Below, one piece after another: positions 1 to 64,000 of a DNA stretch of 64,000 bases (within the stretch, counting starts at the first letter, position 1; each line of letters begins with the position of its first letter). A program made the translations under genes and the position numbers. The stretch spans positions 186,001-250,000 of the forward strand of contig CP129469.1 in NCBI GenBank assembly GCA_030583665.1, read 5' to 3'. The notes beneath the pieces are model-generated. The model was not told the DNA's origin and ran no database searches. It saw only the letters and a program-made list of their open reading frames with translations. The stretch is from Candidatus Jettenia sp. AMX2 (GTDB lineage: Bacteria > Planctomycetota > Brocadiia > Brocadiales > Brocadiaceae).

Positions 1-165
1 TTCGTTTATTCGAGAAAGCTCTTCGGCGCTGGCGGAGGACTTGTCCCAATTATTTGCCACGTTGTCAAAGAACATCTCCTTTTCTGATTTCTCGGCAAAT
101 ACGGGAAATGAAAATAGATATACCTGCAAAAATACCAGTGTGTATACGTAAAATATTTTTTTCAT
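1..165 (-). CDS. Secreted protein of unknown function, N-terminal part (runs off the left edge)
   Basis: On the minus strand an ATG at 165 follows a good ribosome binding site (AGGTAGGAGCAAGAT) and opens a frame that stays open for 55 codons to the window edge. The product begins with a lysine-rich N-terminus and a hydrophobic stretch ending in FSFPVFA-E, a typical signal peptide with an A-x-A-like cleavage site around residue 24. The mature part is short, hydrophilic and rich in Ser, Ala and Glu. The family cannot be recognised from this fragment. The gene lies upstream of the degenerate region and is the only convincing coding sequence in the first 1.5 kb. Confidence 0.7.
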   Translation of the reverse strand, partial: MKKIFYVYTLVFLQVYLFSFPVFAEKSEKEMFFDNVANNWDKSSASAEELSRINE

Positions 166-551
166 ATCTTGCTCCTACCTCCGTTAAAGTCAATGCCGCG
201 GAAAAAACTCAATGTCATTTTGTTAGGCTACCAACAATAACATTCCCCTTAGAAAAGGTGGGATATAGGGGTTGTCTGGTACGCTATATTGCAACTTTTG
301 AGATTTCTCAACATCAAGTGCGCACGGACAAACAGAGTTTGTTTGTGCCACACTATTATCAGTTTAGAATTCAGATTATATGCGCATCTTGGATATCATT
401 TCTATCGTATTTTTCATCACCAGCCTCAGTAATTTTAAAACGAAATGCCATCTTCTCCTTCGAATGTACGGGTACTCCCATAACCATCTTTGGTATAAGG
501 GTACATTTTTTTTAAGAAGGTAAGCAAGGATTCATCCATCAATTCACATTC

Positions 552-807
552 TTATGATCCTACAACAACCATACCGCCATTTGTTCCGTCTGCTTTAATG
601 GTAATTTCTATCACAACCCTTCCTTCATGGCCGATGTTCCCTGTTCCATAAAAGAGTTTTACCCAGCTCTATTTTCTCTTTTATTAAAGAATTATCGTCA
701 GGAATGATCGGCCCTAAAACCTCTGACGGCAATGGCAATTGATAAGAAGAATTTCCAGGTTTTAAAAAAGCAACAGGTTGCAAAAGGTAAAAAACATAAG
801 ACAACAA
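552..807 (-). pseudogene. Remnant: di-heme peroxidase-like N-terminal piece fused to a TonB/AgmX-like C-terminal tail
   Basis: A 60-codon minus-strand frame (807 to 625) contains PIIPDDNSLIKEKIELGKTL, which resembles the N-terminal entry segment of MauG/cytochrome c peroxidase proteins (PxDNPLTxEKIxLGxxLF). No CXXCH heme motif follows. From about 645 to the TAA at 552 a second frame reads GRVVIEITIKADGTNGG, which resembles the terminal strand of TonB/AgmX C-terminal domains. The two pieces are in different frames and neither gene is complete, so this is most simply a junction of decayed gene fragments. The similarities are by eye only. Confidence 0.35.
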
Positions 808-1186
808 ACGAGCACATGAAGATATAGCGACCTTCGCGTATTGCTTTAACTACACAGATATTCTTTGCCAATGTCAACTATCCCCTACTCTCTCATTATA
901 TTTGTAGAATTTATGCTAAGTCGTATCGCCCCACATTATACAAATCATCTGCCGAAATTGCATCTGGAAATTCTCTCGTCGATCTTGTTGTGGTAGAAGC
1001 TTATAAAAAAAGCCCATTTAGCAAAAAATGAACAGCCTTACTCGACAAAACCAGTAAATAAGATTATTGTATTACCTTGATTGTATAGGAATTTTCATTT
1101 TAATGAAGCGGGTTTGCGGGGAGGTGTAGTTATAAGGTTGGTGGTGGTAATATGATACGATAGTGTTTGTCTCAGTTCATGATCAG

Positions 1187-1219
1187 AACACTGTCAGGGT
1201 TGAGAACCCTGACAGTGTT
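1187..1219. repeat. Perfect palindrome, 15-bp arms with a 3-nt loop
   Basis: AACACTGTCAGGGTT, then GAG, then its exact reverse complement. No T-run follows on either strand, so it is not a standard intrinsic terminator. Size and perfection fit a REP-type dispersed palindrome. Confidence 0.7.
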
Positions 1220-1300
1220 AATTTCCATTCGACCCTACGTGTGGTACAAACAAAGTCGCCGAAGGCCTAATTTAATGTTTAGGAATTTCAAACTGTTAGT

Positions 1301-1389
1301 TCCTCCCCCTCGATGGGGGAGGTTAGGTGGGGGTGAAAGGAACAATCTGTGATCACCCTCCCTTAATCCCTCCCGTCAAGGGAGGGAAA
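1301..1389. repeat. C-rich/G-rich inverted repeat block
   Basis: CTCCCCCTCGATGGGGGAG is followed by GGTGGGGGTG, a short spacer, then CACCCTCCC and CCCTCCCGTCAAGGGAGGG. The two halves are roughly inverted copies of one another and each can fold. A shorter relative (CCCCCTTTTATAAAAGGGGG) lies at about 40757-40776, upstream of the bacteriohemerythrin gene. These look like members of a dispersed G/C-run palindrome family. Confidence 0.6.
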
Positions 1390-1559
1390 ATGTGTTTTTT
1401 ATTCGTTGAAGGCCTAATTTATAAAAACTTTTTTTGGTAAGTTTTTTCGTGTACTCAATGTTCTTCGTGGTTGAATTTTTTTGTCTATACCTTGCAGCAT
1501 TAAGGTATTGATGCTTTTTCCATTGTAAATTATCAAAAACAATCATACAATTTCAAAGT

Positions 1560-2906
1560 ATGAATTTAAGACGGGTTAGAATACTCAGGGATACCATCGG
1601 AATTCCCGGGCCTGTTGTTTACTGGATGAGCCGTGATCAACGTGTTGCTGACAATTGGGCGCTTATTTACACCCAGGAATTAGCGCTTCGGCAGAAAGCT
1701 GCTATGGCAGTTGTGTTTTGTCTTGTGCCGCAGTTTCTTGGTGCGGGTGAAAATCACTATCGCTTTATGCTCAGAGGATTACAGGAAACGGAAAAAAACT
1801 TACAGAAAAAGAATATTCCCTTTTTTCTCCTTGGGGGATCTCCTGACCATGAAATATCACGATTTATTAAACAATACAGGGTTGGCACACTTGTGACAGA
1901 CTTTAATCCCCTCCGGATAAAACAAGGATGGAACATCGCCGTAGCGCATAAGATTGATATTCCTTTCCATGAGGTCGATGCGCATAACATCGTGCCTTGC
2001 CGGATAGCTTCAACAAAGCAGGAATATGGCGCATATACCTTGCGCCCAAAGATCTATCGTCTCCTGCCGGAATTTTTAGATAAATTTTCACCCATAAAGA
2101 AACATCCCTTCCTCTGGGAATGCCAGGTGAATACCGTAGACTGGAATGTGTATATGAACTCTTTCATGGCAATAGATACAGGCCAGCATATTTCATGGTT
2201 TGAACCAGGGGAAAAAGCTGCCGGCAAAGTACTCCGGAAATTTCTGGAAAACAAAATACTGCAGTATGAAACCAGCAGGAATGATCCTTCAAAAGATGCG
2301 CAGTCACATCTGTCACCTTATCTCCATTTTGGTCAGATTTCAGCGCAAAGGGTAACACTTGAGGTTTTGGCATTGTCTGGCAGGAGCAGTTCTGGCAATG
2401 CATTTCTCGAAGAGCTTATTGTAAGGCGTGAGCTGTCTGATAATTTTTGTTTTTATAATCCGCACTATGACAATTTTCAGGGCTTACCAAACTGGGCAAA
2501 GGAAACATTGAATAAGCACCGGCACGACAAAAGGGCTCATTTGTATACCCATCAACAGCTTGAACATGCAGAAACCTATGACGAACTATGGAATGCCGCT
2601 CAGTCAGAGATGACAAAAAAGGGGAAAATGCATGGATACCTGCGGATGTACTGGGCAAAAAAAATACTGGAATGGACACGGTCGCCTGAGGAGGCTATGG
2701 AAATTGCGATTTATCTGAACGACAGGTATGAACTTGACGGCAGGGATCCCAATGGATATGCAGGTATCGCATGGAGCATAGGTGGGGTTCACGATCGTCC
2801 CTGGAAGGAACGGAATATATTTGGCAAGATTCGCTACATGAGCTATAATGGCTGTAAATCAAAATTTAATATCCAATCATATATTCAGTCGGTTAAAAGA
2901 TGGTAA
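1560..2906 (+). CDS. phr: Class II CPD photolyase (deoxyribodipyrimidine photo-lyase)
   Basis: The 448-residue product is the size of class II photolyases, flavoproteins that use blue light to split cyclobutane pyrimidine dimers. The N-terminal Rossmann-like domain carries VYWMSRDQRVADNWAL (residues about 20-36). The C-terminal FAD domain has the class II signatures SHLSPYLHFGQIS, EELIVRRELSDNF and the end block GIAWSIGGVHDRPW through SYNGC. ATG 1560 is used; no strong Shine-Dalgarno is visible, because the upstream sequence is repeat-derived. The next gene starts 6 bp after the stop, so phr and the PNPOx-like gene probably form an operon. A light-dependent repair enzyme is notable in an anaerobe that lives in sludge or sediment. 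Confidence 0.95.
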   Translation: MNLRRVRILRDTIGIPGPVVYWMSRDQRVADNWALIYTQELALRQKAAMAVVFCLVPQFLGAGENHYRFMLRGLQETEKNLQKKNIPFFLLGGSPDHEISRFIKQYRVGTLVTDFNPLRIKQGWNIAVAHKIDIPFHEVDAHNIVPCRIASTKQEYGAYTLRPKIYRLLPEFLDKFSPIKKHPFLWECQVNTVDWNVYMNSFMAIDTGQHISWFEPGEKAAGKVLRKFLENKILQYETSRNDPSKDAQSHLSPYLHFGQISAQRVTLEVLALSGRSSSGNAFLEELIVRRELSDNFCFYNPHYDNFQGLPNWAKETLNKHRHDKRAHLYTHQQLEHAETYDELWNAAQSEMTKKGKMHGYLRMYWAKKILEWTRSPEEAMEIAIYLNDRYELDGRDPNGYAGIAWSIGGVHDRPWKERNIFGKIRYMSYNGCKSKFNIQSYIQSVKRW

Positions 2907-2912
2907 AAGTAT

Positions 2913-3404
2913 ATGCTAAAAAAGGGGTTAAAAAATATTCCGGTCTTGGCGGTAAAGGGAAATGCCCCGATACAAGACCGTCTGCAAATTCTTAACCAAA
3001 AGGAACGCTATGCAGTCCTTGCAACGGAATCGGATGGTCAACCATATACAGCGCTCATTGCATATGCCCTTACTGATAATTTAAAAGGAGTTGTATTTGC
3101 AACGCCGAAAAATACTTGTAAATTTAAGAATATTTTGAAGAATCCAAGGGTTTCCATCCTTATTGATAGCCGCACTAATTCAAGCGGTGATTATTTGAGT
3201 ATAGAGTCCGTTACTGTGGCAGGAACTGCGCGTTCACTCAGAAAGGGCAGAAAATGGGATGAATCTGCCGCTGTTTTGGTAAAGAAACACCCTCAATTAA
3301 GTGACTTCATTGTCTCATCAACCACTGCACTCATCCTCACCAATGTCACCCATTATGTTCATGTATGCAATTTCCAGGATATTTCAGAATGGCATATAAA
3401 ATAG
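2913..3404 (+). CDS. Pyridoxamine 5'-phosphate oxidase-like flavin-binding protein
   Basis: The 163-residue product has the split-barrel PNPOx-like pattern: YAVLATESDGQPYTALIAYA near residues 30-50, then a KFKNILKNPRVSILID block and GDYLSIESVTVAGTA. These proteins bind FMN, F420 or heme, and many act as general flavin reductases. The substrate here cannot be told. The gene starts 6 bp after the phr stop, suggesting co-transcription. It ends 5 bp before the convergent DUF523-DUF1722 gene. Confidence 0.8.
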   Translation: MLKKGLKNIPVLAVKGNAPIQDRLQILNQKERYAVLATESDGQPYTALIAYALTDNLKGVVFATPKNTCKFKNILKNPRVSILIDSRTNSSGDYLSIESVTVAGTARSLRKGRKWDESAAVLVKKHPQLSDFIVSSTTALILTNVTHYVHVCNFQDISEWHIK

Positions 3405-3409
3405 CACGG

Positions 3410-4372
3410 CTATACATGGTTTCGCAACATGAGTTCCATGGGGTGGGGATTAAGATAGTGCTGTTTTTGTAAATAGCCGGTGTTATATTTTCTGACATAA
3501 TGCTTTACCATGGTAATGGGGACGATTAATGGGATAAGGCACTGGCGATAGTTTTCTATAACCTCAAGGAGTTCCCGCTTCTCATCAGCCGTTATGAGTT
3601 TTTTAAAATACCCTGCAATATGCATCAGGACGTTCGCGTTCTTCTTTGATGTTGCAAGGAACCGCATACCTTCCATGAAACCCTTAATATATGAAGTATA
3701 CAGCTCTTCCTGTTTTGCCTTCTTTGCACCTGCCACAAGCTGACCCAACGATGAATAATGTTTTGGGCTATGCGCCAGCATGATAAGTTTATGGCTGGTG
3801 TGAAACTCAACTAGGCTATTAATACTCCTGTATTTCTGAAGCTCCTGCCAACGATGGAAGACAAAAACACTTTCGATGAAATTTTCCCTCAACCGGGGGT
3901 TGTGAAGCCGGCCATCGTCAATAACCGGGGTAAGCGGGAAACGTTTCACGAAGGCGCCGCCAAAGATACCCGCACCCCGCTGACTGGGTATACCTTGCTG
4001 CGTATACACCTTAACCCCGCTGATACCGGAACTGGGTGATTTGCTCTTAAAGATGAAACCGCAAAGGTTTTCCTGTGCTAATTTCCCAAGTCTTTCCTCT
4101 GCCCATTGCAACATCCTTTCCGTATGATCGATACCAGTCTTGGTGGTAACGATCCGGGGGGCTTCCGGACTTCCTACCAGGCGGAGGGGTTCCCGTGGCA
4201 CGGGAAAGCCATATTCATATTCGGGACAGACCGGCACCCATTCGAAATACGGTCCAAGGGTATCCGTTATAAAGCGATCATGTCTGTGTCCACCGTCATA
4301 ACGCACCTTTTCGCCAAGCAAGCAGGAGCTGATACCCAATTTAATTTTTTGGATCATGGTTTCAGGAGCCAA
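3410..4372 (-). CDS. DUF523-DUF1722 fusion protein (YbgA family)
   Basis: The 320-residue protein has an N-terminal DUF523 domain (residues about 8-155; KLGISSCLLGEKVRYDGGH, VCPEYEYG, KSKSPSSG) followed by a DUF1722/YbgA domain (about 185-310; HTSHKLIMLAHS, YFKKLITADEKRELL, PLTxV-like segment near the C-terminus). In E. coli ybgA is next to phr. The same neighbourhood here, although convergent, supports a link to photolyase function or cofactor supply. That role is unproven. TTG 4372 has an AGGAAA element just upstream; the alternative ATG at 4357 (MIQKIKLG) lacks one. It is convergent with the PNPOx-like gene, with no obvious terminator between. Confidence 0.88.
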   Translation of the reverse strand: MAPETMIQKIKLGISSCLLGEKVRYDGGHRHDRFITDTLGPYFEWVPVCPEYEYGFPVPREPLRLVGSPEAPRIVTTKTGIDHTERMLQWAEERLGKLAQENLCGFIFKSKSPSSGISGVKVYTQQGIPSQRGAGIFGGAFVKRFPLTPVIDDGRLHNPRLRENFIESVFVFHRWQELQKYRSINSLVEFHTSHKLIMLAHSPKHYSSLGQLVAGAKKAKQEELYTSYIKGFMEGMRFLATSKKNANVLMHIAGYFKKLITADEKRELLEVIENYRQCLIPLIVPITMVKHYVRKYNTGYLQKQHYLNPHPMELMLRNHV

Positions 4373-4444
4373 GATTTCCTTTCATGCCTGATTCTTCACA
4401 TCTTTGCAAAATAAATTTTTGAAAAACTTTTTTTCGTGCTTCAT

Positions 4445-4475
4445 GCTATAATCATGATATCCCTTCGGGATTATG
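4445..4475. repeat. Copy 1 of a 30-bp palindromic repeat
   Basis: CTATAATCATGATATCCC followed by TTCGGGATTATG. It contains a small hairpin (ATCCC-TTC-GGGAT) inside outer ATAATC/GATTAT arms. A second copy with one base difference lies at 21240-21269, next to the dead transposase. Confidence 0.75.
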
Positions 4476-4486
4476 AAAAAAAATGC

Positions 4487-4810
4487 TTAAGCATCCGACA
4501 TCATCCTGTAGTTTATATTTGATGGAGTATAGCCTAATGACTGCAGAAACCGAATCAGTTTTTTGTTTGCAGCCTGTACAGGAGAATAATCAGGCATCCA
4601 GAATTTTGTGGTATCAATTCCGATAACCGTTTTATTTTGATAATTTATAATGCAGGTCTTTTGTTCCGTCTGTTCACCCGGGTACCTGATGAGGATAATT
4701 CCGTCGTTGTAATCGAAATTAATCTCAACACGCATACCGGCATCGTTATATATGCTGCTAATATGCTTTACGATGCCAACTAACTCGTCTAATTTCTTGT
4801 CTGCCATCAT
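4487..4810 (-). CDS. Hypothetical protein (107 aa)
   Basis: The product is soluble and well mixed in composition, with alternating hydrophobic residues suggesting a beta-rich fold (RVEINFDYNDGIILIRY, KTCIINYQNKTVIGIDT). It has no signal peptide and no membrane segment. Two adjacent ATGs (4810, 4807) can serve as start. I do not recognise the family. Coding appearance is good, but the gene stands alone between the YbgA-like gene and the ydbL operon. Confidence 0.6.
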   Translation of the reverse strand: MMADKKLDELVGIVKHISSIYNDAGMRVEINFDYNDGIILIRYPGEQTEQKTCIINYQNKTVIGIDTTKFWMPDYSPVQAANKKLIRFLQSLGYTPSNINYRMMSDA

Positions 4811-5138
4811 CTTGTTTGCGTTTCACGAAAATCCGGTAAACGATAAAAAACTTTTGAAACCACTGATTATCATGTTACCTTATAAAACCTTAATCCGGCG
4901 GCAACGATCAACAATGAGAAAATTGTGCGTGAAGTAATTGAAACAATACTTAAAACAGCTCAGGATGCGTTCAAGACCGCTGTAATATGACAGCTCTTTT
5001 CCTGGTGCTTCCAGACTATCCAGATAATCTCCTCCTGCAAAGTGCATTAGTAAAAAACTCTAGGATATGTTCAGATTCCGGATGCCCTGTTTTTCATGTA
5101 ATGACTTTGTGTATAAAATCTTTTCAAAATACCTTCCG
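4811..5138. other. Intergenic, with a possible coding remnant
   Basis: A plus-strand frame near 4895-4990 reads NEKIVREVIETILKTAQDAF and ends in TGA. It looks protein-like but has no start codon and only about 30 codons, so it may be a gene tail left by a deletion. Otherwise nothing is recognisable. Confidence 0.3.
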
Positions 5139-5519
5139 CTATTTTTGGTACCATCTGCCATCCTGGTCCTGCAACCAATCACCCTTTCTTGCAATATCAG
5201 CAATCTGCAATGCCCTGCGCCGCCCAACGTGTTCCACGCTTACCCGTTCTTTCTGGGCAATTGTAGTATAAACCTTTTCCCTGTCCTGATTTTCCGCCCG
5301 GACAATGTCCTCTTTTTCACGATGTCTTCCAACATAATCCAGATATCCCCTTGAATTCTCTCCAAGTATCCCTTTAGATTTTAATTCAAGAATAATGGGA
5401 AGCCGTTCTTCCATACGTGCCCGTATGGCGCTTAAATTATCAGCAAAAGACAAAACGTTTATAAAAAAACAACAGAAGATTGTCATGATCGTAAAAGAAG
5501 CCAATATTTTTCTTTTCAT
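5139..5519 (-). CDS. ydbL: YdbL family protein (DUF1318), periplasmic
   Basis: With start ATG 5519 (AAAGGAGAAATAAA in front) the product is 126 aa. The longer frame begins without a ribosome binding site. A signal peptide covers residues 1 to about 26 (ILASFTIMTIFCCFFINVLSFA). The mature domain has the DUF1318 look: ARMEERLPIILELKSKGILG, GENSRGYLDYV, then QKERVSVEHVGRRRALQIA and a terminal WLQDQDGRWYQK. In E. coli ydbL is the third gene of ydbH-ynbE-ydbL; the same order is kept here. YdbL is thought to assist the YdbH-YnbE envelope bridge. Confidence 0.85.
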   Translation of the reverse strand: MKRKILASFTIMTIFCCFFINVLSFADNLSAIRARMEERLPIILELKSKGILGENSRGYLDYVGRHREKEDIVRAENQDREKVYTTIAQKERVSVEHVGRRRALQIADIARKGDWLQDQDGRWYQK

Positions 5520-5550
5520 TTTATTTCTCCTTTGTATAGTAAAAATATAA

Positions 5551-5772
5551 CTATTGAGCGGGCACAGAGACATCTTCAGTTGTTGCACCATCAATTCCTT
5601 TTACTTTTTTATCTAAATTGCCAAAAAAGTCTTCAAGCTCCCGGTCTATTCTAATATTCACATCAATCGTTATTTGCATTGGCTTTACATCTACTTCCAG
5701 TTTGTGTTCGGTTTTACATCCCTGCATAAAAATAAAAAATACCGCAAAAAAAGCTACAAAAACTCTCTTCAT
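5551..5772 (-). CDS. ynbE: YnbE-like small outer-membrane lipoprotein
   Basis: Start ATG 5772 follows GGGAAAAGGAT, which makes it more likely than the upstream TTG at 5790. The 73-residue product has a lipoprotein signal peptide with lipobox FMQGC, then a short tail with the beta strand KLEVDVKPMQITIDVNIRID. In E. coli YnbE is a lipoprotein that stacks onto the C-terminal end of YdbH to complete an inner-to-outer membrane lipid conduit. The strand seen here suits such beta-augmentation. It lies between ydbH and ydbL in the same orientation. The E. coli function is established; transfer to this organism is inference. Confidence 0.8.
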   Translation of the reverse strand: MKRVFVAFFAVFFIFMQGCKTEHKLEVDVKPMQITIDVNIRIDRELEDFFGNLDKKVKGIDGATTEDVSVPAQ

Positions 5773-5841
5773 ATCCTTTTCCCTTAACAATAATGGTTCA
5801 AGTATTCAACGCAAGAAAAATTTAGTTTTTCTAAAATATAA

Positions 5842-8382
5842 TCAATAAAAGAATTCACTTAATCCAGTGCCGTAATAGAGTATCGCATCGAGCGGCAGCC
5901 TGAAATTTATATTGAAACGTATTCCCTGAAAATTAGCCCTTGGAATGCCTTCTGTCTTATACAGTCCTCTGTCCTTTCTAAATCCAAAGGGCAATAAACC
6001 AGCGGGTCTTCCATCTATTACCATCAGGATTAGTAAATCTTCATTCTGGCTTTGCAAAGAAAGTCTTGCCCAGTCATAATTAAAATTTTTCAGGGCTTCC
6101 TGGGCAATTTGTATTTGAATACTCTGCTGAGCAATCAATGCCCCCGGAGAGAGTACCTTCTCATAAAAACGAATCGTACCTCCCTTGCCGGGGGTAGAAT
6201 AAAGGAAACCATCTTGTATTAGTATTTTTCCATCCTGATAACGAATTGGAATACGCCCATTCACAGCACCTTCTCCCTCTGCATATGCCAGATTAAACTG
6301 CCTTAAGAGTTGTGCAAGTACGAGGCGATCACACATGAGAATAATATCCATTTCGCTCTTCCCCGACTTTATCTGTAAACCATGCGTATGCACATGTCCC
6401 CCGCACCAGGAAAAGCTACTCTTCCTCAGAAACAAAGATGATGAATCAAACTCAAATTCCACCTCTCCTTCATTTATTTCTATATCACCCCAGGTAAACC
6501 GCTTAAATCTTAAAACCTGGTCAGGGGCACTCCGGAAATCCCACAAATCTTTTATCGTAAGATACAAATTAATGCCTGCCAGCGTCATATTATTCTCCGG
6601 AACATCAATCCTGGAATTATGAATGGTAAGAGAGGCACTGCTTGTTGTTGTACTGCCAGTCAATGTATAGTTTCCGTTGATACCAAGATTGCCATCAAAA
6701 AACATGCCGGCTAACTGATCTGAAAATCTTCCCAAATCAAATCTTATGGCCCTCCTGAGCTCCGAGGAGGTAAAATCAACCTCCGTTATAAAATCACCTT
6801 TCTTGCTTATTCCCGCCTTTGCTGTGAAATCAATGGTAAAATCAGGAAGAAGACCCCGGTAATGTCCAATCAAACGAAAACCCATGCCATCCTGATAAGG
6901 TACGGAAGAAATCGTTCCTGCATACATATCATAATATCTTATGGTATGAATAGTACAGTATCTTTTTTTTTCTAATCTGTATTCAGTTTCCACTATCTCC
7001 TGAGAAATTGGCCACTGAAAAGGCACGATGGCATCTATTTTTCCTGCATATAAACTTTCCGTTTTAAATTCGGCATCAGCCAATTGTATAAATGCTTTGG
7101 TTATTGGATACTGTGAGCTGTTTATTGAAGAATTCCCGTGTATCCTGAAATCCTTAATGCCGGTATGATATTCATCCGTATTATAGGTAACATCAGATAT
7201 TCTCAGTGCAAAATCTACCTTTGCCTCCGATGCAGTTCCCTTTCCCCGTACTGAAATCATACGGGGGTAAAAACTGAATGTTTCTTCCAGCCCATGAAAT
7301 TGCAACGGCATGTTTGTACGGGGCATATGTAAAGAAAATTGCCAGTCATCTCCTTTCATTTCGCCTTTCAACCGTAATGGATAAGCACGTGAATCCTGTA
7401 ACTGCAATCCTTCATAGAATGAATTATCCAGCAATTCCTTATTAAAATGAACGAAAATTTCACCCTGGACATCCATCCCTTCCTGAGTAAACCGGATATG
7501 AAAATCGGTATCAGGTTCCATAAAGAATTCAAGGGGGAAAGGAGAAAGTATGCAGAAGCGGGAAAAAGCAACATGAACAGCGTCACGTTTCTTCGTAATG
7601 TCTATGGTTAAAGGTATATTGCCGGGAGAATTTTGTATCCGGTATCCATCATATTCAATATTCAGGTCTGCAAGATTGAGACGCATGCCCGTCTCGTGCA
7701 TGGTAAGATCTAAAACCGAATGAATATCTATCCTGGAATCCACCTTTAACCCTGGTATTAGATCCTTTACATGCGGATGAAGCCACATATGCAAGTCATA
7801 TCCTGCAGGAGGAACTGTTCCTGATTCAGAAAAAGGTCTGGCTTTTATACCAAAGGGAATTCTAAAGCTGGTGTCATCTGATATGACAATAATAGCAGCA
7901 TTACGCACCTCGACTTGGCCAATGGTAACAGGCAATGTGTATTGATAAGATCCATTCCGGTTTTCCAGGTTTTCCGGCGTTGTTTCCGCATAACCTTTGA
8001 ATAGGTGTTCCATATCCAGCCCGGGGATGGAGAAGCTGCCATTTTTATATTCAGCCCTGATTTCAACGCCGCTGATTATGACCCTGTTTATGTGTTTTTT
8101 TAACAGGCCGGACAGGGAATAATCGAACCGGACAAAGTCAAAGGAAAGGAAAGGATTTTCAGGTTCTCCCAATTGCAGGAAGGCAAGATCAAGCCCTCTC
8201 AGGCCAAATTTGCGTACCTCGCAACTGGAACCGGCAAACCCAACCGTTTCTGCCATGCGGGGGAACAGTTTTTTCTCAAATAAGAATGGAATAAAAAAAT
8301 ACAGGACGCACAAGAGGACAAGAACAGTGCCTGTAATAATAATTAAACACAAACCTGCTTTTCTGGTAAGGTTTAACGGCAT
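5842..8382 (-). CDS. ydbH: YdbH family AsmA-like intermembrane lipid-transfer protein
   Basis: The 846-residue protein has an N-terminal membrane anchor (residues about 9-34) and a long beta-rich body of repeated amphipathic strands, as in the bridge-like AsmA/TamB/YdbH group. The C-terminal region (GEGAVNGRIPIRYQDGKI, LAQLLRQFNLAYAEGEG, GGTIRFY, ALKNFNYDW) matches the conserved YdbH end. It is the first gene of the ydbH-ynbE-ydbL operon (69 bp to ynbE). In E. coli YdbH acts redundantly with TamB and YhdP to move phospholipids to the outer membrane. Its presence implies a Gram-negative-type outer membrane, in agreement with lpxD at 25 kb. Confidence 0.85.
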   Translation of the reverse strand: MPLNLTRKAGLCLIIITGTVLVLLCVLYFFIPFLFEKKLFPRMAETVGFAGSSCEVRKFGLRGLDLAFLQLGEPENPFLSFDFVRFDYSLSGLLKKHINRVIISGVEIRAEYKNGSFSIPGLDMEHLFKGYAETTPENLENRNGSYQYTLPVTIGQVEVRNAAIIVISDDTSFRIPFGIKARPFSESGTVPPAGYDLHMWLHPHVKDLIPGLKVDSRIDIHSVLDLTMHETGMRLNLADLNIEYDGYRIQNSPGNIPLTIDITKKRDAVHVAFSRFCILSPFPLEFFMEPDTDFHIRFTQEGMDVQGEIFVHFNKELLDNSFYEGLQLQDSRAYPLRLKGEMKGDDWQFSLHMPRTNMPLQFHGLEETFSFYPRMISVRGKGTASEAKVDFALRISDVTYNTDEYHTGIKDFRIHGNSSINSSQYPITKAFIQLADAEFKTESLYAGKIDAIVPFQWPISQEIVETEYRLEKKRYCTIHTIRYYDMYAGTISSVPYQDGMGFRLIGHYRGLLPDFTIDFTAKAGISKKGDFITEVDFTSSELRRAIRFDLGRFSDQLAGMFFDGNLGINGNYTLTGSTTTSSASLTIHNSRIDVPENNMTLAGINLYLTIKDLWDFRSAPDQVLRFKRFTWGDIEINEGEVEFEFDSSSLFLRKSSFSWCGGHVHTHGLQIKSGKSEMDIILMCDRLVLAQLLRQFNLAYAEGEGAVNGRIPIRYQDGKILIQDGFLYSTPGKGGTIRFYEKVLSPGALIAQQSIQIQIAQEALKNFNYDWARLSLQSQNEDLLILMVIDGRPAGLLPFGFRKDRGLYKTEGIPRANFQGIRFNINFRLPLDAILYYGTGLSEFFY

Positions 8383-8577
8383 ATTATTTTCTAAAGATTA
8401 CGATGCATTGACGCAAGGTAGTACAGTAAATTGCGGTTCGTAAGTCACCACTGGCTGCAGTTGTTACCCTTTTTTGAAAATTATATAATGACACACACAA
8501 GCTTACAATGATAAAATATCAAATATCACATGGCTTTTCTCTTTTTTTTAAAACTTCCAGAAAAAGTAGTTAATAAA

Positions 8578-11500
8578 ATGGAAATTATAGACAACATAAA
8601 TCAGTTGTTAGGAGACAACCTAAAAAACGCAATCAGGCCCGAATCAAAATTAAAGATTGCCGCTTCCTGTTTTTCAATTTATGCATACGAATCATTAAAG
8701 ACAGAATTCCAGCAGATTGATTCTCTCCAATTCCTTTTTACATCCCCCACGTTTGTAGCCAACCAGGTTTCAGATAAGCTCAAGAAAGAAAAACGGGAAT
8801 TCTATATCCCGAAGATTCAGCGTGAGAGCAGTCTCTATGGAACAGAATTTGAAATCCGTCTTAAAAATGAACTCACACAAAAAGCGATTGCCAAGGAGTG
8901 TGCCGGGTGGATCCGCCAAAAAGCAAAATTTAAATCAAACCGTGCTGACTCTCCTATGCAGCAATTCGCCTGTGTAGAAAATGAATCGGCATTGACCACC
9001 TACCTTCCTTTACATGGTTTTACAGCGGTTGATTTAGGTTATCAAAAGGGAAACGCAATTTCGAATTTTATTAACAAGATCGATGACGCTAAACATTCCA
9101 GAATGTATCTCAACCTCTTTGAGCAAATATGGCAGGATCATGAAAAAGTAGAGGATATTACTGAAAAGATCTGCGAGCATATTGAATCCGTCTATAACGA
9201 CAACCCACCGGAATACATCTATTTTGTGATTTTATATAATATTTTCACTGAATTCCTTGAAGATATTTCAGAGGATGTATTGCCCAATGATTTGACCGGA
9301 TATCAGGACAGTCTGATCTGGAAGAAGCTGTTTAATTTTCAAAGAGATGCGGCTATTGGTATTATCAATAAGCTGGAAAGTTATAATGGGTGTATCCTCG
9401 CTGACAGTGTGGGACTGGGCAAGACGTTTACTGCCCTGGCAGTTATTAAATATTATGAACTCAGAAATAAATCCGTTCTGATATTGTGTCCCAAGAGAAT
9501 GACTGACAACTGGTTTAACTACAATCAAAACCTGGTTACCAACATATTCGCTAAAGACCGTTTCAATTATACCGTACTGTGCCATACGGACTTACAGCGC
9601 GATAAAGGCTACTCGCTGGGTATACCTTTAGACCGGATCAACTGGGGTAATTTTGATCTCGTCGTAATCGATGAATCACACAATTTCCGTAATAACGAGG
9701 TTTACAAGGACAGGGAAACCCGTTATCAGAAGTTAATGAATCGTGTAATTAAGACGGGTGTCAGAACCAAGGTGCTGATGCTCTCAGCAACACCGGTTAA
9801 TAACCGTTTCAACGATCTGAAAAATCAACTGGCATTGTCTTATGAAGGTGATCCTGCCAATCTTAATAAAAAGCTACGAACAGAAAAGGATATTAACGAG
9901 ATTTTTCGAAAAGCACAGGGAGTCTTTAATACCTGGTCAAAATTGCCACCCGAGGAGCGAACTCCATCGGCAATCCTGAATGCGCTGGATTTTGATTTTT
10001 TTGAGCTGCTTGACAGTGTGACCATTGCCCGCTCCCGTAAACACATTCAGAAATTTTATGACACGAAGGATATTGGCCCTTTTCCTAACCGTAAAAAACC
10101 TCTGTCTTTTCACTGTCCCCTTACTAACAGGACAGATGTTATCCATTTCAATGATATCTTTAATCAATTGATTACATTAAAAATGGCGATATATGCCCCA
10201 TTCCGGTATATTCTCGCAAGCCGCCTTTCGAAATATGAAGAGATGTACGACACAAAGGTAAAGGGTGGCTTTTCGCGACTGAAACAGAGTGATAGGGAAA
10301 GGAGTTTGCAGGCTCTCATGACGGTTAATCTCCTGAAGCGTCTTGAAAGTTCAGTAGAGGCATTCCGTCTGACACTGCAATCCTTGCAAAACAATCTTGA
10401 AAGGACACTGGAAAAGATTGGCCGGTTCAAAAAAACAGGTGTTTCTGACAGCTTTGATGATATTACCGCCGCACTTGAAAATGCGGAGACAGATGTGGAC
10501 GATTTGCCGGATTTTGAAGATGCCACTATCGGTGGCAAGGTACAAATCAATCTTGCAGATATGGATCTGGAGTCATGGGAGTTCGACCTGCGTGCTGACC
10601 TTGATATTATGCAGCACCTTCTTGTTGAAATGCGCAAGATAACCCCTTCCGAAGACGCAAAGCTGCAATGCCTTAAAGAATTAATTCACAGCAAATTAAA
10701 AGAGCCCATTAATCCGGGAAACCGCAAAATTTTAATTTTTACTGCCTTTGCAGATACTGCCAATTACCTCTATGAAAATCTCGGATGTTATTTGCATGAC
10801 ACCTATAATATCCACACTGCTAAAGTAACCGGCAGCGATGGTTGTAAGACCACCCTGAAGCGCAAATATGACTTTCATTCTATTCTCGTTCTCTTCTCAC
10901 CAATCTCCAATGAAAAGGCAGTCATTTTACCAATGGTACCGGATGAGGTCGACATCCTGATCGGCACTGATTGTATTTCCGAAGGGCAGAACCTTCAGGA
11001 TTGCGATTATATGGTAAACTATGACATCCACTGGAATCCCGTCCGCATTATTCAACGCTTTGGTCGTATAGACCGCATTGGTTCAAAAAACACCCACATC
11101 CAACTCGTAAATTTCTGGCCTGATATTTCACTTGATGATTACATTAACCTCAAAGAACGCGTTGAAAACCGGATGGTCATAGCTGATGTTACCGCAACAG
11201 GTGATGATAACATGCTCAGTGCTGAAGCCAATGACCTTGCCTTTCGCAAGGAACAATTGCAACGGTTACAGGATGAAGTGATAGATCTTGATGATGTAAA
11301 GACCGGGGTTTCTATTACCGACCTGGGGCTGAATGATTTCCGTATGGACCTGGTCCGTTATGTGAAGGAAAACGGCAGTTTTGAAAATACCCCCAAAGGC
11401 ATGCATGCGGTTATTGACGCCCAGCCGGATACAGGCCTGCTCCCCGGTGTAATCTTTGTCTTACGCAATACCGACAGCAGTGTGAATCTAAACCGGCAAA

Positions 11501-11850
11501 ACAGACTGCATCCCTATTATCTTGTTTATATCGATAATAATGGAAATGTCCTGATAAATCATTTAGAAGTCAAAAAAATACTTGACCTTCTTCGCTCTGC
11601 CTGTAAAAATCGTCCCGAACCAATGAAATCGCTCTATCAGGCATTCAACCGGGAAACACAGGACGGACGCAAAATGGATACCTATTCCCGTCTGTTGAAA
11701 CAGGGGATCCATTCTATAATTGATGTTAATGAACAGAAAGATATTGAAAGCCTTTTTTCCGGTGGCGGGACTTCTGCCCTGCTCAATACAATCAGCGGGT
11801 TGGATAATTTTGAATTGATCGCCTTTCTGGTGATCCGGGAAGAGGGATAA
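8578..11850 (+). CDS. SNF2-family helicase of the defence locus, with a PLD-like N-terminal region
   Basis: Superfamily 2 SNF2-type ATPase. Motifs in order: Walker A DSVGLGKT (K at about residue 282 from ATG 8578), DESH box in LVVIDESHNF, LMLSATPVNNR, and the C-terminal helicase lobe with LIGTDCISEGQNLQ and RIIQRFGRIDRIGS. The first 250 residues resemble phospholipase D-like regions of related defence helicases, but I see no intact HKD motif. The start at 8578 (MEIIDNINQLLGDNL) is preferred over ATG 8530, which adds 16 atypical residues; neither has a strong ribosome binding site. It is the first gene of the R-M-like locus. Probable role: DNA translocation or remodelling during restriction. 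Such helicases are known beside DUF4391 and type III mod/res genes. Confidence 0.88.
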   Translation: MEIIDNINQLLGDNLKNAIRPESKLKIAASCFSIYAYESLKTEFQQIDSLQFLFTSPTFVANQVSDKLKKEKREFYIPKIQRESSLYGTEFEIRLKNELTQKAIAKECAGWIRQKAKFKSNRADSPMQQFACVENESALTTYLPLHGFTAVDLGYQKGNAISNFINKIDDAKHSRMYLNLFEQIWQDHEKVEDITEKICEHIESVYNDNPPEYIYFVILYNIFTEFLEDISEDVLPNDLTGYQDSLIWKKLFNFQRDAAIGIINKLESYNGCILADSVGLGKTFTALAVIKYYELRNKSVLILCPKRMTDNWFNYNQNLVTNIFAKDRFNYTVLCHTDLQRDKGYSLGIPLDRINWGNFDLVVIDESHNFRNNEVYKDRETRYQKLMNRVIKTGVRTKVLMLSATPVNNRFNDLKNQLALSYEGDPANLNKKLRTEKDINEIFRKAQGVFNTWSKLPPEERTPSAILNALDFDFFELLDSVTIARSRKHIQKFYDTKDIGPFPNRKKPLSFHCPLTNRTDVIHFNDIFNQLITLKMAIYAPFRYILASRLSKYEEMYDTKVKGGFSRLKQSDRERSLQALMTVNLLKRLESSVEAFRLTLQSLQNNLERTLEKIGRFKKTGVSDSFDDITAALENAETDVDDLPDFEDATIGGKVQINLADMDLESWEFDLRADLDIMQHLLVEMRKITPSEDAKLQCLKELIHSKLKEPINPGNRKILIFTAFADTANYLYENLGCYLHDTYNIHTAKVTGSDGCKTTLKRKYDFHSILVLFSPISNEKAVILPMVPDEVDILIGTDCISEGQNLQDCDYMVNYDIHWNPVRIIQRFGRIDRIGSKNTHIQLVNFWPDISLDDYINLKERVENRMVIADVTATGDDNMLSAEANDLAFRKEQLQRLQDEVIDLDDVKTGVSITDLGLNDFRMDLVRYVKENGSFENTPKGMHAVIDAQPDTGLLPGVIFVLRNTDSSVNLNRQNRLHPYYLVYIDNNGNVLINHLEVKKILDLLRSACKNRPEPMKSLYQAFNRETQDGRKMDTYSRLLKQGIHSIIDVNEQKDIESLFSGGGTSALLNTISGLDNFELIAFLVIREEG

Positions 11851-11860
11851 GAATATAGCA

Positions 11861-12023
11861 ACCACGGAATACGCAGAAATATACGGAAGGAAAAAGAGGT
11901 AACCACGGAATACACGGAACACACGGAAAAAAAGAAAAGGATGGGAAAATATTATTGGAAGAAGAATCATATGCTTTATGAGGATGTATTGTAAAATGAA
12001 TGTCGGTGTATACCGTGGTTAAA
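11861..12023 (+). mobile_element. Internally deleted copy of the GxxExxY repeat cassette
   Basis: After the helicase stop come CCACGGAA-type repeats (from 11861, and 11901-11934). At 11941 the start of a GxxExxY gene follows: with one base restored at the A-run it reads MGKILLEEESYAL and then TGA, against MGKILLEEETYAI in the intact gene at 16008. Immediately afterwards ATTGTAAAATGAAT matches the 3' end of the intact cassette (ATTGTAAAATAAAT), then GTGTATACCGTGGTT matches its right-hand repeat. Both ends are kept and the centre of the gene is missing, exactly as in MITE-like deletion derivatives. It sits between the helicase and DUF4391 genes without breaking either. Confidence 0.75.
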
Positions 12024-12054
12024 ATTAGCGTTAATTGGAGGAGTTGCAAGCCTT

Positions 12055-12711
12055 ATGTTTGCATATCCGAAACAGGCTGAATTTAACCGCATACTGCCCA
12101 AAGATATAATCTATAAAAATGCAAAACCATCAAGCGCAGTAAAGAAACGCTTTGTTACAGAAGTCAGCGAGATTGTATGGCAGTACAAATTATCAAAAGA
12201 TACGATTAACCTGCCACCTAAAGATGGAATAATGGAGATTCAGGTGTTTAAAATAACACTTAAAGTCCCGGAACCTGGCAGGGATGTCCTGAAGGTTATT
12301 GATAAGGCCGTTCCCTACCCAATATTCTATTGTCTCAGATTTGAAGACCGGGTTAACTATGTAACAGCTCATAAGCGCATAAGCAGCAGTAAAGTGGATA
12401 AATGCATAATTGTGGATTATTTTGAGACAGGCTGGGCTGATGCAACTCGACCGGAAATACCGCTTCCCGTGGCGCTTGATTTGAAATCCCTGTACGAACA
12501 GATGATGGTCTTTTACATTGGCCTGCAGATTCGTGCCAATGAGTCATTGGAAGAACTGGTGGAACGCTCCCAAAAAATTCGCAAAAAGGAACGGGAGCTT
12601 CAAACACTTGAATCAAAGATGGCAAAAGAGAAACAGTTTAAGAAAAAAGTGGATATCAACGTACAGATGCGTAGCATTAATGGCGAACTTGCAGCATTAA
12701 AGGAAGAATAA
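12055..12711 (+). CDS. DUF4391 domain protein, accessory of the R-M locus
   Basis: The 218-residue product fits DUF4391 proteins: N-terminal FAYPKQAEFNRILPKDIIYK with the invariant-looking KKRFVTEVSEIVWQYKL, then NLPPKDGIMEIQVFKITLK, PYPIFYCLRFEDRV, and a charged coiled-coil end (residues about 160-218, RKKERELQTLESKM). Genes of this family are characteristically found between an SNF2 helicase and a type III mod gene, as here. The biochemical role is unknown. GGAGGAG lies 12 nt before ATG 12055, partly in sequence left by the upstream repeat cassette. Confidence 0.85.
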   Translation: MFAYPKQAEFNRILPKDIIYKNAKPSSAVKKRFVTEVSEIVWQYKLSKDTINLPPKDGIMEIQVFKITLKVPEPGRDVLKVIDKAVPYPIFYCLRFEDRVNYVTAHKRISSSKVDKCIIVDYFETGWADATRPEIPLPVALDLKSLYEQMMVFYIGLQIRANESLEELVERSQKIRKKERELQTLESKMAKEKQFKKKVDINVQMRSINGELAALKEE

Positions 12712-12736
12712 GTCTTTTTTGTAAAATGGAGTCGTT

Positions 12737-14731
12737 ATGGACAAACTGAAAATGCAGAGCCCCAATCTGGTGGACGATAATATCGACAAGATAGCGAAAA
12801 TCTTTCCCAATTGTATCACAGAAGCACGTGATGAAAAGGGTAACGTCCGGCGGGTAGTAGATTTTGATCTCCTGCGGCAGGAGCTCTCTCATAATTTGGT
12901 GGAGGGCCCTCAGGAACGTTATACACTCAACTGGCCGGGGAAGAGCGAGGCAATCCTTGCAGCAAATGCGCCCATTGCCAAGACCCTTCGTCCTTGTGAG
13001 GAAGAGAGTGTTAATTTTGATACTACACAAAATCTTTTTATTGAAGGCGATAACCTGGATGTACTCAAGCTCCTGCAAGAGACCTATCTGAATAAGATCA
13101 AGATGATCTACATTGATCCGCCGTATAATACGGGAAATGACTTTATTTATGAAGATGATTTTGCCGAAGACACCGAATCATTTCTGAAACGTTCCAACCA
13201 GAAGGATGAAGAGGGTAATCGTTTGATAGCCAATACAAATGCCAATGGGCGTTTTCATTCTAATTGGTTGAGTATGATGTATCCACGCCTAAAGCTCGCA
13301 CGTAATTTATTAAGGGAAGACGGATTTATTTTTATATCGATTGACGATAATGAATTAGCAAATTTGAAGAAACTCTGCGATGAAATATTTGGGGCTAGTA
13401 ATTTTATTGCTAATTTTCTGTGGAAGAAAAAATCAACCACATCTAATGTTAAAGATGCGGAAGTAAGTTCACAAATTGACTATCAACTTTGTTATAAAAA
13501 AACACAATCAGCAAAGTTAAAACAAAGAATATATTCAAAAGAAAATAGAAATTATCCAAATTATGATAGTGAAGGAAATTTCAGGACTGCTGTTATTGAA
13601 AAGAAAGATTCTGGGGCTTACAAACGAGATACAATGAAATTCTTAATAATAGGGCATCCACCAAGAGAAGGTAAACGTTGGCAAATCGGTGAAAATACCG
13701 CTCGTGAACTAGAATTAAAAAATAGATTTATTTGGGATGGGGAAAAGGTAGTTCTCAAAATTTATGATTTTGAAGATAATGATACTTACTCTGCACAGCC
13801 TAACCTATTAGAAAGTTATGGTACTAGTGATGGTGCTGCCCAGTTAACAAATATTGAATTATTCGGCACTCCAGAATTGTTTGATAACCCGAAACCTATT
13901 GAATTAATTAAACATCTATCCTCCATTTCTATTAATAAAAATGAAATAATTCTAGATTTCTTTTCGGGCTCTTGTAGTACTGCTCACGCTGTTATGCAGC
14001 TCAACGCCGAAGATGGCGGCAACCGAAAATTCATCATGGTGCAGTTACCAGAAGCTTCTGATGAAAAATTTGAAGCATTCAAGGCCGGCTATAAAACAAT
14101 CGCCGAAATTGGCAAAGAGCGCATCCGCCGGGCGGGGAAGAAGATAAAAGAGCAATTAACCACGGGAACCACGGAACACACGGAAAATAAGGAAAATAAG
14201 GAAAATAAGGAAAATACAGATAGTAAGGTAAGTACGGAAAGCACGAAAAAGCCCGGGAGGGAGAAAGAGGATTTATTTAATTCTTCTTCCGTGTCTTCCG
14301 TGTGTTCCGTGGTTAAAAATCTGGACATCGGTTTCCGTGTATTTAAGGTAGACAGCTCAAATATGAAGGATGTCTATTATACACCGGATGAGGTTAAACA
14401 AGGTCAACTGCCGTTGTTATCGGAAAATATCAAAGAAGACCGCAGGCCGGAAGACCTGTTGTTCCAGGTGTTTCTTGACTGGGGCATTGAACTTACCCTG
14501 CCGGTGGCGAAAGAAACAATTAAAGGGAAAACCGTGTTCTTTGTGGACAATAACGTGCTGGCGGCCTGCTTTGATACCGGTATAACCGAAGAGTTTGTAA
14601 AAATCCTGGCAAAACGCAAACCCCTGCGTGCAGTATTCCGCGATAGCTCATACGGCAGCGACAACGTAAAGATCAATGTAGAACAAATCTTTAAACTCAT
14701 GAGCCCGCATACAGAGGTAAAGACCATATGA
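12737..14731 (+). CDS. mod: Type III restriction-modification DNA methyltransferase (Mod), N6-adenine or N4-cytosine, beta class
   Basis: The 664-residue protein carries the catalytic motif DPPYNTG (D127-P-P-Y130) before the AdoMet motif I (D407-FFSGSCSTAHAV), the beta-class order of type III Mod subunits. NLFIEGDNLDVLKLLQETY and the long FHSNWLSMMYPRLKLAR block are typical. The target recognition region (about residues 232-404, 13430-13950) is visibly richer in A and T than its flanks, suggesting exchange of the specificity domain. Residues about 474-527 are encoded by inserted repeat DNA (14156-14316). The stop overlaps the DUF1016 start (ATGA), so the two are translationally coupled. The cognate Res is at 16428. 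Confidence 0.93.
   Translation: MDKLKMQSPNLVDDNIDKIAKIFPNCITEARDEKGNVRRVVDFDLLRQELSHNLVEGPQERYTLNWPGKSEAILAANAPIAKTLRPCEEESVNFDTTQNLFIEGDNLDVLKLLQETYLNKIKMIYIDPPYNTGNDFIYEDDFAEDTESFLKRSNQKDEEGNRLIANTNANGRFHSNWLSMMYPRLKLARNLLREDGFIFISIDDNELANLKKLCDEIFGASNFIANFLWKKKSTTSNVKDAEVSSQIDYQLCYKKTQSAKLKQRIYSKENRNYPNYDSEGNFRTAVIEKKDSGAYKRDTMKFLIIGHPPREGKRWQIGENTARELELKNRFIWDGEKVVLKIYDFEDNDTYSAQPNLLESYGTSDGAAQLTNIELFGTPELFDNPKPIELIKHLSSISINKNEIILDFFSGSCSTAHAVMQLNAEDGGNRKFIMVQLPEASDEKFEAFKAGYKTIAEIGKERIRRAGKKIKEQLTTGTTEHTENKENKENKENTDSKVSTESTKKPGREKEDLFNSSSVSSVCSVVKNLDIGFRVFKVDSSNMKDVYYTPDEVKQGQLPLLSENIKEDRRPEDLLFQVFLDWGIELTLPVAKETIKGKTVFFVDNNVLAACFDTGITEEFVKILAKRKPLRAVFRDSSYGSDNVKINVEQIFKLMSPHTEVKTI
14156..14316. 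repeat. CCACGGAA-type inverted repeat pair read in frame inside mod, with a 9-bp tandem array
   Basis: Left arm TTAACCACGG...CACGGAACACACGGAAA (14156-14186) faces right arm TTCTTCCGTGTCTTCCG...TGTTCCGTGGTTAA (about 14284-14315). Between them GGAAAATAA is repeated three times and followed by GGAAAATAC (14182-14217), encoding ENKENKENKENT. The insertion keeps the mod frame and adds a low-complexity linker between catalytic core and C-terminal domain. The same repeat family flanks the GxxExxY gene and its deleted copy. Confidence 0.8.
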
Positions 14732-15960
14732 GCAACTATGAACCACAGATGAACACAGATAAACACGGATTTGGATTCGAAAAACTGGTTGTGTTGTTTG
14801 CGCAGACGCAGAATGAGTTGCAGAAACAGGCGGCCCGTTCGGTTGATATTGCTTTAGTAATTCGGAACTGGCTGTTTGGCTGGTATATCGTGGAGTTTGA
14901 AAATGGCGGTGCAGAGCGGGCGGAACTGTATGGCAAGAAACTTCTTCAACGCCTTTCTGCGGAGCTCAAACAGGCTGGTCTGAAAGGTGTTTCACTAACT
15001 AATTTGAAGCAGTTCAGGATGTTTTACGAAACCTACAAAGAGATTGGTCAGGCAGTGCCGGACCAATCTTCTATTGATACAATCAACTGGGAAAAAATTA
15101 CGCAAACTATGTCTGCGCAATCCCTTAATGCCGACACCCAAAAGATTCGGCAGGCAGCGCCTGACCAATCTCAAGAAACAAGAGCATACCTGCAGGAAAT
15201 CATGGCAAAACTGTCAGCTCGCTTTGTGCTTGGCTGGACGCATTATGTCACGCTTCTCACGGTTAAAAATAGTGAAGAAAGGCGGTTTTATGAAATTGAA
15301 GCCGCAGAAAACGGATGGGGATATCGTGAACTGGAACGCCAGATTACCTCGGCTCTTTATGACCGGCTTGCTTTGAGCCGTGACAAAGAGGAGCTGAAAA
15401 GATTATCCACACATGGACAACTCATCGAAAAACCTGCTGATGTGATCAAAAATCCTTACATTTTAGAGTTCACGGGATTGGAAGAACGCAAAGCATTCAG
15501 CGAGCATGATCTGGAAACAGCTCTTATCGACAAAATAGAGCATTTTCTCCTGGAATTGGGTAAGGGGTTCTTGTTTGAATCCCGCCAAAAACGCTTCTCC
15601 TTCGAGAATCGCCATTTTTATGTAGATCTGGTTTTTTACAACCGACTTCTGCGCTGTTACACCATAATCGACCTTAAAATTGGTGACTTAAAACATCAGG
15701 ATTTGGGTCAAATGCAAATGTATGTGAATTATTTCGATCGGTTTGTAAAGCTCGATGAGGAAAATCCAACGGTCGGCATTCTACTTTGTCTCAGCAAAAA
15801 TGATGAACTGGTTGAATTGACACTTCCGAAAGATTCCAATATCTACGCATCGGAATATCAACTTTACCTGCCTTCCAAAGAAGAACTGAAAAAACAACTG
15901 GAAGAGGCTCAACGGGAATGGGAAGTGCGCCGTGATATGGAAATACCTGACACCGATTAA
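14728..15960 (+). CDS. DUF1016 / YhcG family PD-(D/E)XK nuclease
   Basis: The 410-residue product has the DUF1016 layout: an N-terminal winged-helix-like part (ARSVDIALVIRNWLFGWYIV, GGAERAELYGKKLLQRLS, GLSxxNLKQFRMFY) and a C-terminal nuclease domain with FLLELGKGFLFESRQKR, FYVDLVFYNRLLRCYTIIDLK. The D...D-x-K arrangement (VDLVFYN, IIDLKIG) is the PD-(D/E)XK-type core. It overlaps the end of mod by 4 bp. The first residues (NYEPQMNTDKHGFG) are translated dispersed repeat, and two palindromic repeats encode QAVPDQS and QAAPDQS in the linker. YhcG-type proteins are common riders in R-M loci; the role is likely defence or Holliday-type DNA cleavage, unproven. Confidence 0.88.
   Translation: MSNYEPQMNTDKHGFGFEKLVVLFAQTQNELQKQAARSVDIALVIRNWLFGWYIVEFENGGAERAELYGKKLLQRLSAELKQAGLKGVSLTNLKQFRMFYETYKEIGQAVPDQSSIDTINWEKITQTMSAQSLNADTQKIRQAAPDQSQETRAYLQEIMAKLSARFVLGWTHYVTLLTVKNSEERRFYEIEAAENGWGYRELERQITSALYDRLALSRDKEELKRLSTHGQLIEKPADVIKNPYILEFTGLEERKAFSEHDLETALIDKIEHFLLELGKGFLFESRQKRFSFENRHFYVDLVFYNRLLRCYTIIDLKIGDLKHQDLGQMQMYVNYFDRFVKLDEENPTVGILLCLSKNDELVELTLPKDSNIYASEYQLYLPSKEELKKQLEEAQREWEVRRDMEIPDTD
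14738..14774. repeat. CCACAGATGAACACAGAT-type repeat inside the DUF1016 start
   Basis: GAACCACAGATGAACACAG followed by ATAAACACGGATTTGG. It is part of the open reading frame and supplies about a dozen N-terminal residues. The motif is related in style to the CCACGGAA repeats but is a separate family. Confidence 0.6.
15041..15069. repeat. Coding palindrome, copy 1 (AGATTGGTCAGGCA)
   Basis: AGATTGGTCAGGCA, then G, then TGCCGGACCAATCT, reverse-complementary apart from one base. It encodes IGQAVPDQS in the DUF1016 gene. A diverged copy lies 102 bp further on. Confidence 0.7.
15143..15171. repeat. Coding palindrome, copy 2
   Basis: AGATTCGGCAGGCA, then G, then CGCCTGACCAATCT. It is the second, less perfect copy of the palindrome at 15041 and encodes IRQAAPDQS in the same frame. 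Confidence 0.65.
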
Positions 15961-15965
15961 AGGAC

Positions 15966-16416
15966 AACCACGGAACACACGGAATACACGGAAGAAAGAT
16001 AAAAGAGATGGGAAAAATACTGTTAGAAGAAGAGACATATGCTATCCGGGGAGCGGTATTTGGTGTGTACCGTGAGATGGGATGCGGTTTTCTGGAGGCC
16101 GTGTATCAGGAATGCATGGAAAAAGAACTCCAAAGTCGGAATATTCCATTTGTTGCACAGCAGGAGTTGCAGTTGCTATTTAAAGGCGAAACACTGAAAC
16201 AAACATACAAGCCGGACTTAATTTGTTTTGGAAAAATCATTGTTGAAATAAAGGCAGTTAAGGAAATCTGCGATGAACACCGTGCTCAATTGCACAACTA
16301 TCTCATGACAACGGGATTAAATGTTGGTTTACTGGTCAACTTCGGACACTATCCAAAGGCAACCATAGAAAGAATTGTAAAATAAATTTCCGTGTATTCC
16401 GTGTGTTCCGTGGTTT
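15966..16416 (+). mobile_element. GxxExxY cassette bounded by inverted CCACGGAA-type repeats
   Basis: Left boundary 15966-15998 (AACCACGGAACACACGGAA, then TACACGGAAGAAAG). Right boundary 16387-16416 is its approximate reverse complement (TTTCCGTGTATTCCGTG, then TGTTCCGTGGTTT). Exactly one gene (16008-16385) fills the interval. An internally deleted copy with the same ends lies at 11861-12023. The unit looks like a small mobile or recombining cassette inserted between the DUF1016 and res genes. No transposase is encoded, so any movement would need help in trans. Confidence 0.65.
16008..16385 (+). CDS. GxxExxY family protein (PD-(D/E)XK nuclease-like)
   Basis: The 125-residue product carries the name-giving motif GFLEAVY (residues about 28-34) after GAVFGVYREMGC, and the conserved end PDLICFGKIIVEIKAVKEI (D, E-x-K nuclease-like core) followed by HRAQLHNYLMTTGLNVGLLVNFG. 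Full length and intact. The function of the family is unknown; nuclease activity is inferred from fold similarity. The gene is enclosed by inverted repeats and seems to travel with them rather than being a core part of the R-M operon. Confidence 0.88.
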   Translation: MGKILLEEETYAIRGAVFGVYREMGCGFLEAVYQECMEKELQSRNIPFVAQQELQLLFKGETLKQTYKPDLICFGKIIVEIKAVKEICDEHRAQLHNYLMTTGLNVGLLVNFGHYPKATIERIVK

Positions 16417-16427
16417 AAATACTTTTG

Positions 16428-19400
16428 ATGATCAAAACTATGAAACTTAAATTCAAAAAACAAGACTTTCAGACCGAGGCTGTGAATGTAGTTGCAGACT
16501 GCTTTACCGGGCAGCCCAAGCATATCTTAAAATACCGTATTGATCCAGGAAAAACAGCAGATGGCAAGGGTCCAAGGCAGCTTTCTTTAAGCATGGAATC
16601 CGGCTTCAAAAATTATGAACTGGTTTTAACGCCTCTACAGATCCTTGAAAACATTCAGTCCGTACAGCGTCGGCAGAACCTGCATGTGTCCTCCAGGCTG
16701 GTCAGTACCAGTATCTGCCCTGTGAACCTGGATATTGAAATGGAAACCGGAACGGGAAAGACATATTGCTACATTAAGACTATGTTCGAACTGAATGAAC
16801 GGTACGGCTGGTCAAAGTTTATCGTCATGGTACCGTCGATACCTATCCGGGAAGGAGTATATAAATCCTTTGAGATTACCGCTGGTCATTTTTTGGAGCA
16901 ATACAACAAGCGTATCAGATTCTTTATCTACAATTCAAAACAGCTTCATCATCTGGAGCACTTTTCCTCAGACGGCGGTATTAATGTAATTATTATCAAT
17001 GTGCAGGCATTTGCTGCCAGGGGTAAGGATGCCCGTCGCATTTATCTGGAGCTCGATGACTTCCAATCCCGGCGTCCCATTGATGTGATAAAAAGCAATC
17101 ATCCGATTTTGGTTCTTGATGAACCGCAGAAGATGGAGGGCACGGTAACAACAAGGGCGCTTGAAGAGTTTAACCCGCTGGCCATCTTGCGCTATTCAGC
17201 TACCCACAAAACGGAATATAACAAGGTTTATCGTCTGGATGCACTGGACGCCTATCATCAGAAACTGGTAAAAAAGATTGCTGTAAGGGGAATTACGGTA
17301 AAAGGGTTTACCGGGACAAATGCCTATCTCTACCTCGAATCCATACAAATCTCAACATCAAAACCACCCGTTGCCAGAATGGAGTTCGAAGTAAGGCAAA
17401 AAACAGGTATAAAAAGGGTTGTCCGTCAATTGGTAAACAAGGATAATCTTTTTGACCTTTCCGGTGAACTGGAACAATACAGAGGTTTTGTCATTACTGA
17501 CATTGATGCAGTGAAAGACACGGTCAGTTTTACCAATGGTGTTGTCCTGGAAGCGGGGGAGGCTTCCGGCGATGTTAATGAGGCAACTATCCGCCGGATT
17601 CAAATTCGCGAGGCCGTCAAAGCTCATTTAGAGAAAGAACAATCACTCTTTAATAGGGGAATTAAGGTGCTTTCCCTGTTCTTTATCGATGAAGTGGCAA
17701 AATACCGTCGTTATGAAAATGGTGCCGAACAGCCCGGAGAGTATGCCATTATATTCGAAGAGGAATACAATACCGCATTAAACGAAATCCTGAAATCAGA
17801 AGAAACGCCATACACGCAGTATCTCAGGAATATAAAGACAAACAAGACGCACAATGGCTACTTCTCAATTGACAAGAAAACCAAGCAGATGGTAGATCCT
17901 ACGGTAAGTGCACGAAGCACGGAGACGGATGATGTGGACGCATATGACTTGATCCTGAAAGACAAGGAACGGCTATTATCCATGAACGAACCGGTACGTT
18001 TTGTTTTCTCCCACTCTGCATTAAGTGAAGGCTGGGACAACCCGAACGTCTTTGTTATTTGTGCGCTCAAATACAGTGACAGTACTATTCGAAAGCGCCA
18101 GGAAGTGGGGCGGGGTCTGCGGTTATGTGTTAATCAGGATGGCGACCGTATGGACAGCGGTACAAACGTACACGATAGTAACCTGCTGACAGTCGTTGCG
18201 GGAGAGAGTTACAAAGACTTTGTCAGTGCCTTGCAAAAAGAAATCTCTGAGTCTCTTTCTGAACGTCCCCGAAAAGCGGACAAGGACTACTTTACCGGAA
18301 AGGTTATTAAGACAACCGAAGGCGATATAACCATTACAGAAAAAATGGCAAACCAGATATGCCGCTACCTTATTAAGAATGATTATACCGATGACAATGA
18401 TGCGGTTACCCAGGCATATCATGATTCCAGGAAGAACAACACATTGGCCGATTTGTCGGAGGACCTGGTCCCTTATGCGCCGCAAATAATTCAATTAATT
18501 GACAGTGTATTCAGTGATGCCAGTTTGCCAGAGATTGATGATGGACGTAGGGTTAAACCGAATCCCTTAAATAAGAATTTTGAAAAGGCTGAGTTCAGGG
18601 CACTATGGAAAAAGATAAATCAGAAAGCCGCATATACTGTTCATTTTGACTCTGATGAATTAAAGAAGAAATGTGTGGCTGCCCTGAATAAGGAGTTGAA
18701 AGTAACTAAACTGCAATACACAATTCAACGGGGAGAGCAACGGGATTCGGTCACTCATAATGATTTAAAAGCCGGTGCTGGTTTTGAAGTCAGTGAGAGC
18801 CAGACGGATCATTTTTCTCATTCAGTTCATTCCGGAGTAAAGTATGATTTAATAGGAAAGATTGCTGAAGATACAAAACTTACCCGTGCTACCATTGCCG
18901 GGATACTGAAAGATATAAACGAATCGGTTTTCTCACAATACCGGGTTAACCCGGAGGATTTTATTCTGAAGGCAGGTACACTGATAAACGAACAGAAAGC
19001 TACTGTGATTGTGGAATATTTGGCTTACGATATGGTTAGAGACCGGCATGATCTTGATATTTTTACTGCAGAAAAACCCCGTGATGATTTTAGCAAGGCC
19101 ATGAAGACTGACCATCATATATATGACTATGTATTTACAGATTCTAATAATGAAAAGAAATTTGTAACTGAATTGGATAAAAGTGTTGAGGTAGTTGTTT
19201 ACGCAAAGCTCCCCCGTAGTTTCTTTATTCCAACTCCTGTGGGTGATTACAATCCTGATTGGGCAATTGCATTTAAAGAAGGGACCGTCAAACATATATA
19301 TTTTGTAGCAGAAACCAAAGGCTCCATGTCATCAATGGAATTGAGGAGGATAGAAGAATGTAAAATAGAATGTGCCCGTAAATTCTTTGCAAAAATCACT

Positions 19401-19463
19401 TCAGATCAGGTCAGGTACGACGTCATTGACAGTTATGGTAAATTGATGGAGTTGGTAAAGTGA
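16428..19463 (+). CDS. res: Type III restriction enzyme Res subunit (helicase-endonuclease)
   Basis: The protein is about 1011 aa. SF2 helicase motifs: Walker A METGTGKT (near residue 110), DEPQ box in [21 protein letters not shown], and the C-terminal lobe [16 protein letters not shown] and [10 protein letters not shown]. Near the C-terminus YNPDWAIAF followed by YFVAETKG is the PD...E-x-K endonuclease core of type III Res proteins. With Mod it would cut DNA with unmethylated, inversely oriented sites after ATP-driven sliding or translocation. ATG 16428 is the likely start (TTG one codon earlier, ATG 16443 also possible). Its upstream region is the right-hand repeat of the GxxExxY cassette, so no clean ribosome binding site is visible and expression may be affected. 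Confidence 0.93.
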
Positions 19464-19560
19464 AGGGGCAGGAGGTTCTATGATAGTTACGGCAACATTG
19501 ACATTAAATATAAAAAACGAGATAATGTTGTAAGTCCATTTTGTAAAAGTGAGCTGGAAA

Positions 19561-19747
19561 ATGAACATATCAACAGAAACACTTACAATATTCGTTTATC
19601 TGATTCCTGGTTTTGTATCAATATTTGCAGGCAAACTATCGGATATCAATCACGCATAGTTTCATTATATCATCTTTTAATAAAGATGAATTTCCCAAAG
19701 ATATTGTAAAACTGATTTATCAACTGGATAAATTTAGAGAAGAATGA
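19561..19747 (+). pseudogene. Decayed small membrane protein gene
   Basis: ATG 19561 opens a frame reading STETLTIFVYLIPGFVSIFAG, a plausible membrane segment similar to the start of LIPGF-type membrane proteins found in defence islands (DUF6338-like, by eye). It hits TAG after 32 codons. A shifted frame downstream reads NKDEFPKDIVKLIYQLDKF and then stops. Frame disruption plus recognisable pieces point to a dead gene. Confidence 0.4.
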
Positions 19748-20203
19748 AGATAAATAGTGTTAAAGTTAAGTGAGGAAAGAAGTACATTCCAGCTTGTTAA
19801 GAGTGGCATTAGAAATATTATTAAAATGAAAAATTTAGCTGTGCAGGATTTAGGTATTAATAATTTCTGTGATAAGCCGGTTGATTTTTTCATTTCCCCA
19901 ATTCGGAAGATGGCTTAATGCCATCCAGCAGGGTAAATCGTTCTCATTATTTATGTTATATCACCACCTACGGTTTTTGCTATTACCAATGGCGCTATCA
20001 TATCTGCGCCAGTATCTGTTAAAAATTCTCTTTAACTTACTTTCTGCCTCTGATCTGGTCATTTCAATTTTCACGTGCCCTATCTCCAATGTTCTCATTT
20101 TGTCAGGCAGCGCCCATTCTAACCTTGATTCGAAAATGTTATAAACAGTTAACGTCTTTTACCTGCGTAGGTACAGAACATTTACTCTCAGTATTTGCTA
20201 TTT
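19748..20203. other. Degenerate interval
   Basis: A minus-strand frame of about 45 codons starting near 20097 (MRTLEIGHVKIEMTRSEAES) looks protein-like but has no clear ribosome binding site or family. The plus-strand frame at 19869-20144 has poor composition and is not accepted. The interval appears to hold further decayed gene pieces. Confidence 0.3.
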
Positions 20204-21073
20204 TTATTTCTGCCATGTCCCTTTAACGTAGTCAGCAACCTTACGAAGAAGGTCCCGATTCTTTTCAATGAAATCACTATCACAGGTGAGCTTAAATTTG
20301 TTGCGCTTTTGTACAAATGAGATATTTTGTTCGTCCAGCAGTTTTGAAATTTCATCAAGATGCTCATCTGAGATACGGAAACCAAATAATGATTTTTTTG
20401 CGCTCCGTTTGTGGAACCAGAAGTAGTTATTCCCAAGAACCGTGATTGCAACATAGTTCTTTACAAAACGAACCGTAGGGAATTCGAACATATCTCCTAT
20501 AGTGTTGAGAAGTGATCTTGCTGCCTCGATAGTCCACGGCGCCTTCTTTTTCCAAAAAGCCTCGTCATATATTTCTCCGTCGCCCGTTCCATCGTCCGGT
20601 TCATCGTACGTGTCGAGTATTTTTGAGAAATGAAGAGACTTATTGCCTAACGATTCGATCATGTTTACTTGCACAGCAATGATTGGGATGGTTTGGCTCA
20701 ATAGCTGGACGACGTTGAAGAACCTTCGTGTAATACTCTCCGCTACGAGGACTGCGTAATGCTGCCGTTGAGGCCAACGCCTCTTTTCGTTGTCCCAATA
20801 TTCAATCGTGCGGATGATGTGTGTTTCATCTGTCTCTCCAAGCATAATTTCTACTTCGTACATAGAGTCATCTTCCGGGTTCTTGAGCAGTATGTCCAGC
20901 CGTCCGCCAAAGGACTGAATACGCTCCTTTGACACAGATTCAAGCTCACCGAGACCAAGACAGTTGGGATTATTGTAAATCTGGTAACGTAACCAGTATT
21001 CATCAAATCCCGCCTCGCGTATGCTTACAGTTGTTGCGATTGGTATTTCCACGTTTGTACTCCCAGTAAACAT
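20204..21073 (-). CDS. Probable PD-(D/E)XK nuclease-like protein of unknown role
   Basis: The 289-residue protein is intact. Residues about 53-75 read GGRLDILLKN...YEVEIMLGETD, a D...E-x-E/K-type arrangement as in restriction-like nuclease folds, followed by HIIRTIEYWDNEKRRWPQRQHYAVLVAE and a helical region. The C-terminal third (NYFWFHKRSAKKSLFGFRI) resembles DUF5655-like DNA-associated tails, by eye. No signal peptide or membrane segment. It stands alone between the R-M locus and the dead transposase. Such single-gene nucleases are frequent in defence islands, but no function can be assigned. Confidence 0.7.
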   Translation of the reverse strand: MFTGSTNVEIPIATTVSIREAGFDEYWLRYQIYNNPNCLGLGELESVSKERIQSFGGRLDILLKNPEDDSMYEVEIMLGETDETHIIRTIEYWDNEKRRWPQRQHYAVLVAESITRRFFNVVQLLSQTIPIIAVQVNMIESLGNKSLHFSKILDTYDEPDDGTGDGEIYDEAFWKKKAPWTIEAARSLLNTIGDMFEFPTVRFVKNYVAITVLGNNYFWFHKRSAKKSLFGFRISDEHLDEISKLLDEQNISFVQKRNKFKLTCDSDFIEKNRDLLRKVADYVKGTWQK

Positions 21074-21239
21074 TTATTTTTGTCTTTAATTGCCAGCATA
21101 GTATATAGTACAGAACCGGTTGTCAAACGAAAATCGCGTCAGATGTGATAAAACATCCGGGTATACCAAGGTATTACCCGACAAATATTGAATTATGCCT
21201 ATATCTTTTAGCTATTCGTAGTACCATCAGTGTCTTTAA

Positions 21240-21269
21240 CTATAATCATGACATCCCTTCGGGATTATG
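21240..21269. repeat. Copy 2 of the 30-bp palindromic repeat
   Basis: CTATAATCATGACATCCC followed by TTCGGGATTATG, one base different from the copy at 4445-4475. It lies about 100 bp upstream of the transposase remnant. Confidence 0.75.
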
Positions 21270-21371
21270 GCATTAAAGATAGAGAATATTTAAAACTTAA
21301 AATATTAACGGCGTTTTTACCAGAATTATGAAAATTTACCCACACAAAACTTAGAAGACCCTATATATTTA

Positions 21372-22536
21372 ATGCAATGTTATACACCAGATCATCGGAC
21401 AATCAGCGATTTCCGCAAGAACAACCTTAAAGAGATTGAGAAGTATTTTGTGGATGTCGTAAGGATATTCAGCACGTTAGGCTATACCAATGTAGGAAAG
21501 ATATACATAGATGGAACAAAGCTCAAAGGCAATGCATTAGCGAAGCGGACGAAAGACCGTGCTGGGTTTGAGAAATGGCTTTCGGAGATAGAGGAGGAAA
21601 TAACAACAGTATTAAAGGAAGCAGAAACTATCGACAATCGGGAAGACGAGACCTGTAAAATTAATCCGGAACAAGAGACATTGCAGAAGAAGTTATCAGA
21701 TCGTACCTATCTGAAAAAGAAGATACAAGAGGCGCTGGAGATAATGAAGGAGGAAGGGAAAGAAAAGATCAAATCTTACTGACAGGGATGCCAATCATAT
21801 GAAATCCGGGGGAAGTAAAGACATACGTCCCGGATATAACTGTCAGGCAGCGGTAACTGAAAGTGGGATTATCGTGGCAGCGGAACCAGTAACAGATGCG
21901 AACGACCGGAATCAATTGAAACCGGTAATAGAGCAGGCAGAGTCAAATACACAGGTAAAAGTTAAAGAAGTGGCGGCAGATAGTGGATACGGGAGTTATG
22001 CAAATTATGAATATCTGGAGCAAAGAGAAATAGATGGATATGTACCCGACAGTAATTGTCAACAATACAAATCGGGAGAGTACCAAAAAGAAGAACATCG
22101 GTATCACTACAGTAATTTTGTATATGATGAGATAAGTGATAGCTACGTATGTCCGGAAGGGAAACGATTACCATACTGGAAGACCAGAACAAATGAGACC
22201 GATAGCCGCAAGTGGAATCATAAAGTTTACAAGGGTACGGAGTGTGGGGCATAGAAGTCATTATGCACAAAGGTAAAGGTGAGAGAACTGCTAATAGATA
22301 TTCGCGAACCTCTTTTACAAAAGATGAGAAAAAAGTGGGTATCTGATGAAGGAAAGCGAAAATATTTTATGCGTCAGTATCTCATCGAACCAGTCTTTGG
22401 GCATTTGAAATTTAATATTGGGTATCGAAACTTTCTCTTACGAGGTCTGGAAAAAGTCCGTGCGGAATTTAATCTGATGGTTGGGTGGAATTTAAAAAAG
22501 ATGCTGAAAATGGGGATAAGGCCCTCAATAGTGTAA
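21372..22536 (+). mobile_element. Dead IS1182-family transposase (N-truncated, frameshift, internal stop)
   Basis: Three consecutive frames give parts of one DDE transposase. 21372-21782 has HRTISDFRKNN, YIDGTKLKGNALAKRT; 21799-22254 has GGSKDIRPGYNCQAAV, AADSGYGSYANYEYLE; 22279-22536 has FMRQYLIEPVFGHLKFNIGY. Between parts 1 and 2 a frameshift near 21765-21785 is repaired by reading NLTDRDANHMKSGG across the junction. Parts 2 and 3 are separated by a single TAG at 22252. The N-terminal domain expected before HRTISDF is absent, so the element cannot move by itself. I found no clear terminal inverted repeats. Confidence 0.88.
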
Positions 22537-22741
22537 GGTGATGCAAGGGAAACAAGCTTTCATTGGGTAGTTTCCTGTACTTTTTATCCTCCTGAGATAA
22601 AATTATGATTTAGATGGAAATATTTTAACCTTTTTTCTGATTTGTTTATATATTGCATTTAATTTATACACAATTTACCTTGTTTTTTATTTTTGTTTAT
22701 TTGCCATATTCCCGGACAACCTGTCAAGGTCTGACCCCTTC

Positions 22742-24568
22742 CTACTCAACGGTTACACTTTTTGCGAGATTCCGTGGTTTATCTACGTCGCAACCCCGCA
22801 TAACGGCCATGTGATATGCAAGCAACTGGAGGGGGATTACCGAGAGAATTGGCGTAAGGATGTCTGATGTTCTTGGTATGTAGAAAACATGATCGATTTT
22901 TGCCCCGATTTGATCGTCTCCCTCGGTGGCAATTGCAATTACCTTTCCTCCTCTGGATTTTACTTCTTCAATATTATTAAGAATCTTGCCATACACATTA
23001 TCTTTCGTGGCGATAAAAATCACAGGCATATCTTTATTAATGAGGGCAATGGGGCCGTGTTTCATCTCAGCAGCGGGGTAACCTTCCGCGTGAATATACG
23101 ATATCTCTTTCAGCTTTAACGCACCTTCCAGCGCAACAGGATAATTGTATCCTCTCCCTAAATAAAGGGCATGTTCACTGTCTTTATAGAGCCTAGCAAG
23201 TGCAAGGATGTCCTCTTCCATACTAAAGATAGTTTGAATCTTTTCAGGTATGAGCAGGATGTCTTTCACGGTGTTGAAACGTATGGGTGATGATGGATTT
23301 CTCAGGTTCAGCAGATAGTGGGTAAAGAGATATAACGCAGTAATCTGTGCTGTGAATGCCTTGGTGGATGCAACGCCGATTTCCGGGCCGATGTGCAGAT
23401 ATATCCCGCAATCAGCCTCTTTTGCGATGGTACTGCCGACAGCATTGCAAATGGAAAGTACTCTGGCACCTTTCAGTCTGGCTTCCCGCAATGCGGCAAG
23501 GGTATCTGCCGTTTCTCCCGACTGGCTTATAGCAAGTACAAGGGTTCCTTCTTCGATTACCGGATTCCGATATCGGAATTCAGATGCGTATTCAACTTCG
23601 ACCGGTATGCGTACGAGTTCCTCCAGCATGTATTCGCCGACAAGTCCCGCATGCCATGAGGTTCCGCAGGCAACAATAATGATACGTTTTGCTTCACGAA
23701 GCTCTTTCTCATAAGGGATCAATCCTCCTAATTTTATTGATCCGGTACGGTTATCTACTCTTCCACGCAGAACGTTCTGCAATGCCTGAGGCTGTTCATG
23801 GATCTCCTTGAGCATAAAATGCTCATAGCCTCCCTTTTCTACCATGTCTATGTTCCACAATATTTCCTCAACCTTTTTATGAGTACGGATGTTTTGCATG
23901 GTCCTGGTCTCATAGTGGTTTTCAGAAAGGATAGCAATTTCATCGTCGTCCAGATAGATCACATCACGGGTATGTTCCAGCGAGGCAGAGACATCGGATG
24001 TTATAAAGTATTCATGATTTCCAATACCAAGGAGCAAGGGGGAACCCCTCCTTGCCGCCACGATTTTCCGGGGATTTTTTACAGAAATCACAGCAATTCC
24101 ATAGGTACCCTCGACTTCTTTCAGTGCCTCCATAACGGCTGTTTCCAGATTTTCGTTGAAATATTTCTCGATAAGGTGGGCTAATACCTCGGTATCTGTC
24201 TGGCTTTTGAAGATATGACCTTCCCTTTCCAGCTTTAATTTTAAATAATCGTAGTTTTCTATGATTCCATTATGAACCACAGCAATCTCATTATTGCAAT
24301 CACTATGCGGATGAGCGTTTTCTATCGTAGGGGTTCCGTGGGTTGCCCATCGGGTATGAATGATCCCTACCTGCGTACAAAAGCTGTTTCCGAGGAGTTT
24401 TTTTTCCAATTCTGCAATTCTTCCAACCGCTTTCTCATATTTCAAAGTGCCGTTTTCGATAAAAGCTATTCCGGAAGAATCATATCCCCGGTACTCAAGT
24501 CTTTTAACACCTTCAAGCAGTATCCCGATTGCTTCTTTTCTTCCTATATATCCAACAATTCCGCACAT
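22742..24568 (-). CDS. glmS: Glutamine-fructose-6-phosphate aminotransferase (isomerising)
   Basis: Makes glucosamine-6-phosphate from fructose-6-phosphate and glutamine, the entry step to UDP-GlcNAc for peptidoglycan and lipid A. The start is ATG 24568, because MCGIVGY puts the glutaminase nucleophile Cys at position 2 after Met removal; the frame extends 5 codons further upstream. Domains: class II glutamine amidotransferase (1 to about 220; HTRWATHG, HNGIIENY), then two SIS domains (about 285-420 ACGTSWHAG, SQSGETADT; 455-590 GRGYNYPVALEGALKLKEISY, HAEGYPAAEMKHGP). Complete, 608 aa. No glmS ribozyme is apparent upstream. Divergent from lpxD. Confidence 0.97.
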   Translation of the reverse strand: MCGIVGYIGRKEAIGILLEGVKRLEYRGYDSSGIAFIENGTLKYEKAVGRIAELEKKLLGNSFCTQVGIIHTRWATHGTPTIENAHPHSDCNNEIAVVHNGIIENYDYLKLKLEREGHIFKSQTDTEVLAHLIEKYFNENLETAVMEALKEVEGTYGIAVISVKNPRKIVAARRGSPLLLGIGNHEYFITSDVSASLEHTRDVIYLDDDEIAILSENHYETRTMQNIRTHKKVEEILWNIDMVEKGGYEHFMLKEIHEQPQALQNVLRGRVDNRTGSIKLGGLIPYEKELREAKRIIIVACGTSWHAGLVGEYMLEELVRIPVEVEYASEFRYRNPVIEEGTLVLAISQSGETADTLAALREARLKGARVLSICNAVGSTIAKEADCGIYLHIGPEIGVASTKAFTAQITALYLFTHYLLNLRNPSSPIRFNTVKDILLIPEKIQTIFSMEEDILALARLYKDSEHALYLGRGYNYPVALEGALKLKEISYIHAEGYPAAEMKHGPIALINKDMPVIFIATKDNVYGKILNNIEEVKSRGGKVIAIATEGDDQIGAKIDHVFYIPRTSDILTPILSVIPLQLLAYHMAVMRGCDVDKPRNLAKSVTVE

Positions 24569-24933
24569 ATGATTTTCTCCCAAAAGTTAGTTTGTGGAAG
24601 TATCGTATCATCCCTGAAGCAGACATTCTCAAACCAGAAATTCAGAATGAATAGATATTCAGAATAATGGTATGAAATTACAGATGTATCCCGTTGCATA
24701 AGAGGTAACTTTTATAGAGTTGAACGGTAAATGACATGGCACAAGAACCAATTATTTTACTGGAACTAATTACAGAAATAGAACTTTTCAGTATTTTGAT
24801 TGTCTTTCGGTAAACGGTCTCTATTATTGTTTTTTTGGTGAATTTGTCAATAGAAAACTTCGTTTGACTCTGATTCGCAGTTATGGTACGATGCCCTTTT
24901 TAATATGAGTACTGTTAGAAATTCGGCAAATTT
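24569..24933. other. Divergent intergenic region between glmS and lpxD
   Basis: About 365 bp separate the two divergent starts. A sigma70-type promoter for lpxD is visible at 24864-24892. For glmS I see no strong promoter hexamers. No coding frame is credible here. Confidence 0.6.
24864..24892 (+). promoter_or_regulatory. Sigma70-type promoter for lpxD
   Basis: TTGACT, 17-bp spacer, TACGAT. Transcription would start about 35-40 nt before the lpxD ATG at 24934. Confidence 0.6.
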
Positions 24934-25950
24934 ATGAAATATACACTAGGTCAGATTCAATCTGTTATTGGTGGAAAAATTGTCGGTAATGCAGATATTG
25001 TTATTACCGGTGTTGCCGGTATTGAAACTGCAAAAGAGGGGGATATTACCTTTGTTAAGGATACTTCCGTAATTCCCCTGTCCCTTACAACCAGCGCTTC
25101 TGCAGTGGTTGTACGCCAAGAGATTCAGGCGCTTAAAAAACCGCAAATTATTACAGAGAACCCATTCCATGCCTTTATCAAATTGATGCATGTTATAGCC
25201 CGTGAGAGATATGGGCGTCCGGCCGGCATGCATCCAACAGCTATTATTAGTGAAAAGGCTGCTATCGGAAAAGAAGTTTCCATAGGCGCCTGCGTTATTG
25301 TTGAAGATTATGTAAAGATAGGAAACGGTGTTACTCTTTATCCGCATACTTTTATTGGTAGAGAAAGCTGTATTGGTGACGGGTCCGTTATCTATGCAAA
25401 TGTAACCATTCGGGAGGGGGTCACTCTTGGGAAGCGGGTTATTGTTCACTGTAACAGTACCATTGGAGATGATGGATTTGGTTATCTTCAAGCAGACGGC
25501 GTCCATACCAAGATACCACAGATAGGAACAGTTGTGATCGGGGATGACGCTGAGATTGGTTCCATGGTGACAATTTGCCGTGCTACGCTTGATAAAACGG
25601 TTATTGGAAACGGAGTGAAAATAGATAATCATTCACATATTGCACACAATGTTGTTATAGGAGATAATACCATGCTCATCGCTTATGCAAAGATTGCGGG
25701 AAGCACAAAAATCGGAAAAAATGTTATGATTGCCGAGGATGTAGGCATTACTGATCATGTAACTATCGGTGATAATTGTGTTATTGGTGGGGGTTCCAAC
25801 GTATATAAAAGTCTGGATCCCGGCACTATGGTGTGGGGTTCCCCGGCTAAACCGATTAATGAAGAAAAACGAATTCAGGTATTAATCAGAAAATTGCCGC
25901 AAATGTATAATACGATAAGGAAATTTATGAAAAATCACCATGCTGAATAG
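24934..25950 (+). CDS. lpxD: UDP-3-O-(3-hydroxyacyl)glucosamine N-acyltransferase
   Basis: Third step of lipid A synthesis: acylation of UDP-3-O-acyl-glucosamine from 3-hydroxyacyl-ACP. The 338-residue protein has the N-terminal LpxD uridine-binding domain (TGVAGIETAKEGDITFV) and a long left-handed beta-helix of hexapeptide repeats (about 110-300; GVTLYPHTFIG, IGDDGFGY, KIDNHSHIAHNVVIG, with the catalytic-type His in NHSHIAHN). Presence of lpxD indicates that the organism makes lipid A, as expected for anammox planctomycetes with an outer membrane. Convergent with fabF, 32 bp apart. Confidence 0.96.
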   Translation: MKYTLGQIQSVIGGKIVGNADIVITGVAGIETAKEGDITFVKDTSVIPLSLTTSASAVVVRQEIQALKKPQIITENPFHAFIKLMHVIARERYGRPAGMHPTAIISEKAAIGKEVSIGACVIVEDYVKIGNGVTLYPHTFIGRESCIGDGSVIYANVTIREGVTLGKRVIVHCNSTIGDDGFGYLQADGVHTKIPQIGTVVIGDDAEIGSMVTICRATLDKTVIGNGVKIDNHSHIAHNVVIGDNTMLIAYAKIAGSTKIGKNVMIAEDVGITDHVTIGDNCVIGGGSNVYKSLDPGTMVWGSPAKPINEEKRIQVLIRKLPQMYNTIRKFMKNHHAE

Positions 25951-25982
25951 TATTTTCACCGAAAACATATTTTTTCTTAGTT

Positions 25983-27227
25983 TTACAGTTTACTTAAAAT
26001 AATGCTTGCATTATGTCCGCCGAAACCAAACGAATTGGAGAGAACCCTCTTCACCTCTTTTTCCCGGGCAATGTTGGGAGTGAAATCCAGTCCCATACAT
26101 TCAGGGTCTGGTGTTTCATAATTAATAGTTGGAGGAATCACTCCTTCTTTTATTACCAGGGCGGAAATTACAATTTCAACACTTCCTGCAGCTCCCAGTT
26201 GATGACCAAGCATTGATTTTGTGGAGCTGATGGGGATTTGCGGGGCATAATGGCCGAAAACCTTTTTAATGGCTTTTGTTTCAATGATATCACCCAAAGG
26301 GGTAGAGGTTGCATGTGCGTTGATATAATCAATTTTTTCCGGATTGCACCGGGCATCTTTCAGGGCACTCATCATACATTGTGTAGCACCATTTCCGTCT
26401 TGCTCAGGTGCTGCAATATGGTATGCATCGGCATTAAGCCCGTAACCTGATATTTCTGCATAAATGTTCGCACCTCGTTTTTTTGCAATCTCAAGAGCTT
26501 CAACAACAACAACGCCGGCACCTTCAGAAATAATAAAACCATCCCTGTTCTTATCAAACGGACGGCTGGCTTTCTGAGGGATATCATTCCGGGTTGAGAG
26601 AGCTTTCATGGCGCTGAATCCACTCGTAGCCAAAGGCGTAATAACCGCTTCGGAACTTCCTGTGATCATGACATCGGCATCTCCTCTTTGAATAATACGG
26701 ACAGCCTCACCGATAGCGTTAACGCCCGTAGTGCATGCTGTTACCAAAGCATAATTTGGCCCTTTGAGTCCGAATCGTATTGCAATCTGTGCAGAAGCGG
26801 CGTTAAGCATCAGCTTAGGAATCAGGAAAGGAGATACCCTTGAAGGTCCTTTGTTCAGAAGGATTTTATGCTGTGTTTCGAGCTCCTGCAGCCCCCCCAT
26901 ACCAGAGCCGACCAAGACCCCTGCCTTTGTTTTATCGCAGGTATCTAAATTGAGTGATGCGTCTTTTGTTGCATAAATAGCGGCAACGACTGCGAATTGT
27001 GCAAAACGGTCCAATCGGCGTGCTTCCTTGGCGTCAAACCATTCGGTTTCGTTAAAATCGCTGGCCTCTCCACCAAATTTTACCTCAAAATTTGAGGTGT
27101 CAAACAAAGTGATAGGTTTAACACCGCTTTTTCCTTCGCACAATGCAGGCCAGATTCGATTTATTTCGAGTCCCAGTGGAGTAACTGCGCCGATACCTGT
27201 AATGACAACCCTTCGCCGTTCCTGCAT
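25983..27227 (-). CDS. fabF: 3-oxoacyl-[ACP] synthase II
   Basis: Condenses malonyl-ACP with acyl-ACP during fatty-acid elongation. The 414-residue protein has the KAS II triad: Cys in VTACTTGVNAIGEA (about residue 165), His in NAHATSTPLGD and His in STKSMLGHQLGAAG. ATG 27227 follows GAGGAACATACATAAT, and the stop of acpP is only 1 bp upstream. Last gene of the rpmF-plsX-fabH-fabD-acpP-fabF operon. Anammox bacteria make ladderane lipids through an unknown variant of this pathway; nothing in this copy departs from ordinary FabF. Confidence 0.96.
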   Translation of the reverse strand: MQERRRVVITGIGAVTPLGLEINRIWPALCEGKSGVKPITLFDTSNFEVKFGGEASDFNETEWFDAKEARRLDRFAQFAVVAAIYATKDASLNLDTCDKTKAGVLVGSGMGGLQELETQHKILLNKGPSRVSPFLIPKLMLNAASAQIAIRFGLKGPNYALVTACTTGVNAIGEAVRIIQRGDADVMITGSSEAVITPLATSGFSAMKALSTRNDIPQKASRPFDKNRDGFIISEGAGVVVVEALEIAKKRGANIYAEISGYGLNADAYHIAAPEQDGNGATQCMMSALKDARCNPEKIDYINAHATSTPLGDIIETKAIKKVFGHYAPQIPISSTKSMLGHQLGAAGSVEIVISALVIKEGVIPPTINYETPDPECMGLDFTPNIAREKEVKRVLSNSFGFGGHNASIILSKL

Positions 27228-27228
27228 A

Positions 27229-27462
27229 TTATGTATGTTCCTCTATATATTTAATAGCATCCCCTACGGTACGGATCTTTTCTGCATCTTCATCAGGAAT
27301 ATTCATATCAAAGGCATCTTCAAATTCCATAATCAGCTCAACGGTATCTAAAGAATCTGCCCCCAAATCATTAATAAATGAAGTTTCACTGGTGATCTGT
27401 TCAGTTTTTACTCCCATTTGTTTTGTAATAATTGCTTTTACCTTCTCTTCAATTGATGACAC
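27229..27462 (-). CDS. acpP: Acyl carrier protein
   Basis: The 77-residue acidic protein has the phosphopantetheine site [18 protein letters not shown] (Ser about residue 37). The start is GTG 27462: GGGAGGT lies 9 nt upstream and the GTG lies inside the end of fabD, so the genes overlap by 14 bp and are translationally coupled. It carries the growing acyl chain for FabF/FabH, LpxD and PlsX. Followed directly by fabF. Confidence 0.97.
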
Positions 27463-28438
27463 GGTTCATTACCTCCCTATCTAAATTAAACAGATTTTTT
27501 AAATTTTTAAAGGCCTCTACGGTGTCAATGTTTATTATTTTCTGATTCGGATCAATCCTTTTCATAAGTCCTGATAATGATTTTCCGGGACCGATCTCGT
27601 AAAATTGATTAAATCCTTCCTGTATGAGCAGGGAGACTGACTGATGCCACCTTACCGGACTATCTAATTGTCTTGCCAGGGAAGTCTTTATCTCAACAGG
27701 CTCAGATACATATTTTGCATGAATATTTGCAACAACCGGTATTCTTGATTTCGAAACTGGTGTGGCTTCCAGCTCTTTTGATAGCTTGCTGCCTGCAGAA
27801 CTCATTAAATCCGAATGAAAAGCACCGTTTACTTTCAGAGGGATTATCATCTTTGCCCCACGTTCCCTCGCCAGTTTTGATGCTTTTTCCAAAACGTGGC
27901 TTTCTCCTGAGACAACCACCTGTCCTGGGCTGTTATAATTTGCAGCACAAATGATCCCTGACGATTTTATCTCTGCGCAAATCCCTTCAACTTTTTCGTC
28001 CTCCAATCCAATGATAGAAAGCATTCCGCCCGGGTTTGTGTTGCATGCTTCCTGCATAAACAAGCCCCTTTTATATACAAGCTTTACAGCGTCCTGAAAA
28101 GTTAACGACCCGGCACACACGTGGGCTGTATATTCTCCGAGGCTTAACCCTGCGCTGGCGAAAAGCCCGTTTGTGTGAATGGGCGCATTTCTTTTTAAGA
28201 CCTCCAGTATTGCTATACTGGTGGTTAGTATAGCTGGCTGACAGAGAGAGGTGTTCTGTAATTCTTCCTGTTTTCCATGAAAACAAATTGCAGCAATATC
28301 AAATCCCAGGGCTTCATTGGCCAGATGAAATATTTCCTGAGCCTCTTTAAACTGAAAATAAAAGTCTTTGCCCATTCCTGCGTATTGTGCGCCCTGGCCA
28401 GGGAAGAGAAAGGCTGTTTTCTGTATGGTGTCTACCAT
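27449..28438 (-). CDS. fabD: Malonyl-CoA:ACP transacylase
   Basis: Loads malonate onto ACP. ATG 28438 ([18 protein letters not shown]) is chosen; it lies 4 nt before the fabH stop, so the start overlaps the end of fabH. An ATG 7 codons upstream is possible. Motifs: [13 protein letters not shown], the nucleophile Ser in [14 protein letters not shown], His in NGAFHSDLM, and [16 protein letters not shown]. About 329 aa, complete. No fabG follows; acpP comes next. Confidence 0.95.
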
Positions 28439-29421
28439 CTGATAACCGTAGACCCCCATGTTAACCCGCCGCCAAATGCTACCAACATAACGATATCACC
28501 TTTTTTCAGTCGCCCTTCTTTTCGTGCTTCGTCAATTGCAATAGGAACGGAGGCCGATGAGGTGTTCCCGTATTTGTCAATATTTACAAATGCTTTTTCC
28601 ATCGGTATTCCAAGCTTCTCCATGGTTGCCTCAATAATTCTTATATTACTTTGGTGAGGGATAATTAAGTCAATGTCTTCCAGTTGTAAATTGTTTTTTC
28701 TGGTTGTTTCCATAATCAGGTTTGTCATATTATTTATTGCCAGTTTAAATACCTCTTTCCCTCTGAATTGTATATAATGTGCCCGCTGCTGAATTGATTC
28801 AAGGGTAGGAGGGTTTCTCGATCCTCCGCCCGGCATAATAAGCACATCTGCCTGTGAGCCGTCTGCGGCCAGAGTGCTTGAAAGTATCTCGTGCTCTGAG
28901 GAACTTTTCCTGAGAATAACGGCGCCAGCACCGTCTCCGAATAATACGCAGGTTGTACGGTCTGTATAGTCTGTGATCTTCGATAAACATTCTGCACCTA
29001 CGACTAAAACTGTTTGTATGGTTCCGGAGTTTACTAAGCTTTCTCCGATGGATAATGCATAAATAAAACCGGCGCATGCCGCCAGTATATCAAACGCGCC
29101 GGCTCTTGTTGCTCCCAATTTATGTTGTAAATAGCAGGATGTTGAAGGGAAGATATGATCCGGTGTAATTGTAGAAGTAATAATCATATCTATTTCCTCC
29201 GGAGAGATTCCTGCATCTTCCATTGCCTTTTGGGATGCCCGGGTAGCGAGGTCTGAAGTTATTACACCATCCTCAACGATGCGTCGTTCTCTGATGCCAG
29301 TTCTCTGGATAATCCATTCATTGCTGGTGTCGATCATTTTTTCCAAATCATAATTTGTCAGTACTTTGGTTGGCAGATATGAACCTATGCCAATAATTGA
29401 AGCCCTTTGATTCTTTTGCAT
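28432..29421 (-). CDS. fabH: 3-oxoacyl-[ACP] synthase III
   Basis: Starts fatty-acid synthesis by condensing acetyl-CoA (or a branched starter) with malonyl-ACP. The 329-residue protein shows the Cys-His-Asn triad: LAACAGFIYAL (Cys about residue 113), IIPHQSNIRIIEA and DKYGNTSSASVPIA. It lies between plsX and fabD in the operon and overlaps the fabD start. Confidence 0.96.
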   Translation of the reverse strand: MQKNQRASIIGIGSYLPTKVLTNYDLEKMIDTSNEWIIQRTGIRERRIVEDGVITSDLATRASQKAMEDAGISPEEIDMIITSTITPDHIFPSTSCYLQHKLGATRAGAFDILAACAGFIYALSIGESLVNSGTIQTVLVVGAECLSKITDYTDRTTCVLFGDGAGAVILRKSSSEHEILSSTLAADGSQADVLIMPGGGSRNPPTLESIQQRAHYIQFRGKEVFKLAINNMTNLIMETTRKNNLQLEDIDLIIPHQSNIRIIEATMEKLGIPMEKAFVNIDKYGNTSSASVPIAIDEARKEGRLKKGDIVMLVAFGGGLTWGSTVIRW

Positions 29422-29465
29422 GTATAATTTTACTTATTCAGAGGAGATTAACGGGTAGCTAGTAA

Positions 29466-30482
29466 TTAAACGATATTTGCCATGAGTGTGTTTGTCTTTT
29501 CAACTTCAGAGACAATATGTTCAGTAATTTTATTTTTTGATAATGTAATAGCAACTTTTATAGCGTTTTTGATAGCTTTTGAATCGGATCTGCCGTGGCA
29601 TATAATACAGACTCCGTTAATACCCAGCAAAGGAACGCCTCCATATTCTGTAAAATCCAGTTTTGCCCTTAATGGTTCAAAAGCGGGTTTACATAAAAAA
29701 AGACCCAGGCGTGTCCAGAAACTCTTCATCGCCTCTGTTTTGATTGTTGACAGGAGGCTCATGGAAAGCCCTTCTGCAAATTTCAAAAGAGTATTTCCGA
29801 CAAATCCCTCACATATCACAACATCGGCTTTGTTGTCAAATATCTCGCGGCTTTCTATATTTCCTATGAAATGCAAATTTGAATGAGAGAGAAGTGTATA
29901 TGTTTCTTTTACCAAATCATTTCCTTTTGCATCTTCTTCACCTATGTTGAGAAGCCCAACCCTTGGATTTTCTATTCCGTAAATATGCCGGCTGAAAACC
30001 GTTGCCATTATTCCGTATTGAAAAAGGTGGATAGGTTTACAGGCAATATTTGCACCCACATCGATAATGAGACATATTCCATGTTTTGTGGGAAAGGTTA
30101 CCATAATACCTGGACGGTGTATGCCTTTTAAGGTTCGCAGTTGCATTGTGGATGCTGCAACTGTTGCTCCTGTATGTCCGGCGCTAACCAAGGCTACCGC
30201 CTCTCCCTTTGCAACGAGCCCGACACTTTTCGTAATCGAAGAATTTATTTTTTGCCGTATGGAATACGTTGCAGGGTCGTTCATCTGGACAATTTGCGGT
30301 GCGTGATGGATGAAAATATTCTTAGGAATTGATCCATAAGAGTTTAATTCATCTTGTATTACTTTTTCATCACCCACCAATAGAATATCGTCACCGGGCA
30401 ATTGCTGTGCAGCAAGGATTGATCCTTTAACAATTTCATGAGGAGCCTTATCCCCCCCCATTGCATCGACTGCCACCCTCAT
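29466..30482 (-). CDS. plsX: Phosphate acyltransferase PlsX
   Basis: Converts acyl-ACP to acyl-phosphate for phospholipid synthesis. The 338-residue protein starts MRVAVDAMGGDKAPHEIVKG, and has ALVSAGHTGATVAASTM, GICLIIDVGAN, NIGEEDAKGNDLVKE and VICEGFVGNTLLKFAEG, all family signatures. AAAGGTAAATAA precedes the ATG. It follows rpmF by 4 bp, the common rpmF-plsX-fabH order. Confidence 0.96.
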   Translation of the reverse strand: MRVAVDAMGGDKAPHEIVKGSILAAQQLPGDDILLVGDEKVIQDELNSYGSIPKNIFIHHAPQIVQMNDPATYSIRQKINSSITKSVGLVAKGEAVALVSAGHTGATVAASTMQLRTLKGIHRPGIMVTFPTKHGICLIIDVGANIACKPIHLFQYGIMATVFSRHIYGIENPRVGLLNIGEEDAKGNDLVKETYTLLSHSNLHFIGNIESREIFDNKADVVICEGFVGNTLLKFAEGLSMSLLSTIKTEAMKSFWTRLGLFLCKPAFEPLRAKLDFTEYGGVPLLGINGVCIICHGRSDSKAIKNAIKVAITLSKNKITEHIVSEVEKTNTLMANIV

Positions 30483-30486
30483 TTAT

Positions 30487-30714
30487 TTACCTTTCAACAG
30501 CAACAACCTGTTTACCCCGATAATATCCACAATTATGGCAAACCGTGTGAGGCTGATTTATTTGTTTACAGTGCGAGCAGATATACCGTTTTGAACGTAA
30601 ACCTGATCTTTTTTCCAGATTTTCAGCCAACGGGATAACCGGAGGGGTCAATTTGTCGTGCGTACGCCTTTTACGTGTTCTTGAGTTCGAAAATCTTCTT
30701 TTGGGATTAGGCAT
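30487..30714 (-). CDS. rpmF: 50S ribosomal protein L32
   Basis: The 75-residue basic protein begins MPNPKRRFSNSRTRKRRTHD, and the zinc-ribbon Cys pairs CSHC and CHNC are intact. The ATG follows AGAGGTGATAC. First gene of the lipid operon, the standard arrangement that links ribosome and membrane production. Confidence 0.96.
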   Translation of the reverse strand: MPNPKRRFSNSRTRKRRTHDKLTPPVIPLAENLEKRSGLRSKRYICSHCKQINQPHTVCHNCGYYRGKQVVAVER

Positions 30715-30954
30715 GTATCACCTCTGATAAAATGTTACCATTAAAAAAAGCACGAGGAAGAGAGAACGGATAATGAAACCTCATTTTTTTGTGTATCTTC
30801 CCGATGCTTCATCGTAAATTCCGCTATACTATTTCTGTTGTTGAATTTATGCTATTTTACCCTGTTCCTTTTGAATCAGAAAATTCTATAGGGATAGAGT
30901 GGTATTGTCAAGGAAAAACTCCAATTAAGAAAAGTTTCGGGAGCATTAAAATGA

Positions 30955-33612
30955 TTAACCAAGTTTCTCAAGGATTTGCCTGGTAAGCAAATCTGAAGCG
31001 AAATGAAGGGCCTCATCGAGTTTTTCTGTCAGTTGTCCGCCTGCCTGTGACATATCAGGCCGTCCACCGCCGCCGCCGCCAATCAATTTTGCAACTTCTT
31101 TTGAGATATTTCCTGCATGAAAGCCGCTCTTGACTAAATTGGGGCTTATAGCAGTGATGAGTACTGCTCGCCCGTTTTGTGTTGCCCCTAATACGATGGC
31201 CATATCTTTATCAGATTTCAGGAGTATGTCTGCCGTTTTCCGCAAATCATCTGGTGTTGCATCTTCCAGTTTTTTTGTAATAATTTTGACATCTGAGACT
31301 GTTCTTGCATCTTCGAGAATGGAACTGATCTTGCTTTGCAAGTCTTTTTGTTTTAATCTGCCGATCTCTTTATGCAAATTTTTTAATTCGCGGATAATAT
31401 CCTGTGCTTTTGCGACCAGTTTATCCTCACTCGCATTCAGGATTTCACAAACCTGCCGGAGTATCTCTTCTTTTTCTCTGTCCCTGTTGAATGCAGCTAT
31501 ACCCGTTATTGCTTCAATACGTCTGATTCCCGCTGCCACAGAAGATTCATGAAGAATCCTGAATAATCCAATTTTTCCTGTGTGACTTACATGGGTTCCC
31601 CCGCAGAGTTCTTTGCTGAAATTCCCGATGGAGACCACCCTGACCCACTCTCCGTACTTTTCCCCAAACAGGGCCATTGCACCGGCGTTTTTTGCTTCCT
31701 GAATGCTGAGTTCTTCTCCCGTAACGGGTGCATTTTCCAGAATTTTTTCATTGACAAGGTCTTCGATTCTCCTTATTTCCTCTCTTGTCAGGCCGGAGAA
31801 ATGATGGAAGTCAAAACGTAAACGACCTGGTTCAACCAGTGAGCCCGCCTGTTCTGCATGCTGACCTATTACCTTTCTTAATGCAAAATGAAGGAGATGG
31901 GTTGCTGTATGATTCCTGCGGATAAAGTTTATTCTTCCGTCATCGACTTTTGCATTGACGACCTCTCCGTTTTTCAATTCTCCTTTTATGATCTTTCCTC
32001 TGTGAAGGATAAAGTCATTCTTTTTTTTTGTATCAACAACCTGGAAAAGATTCCCGTTTGATTCCAAAACACCTGTGTCACCAATTTGTCCTCCTGCCTC
32101 TCCGTAAAAAGGCGTCTGATCCAGCAGTATTGTCGCTTCATTTCCTGATGTGATTGTATTTACGAGCTGACTATCCCGGATAATTGCAATTATCTTTCCC
32201 TGGCATGTGGATTGATTATAACCGAGATATTTTGTACCTTTCGAAATATCTTTGATCTTGCTAAACGGGCCGGTGTCGAATACCTGTCCGGTCATCTGGG
32301 ACGCCGTCCTTGCCTGTAACCGTTGTTTTTTGAGCTCTTCCTCAAAACCTTCCAGGTCGACAGCAAACCCTTTTTCTCCAAGGATTGCTTCTGTCATATC
32401 GAGAGGGAATCCATAGGTGTCATACAGTTTAAAAGCCTCCTTACCGGGGAGGGCTTTCTTGCCATCCTTTTGTAAACTCAGTGCCAATTCTTCCAATATA
32501 TGTGTTCCCTGTTCAAGTGTTTCGTGGAATTTATCTTCCTCATTTTTAATTATCCGTGCAATATTTTCACGCCGCTGTCTGAGGTCGGGGTAATAATCCT
32601 GCATTGTATTGCATACTGTCGGTATTAATTTATATAAAAAACTATCCTTCATACCCAATTGCGTACCGTCCCGTATGGCTCGTCTCAGCAGCCGTCTGAT
32701 GACATATCCACGTCCTTCATTGCATGGCAGAACACCATCGGAAATACAAAACACACATGCCTTTATATGATCTGCGATACGGCGCATAAGCACAGCGTTT
32801 CTGTTGTTGGCTAAGTAGCGCAATTGTGTAATGTCTTCTATCTGCTTAATAATGGGGACAAAGATATCGATATCAAAATTTGTTTGCACTCCCTGCATCA
32901 CGCGCGCCATTCTTTCTAATCCCATACCGGTATCTACGTTTTTGTATGGTAATGGTTCCAACTTGCCACTTTCTTTGCGGTCATATTGGGTAAATACGAG
33001 GTTCCATATTTCAACAAAACGGTCACAATCGCATGCTGGTTCACATTCTTTTCGTCTGCAGCCAATGTCCGCTCCCTGATCAAAAAATATCTCGGAACAA
33101 GGCCCGCAAGGTCCGTTAGGGCCAGATTTAGGAGCATTTGACGGCCAGAAATTTTCCTTCTCACCGTATTGGTAAATCCAAGCCTTTGGAATATGAATAT
33201 ATTTTTCCCAGATTTCATATGAATCCTTATCATTTTCATAGACACTTACCCTGAGGCGGTCTTCCGGAATCTTTAGCTCCTCCACCAGGAATTCCCATGC
33301 CCATTCGATGGTTTCTTTCTTGAAGTAATCACCAAAGGAGAAATTTCCCAACATTTCAAAAAATGTGTGATGGGAGGCTGTTTTGCCTACATTCTCAATA
33401 TCACCTGTACGAAGGCATTTCTGGCACGTGGTTGCCTTTTTAAAGGGTAAGGTTCCTTTCCCCATGAACATATCTTTAAACTGATTCATTCCTGCGCCGG
33501 TAAAGAGAAGTGTCGGATCGCTTCCAGGAATTAATGAATCGCCTGGCCAGATAACATGAGTCTTCTTTTCAAAAAACTTTAGAAATTTAATGCGAAGATC
33601 GTTTGTCTTCAT
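30955..33612 (-). CDS. alaS: Alanyl-tRNA synthetase
   Basis: The 885-residue protein contains the class II catalytic core (SLIPGSDPTLLFTGAGMNQFKD, ASHHTFFEMLGNFSFGDYFK, FDIDIFVPII region), the editing domain with HTATHLLHFALRKV and CGGTHVSHTGKIG (zinc ligands H-x3-H and C-x3-H), and the C-Ala domain ending in GGGGGGRPDMSQAGG. Charges tRNA-Ala and clears Ser/Gly mischarging. Last gene of gltX-thpR-recA-alaS; recA is 46 bp upstream. Confidence 0.97.
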   Translation of the reverse strand: MKTNDLRIKFLKFFEKKTHVIWPGDSLIPGSDPTLLFTGAGMNQFKDMFMGKGTLPFKKATTCQKCLRTGDIENVGKTASHHTFFEMLGNFSFGDYFKKETIEWAWEFLVEELKIPEDRLRVSVYENDKDSYEIWEKYIHIPKAWIYQYGEKENFWPSNAPKSGPNGPCGPCSEIFFDQGADIGCRRKECEPACDCDRFVEIWNLVFTQYDRKESGKLEPLPYKNVDTGMGLERMARVMQGVQTNFDIDIFVPIIKQIEDITQLRYLANNRNAVLMRRIADHIKACVFCISDGVLPCNEGRGYVIRRLLRRAIRDGTQLGMKDSFLYKLIPTVCNTMQDYYPDLRQRRENIARIIKNEEDKFHETLEQGTHILEELALSLQKDGKKALPGKEAFKLYDTYGFPLDMTEAILGEKGFAVDLEGFEEELKKQRLQARTASQMTGQVFDTGPFSKIKDISKGTKYLGYNQSTCQGKIIAIIRDSQLVNTITSGNEATILLDQTPFYGEAGGQIGDTGVLESNGNLFQVVDTKKKNDFILHRGKIIKGELKNGEVVNAKVDDGRINFIRRNHTATHLLHFALRKVIGQHAEQAGSLVEPGRLRFDFHHFSGLTREEIRRIEDLVNEKILENAPVTGEELSIQEAKNAGAMALFGEKYGEWVRVVSIGNFSKELCGGTHVSHTGKIGLFRILHESSVAAGIRRIEAITGIAAFNRDREKEEILRQVCEILNASEDKLVAKAQDIIRELKNLHKEIGRLKQKDLQSKISSILEDARTVSDVKIITKKLEDATPDDLRKTADILLKSDKDMAIVLGATQNGRAVLITAISPNLVKSGFHAGNISKEVAKLIGGGGGGRPDMSQAGGQLTEKLDEALHFASDLLTRQILEKLG

Positions 33613-33658
33613 AATGAATAATGAATTATTTTCATCCTTCCTGAATAATAATATTTTC

Positions 33659-34711
33659 TTAGTTTTTGCCGGAAGATTCTTCAGGTGAGTTTTCTTTTCC
33701 CGGTTCAGGTCGTATCTTTCTCATGATGGACTCTTCGATTTCTCTCATTAAATCAGGGTTTTCTTCAAGAAACCGCCTGGAATTTTCTCTGCCCTGCCCT
33801 AACCGTGTTTCACCATAGGAGAACCATGTGCCTGATTTATTAATAATCTCATGTTCAACCCCGAGGTCAATAATATCACCCGAGCGTGATATGCCTGTGT
33901 TATAAAGAATATCAAATTCTGCCTTTTTAAACGGGGCAGCAACCTTGTTTTTTGCAATAGTAGCGCGGACCCTGTTTCCAATTGCAGTATCTCCGTCTTT
34001 TATACTTCCGATTCTCCGTATGTCAATACGTACGGAGGAATAAAATTTTAATGCCCTTCCTCCCGGAGTTGTTTCGGGGTTTCCTCCATACATAACACCG
34101 ATTTTTTCCCTGATCTGATTTATAAAAATAACCGTGGTCTGGGATTTCGAAATACAACCGGCTAATTTACGTAATGCCTGCGACATGAGCCTTGCCTGTA
34201 ATCCTACATGGGAATCACCCATCTCTCCTTCGATTTCTGCGCGGGGAACAAGGGCTGCTACCGAGTCAATAACAATAATATCTACTGCATTGCTTCTTAC
34301 CAGAAATTCTGTGATCTCCAGCGCCTGCTCTCCTGTATCAGGTTGATTAACCATAAGGTTGTCGAGGTCCACTCCCAATTTCCTGGCATAGTCAGGGTCC
34401 AGGGCATGTTCGGCGTCAATAAACGCAGCTATTCCACCACCTTTTTGTGCGTTGGCAATAATATGGAGTGTAAGGGTCGTCTTGCCCGATGATTCTGGAC
34501 CGAATATTTCTACGATCCTCCCGCGCGGAATTCCTCCGACTCCTAATGCAATATTAAGTGATAAAGCACCGGTTGATATTGAAGGGACGTCTATTTTGGT
34601 ATCGCCTCCCAATCTCATGATGGTGCCTTTCCCATATTGCTTGTCAATATGGGAGATTGCCCTCTCGAGCGCTTGTTGCCGTTTTTCTTTTTCTACATCA
34701 GTTTTTGCCAT
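33659..34711 (-). CDS. recA: Recombinase A
   Basis: The 350-residue protein has Walker [11 protein letters not shown], the KYSSVR-like [11 protein letters not shown], the L1/L2 DNA-binding region ([22 protein letters not shown]) and the usual acidic C-terminus. It forms filaments on ssDNA for recombination and SOS induction. It lies 21 bp after thpR and before alaS. No LexA-like box was recognised nearby. Confidence 0.98.
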
Positions 34712-34732
34712 AATAAATCTACTCGATAAAGA

Positions 34733-35311
34733 TTATATAAATTTTGTTACATTTAGATTAGCGCTATGCAGTTTTGTATATCTGGGTCCGTTCGACGAAA
34801 GAACACTTTTCATTAAAACTACTTGCGTTATGTGTTCTGAACCGAAATTGAACCAATCATACAAATGTAAGATTTCAATAAGTTCTTTTATATTTCTGTA
34901 TGTTTTTATACGTCCTATGGTAAGATGCACATCGTATGGCCTGTTTTCCTGTTTGACCTGGAGTGATGCCAACTGGCTATCCAGCCTCTTATGGATTTTT
35001 GTTAAAACCCCGCCGGAATCTATAACATTAACAAAAAGAATTCGTGGTTTTTTTTCCGTTGGAAAAACGCCAATGCCTTTATATCTGAGGTCAAATGAAT
35101 CCATGTGTGCTACCGAGTCTTTTATGACAGGGATAATGTGGTTCATTTTTTCCTCATCGACAGTGCCTATAAATTTCAGAGTAATATGAAAATTCTCAGG
35201 CGCTACCCAACCAACTTCTGCATCTGCTCTTTTCAGTTCATTTTGAAGTTCTACCAATTTTTTACGAATTTCTTCTGCAATTTCTACGGCGACAAAAAGT
35301 CTTACATCCAT
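34733..35311 (-). CDS. thpR: RNA 2',3'-cyclic phosphodiesterase (2H family, ThpR/LigT)
   Basis: The 192-residue protein has both 2H motifs: HITLKFIG near residue 45 and HLTIGRIK near residue 128, and the N-terminal MDVRLFVAVEI typical of ThpR. It hydrolyses 2',3'-cyclic phosphate ends of RNA or ligates tRNA halves in vitro. It is co-oriented with recA and alaS, 21 bp before recA, and 86 bp downstream of gltX. Confidence 0.93.
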   Translation of the reverse strand: MDVRLFVAVEIAEEIRKKLVELQNELKRADAEVGWVAPENFHITLKFIGTVDEEKMNHIIPVIKDSVAHMDSFDLRYKGIGVFPTEKKPRILFVNVIDSGGVLTKIHKRLDSQLASLQVKQENRPYDVHLTIGRIKTYRNIKELIEILHLYDWFNFGSEHITQVVLMKSVLSSNGPRYTKLHSANLNVTKFI

Positions 35312-35397
35312 ACTTTACCGGGGTGATAGTATTGTTTTGACCGTGTTTATGAGATAAAATTTTGTACGTTTTCCCAATCTTGATTCACAAGCCCTTT

Positions 35398-36741
35398 TTA
35401 TGAGGTGGTTTTACTTGCTTCAGTTTTTTTGCAAAGATTTTTAATGGTATAATCGATTCGTTTCAGGGTTTTTTCCTTCCCCAGGAGTTCCATAGTTTCA
35501 AAAAGTCCTGCGCTTACGCTTTTTCCTGTAATAGCTACCCTGATTGGCTGAGCAAGTTTTGAGAATCCGGTACCTGCCTTTGTAGTTAAAGCCCGCAGGG
35601 ATTCTTCCAGATGTTCCTTATCAAAATCTTTTACCGATGAGATTGCAGAATGCACCTCTTGTAACAAATCAGCTATTCCTTCCTTCCTGAGGAATTTGTC
35701 GACAGCAGGCTGGTCATATTCCACTGCATCGGAAAAGAAAAATGTTGTCTGTTTGAGCAAGTCCTGAAAGTTTTTAAACCGCTCATGGTATAATTTTACT
35801 AAATTAGTCAGCCACTCAAAAGAGATTCCTTTCTTGTCAATCCCTGATTTTTCAATAAATTTTTTTACTTCAGGTACAAGCTGTTCGACAGGCGTATTTT
35901 TGATGTATTGACCATTCATCCAATCCAGTTTTGTATTATTGAATTGTGCACTGGTTTTGTTTACCCGTTTTAAAGAAAACTTCCCGATCATTTCCTGAAT
36001 TGATAGAATTTCCTGATCATTTCCGGGTGACCAGCCTAAAAGTGCAAGGAAATTTACCAGGGCTTGAGGCAGGTATCCCCTCTCACGGTATTCTGTAACC
36101 GAGGTTGCTCCGTGGCGTTTGCTTAGCCTGGACCCGTCTTCCCCGAGAATCATTGGAATATGGGCAAATTCCGGCAGTTTAAAGCTTAGCGCCTGATAAA
36201 TGGCGATCTGTTTCGGGGTATTGGATATGTGATCGTCCCCCCGGATAATATAGGTGATTTCCATATCGGCATCATCAACTACGCAAGCAAAATTATAGGT
36301 TGGAAATCCGTCTGCCTTGAGAATTACAAAATCCTCGATCAGGGTCGTATCAAATTTAATCGTTCCATGGATAAGGTCGCTGAATTCGGCTACTCCATCG
36401 TACATCCTGAAGCGAATAGCTTTACGACCTTCTGGATCGATATCATAAAAAGCCTTTTTTTGCTCCACGAGTTTTTCTGCATATTTTTTGTAGACTGCCA
36501 GTCGCTGACTTTGGAAGTACGGGCCTTCGTCCCAGTCTAATCCCAGCCATGTTAAACTCTCAAGGATAGCTTGCGTTGCTTCTTCGGTGGAGCGCTGCCG
36601 GTCTGTATCTTCTATCCTCAGAATAAGAGCACCGTTATTATGTCTGGCGAAAAGCCAGTTAAAGAGGGCAGTCCGTGCACCTCCGATGTGGAGGTAACCT
36701 GTAGGGCTTGGTGCAAAGCGAACTCTAACGTTGGGATTCAG
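35398..36741 (-). CDS. gltX: Glutamyl-tRNA synthetase, apparent CTG start
   Basis: Class I synthetase with VRFAPSPTGYLHIGGARTA (HIGH motif, residues about 5-23), RIEDTDRQRST, IIRGDDHISNTPKQI, the KMSKS variant RLSKRHG and a C-terminal anticodon-binding half. The reading frame is continuous from a TAA near 36789 to the stop at 35398, but between that TAA and residue 91 it has no ATG, GTG or TTG. The only near-cognate codon in the right place is CTG 36741, giving LNPNVRVRFAPSP, with AAAGGAAAG about 5-7 nt upstream. The first ordinary start (GTG 36468) would delete the catalytic HIGH motif. Length 447 aa, slightly short for the family. First gene of gltX-thpR-recA-alaS. Confidence 0.9.
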   Translation of the reverse strand: MNPNVRVRFAPSPTGYLHIGGARTALFNWLFARHNNGALILRIEDTDRQRSTEEATQAILESLTWLGLDWDEGPYFQSQRLAVYKKYAEKLVEQKKAFYDIDPEGRKAIRFRMYDGVAEFSDLIHGTIKFDTTLIEDFVILKADGFPTYNFACVVDDADMEITYIIRGDDHISNTPKQIAIYQALSFKLPEFAHIPMILGEDGSRLSKRHGATSVTEYRERGYLPQALVNFLALLGWSPGNDQEILSIQEMIGKFSLKRVNKTSAQFNNTKLDWMNGQYIKNTPVEQLVPEVKKFIEKSGIDKKGISFEWLTNLVKLYHERFKNFQDLLKQTTFFFSDAVEYDQPAVDKFLRKEGIADLLQEVHSAISSVKDFDKEHLEESLRALTTKAGTGFSKLAQPIRVAITGKSVSAGLFETMELLGKEKTLKRIDYTIKNLCKKTEASKTTS

Positions 36742-36812
36742 ATTTCTTTCCTTTCTGTAAAAGTAATTTTTTTTGCCAAGATGGTTGCTACGAAATTATA
36801 GATATAATCAGG

Positions 36813-36854
36813 CAGTGATTTACAGCATAATTTGAATTATGCTGTAAATCACTG
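36813..36854. repeat. Perfect 20-bp inverted repeat in the gltX leader
   Basis: CAGTGATTTACAGCATAATT, a 2-nt TG loop, then its exact reverse complement. It lies about 70 nt upstream of the gltX CTG start, within the predicted transcript leader. No T-run follows on either strand, so it is either a regulatory hairpin or a dispersed palindrome rather than a plain terminator. Confidence 0.75.
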
Positions 36855-37030
36855 GATAGGTCTGTCTGTTGTGAGTTAGGAATTAATTCTCGTTAACCGG
36901 CACGAAATCCCGCTTTGTCTATTGGCAGGTCTTTATTTCCAGCCTAAATAAATAAGATTTTGTTGCCAATCCGATGCTATATTCTTAAGGAAATCCTTGA
37001 TTTCTCTTTGCTAAATAAATATAAAGCCAT

Positions 37031-37060
37031 ATGATAACGAATTAAGAATAAAAGTGTCAA
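37031..37060 (-). promoter_or_regulatory. Sigma70-type promoter of the gltX operon
   Basis: On the minus strand TTGACA (37060-37055), 18-bp spacer, TATCAT (37036-37031). It predicts a leader of roughly 280 nt before the gltX start, including the hairpin at 36813-36854. Confidence 0.6.
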
Positions 37061-37161
37061 GTGTTTTATTCGTGCCTTTGGAGGGAGCTGATTTTACCGG
37101 TAATAATCTCTGTGTATTGCGTATTGCAATTTTATGCTTTTATTGATTTCTCTTCTCAAAC

Positions 37162-37190
37162 TTGATTTTGAGTAAGTGCTGTGTTAGTAT
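37162..37190 (+). promoter_or_regulatory. Sigma70-type promoter of the histidine kinase gene
   Basis: TTGATT, 17-bp spacer, TAGTAT, about 30 bp upstream of GTG 37221. Confidence 0.5.
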
Positions 37191-37220
37191 TCCCAGGATG
37201 TTTCGGGTTTTTGTGATGGA

Positions 37221-38342
37221 GTGAATTATTTACGAAAAGAGAGACAGGTTTTGACAGATACTACAGTAATACCTATTTTAAATTCGGCTTTGGAGTGTGC
37301 CGGCAAGGGAATTATGATACAGAATGCAAACAGGAGGGTAGTGTTTTTTAATCGTGCCTGCGAAGAAATTACCAAATGGCCGAAGGAGAAGATTTTTGGT
37401 AAAGATTGCGGCGAGATATTTCAATGCCATACGTCTACGGGTATGTGTTTAACAGAGAAGCATTGCCCAGGCATGGAGATTTTTCAGGGAAAACTTTCTA
37501 AGGCCTCGAGGGAACTTATGATTAAAAGGGGGGACGGAAGCGAAGCATGGGTAGAGACGAGCGCCTCTGCTATCAGGGATGTGAAAGGGAAAGTGACGCA
37601 TATTATTACTATTATAGAGGATATTAGTGAGAGAAAGAGATTTTCCGATGAAGTTCTCAAGGCGAAGACCTTGTCTACCCTGGGTGAATTTGCTGCGGAG
37701 CTTGCTCATGAAGTTAAAAATCCGCTGAATGCAATGAATATCCAAATGTTATTGCTTGAGCGTGAGATTCAAGGGAGTGGTCAAATTTCCGGCAAATCAA
37801 AAAAAGGATTACTCGAAATTGTTTCGATAGTACATAAGGAACTTATCCGCTTAAGCGGGTTTATCGAAAAATGTTTATATTTTTCAAAGACGGGGGAACT
37901 GCATAAGGATTATATTGATATAGGTGAATTACTAGAAGAGATTGTTTCTTTACTTATGCCACAAGCACAATTATATGGCATTCAGGTTGAATTGGGTATA
38001 GAGGATACATTGCCACCGGTAAAGGTAGACAGGGATAAGATAAAACAGGCGATCCTGAATATCCTTATAAACGGCATTGAGGTGATGCCCGACGGCGGGA
38101 GATTGTCTGTGAGTGCAGAATCCATTGACGGTGAAATGCGAATCGCCTGCCGGGACACAGGTTTGGGAATTCCGGATGAAATTAAGGATAAAGTATTTAA
38201 TTTATTTTATTCTACCAAAGAAGGCGGCACCGGCATCGGTCTTTCCCTTGCCCAAAATATTATTCAGGCCCACGGAGGGGTGATTAAATTGGAAGTGAGT
38301 AACGTAGGGAGTATATTTGTAATTACCATACCAGTACGGTAA
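37221..38342 (+). CDS. PAS-domain sensor histidine kinase (NtrB-like)
   Basis: The 373-residue protein has an N-terminal PAS domain (about 15-135; GIMIQNANRRVVFFNRACEE, HIITIIEDISERKRF), a HisKA dimerisation domain with H163 in ELAHEVKNPLNAM, and an HATPase domain (NILINGIEVMPDGG, DTGLGIPDEIKDKVFNLFYS, GTGIGLSLAQNII). No membrane segments, so it senses a cytoplasmic signal. Cys residues in the PAS part (CGEIFQCHTSTGMCLTEKHC) could bind a metal or cluster. GTG 37221 is used; TTG 37251 is an alternative. The sigma54 activator follows 10 bp downstream and is its obvious partner. Confidence 0.92.
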   Translation: MNYLRKERQVLTDTTVIPILNSALECAGKGIMIQNANRRVVFFNRACEEITKWPKEKIFGKDCGEIFQCHTSTGMCLTEKHCPGMEIFQGKLSKASRELMIKRGDGSEAWVETSASAIRDVKGKVTHIITIIEDISERKRFSDEVLKAKTLSTLGEFAAELAHEVKNPLNAMNIQMLLLEREIQGSGQISGKSKKGLLEIVSIVHKELIRLSGFIEKCLYFSKTGELHKDYIDIGELLEEIVSLLMPQAQLYGIQVELGIEDTLPPVKVDRDKIKQAILNILINGIEVMPDGGRLSVSAESIDGEMRIACRDTGLGIPDEIKDKVFNLFYSTKEGGTGIGLSLAQNIIQAHGGVIKLEVSNVGSIFVITIPVR

Positions 38343-38352
38343 AAACAGATTC

Positions 38353-39702
38353 ATGACAAAACCACGATTATTGCTGGTGGATGATGACAAAAGCGCCCTT
38401 GATGGATTAGTCAGGATACTGTCACATGACGGGTATCCTGTTTCCGGCGTTTTGTCAGGCTATGAGGCATTAAATCTGCTGGCAAGGAAAAATTTTGATA
38501 TAGTGATAACAGATATGCGGTTGCCGGGATTAGGGGGCATATCTCTGATTCATGAAATAAAGAAAAAGTATGAATCTCTGGCGATTGTGGTTGTTACAGC
38601 CTATAGCTCAGTTAAAACGGCAATAGATGCGATAAGATGCGGGGCAGATGAATATCTGACAAAGCCCATAAATATGGAAGAATTGGTACTGGTGGTGGAA
38701 AAGTTGTGGGAAAGGCAACAGTTAATTGCACAAAACCGGGCATTAAAAGAGAAGTTAAAAGGCAAACATAAATCTTCGGAACTCATTGGCAGCACTCCCC
38801 AGATGTGCCAGGTGATTAAAATGATAGGGGATGTGGCTCCAAGTACGGCTTCCATTCTCATATTAGGTGAGACAGGCACAGGGAAAGAACTAGTGGCTAA
38901 CGCAATACATTATCAGAGTGAGAGGGCTGACATGCCTTTTGTTGCGCTTCATTGTGCTGCCCTTTCAGAAGGTGTGCTGGAGAGCGAACTCTTCGGCCAC
39001 GAGAAAGGGGCATTTACCGGAGCCGTTCAGACAAGAAGAGGCCGGTTTGAACTGGCGGATGGCGGTACACTTTTCCTGGACGAGGTAGGCGAGATGAGCC
39101 TGAAAGTTCAGGTCAAGTTACTTCGGGTATTAGAAAAGGGCGAATTTGAGCGTGTCGGAGGAGAGAAGACAATAAAGGTAGACGTCAGATTCATTGCAGC
39201 AACAAACCGGAATCTGGAAAGAGAGGTATCCGAAGGAAGATTCCGGGAAGACCTGTTTTACCGTCTAAACGTAATTACAATTCACCTGCCACCCTTGAGG
39301 GAAAGGAAAGGGGATATTCCGATTATCTCTCATTTTTTTTTAATAAAATATGCAAAGAAGTACAAGAAGGAAATTCATTCATTTACCCCTGATGCAATGG
39401 AAGCGCTTTGTGCCTATCAATGGCCAGGTAACGTAAGGGAACTGGAGAATATTATTGAAAGGGCAATCGTGCTTTGCAAAGGCAATATAATAACAGAGAA
39501 ACACTTGCCGGGGAATATACTCCAGTATAAGAAGGAAGATGTACCGGTAGTAAAGATTCCCGTAGGTATGTCATTAAAAGAAGTAGAAAGGGAAATTATT
39601 CAGAAGACACTGCAAATAACACGTGGCAACAAAGGCGATGCTGCAAAAATACTAGGAATTTCTACCAGAAAAATAGAATATAAAGTAAAAGAATGGGGTT
39701 AG
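38353..39702 (+). CDS. NtrC-family sigma54-dependent response regulator
   Basis: The 449-residue protein has a receiver (1-120; LLVDDDKSAL, phospho-acceptor Asp in VITDMRLPG), the AAA+ sigma54 activator domain (ILGETGTGKE, GHEKGAFTGA loop that contacts sigma54, GGTLFLDEVGEM, NRNLEREVSEGRFREDLFYRL) and a C-terminal Fis-type HTH (GNKGDAAKILGISTRKIEYKVKE). It is paired with the upstream kinase. A near-consensus sigma54 promoter lies 180 bp downstream, in front of the protoglobin gene. Its receiver was duplicated as the separate protein at 41607. Confidence 0.96.
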   Translation: MTKPRLLLVDDDKSALDGLVRILSHDGYPVSGVLSGYEALNLLARKNFDIVITDMRLPGLGGISLIHEIKKKYESLAIVVVTAYSSVKTAIDAIRCGADEYLTKPINMEELVLVVEKLWERQQLIAQNRALKEKLKGKHKSSELIGSTPQMCQVIKMIGDVAPSTASILILGETGTGKELVANAIHYQSERADMPFVALHCAALSEGVLESELFGHEKGAFTGAVQTRRGRFELADGGTLFLDEVGEMSLKVQVKLLRVLEKGEFERVGGEKTIKVDVRFIAATNRNLEREVSEGRFREDLFYRLNVITIHLPPLRERKGDIPIISHFFLIKYAKKYKKEIHSFTPDAMEALCAYQWPGNVRELENIIERAIVLCKGNIITEKHLPGNILQYKKEDVPVVKIPVGMSLKEVEREIIQKTLQITRGNKGDAAKILGISTRKIEYKVKEWG

Positions 39703-40035
39703 AGACGAAAAATTTTCAAGCCTTTTTCCTCCGAACCTCCGTTTTACCGCAAATATTTCGCTTAAAAATACCTTTCCGGAAACATCATTCTTCTCTTCTT
39801 GTCTTTTTATAAAAAGATAGTCATCGGTAACATATTGTGAAATCAACACTTGCTTTAAACATCATTTTCCATGTGGTTTATTGGCACGCTGATTGTTACT
39901 TGTTACAAACGTTCAACAATTTCTTTTGACGATTAGTGTTTTTGTGGTTTCGTCTAACCTTGCAAGGTAAAAATTGTAAAAATGCTTTGTGTGTTAAATA
40001 TAATTTCTAAACTTTTTTAAAAGGAGGATCAAGAG
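39703..40035. other. Intergenic region upstream of the protoglobin gene
   Basis: The 333-bp gap holds the sigma54 promoter at 39881-39896. Upstream of it is A+T-rich sequence that could bend or bind IHF, but no clear activator sites were identified. Just before the gene lies AAAAGGAGGATC, a very strong ribosome binding site. Confidence 0.6.
39881..39896 (+). promoter_or_regulatory. Sigma54 (-24/-12) promoter
   Basis: TTGGCACG, N4, TTGTT. It fits the consensus TGGCACG-N4-TTGC, with the GG to GC spacing kept and only the last C replaced by T. It is 140 bp upstream of the protoglobin gene and directly follows a sigma54 activator gene. Confidence 0.65.
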
Positions 40036-40692
40036 ATGAGCGCTGTTATGGAAAATGCTTATATGGAAATATTTCCAATGGAAAGAGAAAAAAAGGTTTC
40101 AGCAGGCAAGGGTAATCCTGTGCTGGATGTTCCTGAATTTAACAAGGCATGGAATCTTTATAGGGAAACCAGCCTGAATATTATGAAACGGTTTGATTAT
40201 ATGTCCAGATGTGTGGATTTTACAGAAAAAGACACAGAGGCCATAAAGGAATCGAAAGCGATTCTGGCACCGCATCTTGAGGCAATTCTTGATCATATTT
40301 ATTGGGAAAAACTGATTAACGATCCATGGTTGTCAAAGTGGTTTAGAGATGAAACTGGTAAGATTTCCAAGGAATACGTTACTATCAGGAGGGCAAGACA
40401 GCGGAGATTTCTCCTGAAGATATTAGAATGTAAATGGGATGAGGAATTCTGGAATTATGTCCGCTGGGTTGGTGCTGTCCATGTACCAATTTTTGGGTTT
40501 GAGGATCTGTATATACCCATGAGGTTAAATCTGGCCCTTTGGGGTTACATACATCAGTATTTGTTTAATTTCCTTGCTGAGCAATTAAAGAACAATCCGG
40601 AGCAGCTTCAAAGAATTACATCGGCTTGGACAAAACTGTTTTGGTTGATTATCGATGTATACCATATCGATTATCTTGCTCCCTGGATGTGA
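40036..40692 (+). CDS. Protoglobin-like heme protein
   Basis: The 218-residue protein matches the protoglobin/globin-sensor domain: DFTEKDTEAIKESKAILAPHLEAILDHIY, then RARQRRFLLKILECKWDEEFWNYVRWVGAVHVPIFG, where H149 in VGAVHV is the expected proximal heme ligand. No output domain is attached. Protoglobins bind O2, CO and NO. In an anammox cell, where NO is an intermediate and O2 a poison, a role in sensing or scavenging either gas is reasonable but inferred. Strong ribosome binding site (AAAAGGAGG). Under the sigma54 promoter at 39881. Confidence 0.88.
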   Translation: MSAVMENAYMEIFPMEREKKVSAGKGNPVLDVPEFNKAWNLYRETSLNIMKRFDYMSRCVDFTEKDTEAIKESKAILAPHLEAILDHIYWEKLINDPWLSKWFRDETGKISKEYVTIRRARQRRFLLKILECKWDEEFWNYVRWVGAVHVPIFGFEDLYIPMRLNLALWGYIHQYLFNFLAEQLKNNPEQLQRITSAWTKLFWLIIDVYHIDYLAPWM

Positions 40693-40743
40693 TTATTACC
40701 GGCAGGCAGATAAAAAGCAGGTTGTTTGAGTCTGACGGAAAAA

Positions 40744-40792
40744 GGAATCACCCCGAATTCCCCCTTTTATAAAAGGGGGATAGGGGGATTGC
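40744..40792. repeat. G/C-run palindrome between protoglobin and hemerythrin genes
   Basis: CCCCCTTTTATAAAAGGGGG with flanking GGATAGGGGGATTG. It is read through by the longer upstream frame of the hemerythrin gene, which explains the odd N-terminal extension of that frame. Related to the block at 1301-1389. Confidence 0.6.
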
Positions 40793-40845
40793 TTTGTTCA
40801 CTTGATTATTGGTCAGATAGCCACATGGTTAATGAAGGAGGGGTC

Positions 40846-41253
40846 ATGGCGTTAATTCAATGGAATGATAGTTTGAGTGTCAATGTTCGTGAGTTTGACC
40901 GGCAGCATCAAAAACTTATGGCTATAATTAACGAGCTTAACGATTCAATGAAACAGGGGAAAGGGAAGGATGTTTTGGGTAAGATTATTAATGAACTGGC
41001 TGGATATGCAGGGACTCATTTCGCAAATGAAGAGAAGTATTTTGCTCAATTTGGATATCCTGAGGCAAATGCCCATAAAAAGGAACATAATGAATTTGTA
41101 CATAAGGTTTCTGATTTCAAAGGGGGTTTTGAAAAAGGCAAAATTGGGTTATCTGTTGAAGTTATGAATTTTTTGTGCACCTGGTTAAGAAATCATATCA
41201 AAGTTGTTGATAAAAAATATGGCTCATTTTTTAATGGGAAGGGTTTGAAATAG
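40846..41253 (+). CDS. Bacteriohemerythrin
   Basis: The true start is ATG 40846, preceded by AAGGAGGGGTC; the frame upstream of it is translated repeat. The 135-residue product has all di-iron ligands: H in FDRQHQKLM, H-x3-E in HFANEEKYF, H-x3-H in HKKEHNEF and H-x4-D in NHIKVVDKKY. It reversibly binds O2 (some relatives bind NO). Placed directly after protoglobin, it suggests a gas-response pair under common control. Confidence 0.95.
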   Translation: MALIQWNDSLSVNVREFDRQHQKLMAIINELNDSMKQGKGKDVLGKIINELAGYAGTHFANEEKYFAQFGYPEANAHKKEHNEFVHKVSDFKGGFEKGKIGLSVEVMNFLCTWLRNHIKVVDKKYGSFFNGKGLK

Positions 41254-41407
41254 ACTAATAATAAATAACAAGAAGTCCTACCTGACTTTTATGTTCCATA
41301 TACTCTACATTGACAGGTGGACATTAGATTATAATATAACTGGTAATATGTCTAAGGTGTTTACTAGGCATGATTTTTCAAGAATACAGAGAAGGAGGAT
41401 GACAATT

Positions 41408-41605
41408 ATGAGGGTAGATATTGTCTGGTTTGAGGGTGATTGTGTAAAATGCGCAATGTGTGTTGAGGAGGCGGCAGGGATATTTGATTTTACAAGAGAG
41501 AGTGGACCACAGGTTAAAGAGGATATCGATATCGCTTCCTTTGCTGAAGGTATAAAACGGGCGGCTTATCTTTGTCCTACGCAATGTATCAAATATAATT
41601 TGTAA
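41408..41605 (+). CDS. Small ferredoxin, single Fe-S cluster
   Basis: ATG 41408 is 10 nt after AAGGAGG and gives a 65-residue acidic protein (MRVDIVWFEGDCVKCAMCVE). Cysteine pattern C-x2-C-x2-C near residues 13-19 and C-P near residue 57 (LCPTQC). That matches single-cluster [4Fe-4S] or [3Fe-4S] ferredoxins of the Thermotoga/Desulfovibrio type. The longer upstream frame is non-coding. Probable electron donor or acceptor for a neighbouring redox protein; no partner can be named. Confidence 0.88.
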   Translation: MRVDIVWFEGDCVKCAMCVEEAAGIFDFTRESGPQVKEDIDIASFAEGIKRAAYLCPTQCIKYNL

Positions 41606-41606
41606 A

Positions 41607-42065
41607 ATGGCAAAACCAAGATTAATATTAATAGACGATGATAAAAATGCACTTGAGGGGCTGGTAAAGATACTGTCGCATGATGGATATTCTGCTTCCG
41701 GCGTTTTGTCAGGCTATGAAGCATTAAACCTGCTGGCTACAATAAACTTTGATATAGCAATAACGGATATGCGGTTACCGGGATTGGGGGGGATACCCCT
41801 TATCCACGAAATAAAGAAAAGGTGTAAATCTATAGCGATTGTGGTTGTCACTGCTTATAGTTCGGAGAAGATGGCGAAGGAGGTAATAAGATGCGGTGCT
41901 GATGAGTATTTGACAAAACCTATAAATATCGGGGAGCTGGAGTCCGTATTAAAGGGTCTATGGGAAAAGCAAATACTGAAACAGGAGGGTGAGGATAGTG
42001 GATTTATTCCCTGCATGAACAATAAGACATTAAAAATAACGGGACAGGAGAGAAATGAATACTGA
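41607..42065 (+). CDS. Stand-alone response regulator receiver
   Basis: The 152-residue protein has one receiver domain (LILIDDDKNALEGL, phospho-acceptor in AITDMRLPGLGG, YLTKPINIGELE) and a short tail with no output domain. It is strikingly similar to the receiver of the NtrC-type regulator at 38353, also at the DNA level (GGCGTTTTGTCAGGCTATGA is shared). This indicates a recent local duplication of the first part of that gene. It starts 2 bp after the ferredoxin stop and its end overlaps the deaminase start. Confidence 0.92.
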   Translation: MAKPRLILIDDDKNALEGLVKILSHDGYSASGVLSGYEALNLLATINFDIAITDMRLPGLGGIPLIHEIKKRCKSIAIVVVTAYSSEKMAKEVIRCGADEYLTKPINIGELESVLKGLWEKQILKQEGEDSGFIPCMNNKTLKITGQERNEY

Positions 42066-42531
42066 TGATGAAAAATTTATGAGACTTGCCATCAATAAGG
42101 CAAAAGAGGGTATTGAAATCGGCCAAACACCATTTGGTGCATGTTTGATAAAGGATAACAAAGTAATAAGTTGTGTTCATAACTCTGTCTGGAAAAACAC
42201 AGACATAACTGCGCATGCGGAGATCCTTGCAATACAGGAAGCGTGTAAGGCATTACATACCATAGACCTGACCGGTTGTATAATCTATTCGACCTGCGAA
42301 CCATGTCCAATGTGCTTTAGTGCTTGCCATTGGGCACGGATAACAAAAATTATTTATGGGGCGTGTATAGAGGATGCAAGGGAAATGGGTTTTAATGAAC
42401 TCACTATTTCTAATACCGTTATGAAACAGGCCGGGAACAGTCCGGTACAAATAGTTGCAGATGTTCTCCGGGAAGAAAGTAAGGAACTGTTCAGGTTATG
42501 GTCTGTGCGGGAAGATAAAAGGGTGTATTAA
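42055..42531 (+). CDS. Cytidine/deoxycytidylate-family deaminase (guanine deaminase-like)
   Basis: The 158-residue protein has the zinc deaminase motifs HAEILAIQEA (H-A-E) and PCPMCFSACHWARI (PCxxC). The spacing and the segment ITKIIYGACIEDAREMGFNE are of the guanine deaminase/tRNA-adenosine deaminase class; lack of the usual TadA features makes guanine deaminase slightly more likely. It overlaps the upstream receiver gene by 11 bp, suggesting translational coupling. Confidence 0.88.
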   Translation: MNTDDEKFMRLAINKAKEGIEIGQTPFGACLIKDNKVISCVHNSVWKNTDITAHAEILAIQEACKALHTIDLTGCIIYSTCEPCPMCFSACHWARITKIIYGACIEDAREMGFNELTISNTVMKQAGNSPVQIVADVLREESKELFRLWSVREDKRVY

Positions 42532-42724
42532 TTTTTCATATTTATTCCAGTTTTGTATTTTTGCGTTTATTCTCCGGGGGTATTTACGAAAAAGTTTCGT
42601 AATGCCTTTTTTTTGTTTAATATAAAATTCAGGGATGTTAAACTTATGCACTTGATGGCATTACCTCTTTGTTTATTGTGCAGGAATTTAAGGCGGGGGA
42701 TTTCAGGTCCAGGAGTATTTACCG

Positions 42725-43798
42725 ATGAGAAAATATAAAGTATTGTTAATGGTATTATTGGTATCTGTGTTTTTTTGCATAATAGTAGTAAAGGGAGATA
42801 CGATAACGTTTATCAGTAACAAAACTGTTGACCCAAGAATACTGGATGTTACCAGCGAATATATAGAGGCAGTTTTTTTAAGAAAAGATGTCAAATCCTT
42901 ACATATTCAATTTTCAAGCGACAGGGATTATTCTGATGAATTATCATTGCACATACCAGAAGTAACAATTGGATGTAAAATCAGAGAACTCACTCCTGAT
43001 TTGGTGCGTGTTCTAATCCCGCTTTCATCAGTCTCTTCAATTCAAATGCCTTCCCAGTCTAATGACAAACAAGACGATGGTGTTTCTGACATGACCGAAA
43101 GCAAGTCCGGTATGACAGCAGGTATAGTTCATAGGGGGGGAAGACTTAAGCAGGGAGAGGAAGGAGAAAAATCAAATTCAGGCATATTATCACAAATGCA
43201 GATAGATGAAAGAGTTATAGTCGATCAGATACGTACTCCTTCAAATGAAAGGGAAGAATTAATAAAAGATTACCGATTACGGATTCAGAAAACAAGAGTA
43301 AAACCCGAAGATTTTGAAGCTGAAAACGATTTGGTAAGGACAACGGAAAATAAGGAAAATATTGTTAGGGACACAAGGGGGGAATCAGAAAAAGGATTAG
43401 AGAATGATCAAATCACTGAACCTGTGAGAATTGATTCCGGAAAAGAGCGATATGTTTCCATCCATGGTATACGCTTTGGTAAAGTTGAGGGGAGAATAGT
43501 AGAGAGAAGGGATTTTCTTGCCGGTTGCTATGTTAAACTACAATTACTGGAAAGATTTGGACTATTATCAAAGAGATATCGCCCGTTAGCCGGGGCTGTG
43601 GAGTTCGAAGCCATTACGGATGAGAATGGGGTATACCTTTTTGAGAACATACCTGCCGGGGAATACAAGATTTACTGGAAGCCGCCTTCAGAAACAGAAT
43701 GGATTGGACGGTTTAAGATGGAACCAGATGTTATTGTTGAACCAGGCAAACTAACAAACCCTCAAACCATTGAAATTTTAAAAAGAACTCTTAATTAA
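42725..43798 (+). CDS. Secreted/anchored protein with C-terminal transthyretin-like (carboxypeptidase regulatory-like) domain
   Basis: The 357-residue protein has an N-terminal hydrophobic segment (VLLMVLLVSVFFCIIVV, residues 5-22), an N-terminal globular region (about 25-110), a charged low-complexity middle (about 115-230) and a C-terminal beta domain (KVEGRIVERRDFLAGCYVK, AITDENGVYLFENIPAGEYK) typical of carboxypeptidase regulatory-like folds. The last domain resembles the tails of the cupredoxin-like proteins at 44249 and 62380. It begins the respiratory cluster. Function unknown; an extracytoplasmic assembly or scaffold role is a guess. Confidence 0.6.
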   Translation: MRKYKVLLMVLLVSVFFCIIVVKGDTITFISNKTVDPRILDVTSEYIEAVFLRKDVKSLHIQFSSDRDYSDELSLHIPEVTIGCKIRELTPDLVRVLIPLSSVSSIQMPSQSNDKQDDGVSDMTESKSGMTAGIVHRGGRLKQGEEGEKSNSGILSQMQIDERVIVDQIRTPSNEREELIKDYRLRIQKTRVKPEDFEAENDLVRTTENKENIVRDTRGESEKGLENDQITEPVRIDSGKERYVSIHGIRFGKVEGRIVERRDFLAGCYVKLQLLERFGLLSKRYRPLAGAVEFEAITDENGVYLFENIPAGEYKIYWKPPSETEWIGRFKMEPDVIVEPGKLTNPQTIEILKRTLN

Positions 43799-44248
43799 TT
43801 TTTCAGCAACTTCAAAAGAATTTTTCGTATCATCTCCTTTCATAAGAATCATTTCTTTGTATATTTAAGTGTTTCTAAATATTTTCGTAATGCTAAATTT
43901 GAAACTATTATTTCACTTTTGAAATTCGACATAGATAAATTTCGTCTGTAAGATAATTTTAACCTTACGATGCATTGTACTAACATATTGTTTGTAAAGA
44001 AATTATGTGTTTTGATTGTTTTTTTTGCTTTTTTGGATAAAAAGGAATGAATATTGTTCATTTTAGCCACCGAATTAATTGCAAATAAAAGTTATTTTTA
44101 GAGACAGATAAAATAATATTTGACAAAAGTATGGCCTACTTATATGTTATATCGGTTTTTTAATTAGAATATCGCGTATAATCTACGTTTGGTTTTGGGT
44201 GTGAGAATTTTTAAGTAACTTTAATAATTTGTAAAGATGGAGGTTATG
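43799..44248. other. Upstream region of the respiratory supercluster
   Basis: The 450-bp gap is very A+T-rich and holds a promoter at 44120-44148. A second TATAAT near 44175 has no good -35. No credible gene was seen. Confidence 0.5.
44120..44148 (+). promoter_or_regulatory. Sigma70-type promoter of the cytochrome cluster
   Basis: TTGACA, 17-bp spacer, TATGTT, about 100 bp before the cupredoxin ATG at 44249. It is the most likely start of the transcript covering 44.2-54.2 kb. Confidence 0.6.
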
Positions 44249-45010
44249 ATGGTTAAAAGTTTGCAGCTAATGATTATCAGTAGTGTGTTGATGGGTACAG
44301 GCGTAATTAATGGGATCATGGGGATAAGTACGAAAGCGATGGCTGCGGGCAAGGTGCCTGTTTATACCGAGGTGGAAGTAAGCGATGGAGGGACGATTGC
44401 TGGTACGGTTACCTTTGATGGTGATATCCCCGGAATAAAAATATTAAAGGTTGACAAGGACGAACAAACATGTGGTCATGATAACAGGCAATCAGAGGAA
44501 TTAGTAATTAACGGAGACTCTAAGGGTATTAAGAACGTTGTGGTTTCCCTCGTTGATATTGCTGCCGGTAAAAAAGCAGATACAACAACCGAGGTATTAG
44601 ACCAGAAAGAATGTGTATTTATGCCTCATGTGCTTGCAATTTCTGCCGGAAGTAGCGTAGACCTTCTCAACAGTGACAATATTATGCATAATCTTCATTC
44701 CTGGTCTATTAAGAATCCTGCCTTTAATGAAGGTGTTTCCGGCGGTGGAAAATTAACGAAGAAATTTGATATCCCGGAAATAGTAAAAATAACCTGTGAT
44801 GTGCATAAGTGGATGAGTGCTTTTATCGTTGTGAATGGCAATCCTTATTTTGCTGTTACCGATGAAAATGGTAAATTTAAAATAGAAGATGTACCGGCGG
44901 GTTCGTATAAGATTGAGGCGTGGCAGGAAAAATTGGGAAAAAAGAAGGGTGATGTTGTTGTAAAGCCTAAAGAAGAGGTTGTGGTTGATTTTGCTTATGC
45001 GAAGAAATAA
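44249..45010 (+). CDS. Cupredoxin-like (type 1 copper) secreted protein with C-terminal beta domain
   Basis: ATG 44249 has GGAGG 5 nt upstream and a signal peptide ending around KAMAAG (residue 30). The middle domain has the blue-copper ligand set: H147 (IMHNLH) and C183-x2-H186-x2-M189 (TCDVHKWM). The C-terminal 60 residues form a carboxypeptidase regulatory-like strand set (AVTDENGKFKIEDVPAGSYKIEAW). The protein should be exported to the anammoxosome lumen or paryphoplasm and carry electrons. A paralogue with the same layout closes the cluster at 62380. First gene of the cytochrome run. Confidence 0.85.
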   Translation: MVKSLQLMIISSVLMGTGVINGIMGISTKAMAAGKVPVYTEVEVSDGGTIAGTVTFDGDIPGIKILKVDKDEQTCGHDNRQSEELVINGDSKGIKNVVVSLVDIAAGKKADTTTEVLDQKECVFMPHVLAISAGSSVDLLNSDNIMHNLHSWSIKNPAFNEGVSGGGKLTKKFDIPEIVKITCDVHKWMSAFIVVNGNPYFAVTDENGKFKIEDVPAGSYKIEAWQEKLGKKKGDVVVKPKEEVVVDFAYAKK

Positions 45011-45071
45011 CAGTGATCAATAAACTAGTTATGGATTGTGAAAATTACTTGTTTGAAAAGGCGCATTGATA

Positions 45072-47153
45072 ATGAATAATTCTAAGGTATTACAGCAGTT
45101 TATGAAAAGAAATATTGTTATATTGTTCTTGTTTACCATAACAATTCTTTCGCCTCTTTTGCTTTCCAGTAAGGTATTAGCAAATAATGCGGTGGCCCAT
45201 GCTACTGAAGAAGAGTCTCCTGGCATGGAATTACCGCAATTTGAAGCGGGTCAGGCCCCTGAGGGTGAGAGTGGAGCAACGCCTGAAGCTGCAGAAGAGG
45301 AAGAGTTGGAGGTGGTTCAATACCGGACATTTTTTGGGTTAGACTCCCGTGTTGTTGTTTGGATTGTTTCCGAGCTGCATCTTATGTTTGCAGCATTCGT
45401 TCTTGGCGTTCCTATTTTTGCGGTAATTGTTGAAATTGTTGGTTACAAGGGTGGAGACGTGAAATATGATAAAATGGCGAAGGAATTTACCAAACTCCTG
45501 TCTGCTGCTTTTGCTACCACGGCATCGCTTGGTGGACTGCTTGCATTCTGCCTTTTTGGTCTTTATCCTGAGTTCATGAGCCACATGACGAATGTCTTTG
45601 CTCCAACCATGTATATTTATGCCTTGTTATTTTTCGGAGAGGCGTTTACCCTTTACGGATATTATTATTCGTGGGATATTCTTAAGGGAACTGCGTTCAG
45701 GAAATGGTCCCACATATCGCTTGGAGTCATGCTCAATCTCTTCGGCACATCTTTGATGTTCCTGACCAATTCATGGGCAACCTATATGATGAGTCCCAGT
45801 GGCGTTTCACCTGCAACAGGCAGAGTATTAAGTTTGTATCATGCCTTTTATAATGAGCTATGGATGCCGGTAAATATTCACAGGTTAATCGCTAATGTAT
45901 GTTTTGGCGGATTTATTGTTGGGGCGTATGCGGCAGTGAAATTTCTGGGAGCCAGGACGGAAGAGGAAAAAGCACATTACGACTGGATGGGGTATGTTGG
46001 TAACTTTATTGGTATAGGGGCGCTGATCCCATTGCCATTTGCAGGATACTGGCTGGGCCGGGAGGTTTACAGCGCCAGCCCTGTAATGGGCAATATTATG
46101 ATGGGGGGAGCTTTCTCCTGGACATTTATTATTCAGGCTATCCTGATCGGCATGCTCTTTATTGGGGCCAACTACTACCTCTGGCTGGGAATGGGAAGAA
46201 TTAAAGGCTCCGAGCGTTACACGAAATTCATTAAGTATCTGGTGTTCATAATTTTTGCATGTTTTGCCGTGTGGCTGACCCCGCATAATCTGCCTTTAAG
46301 CGGTGAAGAAAGGGCTATGATTGGCGAGCAATACCACCCCTTTTCCAAGTATTTTGGTGTTATGGCTGCAAAAAATGCGGTAGTTAATATGATTATTCTT
46401 GCAACGTTTTTTTCGTTTCTTATCTATCGCCGGAGCAATAAGGGTGAAACGGTACCATTTTCAGAACAGGGAAGGGCCGGTAAGATTGGCATATTTTCAG
46501 CTCTTATCTTCTGTTTGTTGATGCTGGTTTCCTATGCAGTATCACTGAACTTTGTAGAGCTTGAGGCCAACATAAAGGAATTTGTCAAGCCATTGATAAC
46601 TTCATTATATATTCAGTCATTTGCAGTTGGCCTGGCTGCATTCCTGACATTTAAAAACAAAGGAAAGTTGGCACAAACCATGCTGTTTGCTGTAACCGCA
46701 TGTATTGCAGTGCTCTACTTCTGGTATTATGGGTTTGAAGTTATGCAGAAGGCAAATCTGGTCTTACGATATTTGTCTGTAACACAGGTTTCCATTGTGA
46801 TGAGTTGCCTGATTATGAATGCTGTTATTGACATCTTTGTGTTCCGCAAAGCGAAGCTGGTCGGAGGTATTAGCTGGGGGAAAATGCCGGTAAGATCCCA
46901 ATATGCGTTAATTCTTTTGTGTATCGTCATTGTCATCCTGATGGGTTTGATGGGCTTTATACGTTCCGGTTTACGGATGGACTGGCATGTCTATGGTATA
47001 TTGCAGGATACCTCACAATGGGCATATACTCCGACATTATCATTTATGGGGCGTGTGGTTGGCCTGATTGTTGCCCTTTTCCTTGGCCTTGTTGCATTTG
47101 TATTTTGGCTGGCAAACCTTGGTGAGTCAAAAGGGAAAACGGCAACTCAATAG
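45072..47153 (+). CDS. Cytochrome bd-type (CydA-like) multi-spanning membrane protein
   Basis: ATG 45072 gives 693 aa. After a signal-like segment and an acidic linker (residues about 40-80) come many membrane helices. The first half follows CydA: His in VSELHLMFAAF (like the first heme ligand), a GEAFTLYG segment at the position of the conserved Glu-containing CydA helix, and VNIHRLIANVCFGGF (like heme b558 ligand His186). The protein is longer than ordinary CydA, and no cydB is present. In nitrite oxidisers and anammox bacteria such bd-like proteins occur beside nxr. It probably moves electrons between quinone or cytochrome c pools and the NXR module; oxidase activity is doubtful in an anaerobe. 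Confidence 0.8.
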   Translation: MNNSKVLQQFMKRNIVILFLFTITILSPLLLSSKVLANNAVAHATEEESPGMELPQFEAGQAPEGESGATPEAAEEEELEVVQYRTFFGLDSRVVVWIVSELHLMFAAFVLGVPIFAVIVEIVGYKGGDVKYDKMAKEFTKLLSAAFATTASLGGLLAFCLFGLYPEFMSHMTNVFAPTMYIYALLFFGEAFTLYGYYYSWDILKGTAFRKWSHISLGVMLNLFGTSLMFLTNSWATYMMSPSGVSPATGRVLSLYHAFYNELWMPVNIHRLIANVCFGGFIVGAYAAVKFLGARTEEEKAHYDWMGYVGNFIGIGALIPLPFAGYWLGREVYSASPVMGNIMMGGAFSWTFIIQAILIGMLFIGANYYLWLGMGRIKGSERYTKFIKYLVFIIFACFAVWLTPHNLPLSGEERAMIGEQYHPFSKYFGVMAAKNAVVNMIILATFFSFLIYRRSNKGETVPFSEQGRAGKIGIFSALIFCLLMLVSYAVSLNFVELEANIKEFVKPLITSLYIQSFAVGLAAFLTFKNKGKLAQTMLFAVTACIAVLYFWYYGFEVMQKANLVLRYLSVTQVSIVMSCLIMNAVIDIFVFRKAKLVGGISWGKMPVRSQYALILLCIVIVILMGLMGFIRSGLRMDWHVYGILQDTSQWAYTPTLSFMGRVVGLIVALFLGLVAFVFWLANLGESKGKTATQ

Positions 47154-47311
47154 CAAGCTGAGTATAGAAGACATAATAAGCTGGACAAAAGAAAGTTAAC
47201 TGGCTTGAGAGAAGCATGGAAGATGTTGATGTGAGGTAAGCGACATAGGAATGTTGCAGTTGTAATCGGATAAAATCTTAAGATAGTAAAATGAAAGCAT
47301 AGAGAAAACTT

Positions 47312-48262
47312 ATGAATAAAAGCATGTTAAAAATTGCAGCTTTTGGAATAGCAGTTATAGGATTTTATATCTATATTACGGTGTATGTTGCAGGGCTTTC
47401 CGGTACAGGGGGCGGTGGTGATGCAGGGGGGGTTAGTCCCGAGGCTGGTGAAGAAATATTTTGGGGCGACGGACAATGTGGTACCTGCCATAAGATAGGT
47501 TCAACCGGAAGTGCGACTAGGGGACCTGATCAGGAAAATCTTGCATTGCGTGCAGAAGACCGTGCAAAAGAACTGGGAATGGCTTCCGGGCTTGATTATC
47601 TTGTGGAGTCGATTGTCGATCCGGATAAATATATTGTGGAAGGGTATGATAAAATTATGCCCAAGGTTTACGATCCGCCCATCATGCTATCTCGTGAAAA
47701 AATTCTGGCTGTGCTGGCCTATCTTCAGTCTCTGGGTGGAGATCCCGATATTAACGCCATTATGAAATACAAGGATAAGATACCTGAAGCTTCCAAAAAG
47801 AAGATTAAGAAATGGGTACCGCCTATCGTTGTTGATGTTAAGGAAGGTGAGAAGGTGTTTTTTGATGAAACGCGCCCTGTTACCTGCGGTAAATGCCATG
47901 TTATCAACGGAAAAGGTAAGAAAGTAGGCCCGGAACTTACCGGTATTGGTGCGATTCAGACACCGGAATACCTTATCGAATCAGTCCTTCAGCCCAGCGC
48001 AGTAATTGTGAAGGGGTATGAAACGATGTATGTTATCACAGAAGATGGTATTCCCTATAACGGATTGATTAAAAGTGAAACAGATGAGGAATTGGTACTC
48101 TTGCTGGAAGAGAGCGGTGAAATTGAGGAGATTGTGATTCCAAAGGATGAGATTGAAGATATGAGAAGACAGGATGTTTCGATTATGCCAGGTAATATAG
48201 GTGAGTTACTGAGTGTAAGAGATTTTTATGGAATTATATCCTTTTTGATGAGTCAAAAATAG
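47312..48262 (+). CDS. Membrane-anchored di-heme c-type cytochrome
   Basis: The 316-residue protein has an N-terminal membrane anchor (residues 7-29), and two CXXCH motifs: C56-GTCH60 and C192-GKCH196. Each sits in a cytochrome c domain with a distal Met candidate (KIMPKVYD and YETMYVITEDG). The second domain continues with a PVTCGKCHVIN...LIKSETDEELVLLLE stretch like the Cyt c/DUF1080-associated 'planctomycete cytochrome' domains. It is likely a component of the membrane electron-transfer complex with the bd-like protein upstream. Confidence 0.88.
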   Translation: MNKSMLKIAAFGIAVIGFYIYITVYVAGLSGTGGGGDAGGVSPEAGEEIFWGDGQCGTCHKIGSTGSATRGPDQENLALRAEDRAKELGMASGLDYLVESIVDPDKYIVEGYDKIMPKVYDPPIMLSREKILAVLAYLQSLGGDPDINAIMKYKDKIPEASKKKIKKWVPPIVVDVKEGEKVFFDETRPVTCGKCHVINGKGKKVGPELTGIGAIQTPEYLIESVLQPSAVIVKGYETMYVITEDGIPYNGLIKSETDEELVLLLEESGEIEEIVIPKDEIEDMRRQDVSIMPGNIGELLSVRDFYGIISFLMSQK

Positions 48263-48309
48263 AGCAGAGATGTTGTTCAGCGGAGAAAACAATTGTTAGG
48301 AGTGTGCGA

Positions 48310-49080
48310 ATGGCTAATAAACGCAGTACGTATTTGATGATGTGGATGGTTTTTGTTGTTATTTGTGTGTTTTTGTTTCTCAGATATGCTTCACCAAAGA
48401 TCTTTCAGGTATTAATGGCAAAGGGCCACCCAATGCCTACACCAAGCACTTTAATGATGTGGTATATGATTATGGGTGTGCTTGCCGGTTTGGTATATGC
48501 GACTACCAGTAATCAGAAATTTGCTGATTTTCTTAGTTTTTTGTTGCCGGAACATGGATCACTAATTAAATCTTTCCTGCAGAAAGTGTTGTTTGTAACT
48601 TTTCCGCTTATCATAGGATGGTTTGTATATTCGTGGTCAATTCCCGGGGCAGCTTCGCCAGTTGAATTAAGGATACAGCATCCGACGTTACCGCAAAATT
48701 ACGAAAAACAAGAGAATCCGTTCAGACAAAAAGATGCAGAGACGCAAAGAAGATGTGTTGAAGAAGGTAAGATACTCTTTCAAACATACTGCCGTCCTTG
48801 CCATGGTTCAAAAGCTGACGGGAATGGTCCCTTTGCAAATTCATTTCGTTTAAGACCGATCAACTTCCAGGATCCGGGAACTATTGCAACGGTTGTGGAT
48901 AATTATCTCTTCTGGCGTATTAAGGAAGGTGCCCCTGGCCTTCCTTCCGAATCAACTCCGTGGGATTCCGCTATGCCTGCATGGAAGGATGATTTGAAGG
49001 ATGATGAGATATGGAAAATAATTATGGGTGAATATGATACAGCCGGTGTTATGCCGCGCCAGAGGGAAAAACTTGAATAA
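48310..49080 (+). CDS. Membrane-bound mono-heme c-type cytochrome
   Basis: ATG 48310 is 7 nt after AGGAG; GTG 48304 is the alternative. The protein is 256 aa with three hydrophobic segments (about 8-26, 43-62, 82-104) followed by a single cytochrome c domain with C161-RPCHG and distal Met candidate in WDSAMPAW. The domain has the class I cytochrome c pattern ending DDEIWKIIMGEYD. Co-directional with the other cytochromes. Confidence 0.85.
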   Translation: MANKRSTYLMMWMVFVVICVFLFLRYASPKIFQVLMAKGHPMPTPSTLMMWYMIMGVLAGLVYATTSNQKFADFLSFLLPEHGSLIKSFLQKVLFVTFPLIIGWFVYSWSIPGAASPVELRIQHPTLPQNYEKQENPFRQKDAETQRRCVEEGKILFQTYCRPCHGSKADGNGPFANSFRLRPINFQDPGTIATVVDNYLFWRIKEGAPGLPSESTPWDSAMPAWKDDLKDDEIWKIIMGEYDTAGVMPRQREKLE

Positions 49081-49143
49081 GCTGTAAAGGGGTATAGTTT
49101 TGTTGACATCGCTGTTATTGATGATTAATTTGAGAACGGTATT

Positions 49144-50760
49144 ATGGAAGAAAAACAGACAACTACTATGAGATATTCAGTGAAAAAAAAGGTGATTGGG
49201 TTAGGGCTGGCCGGTGTATGTGCTGGTATTTTTGTGACATCAGCAGATGTCTATGCACAGGCATCGCACTTGTTTCGTGTATATAAACATGAAGTTCCTG
49301 CAAAATTATCCGAAACACAGGAAGTGATAGCCGAAGGAAAAAGAATTTACGAAAAAAGATGCTGGTATTGCCACGGAATAGAAGGTGGCGGTGATGGCCC
49401 GGCCGCAAAAACGATGTTCCCGAAACCAAGGAATTTTGTGAGAAATGAGTATAAAGTCCGTTCCACCACTTTTGGTTCTGTCCCTACGGACGAAGATTTG
49501 TTCAGAATTATTACCAGTGGCATAGAAGGTACGGCGATGCCCTTCTGGTATACGATAAGTGAGGCAGAACGGTGGAAGGTGCTTTATTATGTAAAAACCT
49601 TTAATGAACAATTTAAAAAGAATGATTCGCTTAAGATGTTTTCCACCGGTAATATAATTGCATCAACGCCCGACAGCATTCTGAAAGGACAAGACTTATT
49701 CAGAGAGACGAAATGTTTTGAATGCCACGGTGAAGACGGAAGGGGCAACGGTCCTTTAACTGTTGCTTTGCAGACAGAATGGGATATGCCCTATCGCGCC
49801 CGGGATCTTACGAAAGGGTGGCTTTTTAAAGGGGGAAATACCACAGAAGATATTTATCGTACGGTTTCAACAGGATTTAACGAAACCCCTATGGGTTCAT
49901 ATCTGGAAATACTTTCCGATGAAGACCGCTGGAATATTACCCATTATGTAAAAAGCATAGCGAAAGATATGGCATCGGATGTTGTGGTAAAGGTGAAATT
50001 GGTTGATATTGATGAATTGCCATTAGATGCAGCCGACGAGAACTGGAAAAATGCGATACCGGTAGAAATTCCATTGGCCGGGCAGATTATTGCAGAACCG
50101 CGGTTGTGGGCACCTTCGGCCGATGCGATTATGATTAAAGCCCTGTATAATAATGATGAAATAGCGTTTTTACTGGAATGGGATGATGCTACTAACAGGC
50201 AGGAAGAGATTTTCAGGGATGGGGTTTCATTACAGTTTCCCACACAAATTCCCGAATCCCTGAAAAAACCATATTTTGCTATGGGAGATAAGTCCGGTGC
50301 GGTAAATTTATGGACGTGGAAAGCTTATTGGGGTGAAGATTCCGGTCCCGTTGCAGAATCATCTGAGACCGAACCCGGAGAAGTGTACGAGTTGAATGCC
50401 AAAGGCTTTAAAAATGTGACGGTACAAACATCGGAAAGCCAGAACATAATGGGGAAAGGTGTTTACCAGAACGGAAGGTGGCATGTTGTGTTAAAAAGAT
50501 CTTTACAGACAGATGATGTAAAAGGAGATATTCAGTTTGAAATTGGCAAATTAATCCCCATCGCGTTTGCTGTGTGGGATGGATCAAATAATGATGCGGG
50601 TGCCCAAAAATCTATATCAGCATGGTATTACATTATTCTGGAAAAACCGGCACCGAAAACTATTTTCGCATATGTTATAATTGCGATCGTTATGGGAGTT
50701 AGTATTGAAATGTGGTTTGTCGCAAGATTGCGGAGATTCCCGCCGAAACCAGAAGAGTAA
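49144..50760 (+). CDS. Di-heme cytochrome c fused to an NxrC/ethylbenzene dehydrogenase gamma-like heme b domain, C-terminal TM
   Basis: The 538-residue protein begins with a signal peptide or anchor (about 16-38), then two cytochrome c domains with C73-WYCHG and C191-FECHG. Residues about 290-500 form a domain like NxrC and the gamma subunits of ethylbenzene dehydrogenase/DMSO reductase type II enzymes (MIKALYNNDEIAFLLEWDD, FRDGVSLQFP, VNLWTWKAYWGED, GRWHVVLKRSL, IAFAVWDGSNND). A C-terminal membrane helix (about 508-527) anchors it. NxrC at 54670 shows the same NLW.W.A.W block. The fusion links heme b docking and heme c transfer on one chain and may be the direct membrane outlet of NXR (inference). 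Confidence 0.85.
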   Translation: MEEKQTTTMRYSVKKKVIGLGLAGVCAGIFVTSADVYAQASHLFRVYKHEVPAKLSETQEVIAEGKRIYEKRCWYCHGIEGGGDGPAAKTMFPKPRNFVRNEYKVRSTTFGSVPTDEDLFRIITSGIEGTAMPFWYTISEAERWKVLYYVKTFNEQFKKNDSLKMFSTGNIIASTPDSILKGQDLFRETKCFECHGEDGRGNGPLTVALQTEWDMPYRARDLTKGWLFKGGNTTEDIYRTVSTGFNETPMGSYLEILSDEDRWNITHYVKSIAKDMASDVVVKVKLVDIDELPLDAADENWKNAIPVEIPLAGQIIAEPRLWAPSADAIMIKALYNNDEIAFLLEWDDATNRQEEIFRDGVSLQFPTQIPESLKKPYFAMGDKSGAVNLWTWKAYWGEDSGPVAESSETEPGEVYELNAKGFKNVTVQTSESQNIMGKGVYQNGRWHVVLKRSLQTDDVKGDIQFEIGKLIPIAFAVWDGSNNDAGAQKSISAWYYIILEKPAPKTIFAYVIIAIVMGVSIEMWFVARLRRFPPKPEE

Positions 50761-50828
50761 TGTTACCGATTTGAGAATTAACTATCACGAATCGCACGAA
50801 GATAATAATTTCACGTTAAGGAGTTGTT

Positions 50829-52322
50829 ATGAGAAGAAAATCAAAGGTCTGCTTGCCTCGATACAAGATGACGATTTTAATTGCCGGAGTTTGCCTGTCG
50901 CTGACAACGTTTCTGAATGTTTCCTTCGGACAGGAAAGAAAGATTGAGCCGTTGTATCTGGAATTGAATAAAAAATACCAGATGCCGGAAGAATGGACAA
51001 TGCTCCCCATTGACCTGGAAGACCCTTATAAAAGAATCAAAAACGGACCTCCGCTTGCCAATGTTGTTAAGAAAGCAAAGATTGAGTGGATTTCCCGTTG
51101 GATTGCAAATCCGAAAAAGGTAGTGCCAAATGCAAAGATGCCAAATCTCGGTCTAACATTTGACGAGATTAAAGCCATTTTGGTATATTTGGGGAGTATT
51201 TCAGACTGGGAAACACCGCAGGTTGTGTGGGATGCCTTTTTGCTGAAGGACGAGGATGACTTGGACGATGACGAATATGACGAGATGGAAAAAATTTATA
51301 ACACCGGTAAGGGAGTCTGGGGGCGGGCACGTTGCACGATTTGTCACCCCATCAAAGGTATTGGCGGAAATGTAGGAGTCGGTCCGGATTTGGGGGAGAT
51401 TACTACAAAAACAGGAAGGAACTGGTTACATTACTGGATTAAGGATCCAAAGGATTATTTTTCAGATACGATGATGGCACGGTTTCGTTTCTCTGACAGC
51501 GAGATTCGCGCATTGGTGGAATTTATCATGCGTGACACTCAGTTTAAGCCTGAAGATGAAGATGAAGATGAGGGTGATGGTGTCGGAAAACAGGTTGAAT
51601 CCGGCGAACAGGTATTAAAAGAGAAAGAGTATGCCGGCATAAAGAATGATGAAGCACTCATCGAAAAAGGAAAAAGACTAGTAGAAAAGGCAAGGTGTTT
51701 TGTTTGTCACGATGTGAAAGGTATTACAGAACTCATGCCTGTAGTTGAAGGAAAACGCGAGGGACTGGCAGGGTTTGATAAGCTTCTTTATGAAATAAAC
51801 TGTCTGGTTTGTCACCGTATCCAGAATAAGGGGGGTACTTATGCACCAAATCTGACATTTGTGGGAAGTAAGATTAATATGAAGTGGGAAAAAGAGTTTT
51901 TACAATCCCCTGATATTATTCGGCCGTTTAGTCAGCAGATGCCGAAATTCAATCTAACAGAAGAAGATGCAAATATAGCAACAGAGTTTATGGACAAATA
52001 TCTTTTAAGGAAAGTACCATTGCAGGCTATTTTTGAGGACGGCGTTCCTTCTCAGGAAATTATAGCATCAGGCGAAAAACTTTTTTATGAAAAGGGATGT
52101 AATACCTGCCATGCGGAGGGAGCTAAAGGCGGTGGTGTTGTTGGCCCTAATCTTGAAAAAGTAGGAGACCGCTTACAACCGGCGTACATCCAGTATCATT
52201 TAAGAAATCCGCAGCTGGCAAACCCTCAGGCTGTTGAGCCCAACTTTAGCTTGTCAGATGATGAATTAAAGATGCTGGTAGGGTTTTTGATGGACCATGT
52301 GCAGAAGAAAGAGGGAAAATAA
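50829..52322 (+). CDS. Tetra-heme c-type cytochrome
   Basis: The 497-residue protein has an N-terminal signal segment (ILIAGVCLSLTTFLNVSFG, about 16-36). Four CXXCH motifs: C169-TICH, C290-FVCH, C325-LVCH, C424-NTCH. Distal Met candidates occur in AKMPNLGL, DTMMARFRF and QQMPKFNL. An acidic linker (about 240-265) separates the first domain. AAGGAG is 5 nt upstream of ATG 50829. The next cytochrome starts directly after its stop. It should lie on the anammoxosome-lumen side and act as an electron wire. Confidence 0.9.
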   Translation: MRRKSKVCLPRYKMTILIAGVCLSLTTFLNVSFGQERKIEPLYLELNKKYQMPEEWTMLPIDLEDPYKRIKNGPPLANVVKKAKIEWISRWIANPKKVVPNAKMPNLGLTFDEIKAILVYLGSISDWETPQVVWDAFLLKDEDDLDDDEYDEMEKIYNTGKGVWGRARCTICHPIKGIGGNVGVGPDLGEITTKTGRNWLHYWIKDPKDYFSDTMMARFRFSDSEIRALVEFIMRDTQFKPEDEDEDEGDGVGKQVESGEQVLKEKEYAGIKNDEALIEKGKRLVEKARCFVCHDVKGITELMPVVEGKREGLAGFDKLLYEINCLVCHRIQNKGGTYAPNLTFVGSKINMKWEKEFLQSPDIIRPFSQQMPKFNLTEEDANIATEFMDKYLLRKVPLQAIFEDGVPSQEIIASGEKLFYEKGCNTCHAEGAKGGGVVGPNLEKVGDRLQPAYIQYHLRNPQLANPQAVEPNFSLSDDELKMLVGFLMDHVQKKEGK

Positions 52323-52910
52323 ATGATGGGATATTTTTCACGCAGGAAAAAGATTCTAGCAAGATTAATAATTGTAAGCTCTATTGGAATGTCGGGAATT
52401 TGGACTGTTTCACCAATTGTAAGTGGCCTTGATGTTCCTCCTAATCCTAGAGAGATGGAATTTCTCTTGACACCCAAGAAGACCTTTGAATATTATTGCT
52501 CACCCTGTCATGGGGCGCAGGGTAAAGGTGACGGAACATTTTTTACCATTGATTTAAAACCTAAACCCCGAAATTTAGCCGATGCGGACTATACGGCTAA
52601 AAGGACAGACGATGAACTGATGAAAGCTATTTCCGGAGGTTCCCGGGCTGTTGATAAATCAAATCTTTGTCCACCATGGGGTGGCACTTTATCAGAAAAA
52701 AAGATTAAGGAATTAGTAGCATATATCAGGAGTTTTTCACAACAGGAAGCTGAAAAACCTGTTACCGTAGCAAAAGAGCATGTGACAGAAGCAGCTCAAA
52801 ATAATGTATTGAAAACATCGATACGGTGGTTCTTTCTCCTTGTAGTTGCCTTTGGGTTGGTAGCAGGTGCCGCCAGTGAGTTAAAGAAACTCAGGAATGA
52901 AAAGAAATAA
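52323..52910 (+). CDS. Mono-heme c-type cytochrome with C-terminal membrane anchor
   Basis: The 195-residue protein has a signal/anchor segment (about 10-32), a cytochrome c domain with C59-SPCHGAQGKGDGT, and a C-terminal membrane helix (FFLLVVAFGLVAGAA). The start ATG abuts the preceding stop codon, so translation is coupled to the tetra-heme gene. Length and form resemble cytochrome bc-complex-associated small cytochromes. Confidence 0.87.
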   Translation: MMGYFSRRKKILARLIIVSSIGMSGIWTVSPIVSGLDVPPNPREMEFLLTPKKTFEYYCSPCHGAQGKGDGTFFTIDLKPKPRNLADADYTAKRTDDELMKAISGGSRAVDKSNLCPPWGGTLSEKKIKELVAYIRSFSQQEAEKPVTVAKEHVTEAAQNNVLKTSIRWFFLLVVAFGLVAGAASELKKLRNEKK

Positions 52911-52930
52911 ATTTGGAAAATAAAGGATTT

Positions 52931-54208
52931 ATGTATAAGAAAATATTTGTTGCAATTGATAATTCACCTTATTCGAATTACTGCATTGATTTAGGGATTA
53001 AAATTTCTCAGAAATTCGGTTCCCACCTTCTAGGGTGTCATGTCTACGATGCTACCTTGCATCAAAGGCGTTTCCGGGATATGGAAAAAGGTTTGCCGCC
53101 TCAATATCAGGACGAAAAGGTTCTCCAAAGGCAGCGTGACCTCCATACCTCTCTCATTAATATGGGACTTCGTTTAATCTCGGAATCTTATTTGAATGTA
53201 TTTGAAGAGAAATGCAATCATGCCCGTGTATCACATGAAGAACTCTTATTAGAAGGTAAAAATTATTATGAAATTATCAAAGAGGTACAGCGGGGAGGCT
53301 ATGATCTGGTAATACTTGGTGCACTCGGTTTGGCTGCTGTGAATGATCATGTAATAGGTAGCGTATGTGAAAGGGTTGTAAAAAGTATAAAAACCGATGT
53401 CTTGGTAGTAAAAAATGAACGGATGGATGGGAAAGTGGTGCTTGCTGCAGATGGAAGTGTACCGTCTGTTTCCGGCGTTGCACCTGCAGTTGCTTTGGCA
53501 CGGGCATTTAACCTTTCACTCAACGCTGTTTCAGTTTTTGATCCACACTATCATCGGGTTGCATTTGAAAGTATTGCAAAGGTGCTTTCAAAGGAAGCAG
53601 GACAGATATTCAGATTCAAGGATCAGGAGACCCTTCATGAAGAGATTATTGATAAAGGATTAGCAAAAATCTATCAGAATCATCTTGATCAGGTGTGTTG
53701 TATGGTGAAGGATAGTGGCCTTGAGGTTAATACGACACTGATGGATGGTAAACCATATGATCAGATACTGAAATATCTTTATAAAGAATCTCCGTCTCTT
53801 CTGGTTTTAGGGCGTACCGGTATACATAATACTCATGGATTAGACCTTGGAAGCACAACGGTAAACCTGCTCAGGCTTGCTCCCTGTAATATTCTCATTA
53901 CAAAAGGAAATACAGAGGTAAAAACCGGATCATCTCTGTTCTTTTCAGAAGTTGGTAAATCAACCAATAAAGAAACGCAAAGCAAAAGGACTGGCAAGGA
54001 ATCAAATCTAAGACTATCAGAATTACTGACGTGGACCGAAGAAGCACAGCAACAAACAGAACGTATTCCTTCTTTTATCAGAGGTGTAGTCAGAAAAAAA
54101 ATTGAAGAGTATGCCGTCGGTAAAGGTTATCAGGAAATAACTACTGAAGTTGTAAACGAGGCAAAAGCGGGTCTTGTGGCTGATGATTCTTCTCATCATA
54201 GGGTTTGA
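52931..54208 (+). CDS. Tandem universal stress protein with C-terminal PCP_red-like domain
   Basis: ATG 52931 (MYKKIFVAIDNS) is the usual USP start and has AAAGGA in front; TTG 52913 is possible. Two UspA domains: 1 to about 160 (AIDNSPYSNYC, VILGALGLAAVNDHVIGSVCERVVK) and about 165-315 (LAADGSVPSVSG, LLVLGRTGIHNTHGLDLGSTTVNLL), each ending in a G-x2-G-x9-G-S/T-type nucleotide site. The last 60 residues (LTWTEEAQQQTERIPSFIRG, AVGKGYQEITTEVV) resemble the PCP_red domain seen in protochlorophyllide-reductase-related and nitrogen-redox proteins. It closes the cytochrome run. Probably regulatory; ligand and partner unknown. Confidence 0.85.
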   Translation: MYKKIFVAIDNSPYSNYCIDLGIKISQKFGSHLLGCHVYDATLHQRRFRDMEKGLPPQYQDEKVLQRQRDLHTSLINMGLRLISESYLNVFEEKCNHARVSHEELLLEGKNYYEIIKEVQRGGYDLVILGALGLAAVNDHVIGSVCERVVKSIKTDVLVVKNERMDGKVVLAADGSVPSVSGVAPAVALARAFNLSLNAVSVFDPHYHRVAFESIAKVLSKEAGQIFRFKDQETLHEEIIDKGLAKIYQNHLDQVCCMVKDSGLEVNTTLMDGKPYDQILKYLYKESPSLLVLGRTGIHNTHGLDLGSTTVNLLRLAPCNILITKGNTEVKTGSSLFFSEVGKSTNKETQSKRTGKESNLRLSELLTWTEEAQQQTERIPSFIRGVVRKKIEEYAVGKGYQEITTEVVNEAKAGLVADDSSHHRV

Positions 54209-54232
54209 CTTAGCAAGAAAAATCTTTATAAT
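54205..54232 (+). promoter_or_regulatory. Candidate sigma70 promoter for nxrCB operon
   Basis: TTGACT, 16-bp spacer, TATAAT. It overlaps the stop codon of the upstream USP gene and would give an nxrC leader of about 430 nt. Confidence 0.45.
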
Positions 54233-54345
54233 TTAATCGTATGGGAATTTTCATTTAGTTTAAGCGGTTTTACGACAACCTCTAAAATTTCCCTTTTTCA
54301 AGAGAAATTTTAAGGAGCTACCTTAAAGACTGGTAATTAATTATC

Positions 54346-54378
54346 TCATATCTGTAATAGGTTTTTCACATCTGTAAT
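54346..54378. promoter_or_regulatory. Tandem direct repeat TCAYATCTGTAAT upstream of nxrC
   Basis: Two copies (54346-54358 and 54366-54378) start 20 bp apart, about two helical turns, as expected for adjacent binding of a dimeric regulator on one DNA face. The regulator is unknown. Confidence 0.4.
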
Positions 54379-54516
54379 GCATATTCCAAGAGGTGTGATT
54401 TTCCCACGATGATTATAATTTGATGTAAGTTGTGATAAATACAATACACCAAAATGGATAGATTAAATGCTTTTTGTCGTAACAAACACAGATAGTGTAA
54501 TGGTATGGTTTTTGTT

Positions 54517-54532
54517 GTCTTTAACTAAAGAC
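54517..54532. promoter_or_regulatory. Palindromic operator candidate upstream of nxrC
   Basis: GTCTTTA-AC-TAAAGAC, perfect 7-bp arms, about 140 bp before the nxrC ATG. Form suits a homodimeric transcription factor site. Confidence 0.4.
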
Positions 54533-54669
54533 ATACAAAAAATACGGCATTGGGAAGGAGGTATGATAGGTAAAAATTTTTTAGATAAATTAAGCAATGC
54601 TGAAAAAATAACTCATATAAAAAAATATTTTTGAAGATAGTTAAGACAGGTTTATAGGAGGAATGGGAA

Positions 54670-55647
54670 ATGAAAAAAGGTTATCAGCTATTAAAAAGAT
54701 ACGGTATAACCTTCCTAAGCTGTGCTTTGCTTAGCGTTGCCGCTACTGTGTATGCCGAAGAGACAGCACCAGGGGTTAAGGGGATGAGTGAAGAGGAGTT
54801 TACTCCAGCGGAGGAAGTATTAACGGTAAAATATGTACTAGTGGATAAGCCGTACCATATGGATGTCGAATCACTTCATGGTTATTTTAGTGATGCCCAG
54901 CCGGTAGATGTGCAATTACAAATACAGGATAAGGCATTTCCGAACGGAGGAGGTTCGGTCAGTAGCGCAAATGTGAAAGCAATTCATGACGGGATGCAAA
55001 TCTATTTTCAGGTTACCTGGAATGACCCGACAAAAAATGCAAAGGCAATCGCTATCCAGGAATTCAGGGATGCAGTTGCTTTAATGTTCCCTTTAGGCGC
55101 TGTGGAAATCACGCCTGCAGATCATTTTAGTCCAAGGATGGGTGATAGGGAAAAACCTGTGAATTTATGGCATTGGAAGGCGGATTGGGAAGCGGATTTG
55201 TTGGCAAAAGGTGAGCTGGAGGATGTAGAGGTACAATATCCAAATATGCATGATGACTTTAATTTTAATCCGTATAGTGCCTATTATCATAGAGATTTGA
55301 TTACGAGCATTGCGGTATTGTCTGGAGGAAGGGCTGCCCATAATCTGTTTTCGCAACCTGGGCGCGGAAGAACGGTTGAGGATTTAAATGCTGAGGGTTT
55401 TGGTACGCTTACCTCTCAGGAACATCAGGATGTAAACGGTTGCAGCAGATATAAAGATGGCGTATGGACTGTGATTTTCTACCGTCCTCTGATAACAAAT
55501 GATCCCCATGATGTGCAATTCATCCCTGGTGGAAAGACATTTTTTAATATGGCGGTATGGAATGGCGGAGAAGCGGACAGGAACGGTCAGAAAAATATAT
55601 CGATACAATGGCATCCTGCAATTCTGGAAAAAGTTGCGTGGCAATAA
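54670..55647 (+). CDS. nxrC: Nitrite oxidoreductase gamma subunit (heme b)
   Basis: The 325-residue protein has a signal peptide (residues 1 to about 29, ending TVYAEE) and the ethylbenzene dehydrogenase/DMSO reductase type II gamma fold: VDVQLQIQDKAFPNGGG, IHDGMQIYFQVTWND, REFRDAVALMFP-type block, VNLWHWKADWEAD, YKDGVWTVIFYRPL, FFNMAVWNGGEADRNG. The family binds one heme b with Met/Lys-type ligands and takes electrons from NxrB. A strong ribosome binding site (ATAGGAGG) precedes ATG 54670. Order nxrC-nxrB-chaperone-HExxH-nxrA is compact, 20-70 bp gaps. It would act on the anammoxosome-lumen side. Confidence 0.92.
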   Translation: MKKGYQLLKRYGITFLSCALLSVAATVYAEETAPGVKGMSEEEFTPAEEVLTVKYVLVDKPYHMDVESLHGYFSDAQPVDVQLQIQDKAFPNGGGSVSSANVKAIHDGMQIYFQVTWNDPTKNAKAIAIQEFRDAVALMFPLGAVEITPADHFSPRMGDREKPVNLWHWKADWEADLLAKGELEDVEVQYPNMHDDFNFNPYSAYYHRDLITSIAVLSGGRAAHNLFSQPGRGRTVEDLNAEGFGTLTSQEHQDVNGCSRYKDGVWTVIFYRPLITNDPHDVQFIPGGKTFFNMAVWNGGEADRNGQKNISIQWHPAILEKVAWQ

Positions 55648-55693
55648 TTTACCCTGCGGAAATAATGGAAATAAAGTTTAAGGAGGATTAACA

Positions 55694-56905
55694 ATGACAC
55701 TCGTGCATAACTGGCATATAGGGAGACGTATGGAATATCCCTATTTTGAATCCAGACCAAAACGTCAGTTTGCTGCAGTATTTAATATTAACAGATGTAT
55801 AGCCTGTCAGACATGTACTATGGCCTGTAAAAGTGCCTGGACGTATAACAAGGGACAGGAGTTCATGTGGTGGAACAATGTGGAGACAAAGCCTTACGGC
55901 GGATATCCGCAATCATGGGATGTCAAAACATTAAAATTAATTGAGAGTGATGAAAATACTTGGTATACAGACGAGAAAGATGAAAAATTATCACCTTACG
56001 GTGTCTACGAGGGTGATACTATATTTGAGGCAGCATCAAAAAAGAATATTAATCAGTGGGCTGTCGGATACATTCCGGAGGATAAGGAATGGAGGGCGCC
56101 AAACTTTGGAGAAGATGTGGCGGTAAGTAATAAACCTGATGAATTCTCATCGCTGCCGGAACACAGTCGCTGGTTTTTTTATATACAGAGGCTATGTAAT
56201 CATTGTACCTATCCGGGATGTCTGGCTGCATGCCCGAGAAAGGCTATTTATAAGAGAAAAGAAGATGGGATTGTTCTAATTGACCAGAAGAGATGCAGGG
56301 GATACCGGAAGTGTGTAGAGCAATGTCCTTATAAAAAGCCGATGTACAGAGGACTGACAAGGGTAAGTGAGAAGTGCATTGCGTGTTACCCAAGGGTCGA
56401 AGGGAAAGACCCGTTGACACAGGGACGTCCTATGGAAACACGGTGTATGGCAGCCTGTGTAGGGCAGATCCGGCTGCAGGGGTTTTTGGATGATAATCCG
56501 AAGAACCCTGTTACGTGGCTAATCAAACAAGAGAAAATTGCATTGCCGCTTTATCCGCAGTTTGGAACAGAGCCGAATATCTACTATATACCGCCAAGGT
56601 GGGCGCCAAGATCATATCTGCGACAGATGTTTGGTCCCGGAGTTGATGAGGCTATTGATAAGTTTATGGTACCCTCCAGGGAGCTTCTTGCTGTCATGTC
56701 TTTGTTCCGGATGACGCAAAGCATCGTCTTTGAGTATAAGATTGAAGAAGGACCGAAGGTGTTTGAGACAGTTATCCATGGGAAAAAATTTGAAATGTTT
56801 AATGATACCGTAATTGGATATGGAGAGGATGGGAAAGAAATCATAAGAACAACGATAGAGGAACCTATTCATATCAGAGATCCGAAACATTACAATTCAA
56901 TTTAG
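55694..56905 (+). CDS. nxrB: Nitrite oxidoreductase beta subunit (iron-sulfur)
   Basis: The 403-residue protein has four Cys groups of the NarH/NxrB type: C35-IACQTCTMACK, CNHCTYPGCLAACP, CRGYRKCVEQCP and CIACYP...CMAACVG, enough for three [4Fe-4S] and one [3Fe-4S] clusters. It passes electrons from NxrA to NxrC. It has no signal peptide of its own; export is probably as a complex with Tat-directed NxrA. AAGGAGG is 9 nt upstream of the ATG. nxrB is the usual phylogenetic marker for nitrite oxidisers and would place this genome. Confidence 0.96.
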   Translation: MTLVHNWHIGRRMEYPYFESRPKRQFAAVFNINRCIACQTCTMACKSAWTYNKGQEFMWWNNVETKPYGGYPQSWDVKTLKLIESDENTWYTDEKDEKLSPYGVYEGDTIFEAASKKNINQWAVGYIPEDKEWRAPNFGEDVAVSNKPDEFSSLPEHSRWFFYIQRLCNHCTYPGCLAACPRKAIYKRKEDGIVLIDQKRCRGYRKCVEQCPYKKPMYRGLTRVSEKCIACYPRVEGKDPLTQGRPMETRCMAACVGQIRLQGFLDDNPKNPVTWLIKQEKIALPLYPQFGTEPNIYYIPPRWAPRSYLRQMFGPGVDEAIDKFMVPSRELLAVMSLFRMTQSIVFEYKIEEGPKVFETVIHGKKFEMFNDTVIGYGEDGKEIIRTTIEEPIHIRDPKHYNSI

Positions 56906-56918
56906 AATTGAGGTATTT

Positions 56919-57713
56919 ATGGTTGTTAACAAAGTTAGTGACCCCAGTCTTTCCGGGGAACTTGAATTAGAAAATCTGCTCACACGCAGCACAATGTATC
57001 AGTTACTTTCTACCTGTTTTCTGCATCCTGAGGAGAAGAATCTTTCAGTTTTCAATAGTGCTGATTTTGATGATTATCAGAAAAAACTGGGAATGTGTTA
57101 TGAGAAGGAAGGTGTTGCTGTTGAATTGCAGAATTGTTTGGGCGAACTCGTATTACAATACAAAGGGACAGCACTTGATGTGCTCAAGAGCGATTACCTG
57201 CGAATCGTTGGTCATACAATCGCTAAAGAGTGCCCATTATACGAGACACAATACGGGGCTGCTCATGTGTATCAGCAAACACATGAATTAGCAGATATTC
57301 AGGGTTTCTACAAGGCATTTGGACTCGAAATGTCTGATGTCGAAAGAGAACGGTGTGACCACATCAGCGTTGAGCTTGAGTTTATGCACTATTTATTATA
57401 TAAACAGGCGTATGCAGCAGAGAACCATGGAGAGGAAAAAGTACAAGTTTGCGTGGATGCACAAAAGAAGTTTTTGAAGGAACATGTAGGAAAGTGGGTG
57501 CCTCTTTTTACGGTCTTGTTTGCCAAAAAGGCAGGAGAGGGATTCTTTTACGCATTGGCAGCTTTAACAAAGGAGTTTATCAGGCTGGAAATGAAGCTGA
57601 TGGATGTCACCACTGAGATGTATAAAGAATCAGACATGAATCAGGAAGCTGTTGCAGGGGCACCCGATGAATGTTTGTCATGTGCTTCTTCAGAAGACGT
57701 TAATGGAGGTTAA
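56919..57713 (+). CDS. NarJ/TorD-type molybdoenzyme chaperone of the nxr operon
   Basis: The 264-residue all-helical protein contains RSTMYQLLSTCFLHPEEK at the N-terminus and the family core LKSDYLRIVGHTIAKECPLYETQYG, then QTHELADIQGFYKAFGLE and RCDHISVELEFMHYLLYKQ. Such chaperones hold the catalytic subunit until Mo-bisPGD is inserted and guard its Tat signal. The position 13 bp after nxrB and ahead of nxrA fits. The C-terminus ends with an acidic tail. Confidence 0.9.
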   Translation: MVVNKVSDPSLSGELELENLLTRSTMYQLLSTCFLHPEEKNLSVFNSADFDDYQKKLGMCYEKEGVAVELQNCLGELVLQYKGTALDVLKSDYLRIVGHTIAKECPLYETQYGAAHVYQQTHELADIQGFYKAFGLEMSDVERERCDHISVELEFMHYLLYKQAYAAENHGEEKVQVCVDAQKKFLKEHVGKWVPLFTVLFAKKAGEGFFYALAALTKEFIRLEMKLMDVTTEMYKESDMNQEAVAGAPDECLSCASSEDVNGG

Positions 57714-57723
57714 ACTGGTTTTT

Positions 57724-58677
57724 ATGAATCTTGAATTTGATCCAAATTTAATTGAGGAAGTTATATTCGGAGAATTGAAAGCGCGGGAGGAAAGAGGTGA
57801 TTTTACCCTCACTACCGAATATCATTCTTTCACCGATCCTGTTTATGAAAACTTTCCTTTGGATGAGAGGCCTGGCCAGTTCCGCAAGATTGAGTGGGAT
57901 TTTTTCAGAAAACTGGGATTTTTTCAGACAATAAAGGAGATTTTTGATGAATTTCCCGGCCTGGAAGAAAGAGTTTCCGGGGGAGTGATTACAAAGGCGA
58001 GAAATCCGTTTGACGAAGGCTCAAATCTGACGAAAGGGCCGAAAGAGGGTAATGAGCAGAAAAGGCTAGTTGTTAAGGTATTGCCCGAACGTTTTCAGGA
58101 GGTTTCTTATCTGAAAAAGCTGGTGCGGCATGAGTTGATGCACGTGACTGATATGCTCAGTGAATCCTTTGGCTATCGCGATGAACGCCTTGGAAGCAAC
58201 CCTATGGAAGAGAGTATTATTAAAGAACGATATGGTGTCTTTTGGGACATCTTTGTCGATAGCCGGTTAATCAGGAATGGGAAAGAAACCGTTTCGGACA
58301 GGGAAGGGCGATACCTGGAGTTTGATGCGCTTTATAAAAAAATTCCATCTGAAGTAAAAGCGGCTATCTTTAATGCATTATGGCAGGATGAGAATTTAAC
58401 TCATGACAGGATATTCGAAATGTCAAAAGATGTGAACAAAGTGGTTGCAATTTCTGAAGGAATGCCAATAATGTCCGCCACAAAAATGAAAAAGTCTCCC
58501 TTGCCCGGCGCACAATGCCCATTATGTCAGTTTCGCACCTACCATTGGGTTGAAAATGTTGAGCAGGATGCATCTTTGGTGGAAAATATCAAAAGGGATT
58601 TTCCCGGATGGGAGCCTGAGGATGGCATTTGCGAACGGTGTTCGGAGGTTTATAAGGTGCGGGTTTCTGTTTGTTGA
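57724..58677 (+). CDS. HExxH protein with C-terminal zinc ribbon, conserved nxr-operon accessory
   Basis: ATG 57724 (MNLEFDPNLIEE) is chosen, 10 bp after the chaperone stop; a longer frame would overlap the chaperone by 60 bp. GGAGG lies 13 nt upstream, somewhat far, and CTG 57715 sits at better spacing. The 317-residue protein has a metalloprotease-like RHELMHVTDMLSESFGY (about residue 137) and a late CPLC...CERC zinc ribbon (about 262-306). No signal peptide. I recognise no named family. Position between chaperone and nxrA suggests a maturation or quality-control role for NxrA, possibly proteolytic; this is inference. Confidence 0.75.
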   Translation: MNLEFDPNLIEEVIFGELKAREERGDFTLTTEYHSFTDPVYENFPLDERPGQFRKIEWDFFRKLGFFQTIKEIFDEFPGLEERVSGGVITKARNPFDEGSNLTKGPKEGNEQKRLVVKVLPERFQEVSYLKKLVRHELMHVTDMLSESFGYRDERLGSNPMEESIIKERYGVFWDIFVDSRLIRNGKETVSDREGRYLEFDALYKKIPSEVKAAIFNALWQDENLTHDRIFEMSKDVNKVVAISEGMPIMSATKMKKSPLPGAQCPLCQFRTYHWVENVEQDASLVENIKRDFPGWEPEDGICERCSEVYKVRVSVC

Positions 58678-58747
58678 GAGAGTTTATCAGGAGTTATTGA
58701 TACGATAATATGTATGGAATGTTTTATTTGAGAAAGGAGTAGGAAAT

Positions 58748-61700
58748 ATGAAATTTACGAGAAGGACTTTCCTACAGCTGGCAGGTGCTACCGGGGCTAC
58801 GATGACTGTTGCCAGGAAGGCGATGGCATTCAGGCTGTTGAAACCCGCTGTAGAGGTCGGAAATCCGTTGGATGAATATCCTGACCGTGCCTGGGAAAGT
58901 GTATATCATGAACAATACCGTTATGACCGTTCTTTTACTTATTGCTGTTCTCCAAACGACACGCATGCCTGCAGGGTAAGGGCGTTCGTAAGAAATGAAG
59001 TAGTTATGAGGACCGAGCAGAATTATGACCATCAGAACTATTCAGATATTTACGGGAATAAGGCGACAAGGAACTGGAATCCAAGAATGTGCCTGAAGGG
59101 GTTTACGTTTCATCGCAGGGTATACGGCCCTTACCGCTTACGATATCCGTTGATCCGAAAGGGGTGGAAGCAATGGGCTGATGACGGTTTCCCGGAATTA
59201 ACACCGGAGAATAAAACAAAATATAAATTTGATGCCAGAGGTCAGGATGAGCTGTTAAAGGCGTCGTGGGATGAAGCTTTTACCTATGCAGCAAAGGGGA
59301 TCATCAATATTACCAAGAGGTATAGCGGAGAAGAAGGCGCAAGGAAGCTCCTTGACCAAGGTTACCCCAAAGAGATGGTTGAACCGATGAAGGGGGCCGG
59401 AACCCGTACGTTTAAAGGCCGTGGTGGTATGGGACTTTTGGGTGTAATCGGTAAGTATGGGATGTATCGTTTTAATAATGCCCTTGCCCTTGTTGATAGT
59501 CATAACCGTGGTGTTGGCCCGGATAAGGCATTGGGTGGAAGAAACTGGTCTAACTATACGTGGCACGGAGACCAGGCGCCAGGGCACCCATTTTCGCACG
59601 GCTTACAGACGTCAGATGTTGATATGAACGATATCCGTTTTACCAAGCTGCTTATTAAGACGGGTAAGAATCTTATTGAAAACAAGATGCCTGAGGCGCA
59701 TTGGGTTACCCAAGTCATGGAAAGAGGTGGGAAAATAGTGGTGATTACTCCGGAGTATAGCCCCTCTTCCCAGAAAGCAGATTATTGGATACCGATTAAG
59801 TGTAATACGGACACGGCGCTCTTTCTTGGTATAACAAAGGTACTGATGGATGAAAAGTTATATGACCCTGATTATGTAAAAAGGTTTACCGATTTCCCCT
59901 TACTGGTAAGAACCGACAATCTGAAGAGATTGCAGGCAAAGGATGTTATCCCGGGTTATCAGCTTGAAGATATATCTCACGGGGCGAGTTATAAGATTCA
60001 GGGTTTAAAAGATGAACAGAGAGAAATTATTGGTGATTTTGTTGTTTGGGATACAAAGACGAATGGGTTAAAAGCAATTACTAGGGATGACGTTGGCGAT
60101 AAATTGAAAGACAAGGGTATTGATCCCGCAATAGAAGGTGTTTTTAAGGTTAAGACCGTAGATGGCAAAGAAATCGAAGTTATGACGCTTTTCGAAATGT
60201 ACAAGATACATCTCAAGGATTACGACATTGATACGGTTGTTGAAATAACTAATTCACCAAAAGAGTTGATCGTAAGATTAGCGCATGATATTGCAACCAT
60301 TAAACCGGTAGCGATTCATTATGGTGAGGGCATCAATCACTGGTTCCATGCAACACTCATGAACAGGTCAACCTATTTACCTTTGATGCTGACCGGTAAT
60401 GTTGGTTATCTTGGCTCCGGATCTCATACGTGGGCAGGTAATTACAAGGCGGGTAATTTTCAGGCATCAAAATGGAGCGGGCCGGGTTTCTATGGATGGG
60501 TGGCCGAGGATGTATTTAATCCGAATCTTGATCCTAATGCACCTGCGATGGATCTTAAGGTGAAAGGCCGCGCATATGACGAAGAGGTTGCTTACTGGAA
60601 TCACAATGACAGGCCATTGATTGTGAATACCCCGAAGTATGGACGTAAATGCTTTACGGGTAGCACACATATGCCGACACCTACAAAGATTATGTGGTTC
60701 ACCAATGTAAATCTGGTTAATAATGCAAAACATGTATACCAGATGCTAAAGAACGTAAACCCGAATATAGAGCTGATCATGTCTACCGACATTGAGATGA
60801 CAGGCTCAATCGAATACGCAGACTTTGCGTTTGCAGCCAATTCATGGATGGAATTTGAATCTCATGAAATTACAAGTTCTTGTTCCAATCCTTTTATCCA
60901 AATATGGAAAGGGGGCATCAGGCCTGTTAATGATACAAAGGATGACGTAATGATTCTTGCCGGAATGGCTGCCAAGTTGGGAGAACTTTTGAGGGATATG
61001 AGGTTCCGGGATTTCTGGAAATTTGCCCTGGAAGGAAGGCCGGAGGTTTATATTAACAGGCTGCTCGATGGCAGTACAACATGCAAGGGCTATACCTTTG
61101 AGGATATTATTGCCGGAAAATATGGAGAGCCTGGTGTTGCGATGCTGTTATACCGGACTTATCCACGGCATCCATTTTGGGAACAGGTACATGAAAGTAT
61201 ACCGTTCTATACCCCGACAGGCCGGTTGCAGGCCTACAATGACGAATCGGAGATCATTGAATATGGTGAAAATTTTATTGTTCATCGTGAAGGACCAGAG
61301 GCTACCCGATATCTCCCCAATGTCATTGTAAGTTCTAATCCTTATATCCGTCCCGATGATTACGGAATCACGGAAACAGCAGAACATTGGGATGAGAGAA
61401 CTGTGCGGAATATTAAAAAGCCATGGGCAGAGGTGAAGAAGACAAAGAACTTCCTATGGGAAAAGGGATACAAATTCTATTGTGTAACGCCAAAATCCCG
61501 ACATACGGTACATTCGCAATGGGCTGTAACGGACTGGAATTTTATCTGGAACAATAATTTTGGTGACCCGTACAGAATGGATAAAAGAATGCCAGGCGTA
61601 GGTGAGCATCAGATCCATATCAATCCGCAGGCAGCGAAAGATCTGGGTATTAACGACGGTGATTATGTGTATGTTGATGCAAATCCTGCTGACAGGCCAT

Positions 61701-62197
61701 ATGAGGGATGGAAGCCAAATGATCCGTTCTACAAGGTATCTAGGCTTATGGTAAGATGCAAATACAATCCGGCCTATCCGTATGGAGTGACCATGATGAA
61801 GCATTCTACCTTCATTGCTACGGAAAGATCAGTAAAAGCGCACGAAACCAGGCCAGATGGCAGGGCGCTTTCTGCCGGTACAGGGTATCAGGCAAGTTTC
61901 CGTTATGGTTCCCAGCAGAGTATTACAAGGGACTGGTCCATGCCGATGCACCAGTTGGACAGTTTATTCCACAAGGCAAAAATCGGCATGAAGTTTGTCT
62001 TTGGTTTCGAGGCAGATAACCATGGTATTAATACCGTTCCCAAAGAGACACTGGTAAAGATTACGAAGGCTGAGGACGGTGGTATTGGTGCCAAAGGATT
62101 ATGGGATCCGGCGAAGACGGGATATACAGCAGGAAACGAAAACGAATTCATGAAGAAATATCTCAAAGGTGAACTTGTTAAGGTTGAAAAGGCCTAG
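58748..62197 (+). CDS. nxrA: Nitrite oxidoreductase alpha subunit (molybdopterin)
   Basis: The 1149-residue protein starts with a Tat signal (TRRTFLQLAGATGATM, R5-R6). An N-terminal [4Fe-4S] site follows (CCSPNDTHACRVRAF through RMCLKG). The Mo-bisPGD domains contain HGDQAPGHPFSHG, LIKTGKNLIENKMPEAHW, VVITPEYSPSSQKADYW, GEGINHWFHA and HTWAGNYKAGNFQASKW. Near the C-terminus HSQWAVTDWNFIWNNNFGDP and INPQAAKDLGINDGDYV close the cofactor pocket. It oxidises nitrite to nitrate, the anabolic electron source of anammox. AAAGGAG precedes ATG. A strong hairpin follows the stop, so nxrA ends the operon. Confidence 0.97.
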   Translation: MKFTRRTFLQLAGATGATMTVARKAMAFRLLKPAVEVGNPLDEYPDRAWESVYHEQYRYDRSFTYCCSPNDTHACRVRAFVRNEVVMRTEQNYDHQNYSDIYGNKATRNWNPRMCLKGFTFHRRVYGPYRLRYPLIRKGWKQWADDGFPELTPENKTKYKFDARGQDELLKASWDEAFTYAAKGIINITKRYSGEEGARKLLDQGYPKEMVEPMKGAGTRTFKGRGGMGLLGVIGKYGMYRFNNALALVDSHNRGVGPDKALGGRNWSNYTWHGDQAPGHPFSHGLQTSDVDMNDIRFTKLLIKTGKNLIENKMPEAHWVTQVMERGGKIVVITPEYSPSSQKADYWIPIKCNTDTALFLGITKVLMDEKLYDPDYVKRFTDFPLLVRTDNLKRLQAKDVIPGYQLEDISHGASYKIQGLKDEQREIIGDFVVWDTKTNGLKAITRDDVGDKLKDKGIDPAIEGVFKVKTVDGKEIEVMTLFEMYKIHLKDYDIDTVVEITNSPKELIVRLAHDIATIKPVAIHYGEGINHWFHATLMNRSTYLPLMLTGNVGYLGSGSHTWAGNYKAGNFQASKWSGPGFYGWVAEDVFNPNLDPNAPAMDLKVKGRAYDEEVAYWNHNDRPLIVNTPKYGRKCFTGSTHMPTPTKIMWFTNVNLVNNAKHVYQMLKNVNPNIELIMSTDIEMTGSIEYADFAFAANSWMEFESHEITSSCSNPFIQIWKGGIRPVNDTKDDVMILAGMAAKLGELLRDMRFRDFWKFALEGRPEVYINRLLDGSTTCKGYTFEDIIAGKYGEPGVAMLLYRTYPRHPFWEQVHESIPFYTPTGRLQAYNDESEIIEYGENFIVHREGPEATRYLPNVIVSSNPYIRPDDYGITETAEHWDERTVRNIKKPWAEVKKTKNFLWEKGYKFYCVTPKSRHTVHSQWAVTDWNFIWNNNFGDPYRMDKRMPGVGEHQIHINPQAAKDLGINDGDYVYVDANPADRPYEGWKPNDPFYKVSRLMVRCKYNPAYPYGVTMMKHSTFIATERSVKAHETRPDGRALSAGTGYQASFRYGSQQSITRDWSMPMHQLDSLFHKAKIGMKFVFGFEADNHGINTVPKETLVKITKAEDGGIGAKGLWDPAKTGYTAGNENEFMKKYLKGELVKVEKA

Positions 62198-62218
62198 ATC
62201 TATACTTTTATAAAAGAC

Positions 62219-62262
62219 AAGCTAACAGGTGTTAGTTATCACATCTGTTAGCTTGTTTAATT
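62219..62262 (+). terminator. Terminator-like hairpin after nxrA
   Basis: AAGCTAACAGGTGT, 8-nt loop, ACATCTGTTAGCTT (one mismatch in 14), followed by GTTTAATTT. It starts 22 bp after the nxrA stop. Confidence 0.7.
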
Positions 62263-62379
62263 TAAGAGTAGAGGTTTTTATTTTTTTATTCTATTGGTTT
62301 GTGCTGTACGGGTAAAACCTTTATTTATCAGTTTCTGGTTTGTATTATAATTATTATACGTGAGGAGGAAATACAATTT

Positions 62380-63105
62380 ATGAAAAAATTTTTTATCTCA
62401 GGCATGCTTGCATTGTCTTTGGCTGCACTCTCATACAATCCGCTTATTTGGGCTCAGGATGAAGAAAAAAAAGGTTTAAGTGCCGAGGAGGCTGCTGAGG
62501 CGCAAAGGAAACTAGAAGAGGCACAACAAAAATTAAAGAGGGTAGTTAAAAACGTACCGAAGGTAGATAATGCGGGTTCTATTACAGGGATAGTAACTTG
62601 TCAGAAAATGAGGAATAACGCTGATGCTGTCGTATTCATAGAAAAAGTAGATAACAACTTTACTCCTCCAACAGAACATGCAATCGTTGACCAGCTTAAC
62701 CTTACCTATGTACCAAGAGTAGTGGCCATACAGAAAGGAACGGTTGTAGATTTTCCTAACAGTGATGCTGTTCGTCATAATGTATTCTCACCTCCTACGG
62801 CGGCATTACAGTTTAACCTGGGTACCTACCCGACTGGTGTTATAAAAGAGGTTTCATTTGATGTGGTTGGTGAAACTCCACTACTCTGCAACGTTCATGC
62901 AGAAATGGCAGGGTATGTTGTATCTTTTGATAATCCTTATTTTGCGATTACAGATAAGGATGGGAACTATACGATTGAAGGAGTGTCGCCAGGAAAGTAT
63001 GTTGTGAAGACCTGGCATGAAAAGCTGAAAGAGGTTTCACAGGAGGTTACTGTAGAGGCAGGAAAGGCCGCTACCGTAAATTTTGAATTGAAAAGAAGAA
63101 GATAA
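62380..63105 (+). CDS. Cupredoxin-like (type 1 copper) secreted protein, paralogue of the one at 44249
   Basis: ATG 62380 (GAGGAGGAAATACAATTT in front) is chosen over the longer frame. Signal peptide 1 to about 25 (...NPLIWAQ), a charged coiled segment (about 30-60, SAEEAAEAQRKLEEAQQKLK), then a copper domain with H133 (VRHNVF) and C170-x2-H173-x2-M176 (LLCNVHAEM), and a C-terminal carboxypeptidase regulatory-like tail (AITDKDGNYTIEGVSPGKYV). It follows the nxrA terminator and so may be separately transcribed. Likely lumenal electron carrier to or from NXR (inference). Confidence 0.85.
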   Translation: MKKFFISGMLALSLAALSYNPLIWAQDEEKKGLSAEEAAEAQRKLEEAQQKLKRVVKNVPKVDNAGSITGIVTCQKMRNNADAVVFIEKVDNNFTPPTEHAIVDQLNLTYVPRVVAIQKGTVVDFPNSDAVRHNVFSPPTAALQFNLGTYPTGVIKEVSFDVVGETPLLCNVHAEMAGYVVSFDNPYFAITDKDGNYTIEGVSPGKYVVKTWHEKLKEVSQEVTVEAGKAATVNFELKRRR

Positions 63106-63214
63106 AAGCATCATAGTAGCTAACTTAATAAGGAAAGGTAAAAGGGGTTACAAGAGACGTAGGAAAAGCCTTATTAAGCTTTCTCAATAAATGGGATTAT
63201 CGTGCCTTTATAAG

Positions 63215-63254
63215 AATTCCAGTGAGGAATAAACACCGCACTGGAATTTTTTAT
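63215..63254 (+). terminator. Intrinsic terminator
   Basis: AATTCCAGTG, 14-nt loop, CACTGGAATT, followed by TTTTATT. Closes the cupredoxin transcript about 110 bp after its stop. Confidence 0.75.
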
Positions 63255-63328
63255 TGATACAGTGCTAAATTGAAACTTGAAAAATAAACATAGAAGGTTT
63301 GATTGGAGATTGAATAAAAAGTTTCTGT

Positions 63329-63358
63329 TTGACAAAGTCGTTAAAATGCTAATATAAT
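63329..63358 (+). promoter_or_regulatory. Sigma70-type promoter of ispG
   Basis: TTGACA, 18-bp spacer, TATAAT: both hexamers are perfect. It is 110 bp upstream of the ispG ATG. Confidence 0.7.
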
Positions 63359-63467
63359 TTATTATTTATCAAGCATTTTTGTGTTAAAATTTAAGAAAAG
63401 TAGATATCCGGCAGGAAAAGTATATTAGTCTTTATTAATAAAATGGTTCTTTTTAAATACCTGGATC

Positions 63468-64000
63468 ATGATTCAACGGCGTAAAACAAGGGTAGTTAAT
63501 GTTGGTGGTGTATTGATTGGTGGAGATAATCCAATCTCTGTTCAGACGATGACTAAGACCCCTACCGATGATATCGAAGCTACCGTTCTGCAAATTAAAG
63601 AGCTGGAGGCAGTAGGGTGTCACATTGTGCGTGTTGCAGTACCTACGCTTGCTACTGCTCAATGCCTGGGCGCCATTAAAAAAGAGATACGTATACCCCT
63701 TGTTGCCGACATTCACTTTGGCCATCACCTTGCCCTGGAGGCTATAGCTCAGGGGGTTGACAAGATACGAATTAACCCCGGAAATATGAAAGACAGAAAA
63801 AGGCTGGAAGAGGTTGTAAGGGCGGCTAAGGATAAAGGAATACCTATTCGGATCGGTGTAAATTCAGGATCTGTGCGGGCCAAAGAGGATAAGCATGAAG
63901 AATTGACTACATTAATGGTTAAAACTGTCCTGAGATACTGTGAACATTTTGAATCACTGGGTTTTAAAGACATTGTACTTTCTCTTAAGGCATCAGATGT
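63468..64000 (+). CDS. ispG: 4-hydroxy-3-methylbut-2-enyl diphosphate synthase, N-terminal part (cut by window end)
   Basis: From ATG 63468 the frame is open to the window end (177 codons). It reads MIQRRKTRVVNVGGVLIGGD, SVQTMTKTPTDDIEAT, GCHIVRVAVPT, PLVADIHFGHHLALEA, DKIRINPGNMKDR and PIRIGVNSGSV, the TIM-barrel half of IspG/GcpE. The enzyme makes HMBPP in the MEP isoprenoid pathway; its [4Fe-4S] C-terminal domain lies outside the window. There is no strong ribosome binding site (CCTGGATC). Isoprenoids here would feed hopanoids and menaquinone. Confidence 0.92.
   Translation, partial: MIQRRKTRVVNVGGVLIGGDNPISVQTMTKTPTDDIEATVLQIKELEAVGCHIVRVAVPTLATAQCLGAIKKEIRIPLVADIHFGHHLALEAIAQGVDKIRINPGNMKDRKRLEEVVRAAKDKGIPIRIGVNSGSVRAKEDKHEELTTLMVKTVLRYCEHFESLGFKDIVLSLKASD

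What the first reader, a model, noticed from the sequence alone, without database searches (positions are those of the whole stretch)
49144..50760. Cytochrome c-NxrC-like fusion protein in the nxr neighbourhood
Two CXXCH cytochrome domains are joined to a heme b gamma-subunit-like domain that resembles NxrC encoded 4 kb downstream, plus a C-terminal membrane anchor. One chain could therefore take the place of NxrC and pass electrons directly to cytochrome c hemes at the membrane. A heme-containing tubule-inducing subunit (NXR-T) has been reported for anammox NXR; whether this is that protein cannot be told from sequence here.
Basis: partly seen in the sequence, partly recalled or inferred. Interest (0 to 1): 0.65.

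Follow-up and report, generated by a model that had tools for sequence, protein, structure and literature searches.

The report
Membrane-anchored alternative NxrC cytochrome fusion
The gene encodes a membrane-anchored protein that joins two cytochrome c domains to a haem-b domain like the NxrC subunit of the nitrite-oxidising enzyme; it belongs to a known but untested family ("alternative NxrC") and most likely belongs to a neighbouring membrane electron-transfer complex rather than being the enzyme's own NxrC.

Summary
Window 49144-50760 encodes 538 aa: a signal peptide, two cytochrome c domains (CXXCH at 73 and 191), an EB_dh/NxrC-type haem-b domain with both haem ligands (M380, K489), and a C-terminal transmembrane helix. 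It is not NXR-T, which is a monohaem c556-type protein (Kustd1705); the closest NXR-T homologue lies elsewhere in this genome. By gene order it is the orthologue of Kuenenia kustd1709. By architecture and neighbours it is the "alternative NxrC" already described in Nitrospina and Nitrospira.

New here: fusions of this kind fall into two classes in Planctomycetota. Class I (35 loci, including four from a hydrazine-synthase-bearing family of the same order) lacks a C-terminal helix, lies beside nxrA/nxrB genes and is the only gamma gene there, so it probably does replace NxrC. Class II (this protein, all Brocadiaceae sampled, one further family and five non-anammox genomes) is a separate clade. 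It has the helix and lies in a cytochrome bd-like/multi-cytochrome cluster. Two genomes carry this cluster with no NxrA.

Best explanation: a three-haem subunit of the bd-like membrane complex that exchanges electrons with NXR, not a substitute for NxrC. This is inferred, not shown.

The parts
49144..50760 (+). alt-NxrC: dihaem cytochrome c / EB_dh (NxrC-like) fusion with C-terminal membrane anchor, 538 aa; kustd1709 position
   Evidence: position compared with the kustd1699-1713 table in PMC6423088
49168..49257 (+). probable signal peptide (M9 to A38); possible alternative start at M9
   Evidence: hydrophobic N-terminus; M9 and A38 conserved in orthologues; inference, no signal-peptide program was run
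49327..49593 (+). cytochrome c domain 1; CXXCH at 49360-49374, likely distal Met132
   Evidence: Pfam, motif and invariance
49684..49959 (+). cytochrome c domain 2; CXXCH at 49714-49728, likely distal Met250
   Evidence: Pfam, motif and invariance
49978..50652 (+). EB_dh / NxrC-like haem b domain; ligands Met380 (50281-50283) and Lys489 (50608-50610)
   Evidence: AlphaFold2 pLDDT 78.5
50665..50724 (+). C-terminal transmembrane helix, followed by RLRRFPPKPEE
   Evidence: hydropathy
45066..47153 (+). cytochrome bd-like membrane protein (kustd1712 position), neighbour of every class II fusion whose contig covers it
47312..48262 (+). dihaem cytochrome at the kustd1711 position (characterised in Kuenenia as Ca-tuned, about +350 mV)
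   Evidence: PMC11791136
48304..49080 (+). monohaem membrane cytochrome (kustd1710 position)
50829..52322 (+). multihaem cytochrome (kustd1708 position, annotated tetrahaem in Kuenenia)
52323..52910 (+). monohaem cytochrome with a C-terminal hydrophobic segment (kustd1707 position)
54670..55647 (+). NxrC proper, 325 aa, first gene of the nxrC-B-torD-A group
   Evidence: phmmer to 7b04_C E 7.8e-143 over 325 aa
58748..62197 (+). NxrA catalytic subunit; Asn70, Asp71 and Asp275 present

Best explanation
The gene encodes an 'alternative NxrC' (alt-NxrC), a secreted, membrane-anchored electron-transfer protein with three probable haems (two c, one b). It belongs to the cytochrome bd-like membrane complex encoded around it (45066-52910). 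Its haem domains lie on the anammoxosome-lumen side, held by one C-terminal helix. Most likely it exchanges electrons with soluble NXR, directly from the exposed NxrC haem b or through the dihaem cytochrome or cupredoxins of the cluster, and passes them along its c haems to the bd-like membrane unit, for instance towards the quinone pool in reverse electron transport. It is not the gamma subunit of the NXR tubule; NxrC at 54670-55647 is. Shown here: domains, haem ligands, anchor, clade, gene neighbourhood and distribution. Inferred: membership in one complex, the NXR contact and the direction of electron flow.
For: Class II EB_dh domains are monophyletic (100/98) and separate from anammox NxrC (100/97). 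Proteins with the C-terminal helix lie in a bd-like cluster wherever the sequence held covers that side (one anammox copy is cut by a contig end), and every fused protein without it in an NXR-type operon (35 loci) lies beside nxrA or nxrB. Haem b ligands are kept in all 16 anammox class II proteins in the tree. Kuenenia kustd1705-1712 proteins are 84-99.5% in the membrane fraction (PMC11897245). In Kuenenia, kustd1709 protein signal is about a tenth of kustd1704, and its transcript falls 2.2-fold in NO-fed cells against 5- to 9-fold for nxrA, nxrB and nxrC (PMC6423088). Purified NXR is Kustd1700/1703/1704 (PMC8387239). In Nitrospira, alt_nxrC_2 (signal peptide, one TM helix, dihaem, beside bd-like_3) is transcribed about 4-fold less than nxrC_2, and the same anchor/relay role was proposed (PMC6606698).
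Against: No interaction, purification or redox data exist for this protein. The EB_dh domain could still bind NxrB: the loop it lacks is also missing from EBDH gamma (2ivf_C), which is a true gamma subunit. Electron direction is unknown. Nitrospira and Nitrospina sequences were not fetched, so equivalence with their alt_NxrC rests on published descriptions.
Confidence: 0.62

Rival explanations
1. The fusion is an interchangeable gamma subunit: part of the NxrA-NxrB pool binds it instead of NxrC, giving a membrane-bound NXR whose electrons pass from haem b straight to c haems in one chain.
For: The fold and both haem b ligands are kept. Cousins without the anchor are the only gamma gene beside nxrA/nxrB in many Planctomycetota. 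Lower abundance fits a minor isoform.
Against: Separate clade from NxrC and from class I. Lacks the roughly 45-60 residue YPN...AxGNP loop and the Arg before the haem lysine that are kept in class I and NxrC. The cluster occurs without NxrA in two genomes. Purified NXR has NxrC (PMC8387239).
Confidence: 0.16
2. The fusion routes NXR electrons to the HAO-like nitrite reductase (HAOr): its dihaem half docks where the HAOr redox partner Kustc0457 docks, or feeds that partner.
For: The dihaem half matches 6h5l_B (E 2e-54 over 215 aa) and is about 41% identical to the partner gene beside an octahaem gene in this genome. HAOr partners group with class II in the dihaem tree (90/85). That locus also has a cupredoxin paralogue of the gene at 44237. 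NXR electrons were proposed to serve nitrite reduction (PMC8387239).
Against: The grouping is not strongly supported. HAOr already has its own partner. Class II occurs in Planctomycetota without hydrazine synthase. The fusion is membrane-anchored.
Confidence: 0.1
3. The bd-like complex and its fusion subunit are a general cytochrome c / membrane redox module with no specific link to NXR; the EB_dh domain is a structural leftover.
For: G061 and G020 have the cluster and no NxrA. All six non-anammox class II proteins have lost the haem b ligand pair.
Against: In anammox the ligands are fully kept, the cluster abuts nxr in the Brocadiaceae loci that span it, and it is reported as conserved in three nitrite-oxidising lineages (PMC3578206).
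Confidence: 0.12

Closest known systems
alt_NxrC of Nitrospina gracilis and alt_NxrC_2 (NITMOv2_3640) of Nitrospira moscoviensis (PMC3578206, PMC6606698)
   Same: Signal peptide, two CXXCH haem c sites, DMSO-reductase-type haem b domain, C-terminal membrane helix, gene beside c-type cytochromes and a cytochrome bd-like protein; reported as conserved in anammox bacteria.
   Different: Compared by published description only; sequences were not fetched. Neighbour set and length differ slightly (about 60 kDa here, 66.8 kDa in N. moscoviensis).
Kuenenia stuttgartiensis Kustd1709 ('hypothetical diheme protein')
   Same: Same position among kustd1705-1713 neighbours; a Kuenenia-type genome (G088) carries a 67% identical fusion there.
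   Different: Different genus; only annotated as dihaem in the table read; the haem b domain is not mentioned there.
NXR-C (Kustd1704, 7b04_C) and EBDH gamma (2ivf_C)
   Same: EB_dh domain by sequence, Met/Lys haem b ligands.
   Different: No cytochrome c domains and no membrane helix; NXR-C has a longer loop and an Arg that the fusion lacks.
Kustc0457, dihaem redox partner of the HAO-like reductase Kustc0458 (6h5l_B)
   Same: Dihaem half homologous over 215 residues (E 2e-54).
   Different: Stand-alone, no EB_dh domain, no anchor; bound to an octahaem protein.
NXR-T (Kustd1705)
   Same: Haem-containing; encoded in the nxr cluster in Kuenenia.
   Different: Monohaem c556-like four-helix bundle; no significant sequence match to the fusion.

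Membership tests
Alternative NxrC (alt_NxrC) | two haem c sites plus an EB_dh haem b domain in one chain | tested here: met
Alternative NxrC (alt_NxrC) | signal peptide and membrane helix | tested here: met
   C-terminal helix by hydropathy; signal peptide by inspection only
Alternative NxrC (alt_NxrC) | gene beside a cytochrome bd-like protein and c-type cytochromes | tested here: met
Alternative NxrC (alt_NxrC) | sequence orthology with Nitrospira/Nitrospina members | not tested
NXR gamma subunit (NxrC) proper | EB_dh domain with Met/Lys haem b ligands | tested here: met
NXR gamma subunit (NxrC) proper | clusters with NxrC in phylogeny | tested here: not met
   separate clades
NXR gamma subunit (NxrC) proper | loop YPN...AxGNP and Arg near the haem lysine, shared by class I and NxrC | tested here: not met
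   caveat: EBDH gamma also lacks the loop
NXR gamma subunit (NxrC) proper | co-purifies with NxrA-NxrB | not testable with these tools
   published purification contains Kustd1704 (PMC8387239)
NXR-T | monohaem c556-like four-helix protein inducing tubules | tested here: not met
   two haems and different domains; no significant similarity
Kustc0457-type HAOr redox partner | dihaem domain homologous to 6h5l_B | tested here: met
Kustc0457-type HAOr redox partner | encoded beside an octahaem HAO-like protein | tested here: not met
   the true partner is elsewhere in this genome, L129

The most novel reading that the evidence does not exclude
Planctomycetal nitrite oxidoreductases come in two designs. 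In many lineages, including a hydrazine-synthase-bearing family of the same order as the window's genome, the gamma subunit itself is a dihaem cytochrome c fusion, so one chain wires the enzyme's iron-sulfur chain through haem b to c haems. In Brocadiaceae and one further family the roles are split between a plain NxrC for the enzyme and a membrane-anchored fusion for the bd-like complex, where the EB_dh domain could act as the NXR docking and electron-entry site.
Probability: 0.45. Interest if true: 0.6.

Novelty: new member of a known kind. Interest (0 to 1): 0.42.

Why it matters
How electrons leave NXR in anammox bacteria is an open question stated in the structural paper (PMC8387239): NxrC's haem b is exposed, NXR-T is too far away and too low in potential, and the acceptor is unknown. 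A three-haem, membrane-held protein with an NxrC-type domain encoded beside the nxr genes is a concrete candidate. The contrast between fusions that seem to be the gamma subunit and fusions that belong to the bd-like complex gives a comparative way to test which features make an EB_dh domain an NXR subunit.

Tried and rejected
Longer tblastn match spans in orthologous loci suggested an inserted domain; ORF checks showed all orthologues have about the same length, and I take the extra span to be a match to the upstream cytochrome gene. NXR-T identity: rejected. Full-length AlphaFold2 was too poor to use (pLDDT 47); the EB_dh-only job was usable. PDB sequence searches with the own-genome c556-like candidates found nothing. 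I first took loss of the loop as evidence against NxrB binding, then downgraded it because EBDH gamma also lacks it. A literature search for a fused gamma in Planctomycetota found no paper holding all five terms, which is weak evidence of novelty. No supplementary files and not the de Almeida complexome paper could be read.

Full report
What is there. The ORF at 49144-50760 (+) encodes 538 aa. It has an N-terminal hydrophobic signal, two cytochrome c domains, an EB_dh domain and a C-terminal hydrophobic helix. The EB_dh half matches NXR subunit C of Kuenenia (7b04_C) and ethylbenzene dehydrogenase gamma (2ivf_C); the dihaem half matches 6h5l_B, the dihaem subunit of a Kuenenia HAO-like complex, at E 2e-54 over 215 residues. 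A profile of the EB_dh alignment matches 7b04_C over its whole length; that alignment includes NxrC sequences, so this is not independent evidence. The haem b ligands of NXR-C, Met155 and Lys305 (PMC8387239), align with M380 and K489, and both are conserved in all aligned orthologues that cover them. AlphaFold2 on the EB_dh domain gave pLDDT 78.5, pTM 0.84; on the full chain only 47.

What it is not. NXR-T is Kustd1705, a monohaem four-helix cytochrome (PMC8387239), and is reported to be in the nxr cluster only in Kuenenia. In a Kuenenia-type genome a 191-aa c556-like gene lies between the Usp and NxrC genes; its best match in the window's genome is at C1:2.34 Mb (45% identity), and it shows no significant similarity to the fusion. 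In the window the same interval (54209-54669) holds no such gene.

Which gene it is. Gene order around it matches the published Kuenenia list kustd1699-1713, placing it at kustd1709, 'hypothetical (diheme) protein' (PMC6423088). Orthologues of about the same length and roughly 70-76% identity were found in 23 loci, which carry anammox or unclassified Planctomycetota names. Luecker et al. 2013 (PMC3578206) described 'alt_NxrC' in Nitrospina with membrane helices, two haem c sites and a haem b domain, and listed an alternative NxrC among the genes shared by Nitrospina, Nitrospira and Kuenenia. Mundinger et al. 2019 (PMC6606698) described alt_NxrC_2 of Nitrospira moscoviensis: signal peptide, one C-terminal helix, dihaem, beside a bd-like gene and two cytochromes, and proposed that it may anchor NXR. 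The window protein fits these descriptions; I did not compare sequences with those genera.

Two classes of fusion. A search of 294 Planctomycetota genomes for EB_dh, the fusion, the bd-like protein and NxrA, followed by reading 56 loci, gave a clean split. Class I: 35 fused proteins from NXR-type operons that end at the EB_dh domain, with no C-terminal helix, each beside an NxrA-like and/or NxrB gene, and with no stand-alone NxrC in the stretch read. In at least twelve of these genomes the fusion is the only EB_dh gene found. Their NxrA proteins keep Asn70 and Asp275 wherever the site is covered. Class II: 22 proteins with a helix-bearing tail, in a bd-like / multi-cytochrome cluster wherever the sequence read covers that side (one anammox copy is cut at a contig start). 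These are Brocadiaceae, one member of another anammox family (G292), and five non-anammox genomes (G061 twice, G037, G081, G020, G004). The window protein is class II. Two further fusions at L118 flank a distant Mo-enzyme and were left out of both classes.

Phylogeny and signatures. In the EB_dh tree class II is one clade (100/98) and anammox NxrC another (100/97), so the fusion is not a recent copy of the NxrC downstream. Class I and NxrC share a loop (YPN...AxGNP, median 71-74 residues between two anchors) and an Arg close to the haem lysine; anammox class II typically has about 26 residues there (one, G292, has 65) and lacks the conserved Arg. The loop is also short in EBDH gamma, so this is suggestive only. 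The haem b ligands are kept in 35/35 class I, 15/15 NxrC and 16/16 anammox class II, but the pair is broken in all six non-anammox class II proteins. G061 and G020 carry the class II cluster but no NxrA (only weak general Mo-enzyme similarity in G061), so the cluster can exist without NXR; these are incomplete genome bins, so absence is not certain. In the dihaem tree the HAO-like reductase partners (Kustc0457 type) fall near class II (90/85, not strong). In this genome that partner lies beside an octahaem gene and a cupredoxin paralogue of the gene at 44237.

Other people's data. Purified Kuenenia NXR contains Kustd1700, 1703 and 1704 (PMC8387239). Kustd1709 signal is about a tenth of Kustd1704 in the proteomic table, and its transcript fell 2.2-fold in NO-fed cells against 9.3-, 4.9- and 8.2-fold for nxrA, nxrB and nxrC (PMC6423088). 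kustd1705-1712 products are 84-99.5% in the membrane fraction (PMC11897245), although soluble NXR also sediments there. The neighbour Kustd1711 has haems near +350 mV (PMC11791136).

Interpretation. The simplest account is that this protein is the NXR-facing or cytochrome-facing subunit of the bd-like membrane complex and exchanges electrons with NXR rather than replacing NxrC. Domains, ligands, clade, anchor and neighbourhood are shown; complex membership, partner and direction are inferred.

Limits. Anammox class II sequences are close relatives, so the association of helix and bd-like cluster rests on roughly seven lineages. Alignments of divergent class II members are uncertain around the lost ligands. 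The class labels I and II were set by the C-terminal helix; the neighbourhoods were read separately. No supplementary files and no complexome paper could be read.

Noticed in passing
window 52913-54208: Protein with two universal-stress-protein domains and a C-terminal PCP_red domain (otherwise known from protochlorophyllide reductase); conserved next to bd-like clusters, also in some non-anammox genomes.
   Followed up: partly
window 57652-58677: No Pfam match, but an HELMH (HExxH) motif and two CxxC pairs; homologues lie in nxr operons of many Planctomycetota, so possibly a maturation factor.
   Followed up: partly
L129 (G000:C1:3068000-3084000): Octahaem HAO-like gene with a dihaem partner homologous to the fusion's first half and a cupredoxin paralogous to window 44237-45010: the NXR and HAO-like loci share two kinds of carrier.
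   Followed up: partly
L089-L092: Hydrazine-synthase-bearing genomes of a second family in the order whose nxr operon has the fused protein as the only gamma gene there and which gave no match to the bd-like protein.
   Followed up: partly
L118 (G037): Two dihaem-EB_dh fusions flank a Mo-enzyme only 24% identical to NxrA.
   Followed up: no
L096, L097, L099, L100, L105, L106: NxrA-like proteins have Cys in place of Asp71, the iron-sulfur ligand described as unusual in Kuenenia NXR.
   Followed up: no
G000:C1:2339855-2340208 (L169): Closest homologue of the c556-type gene at the NXR-T position of a Kuenenia-type genome, far from the nxr cluster.
   Followed up: partly
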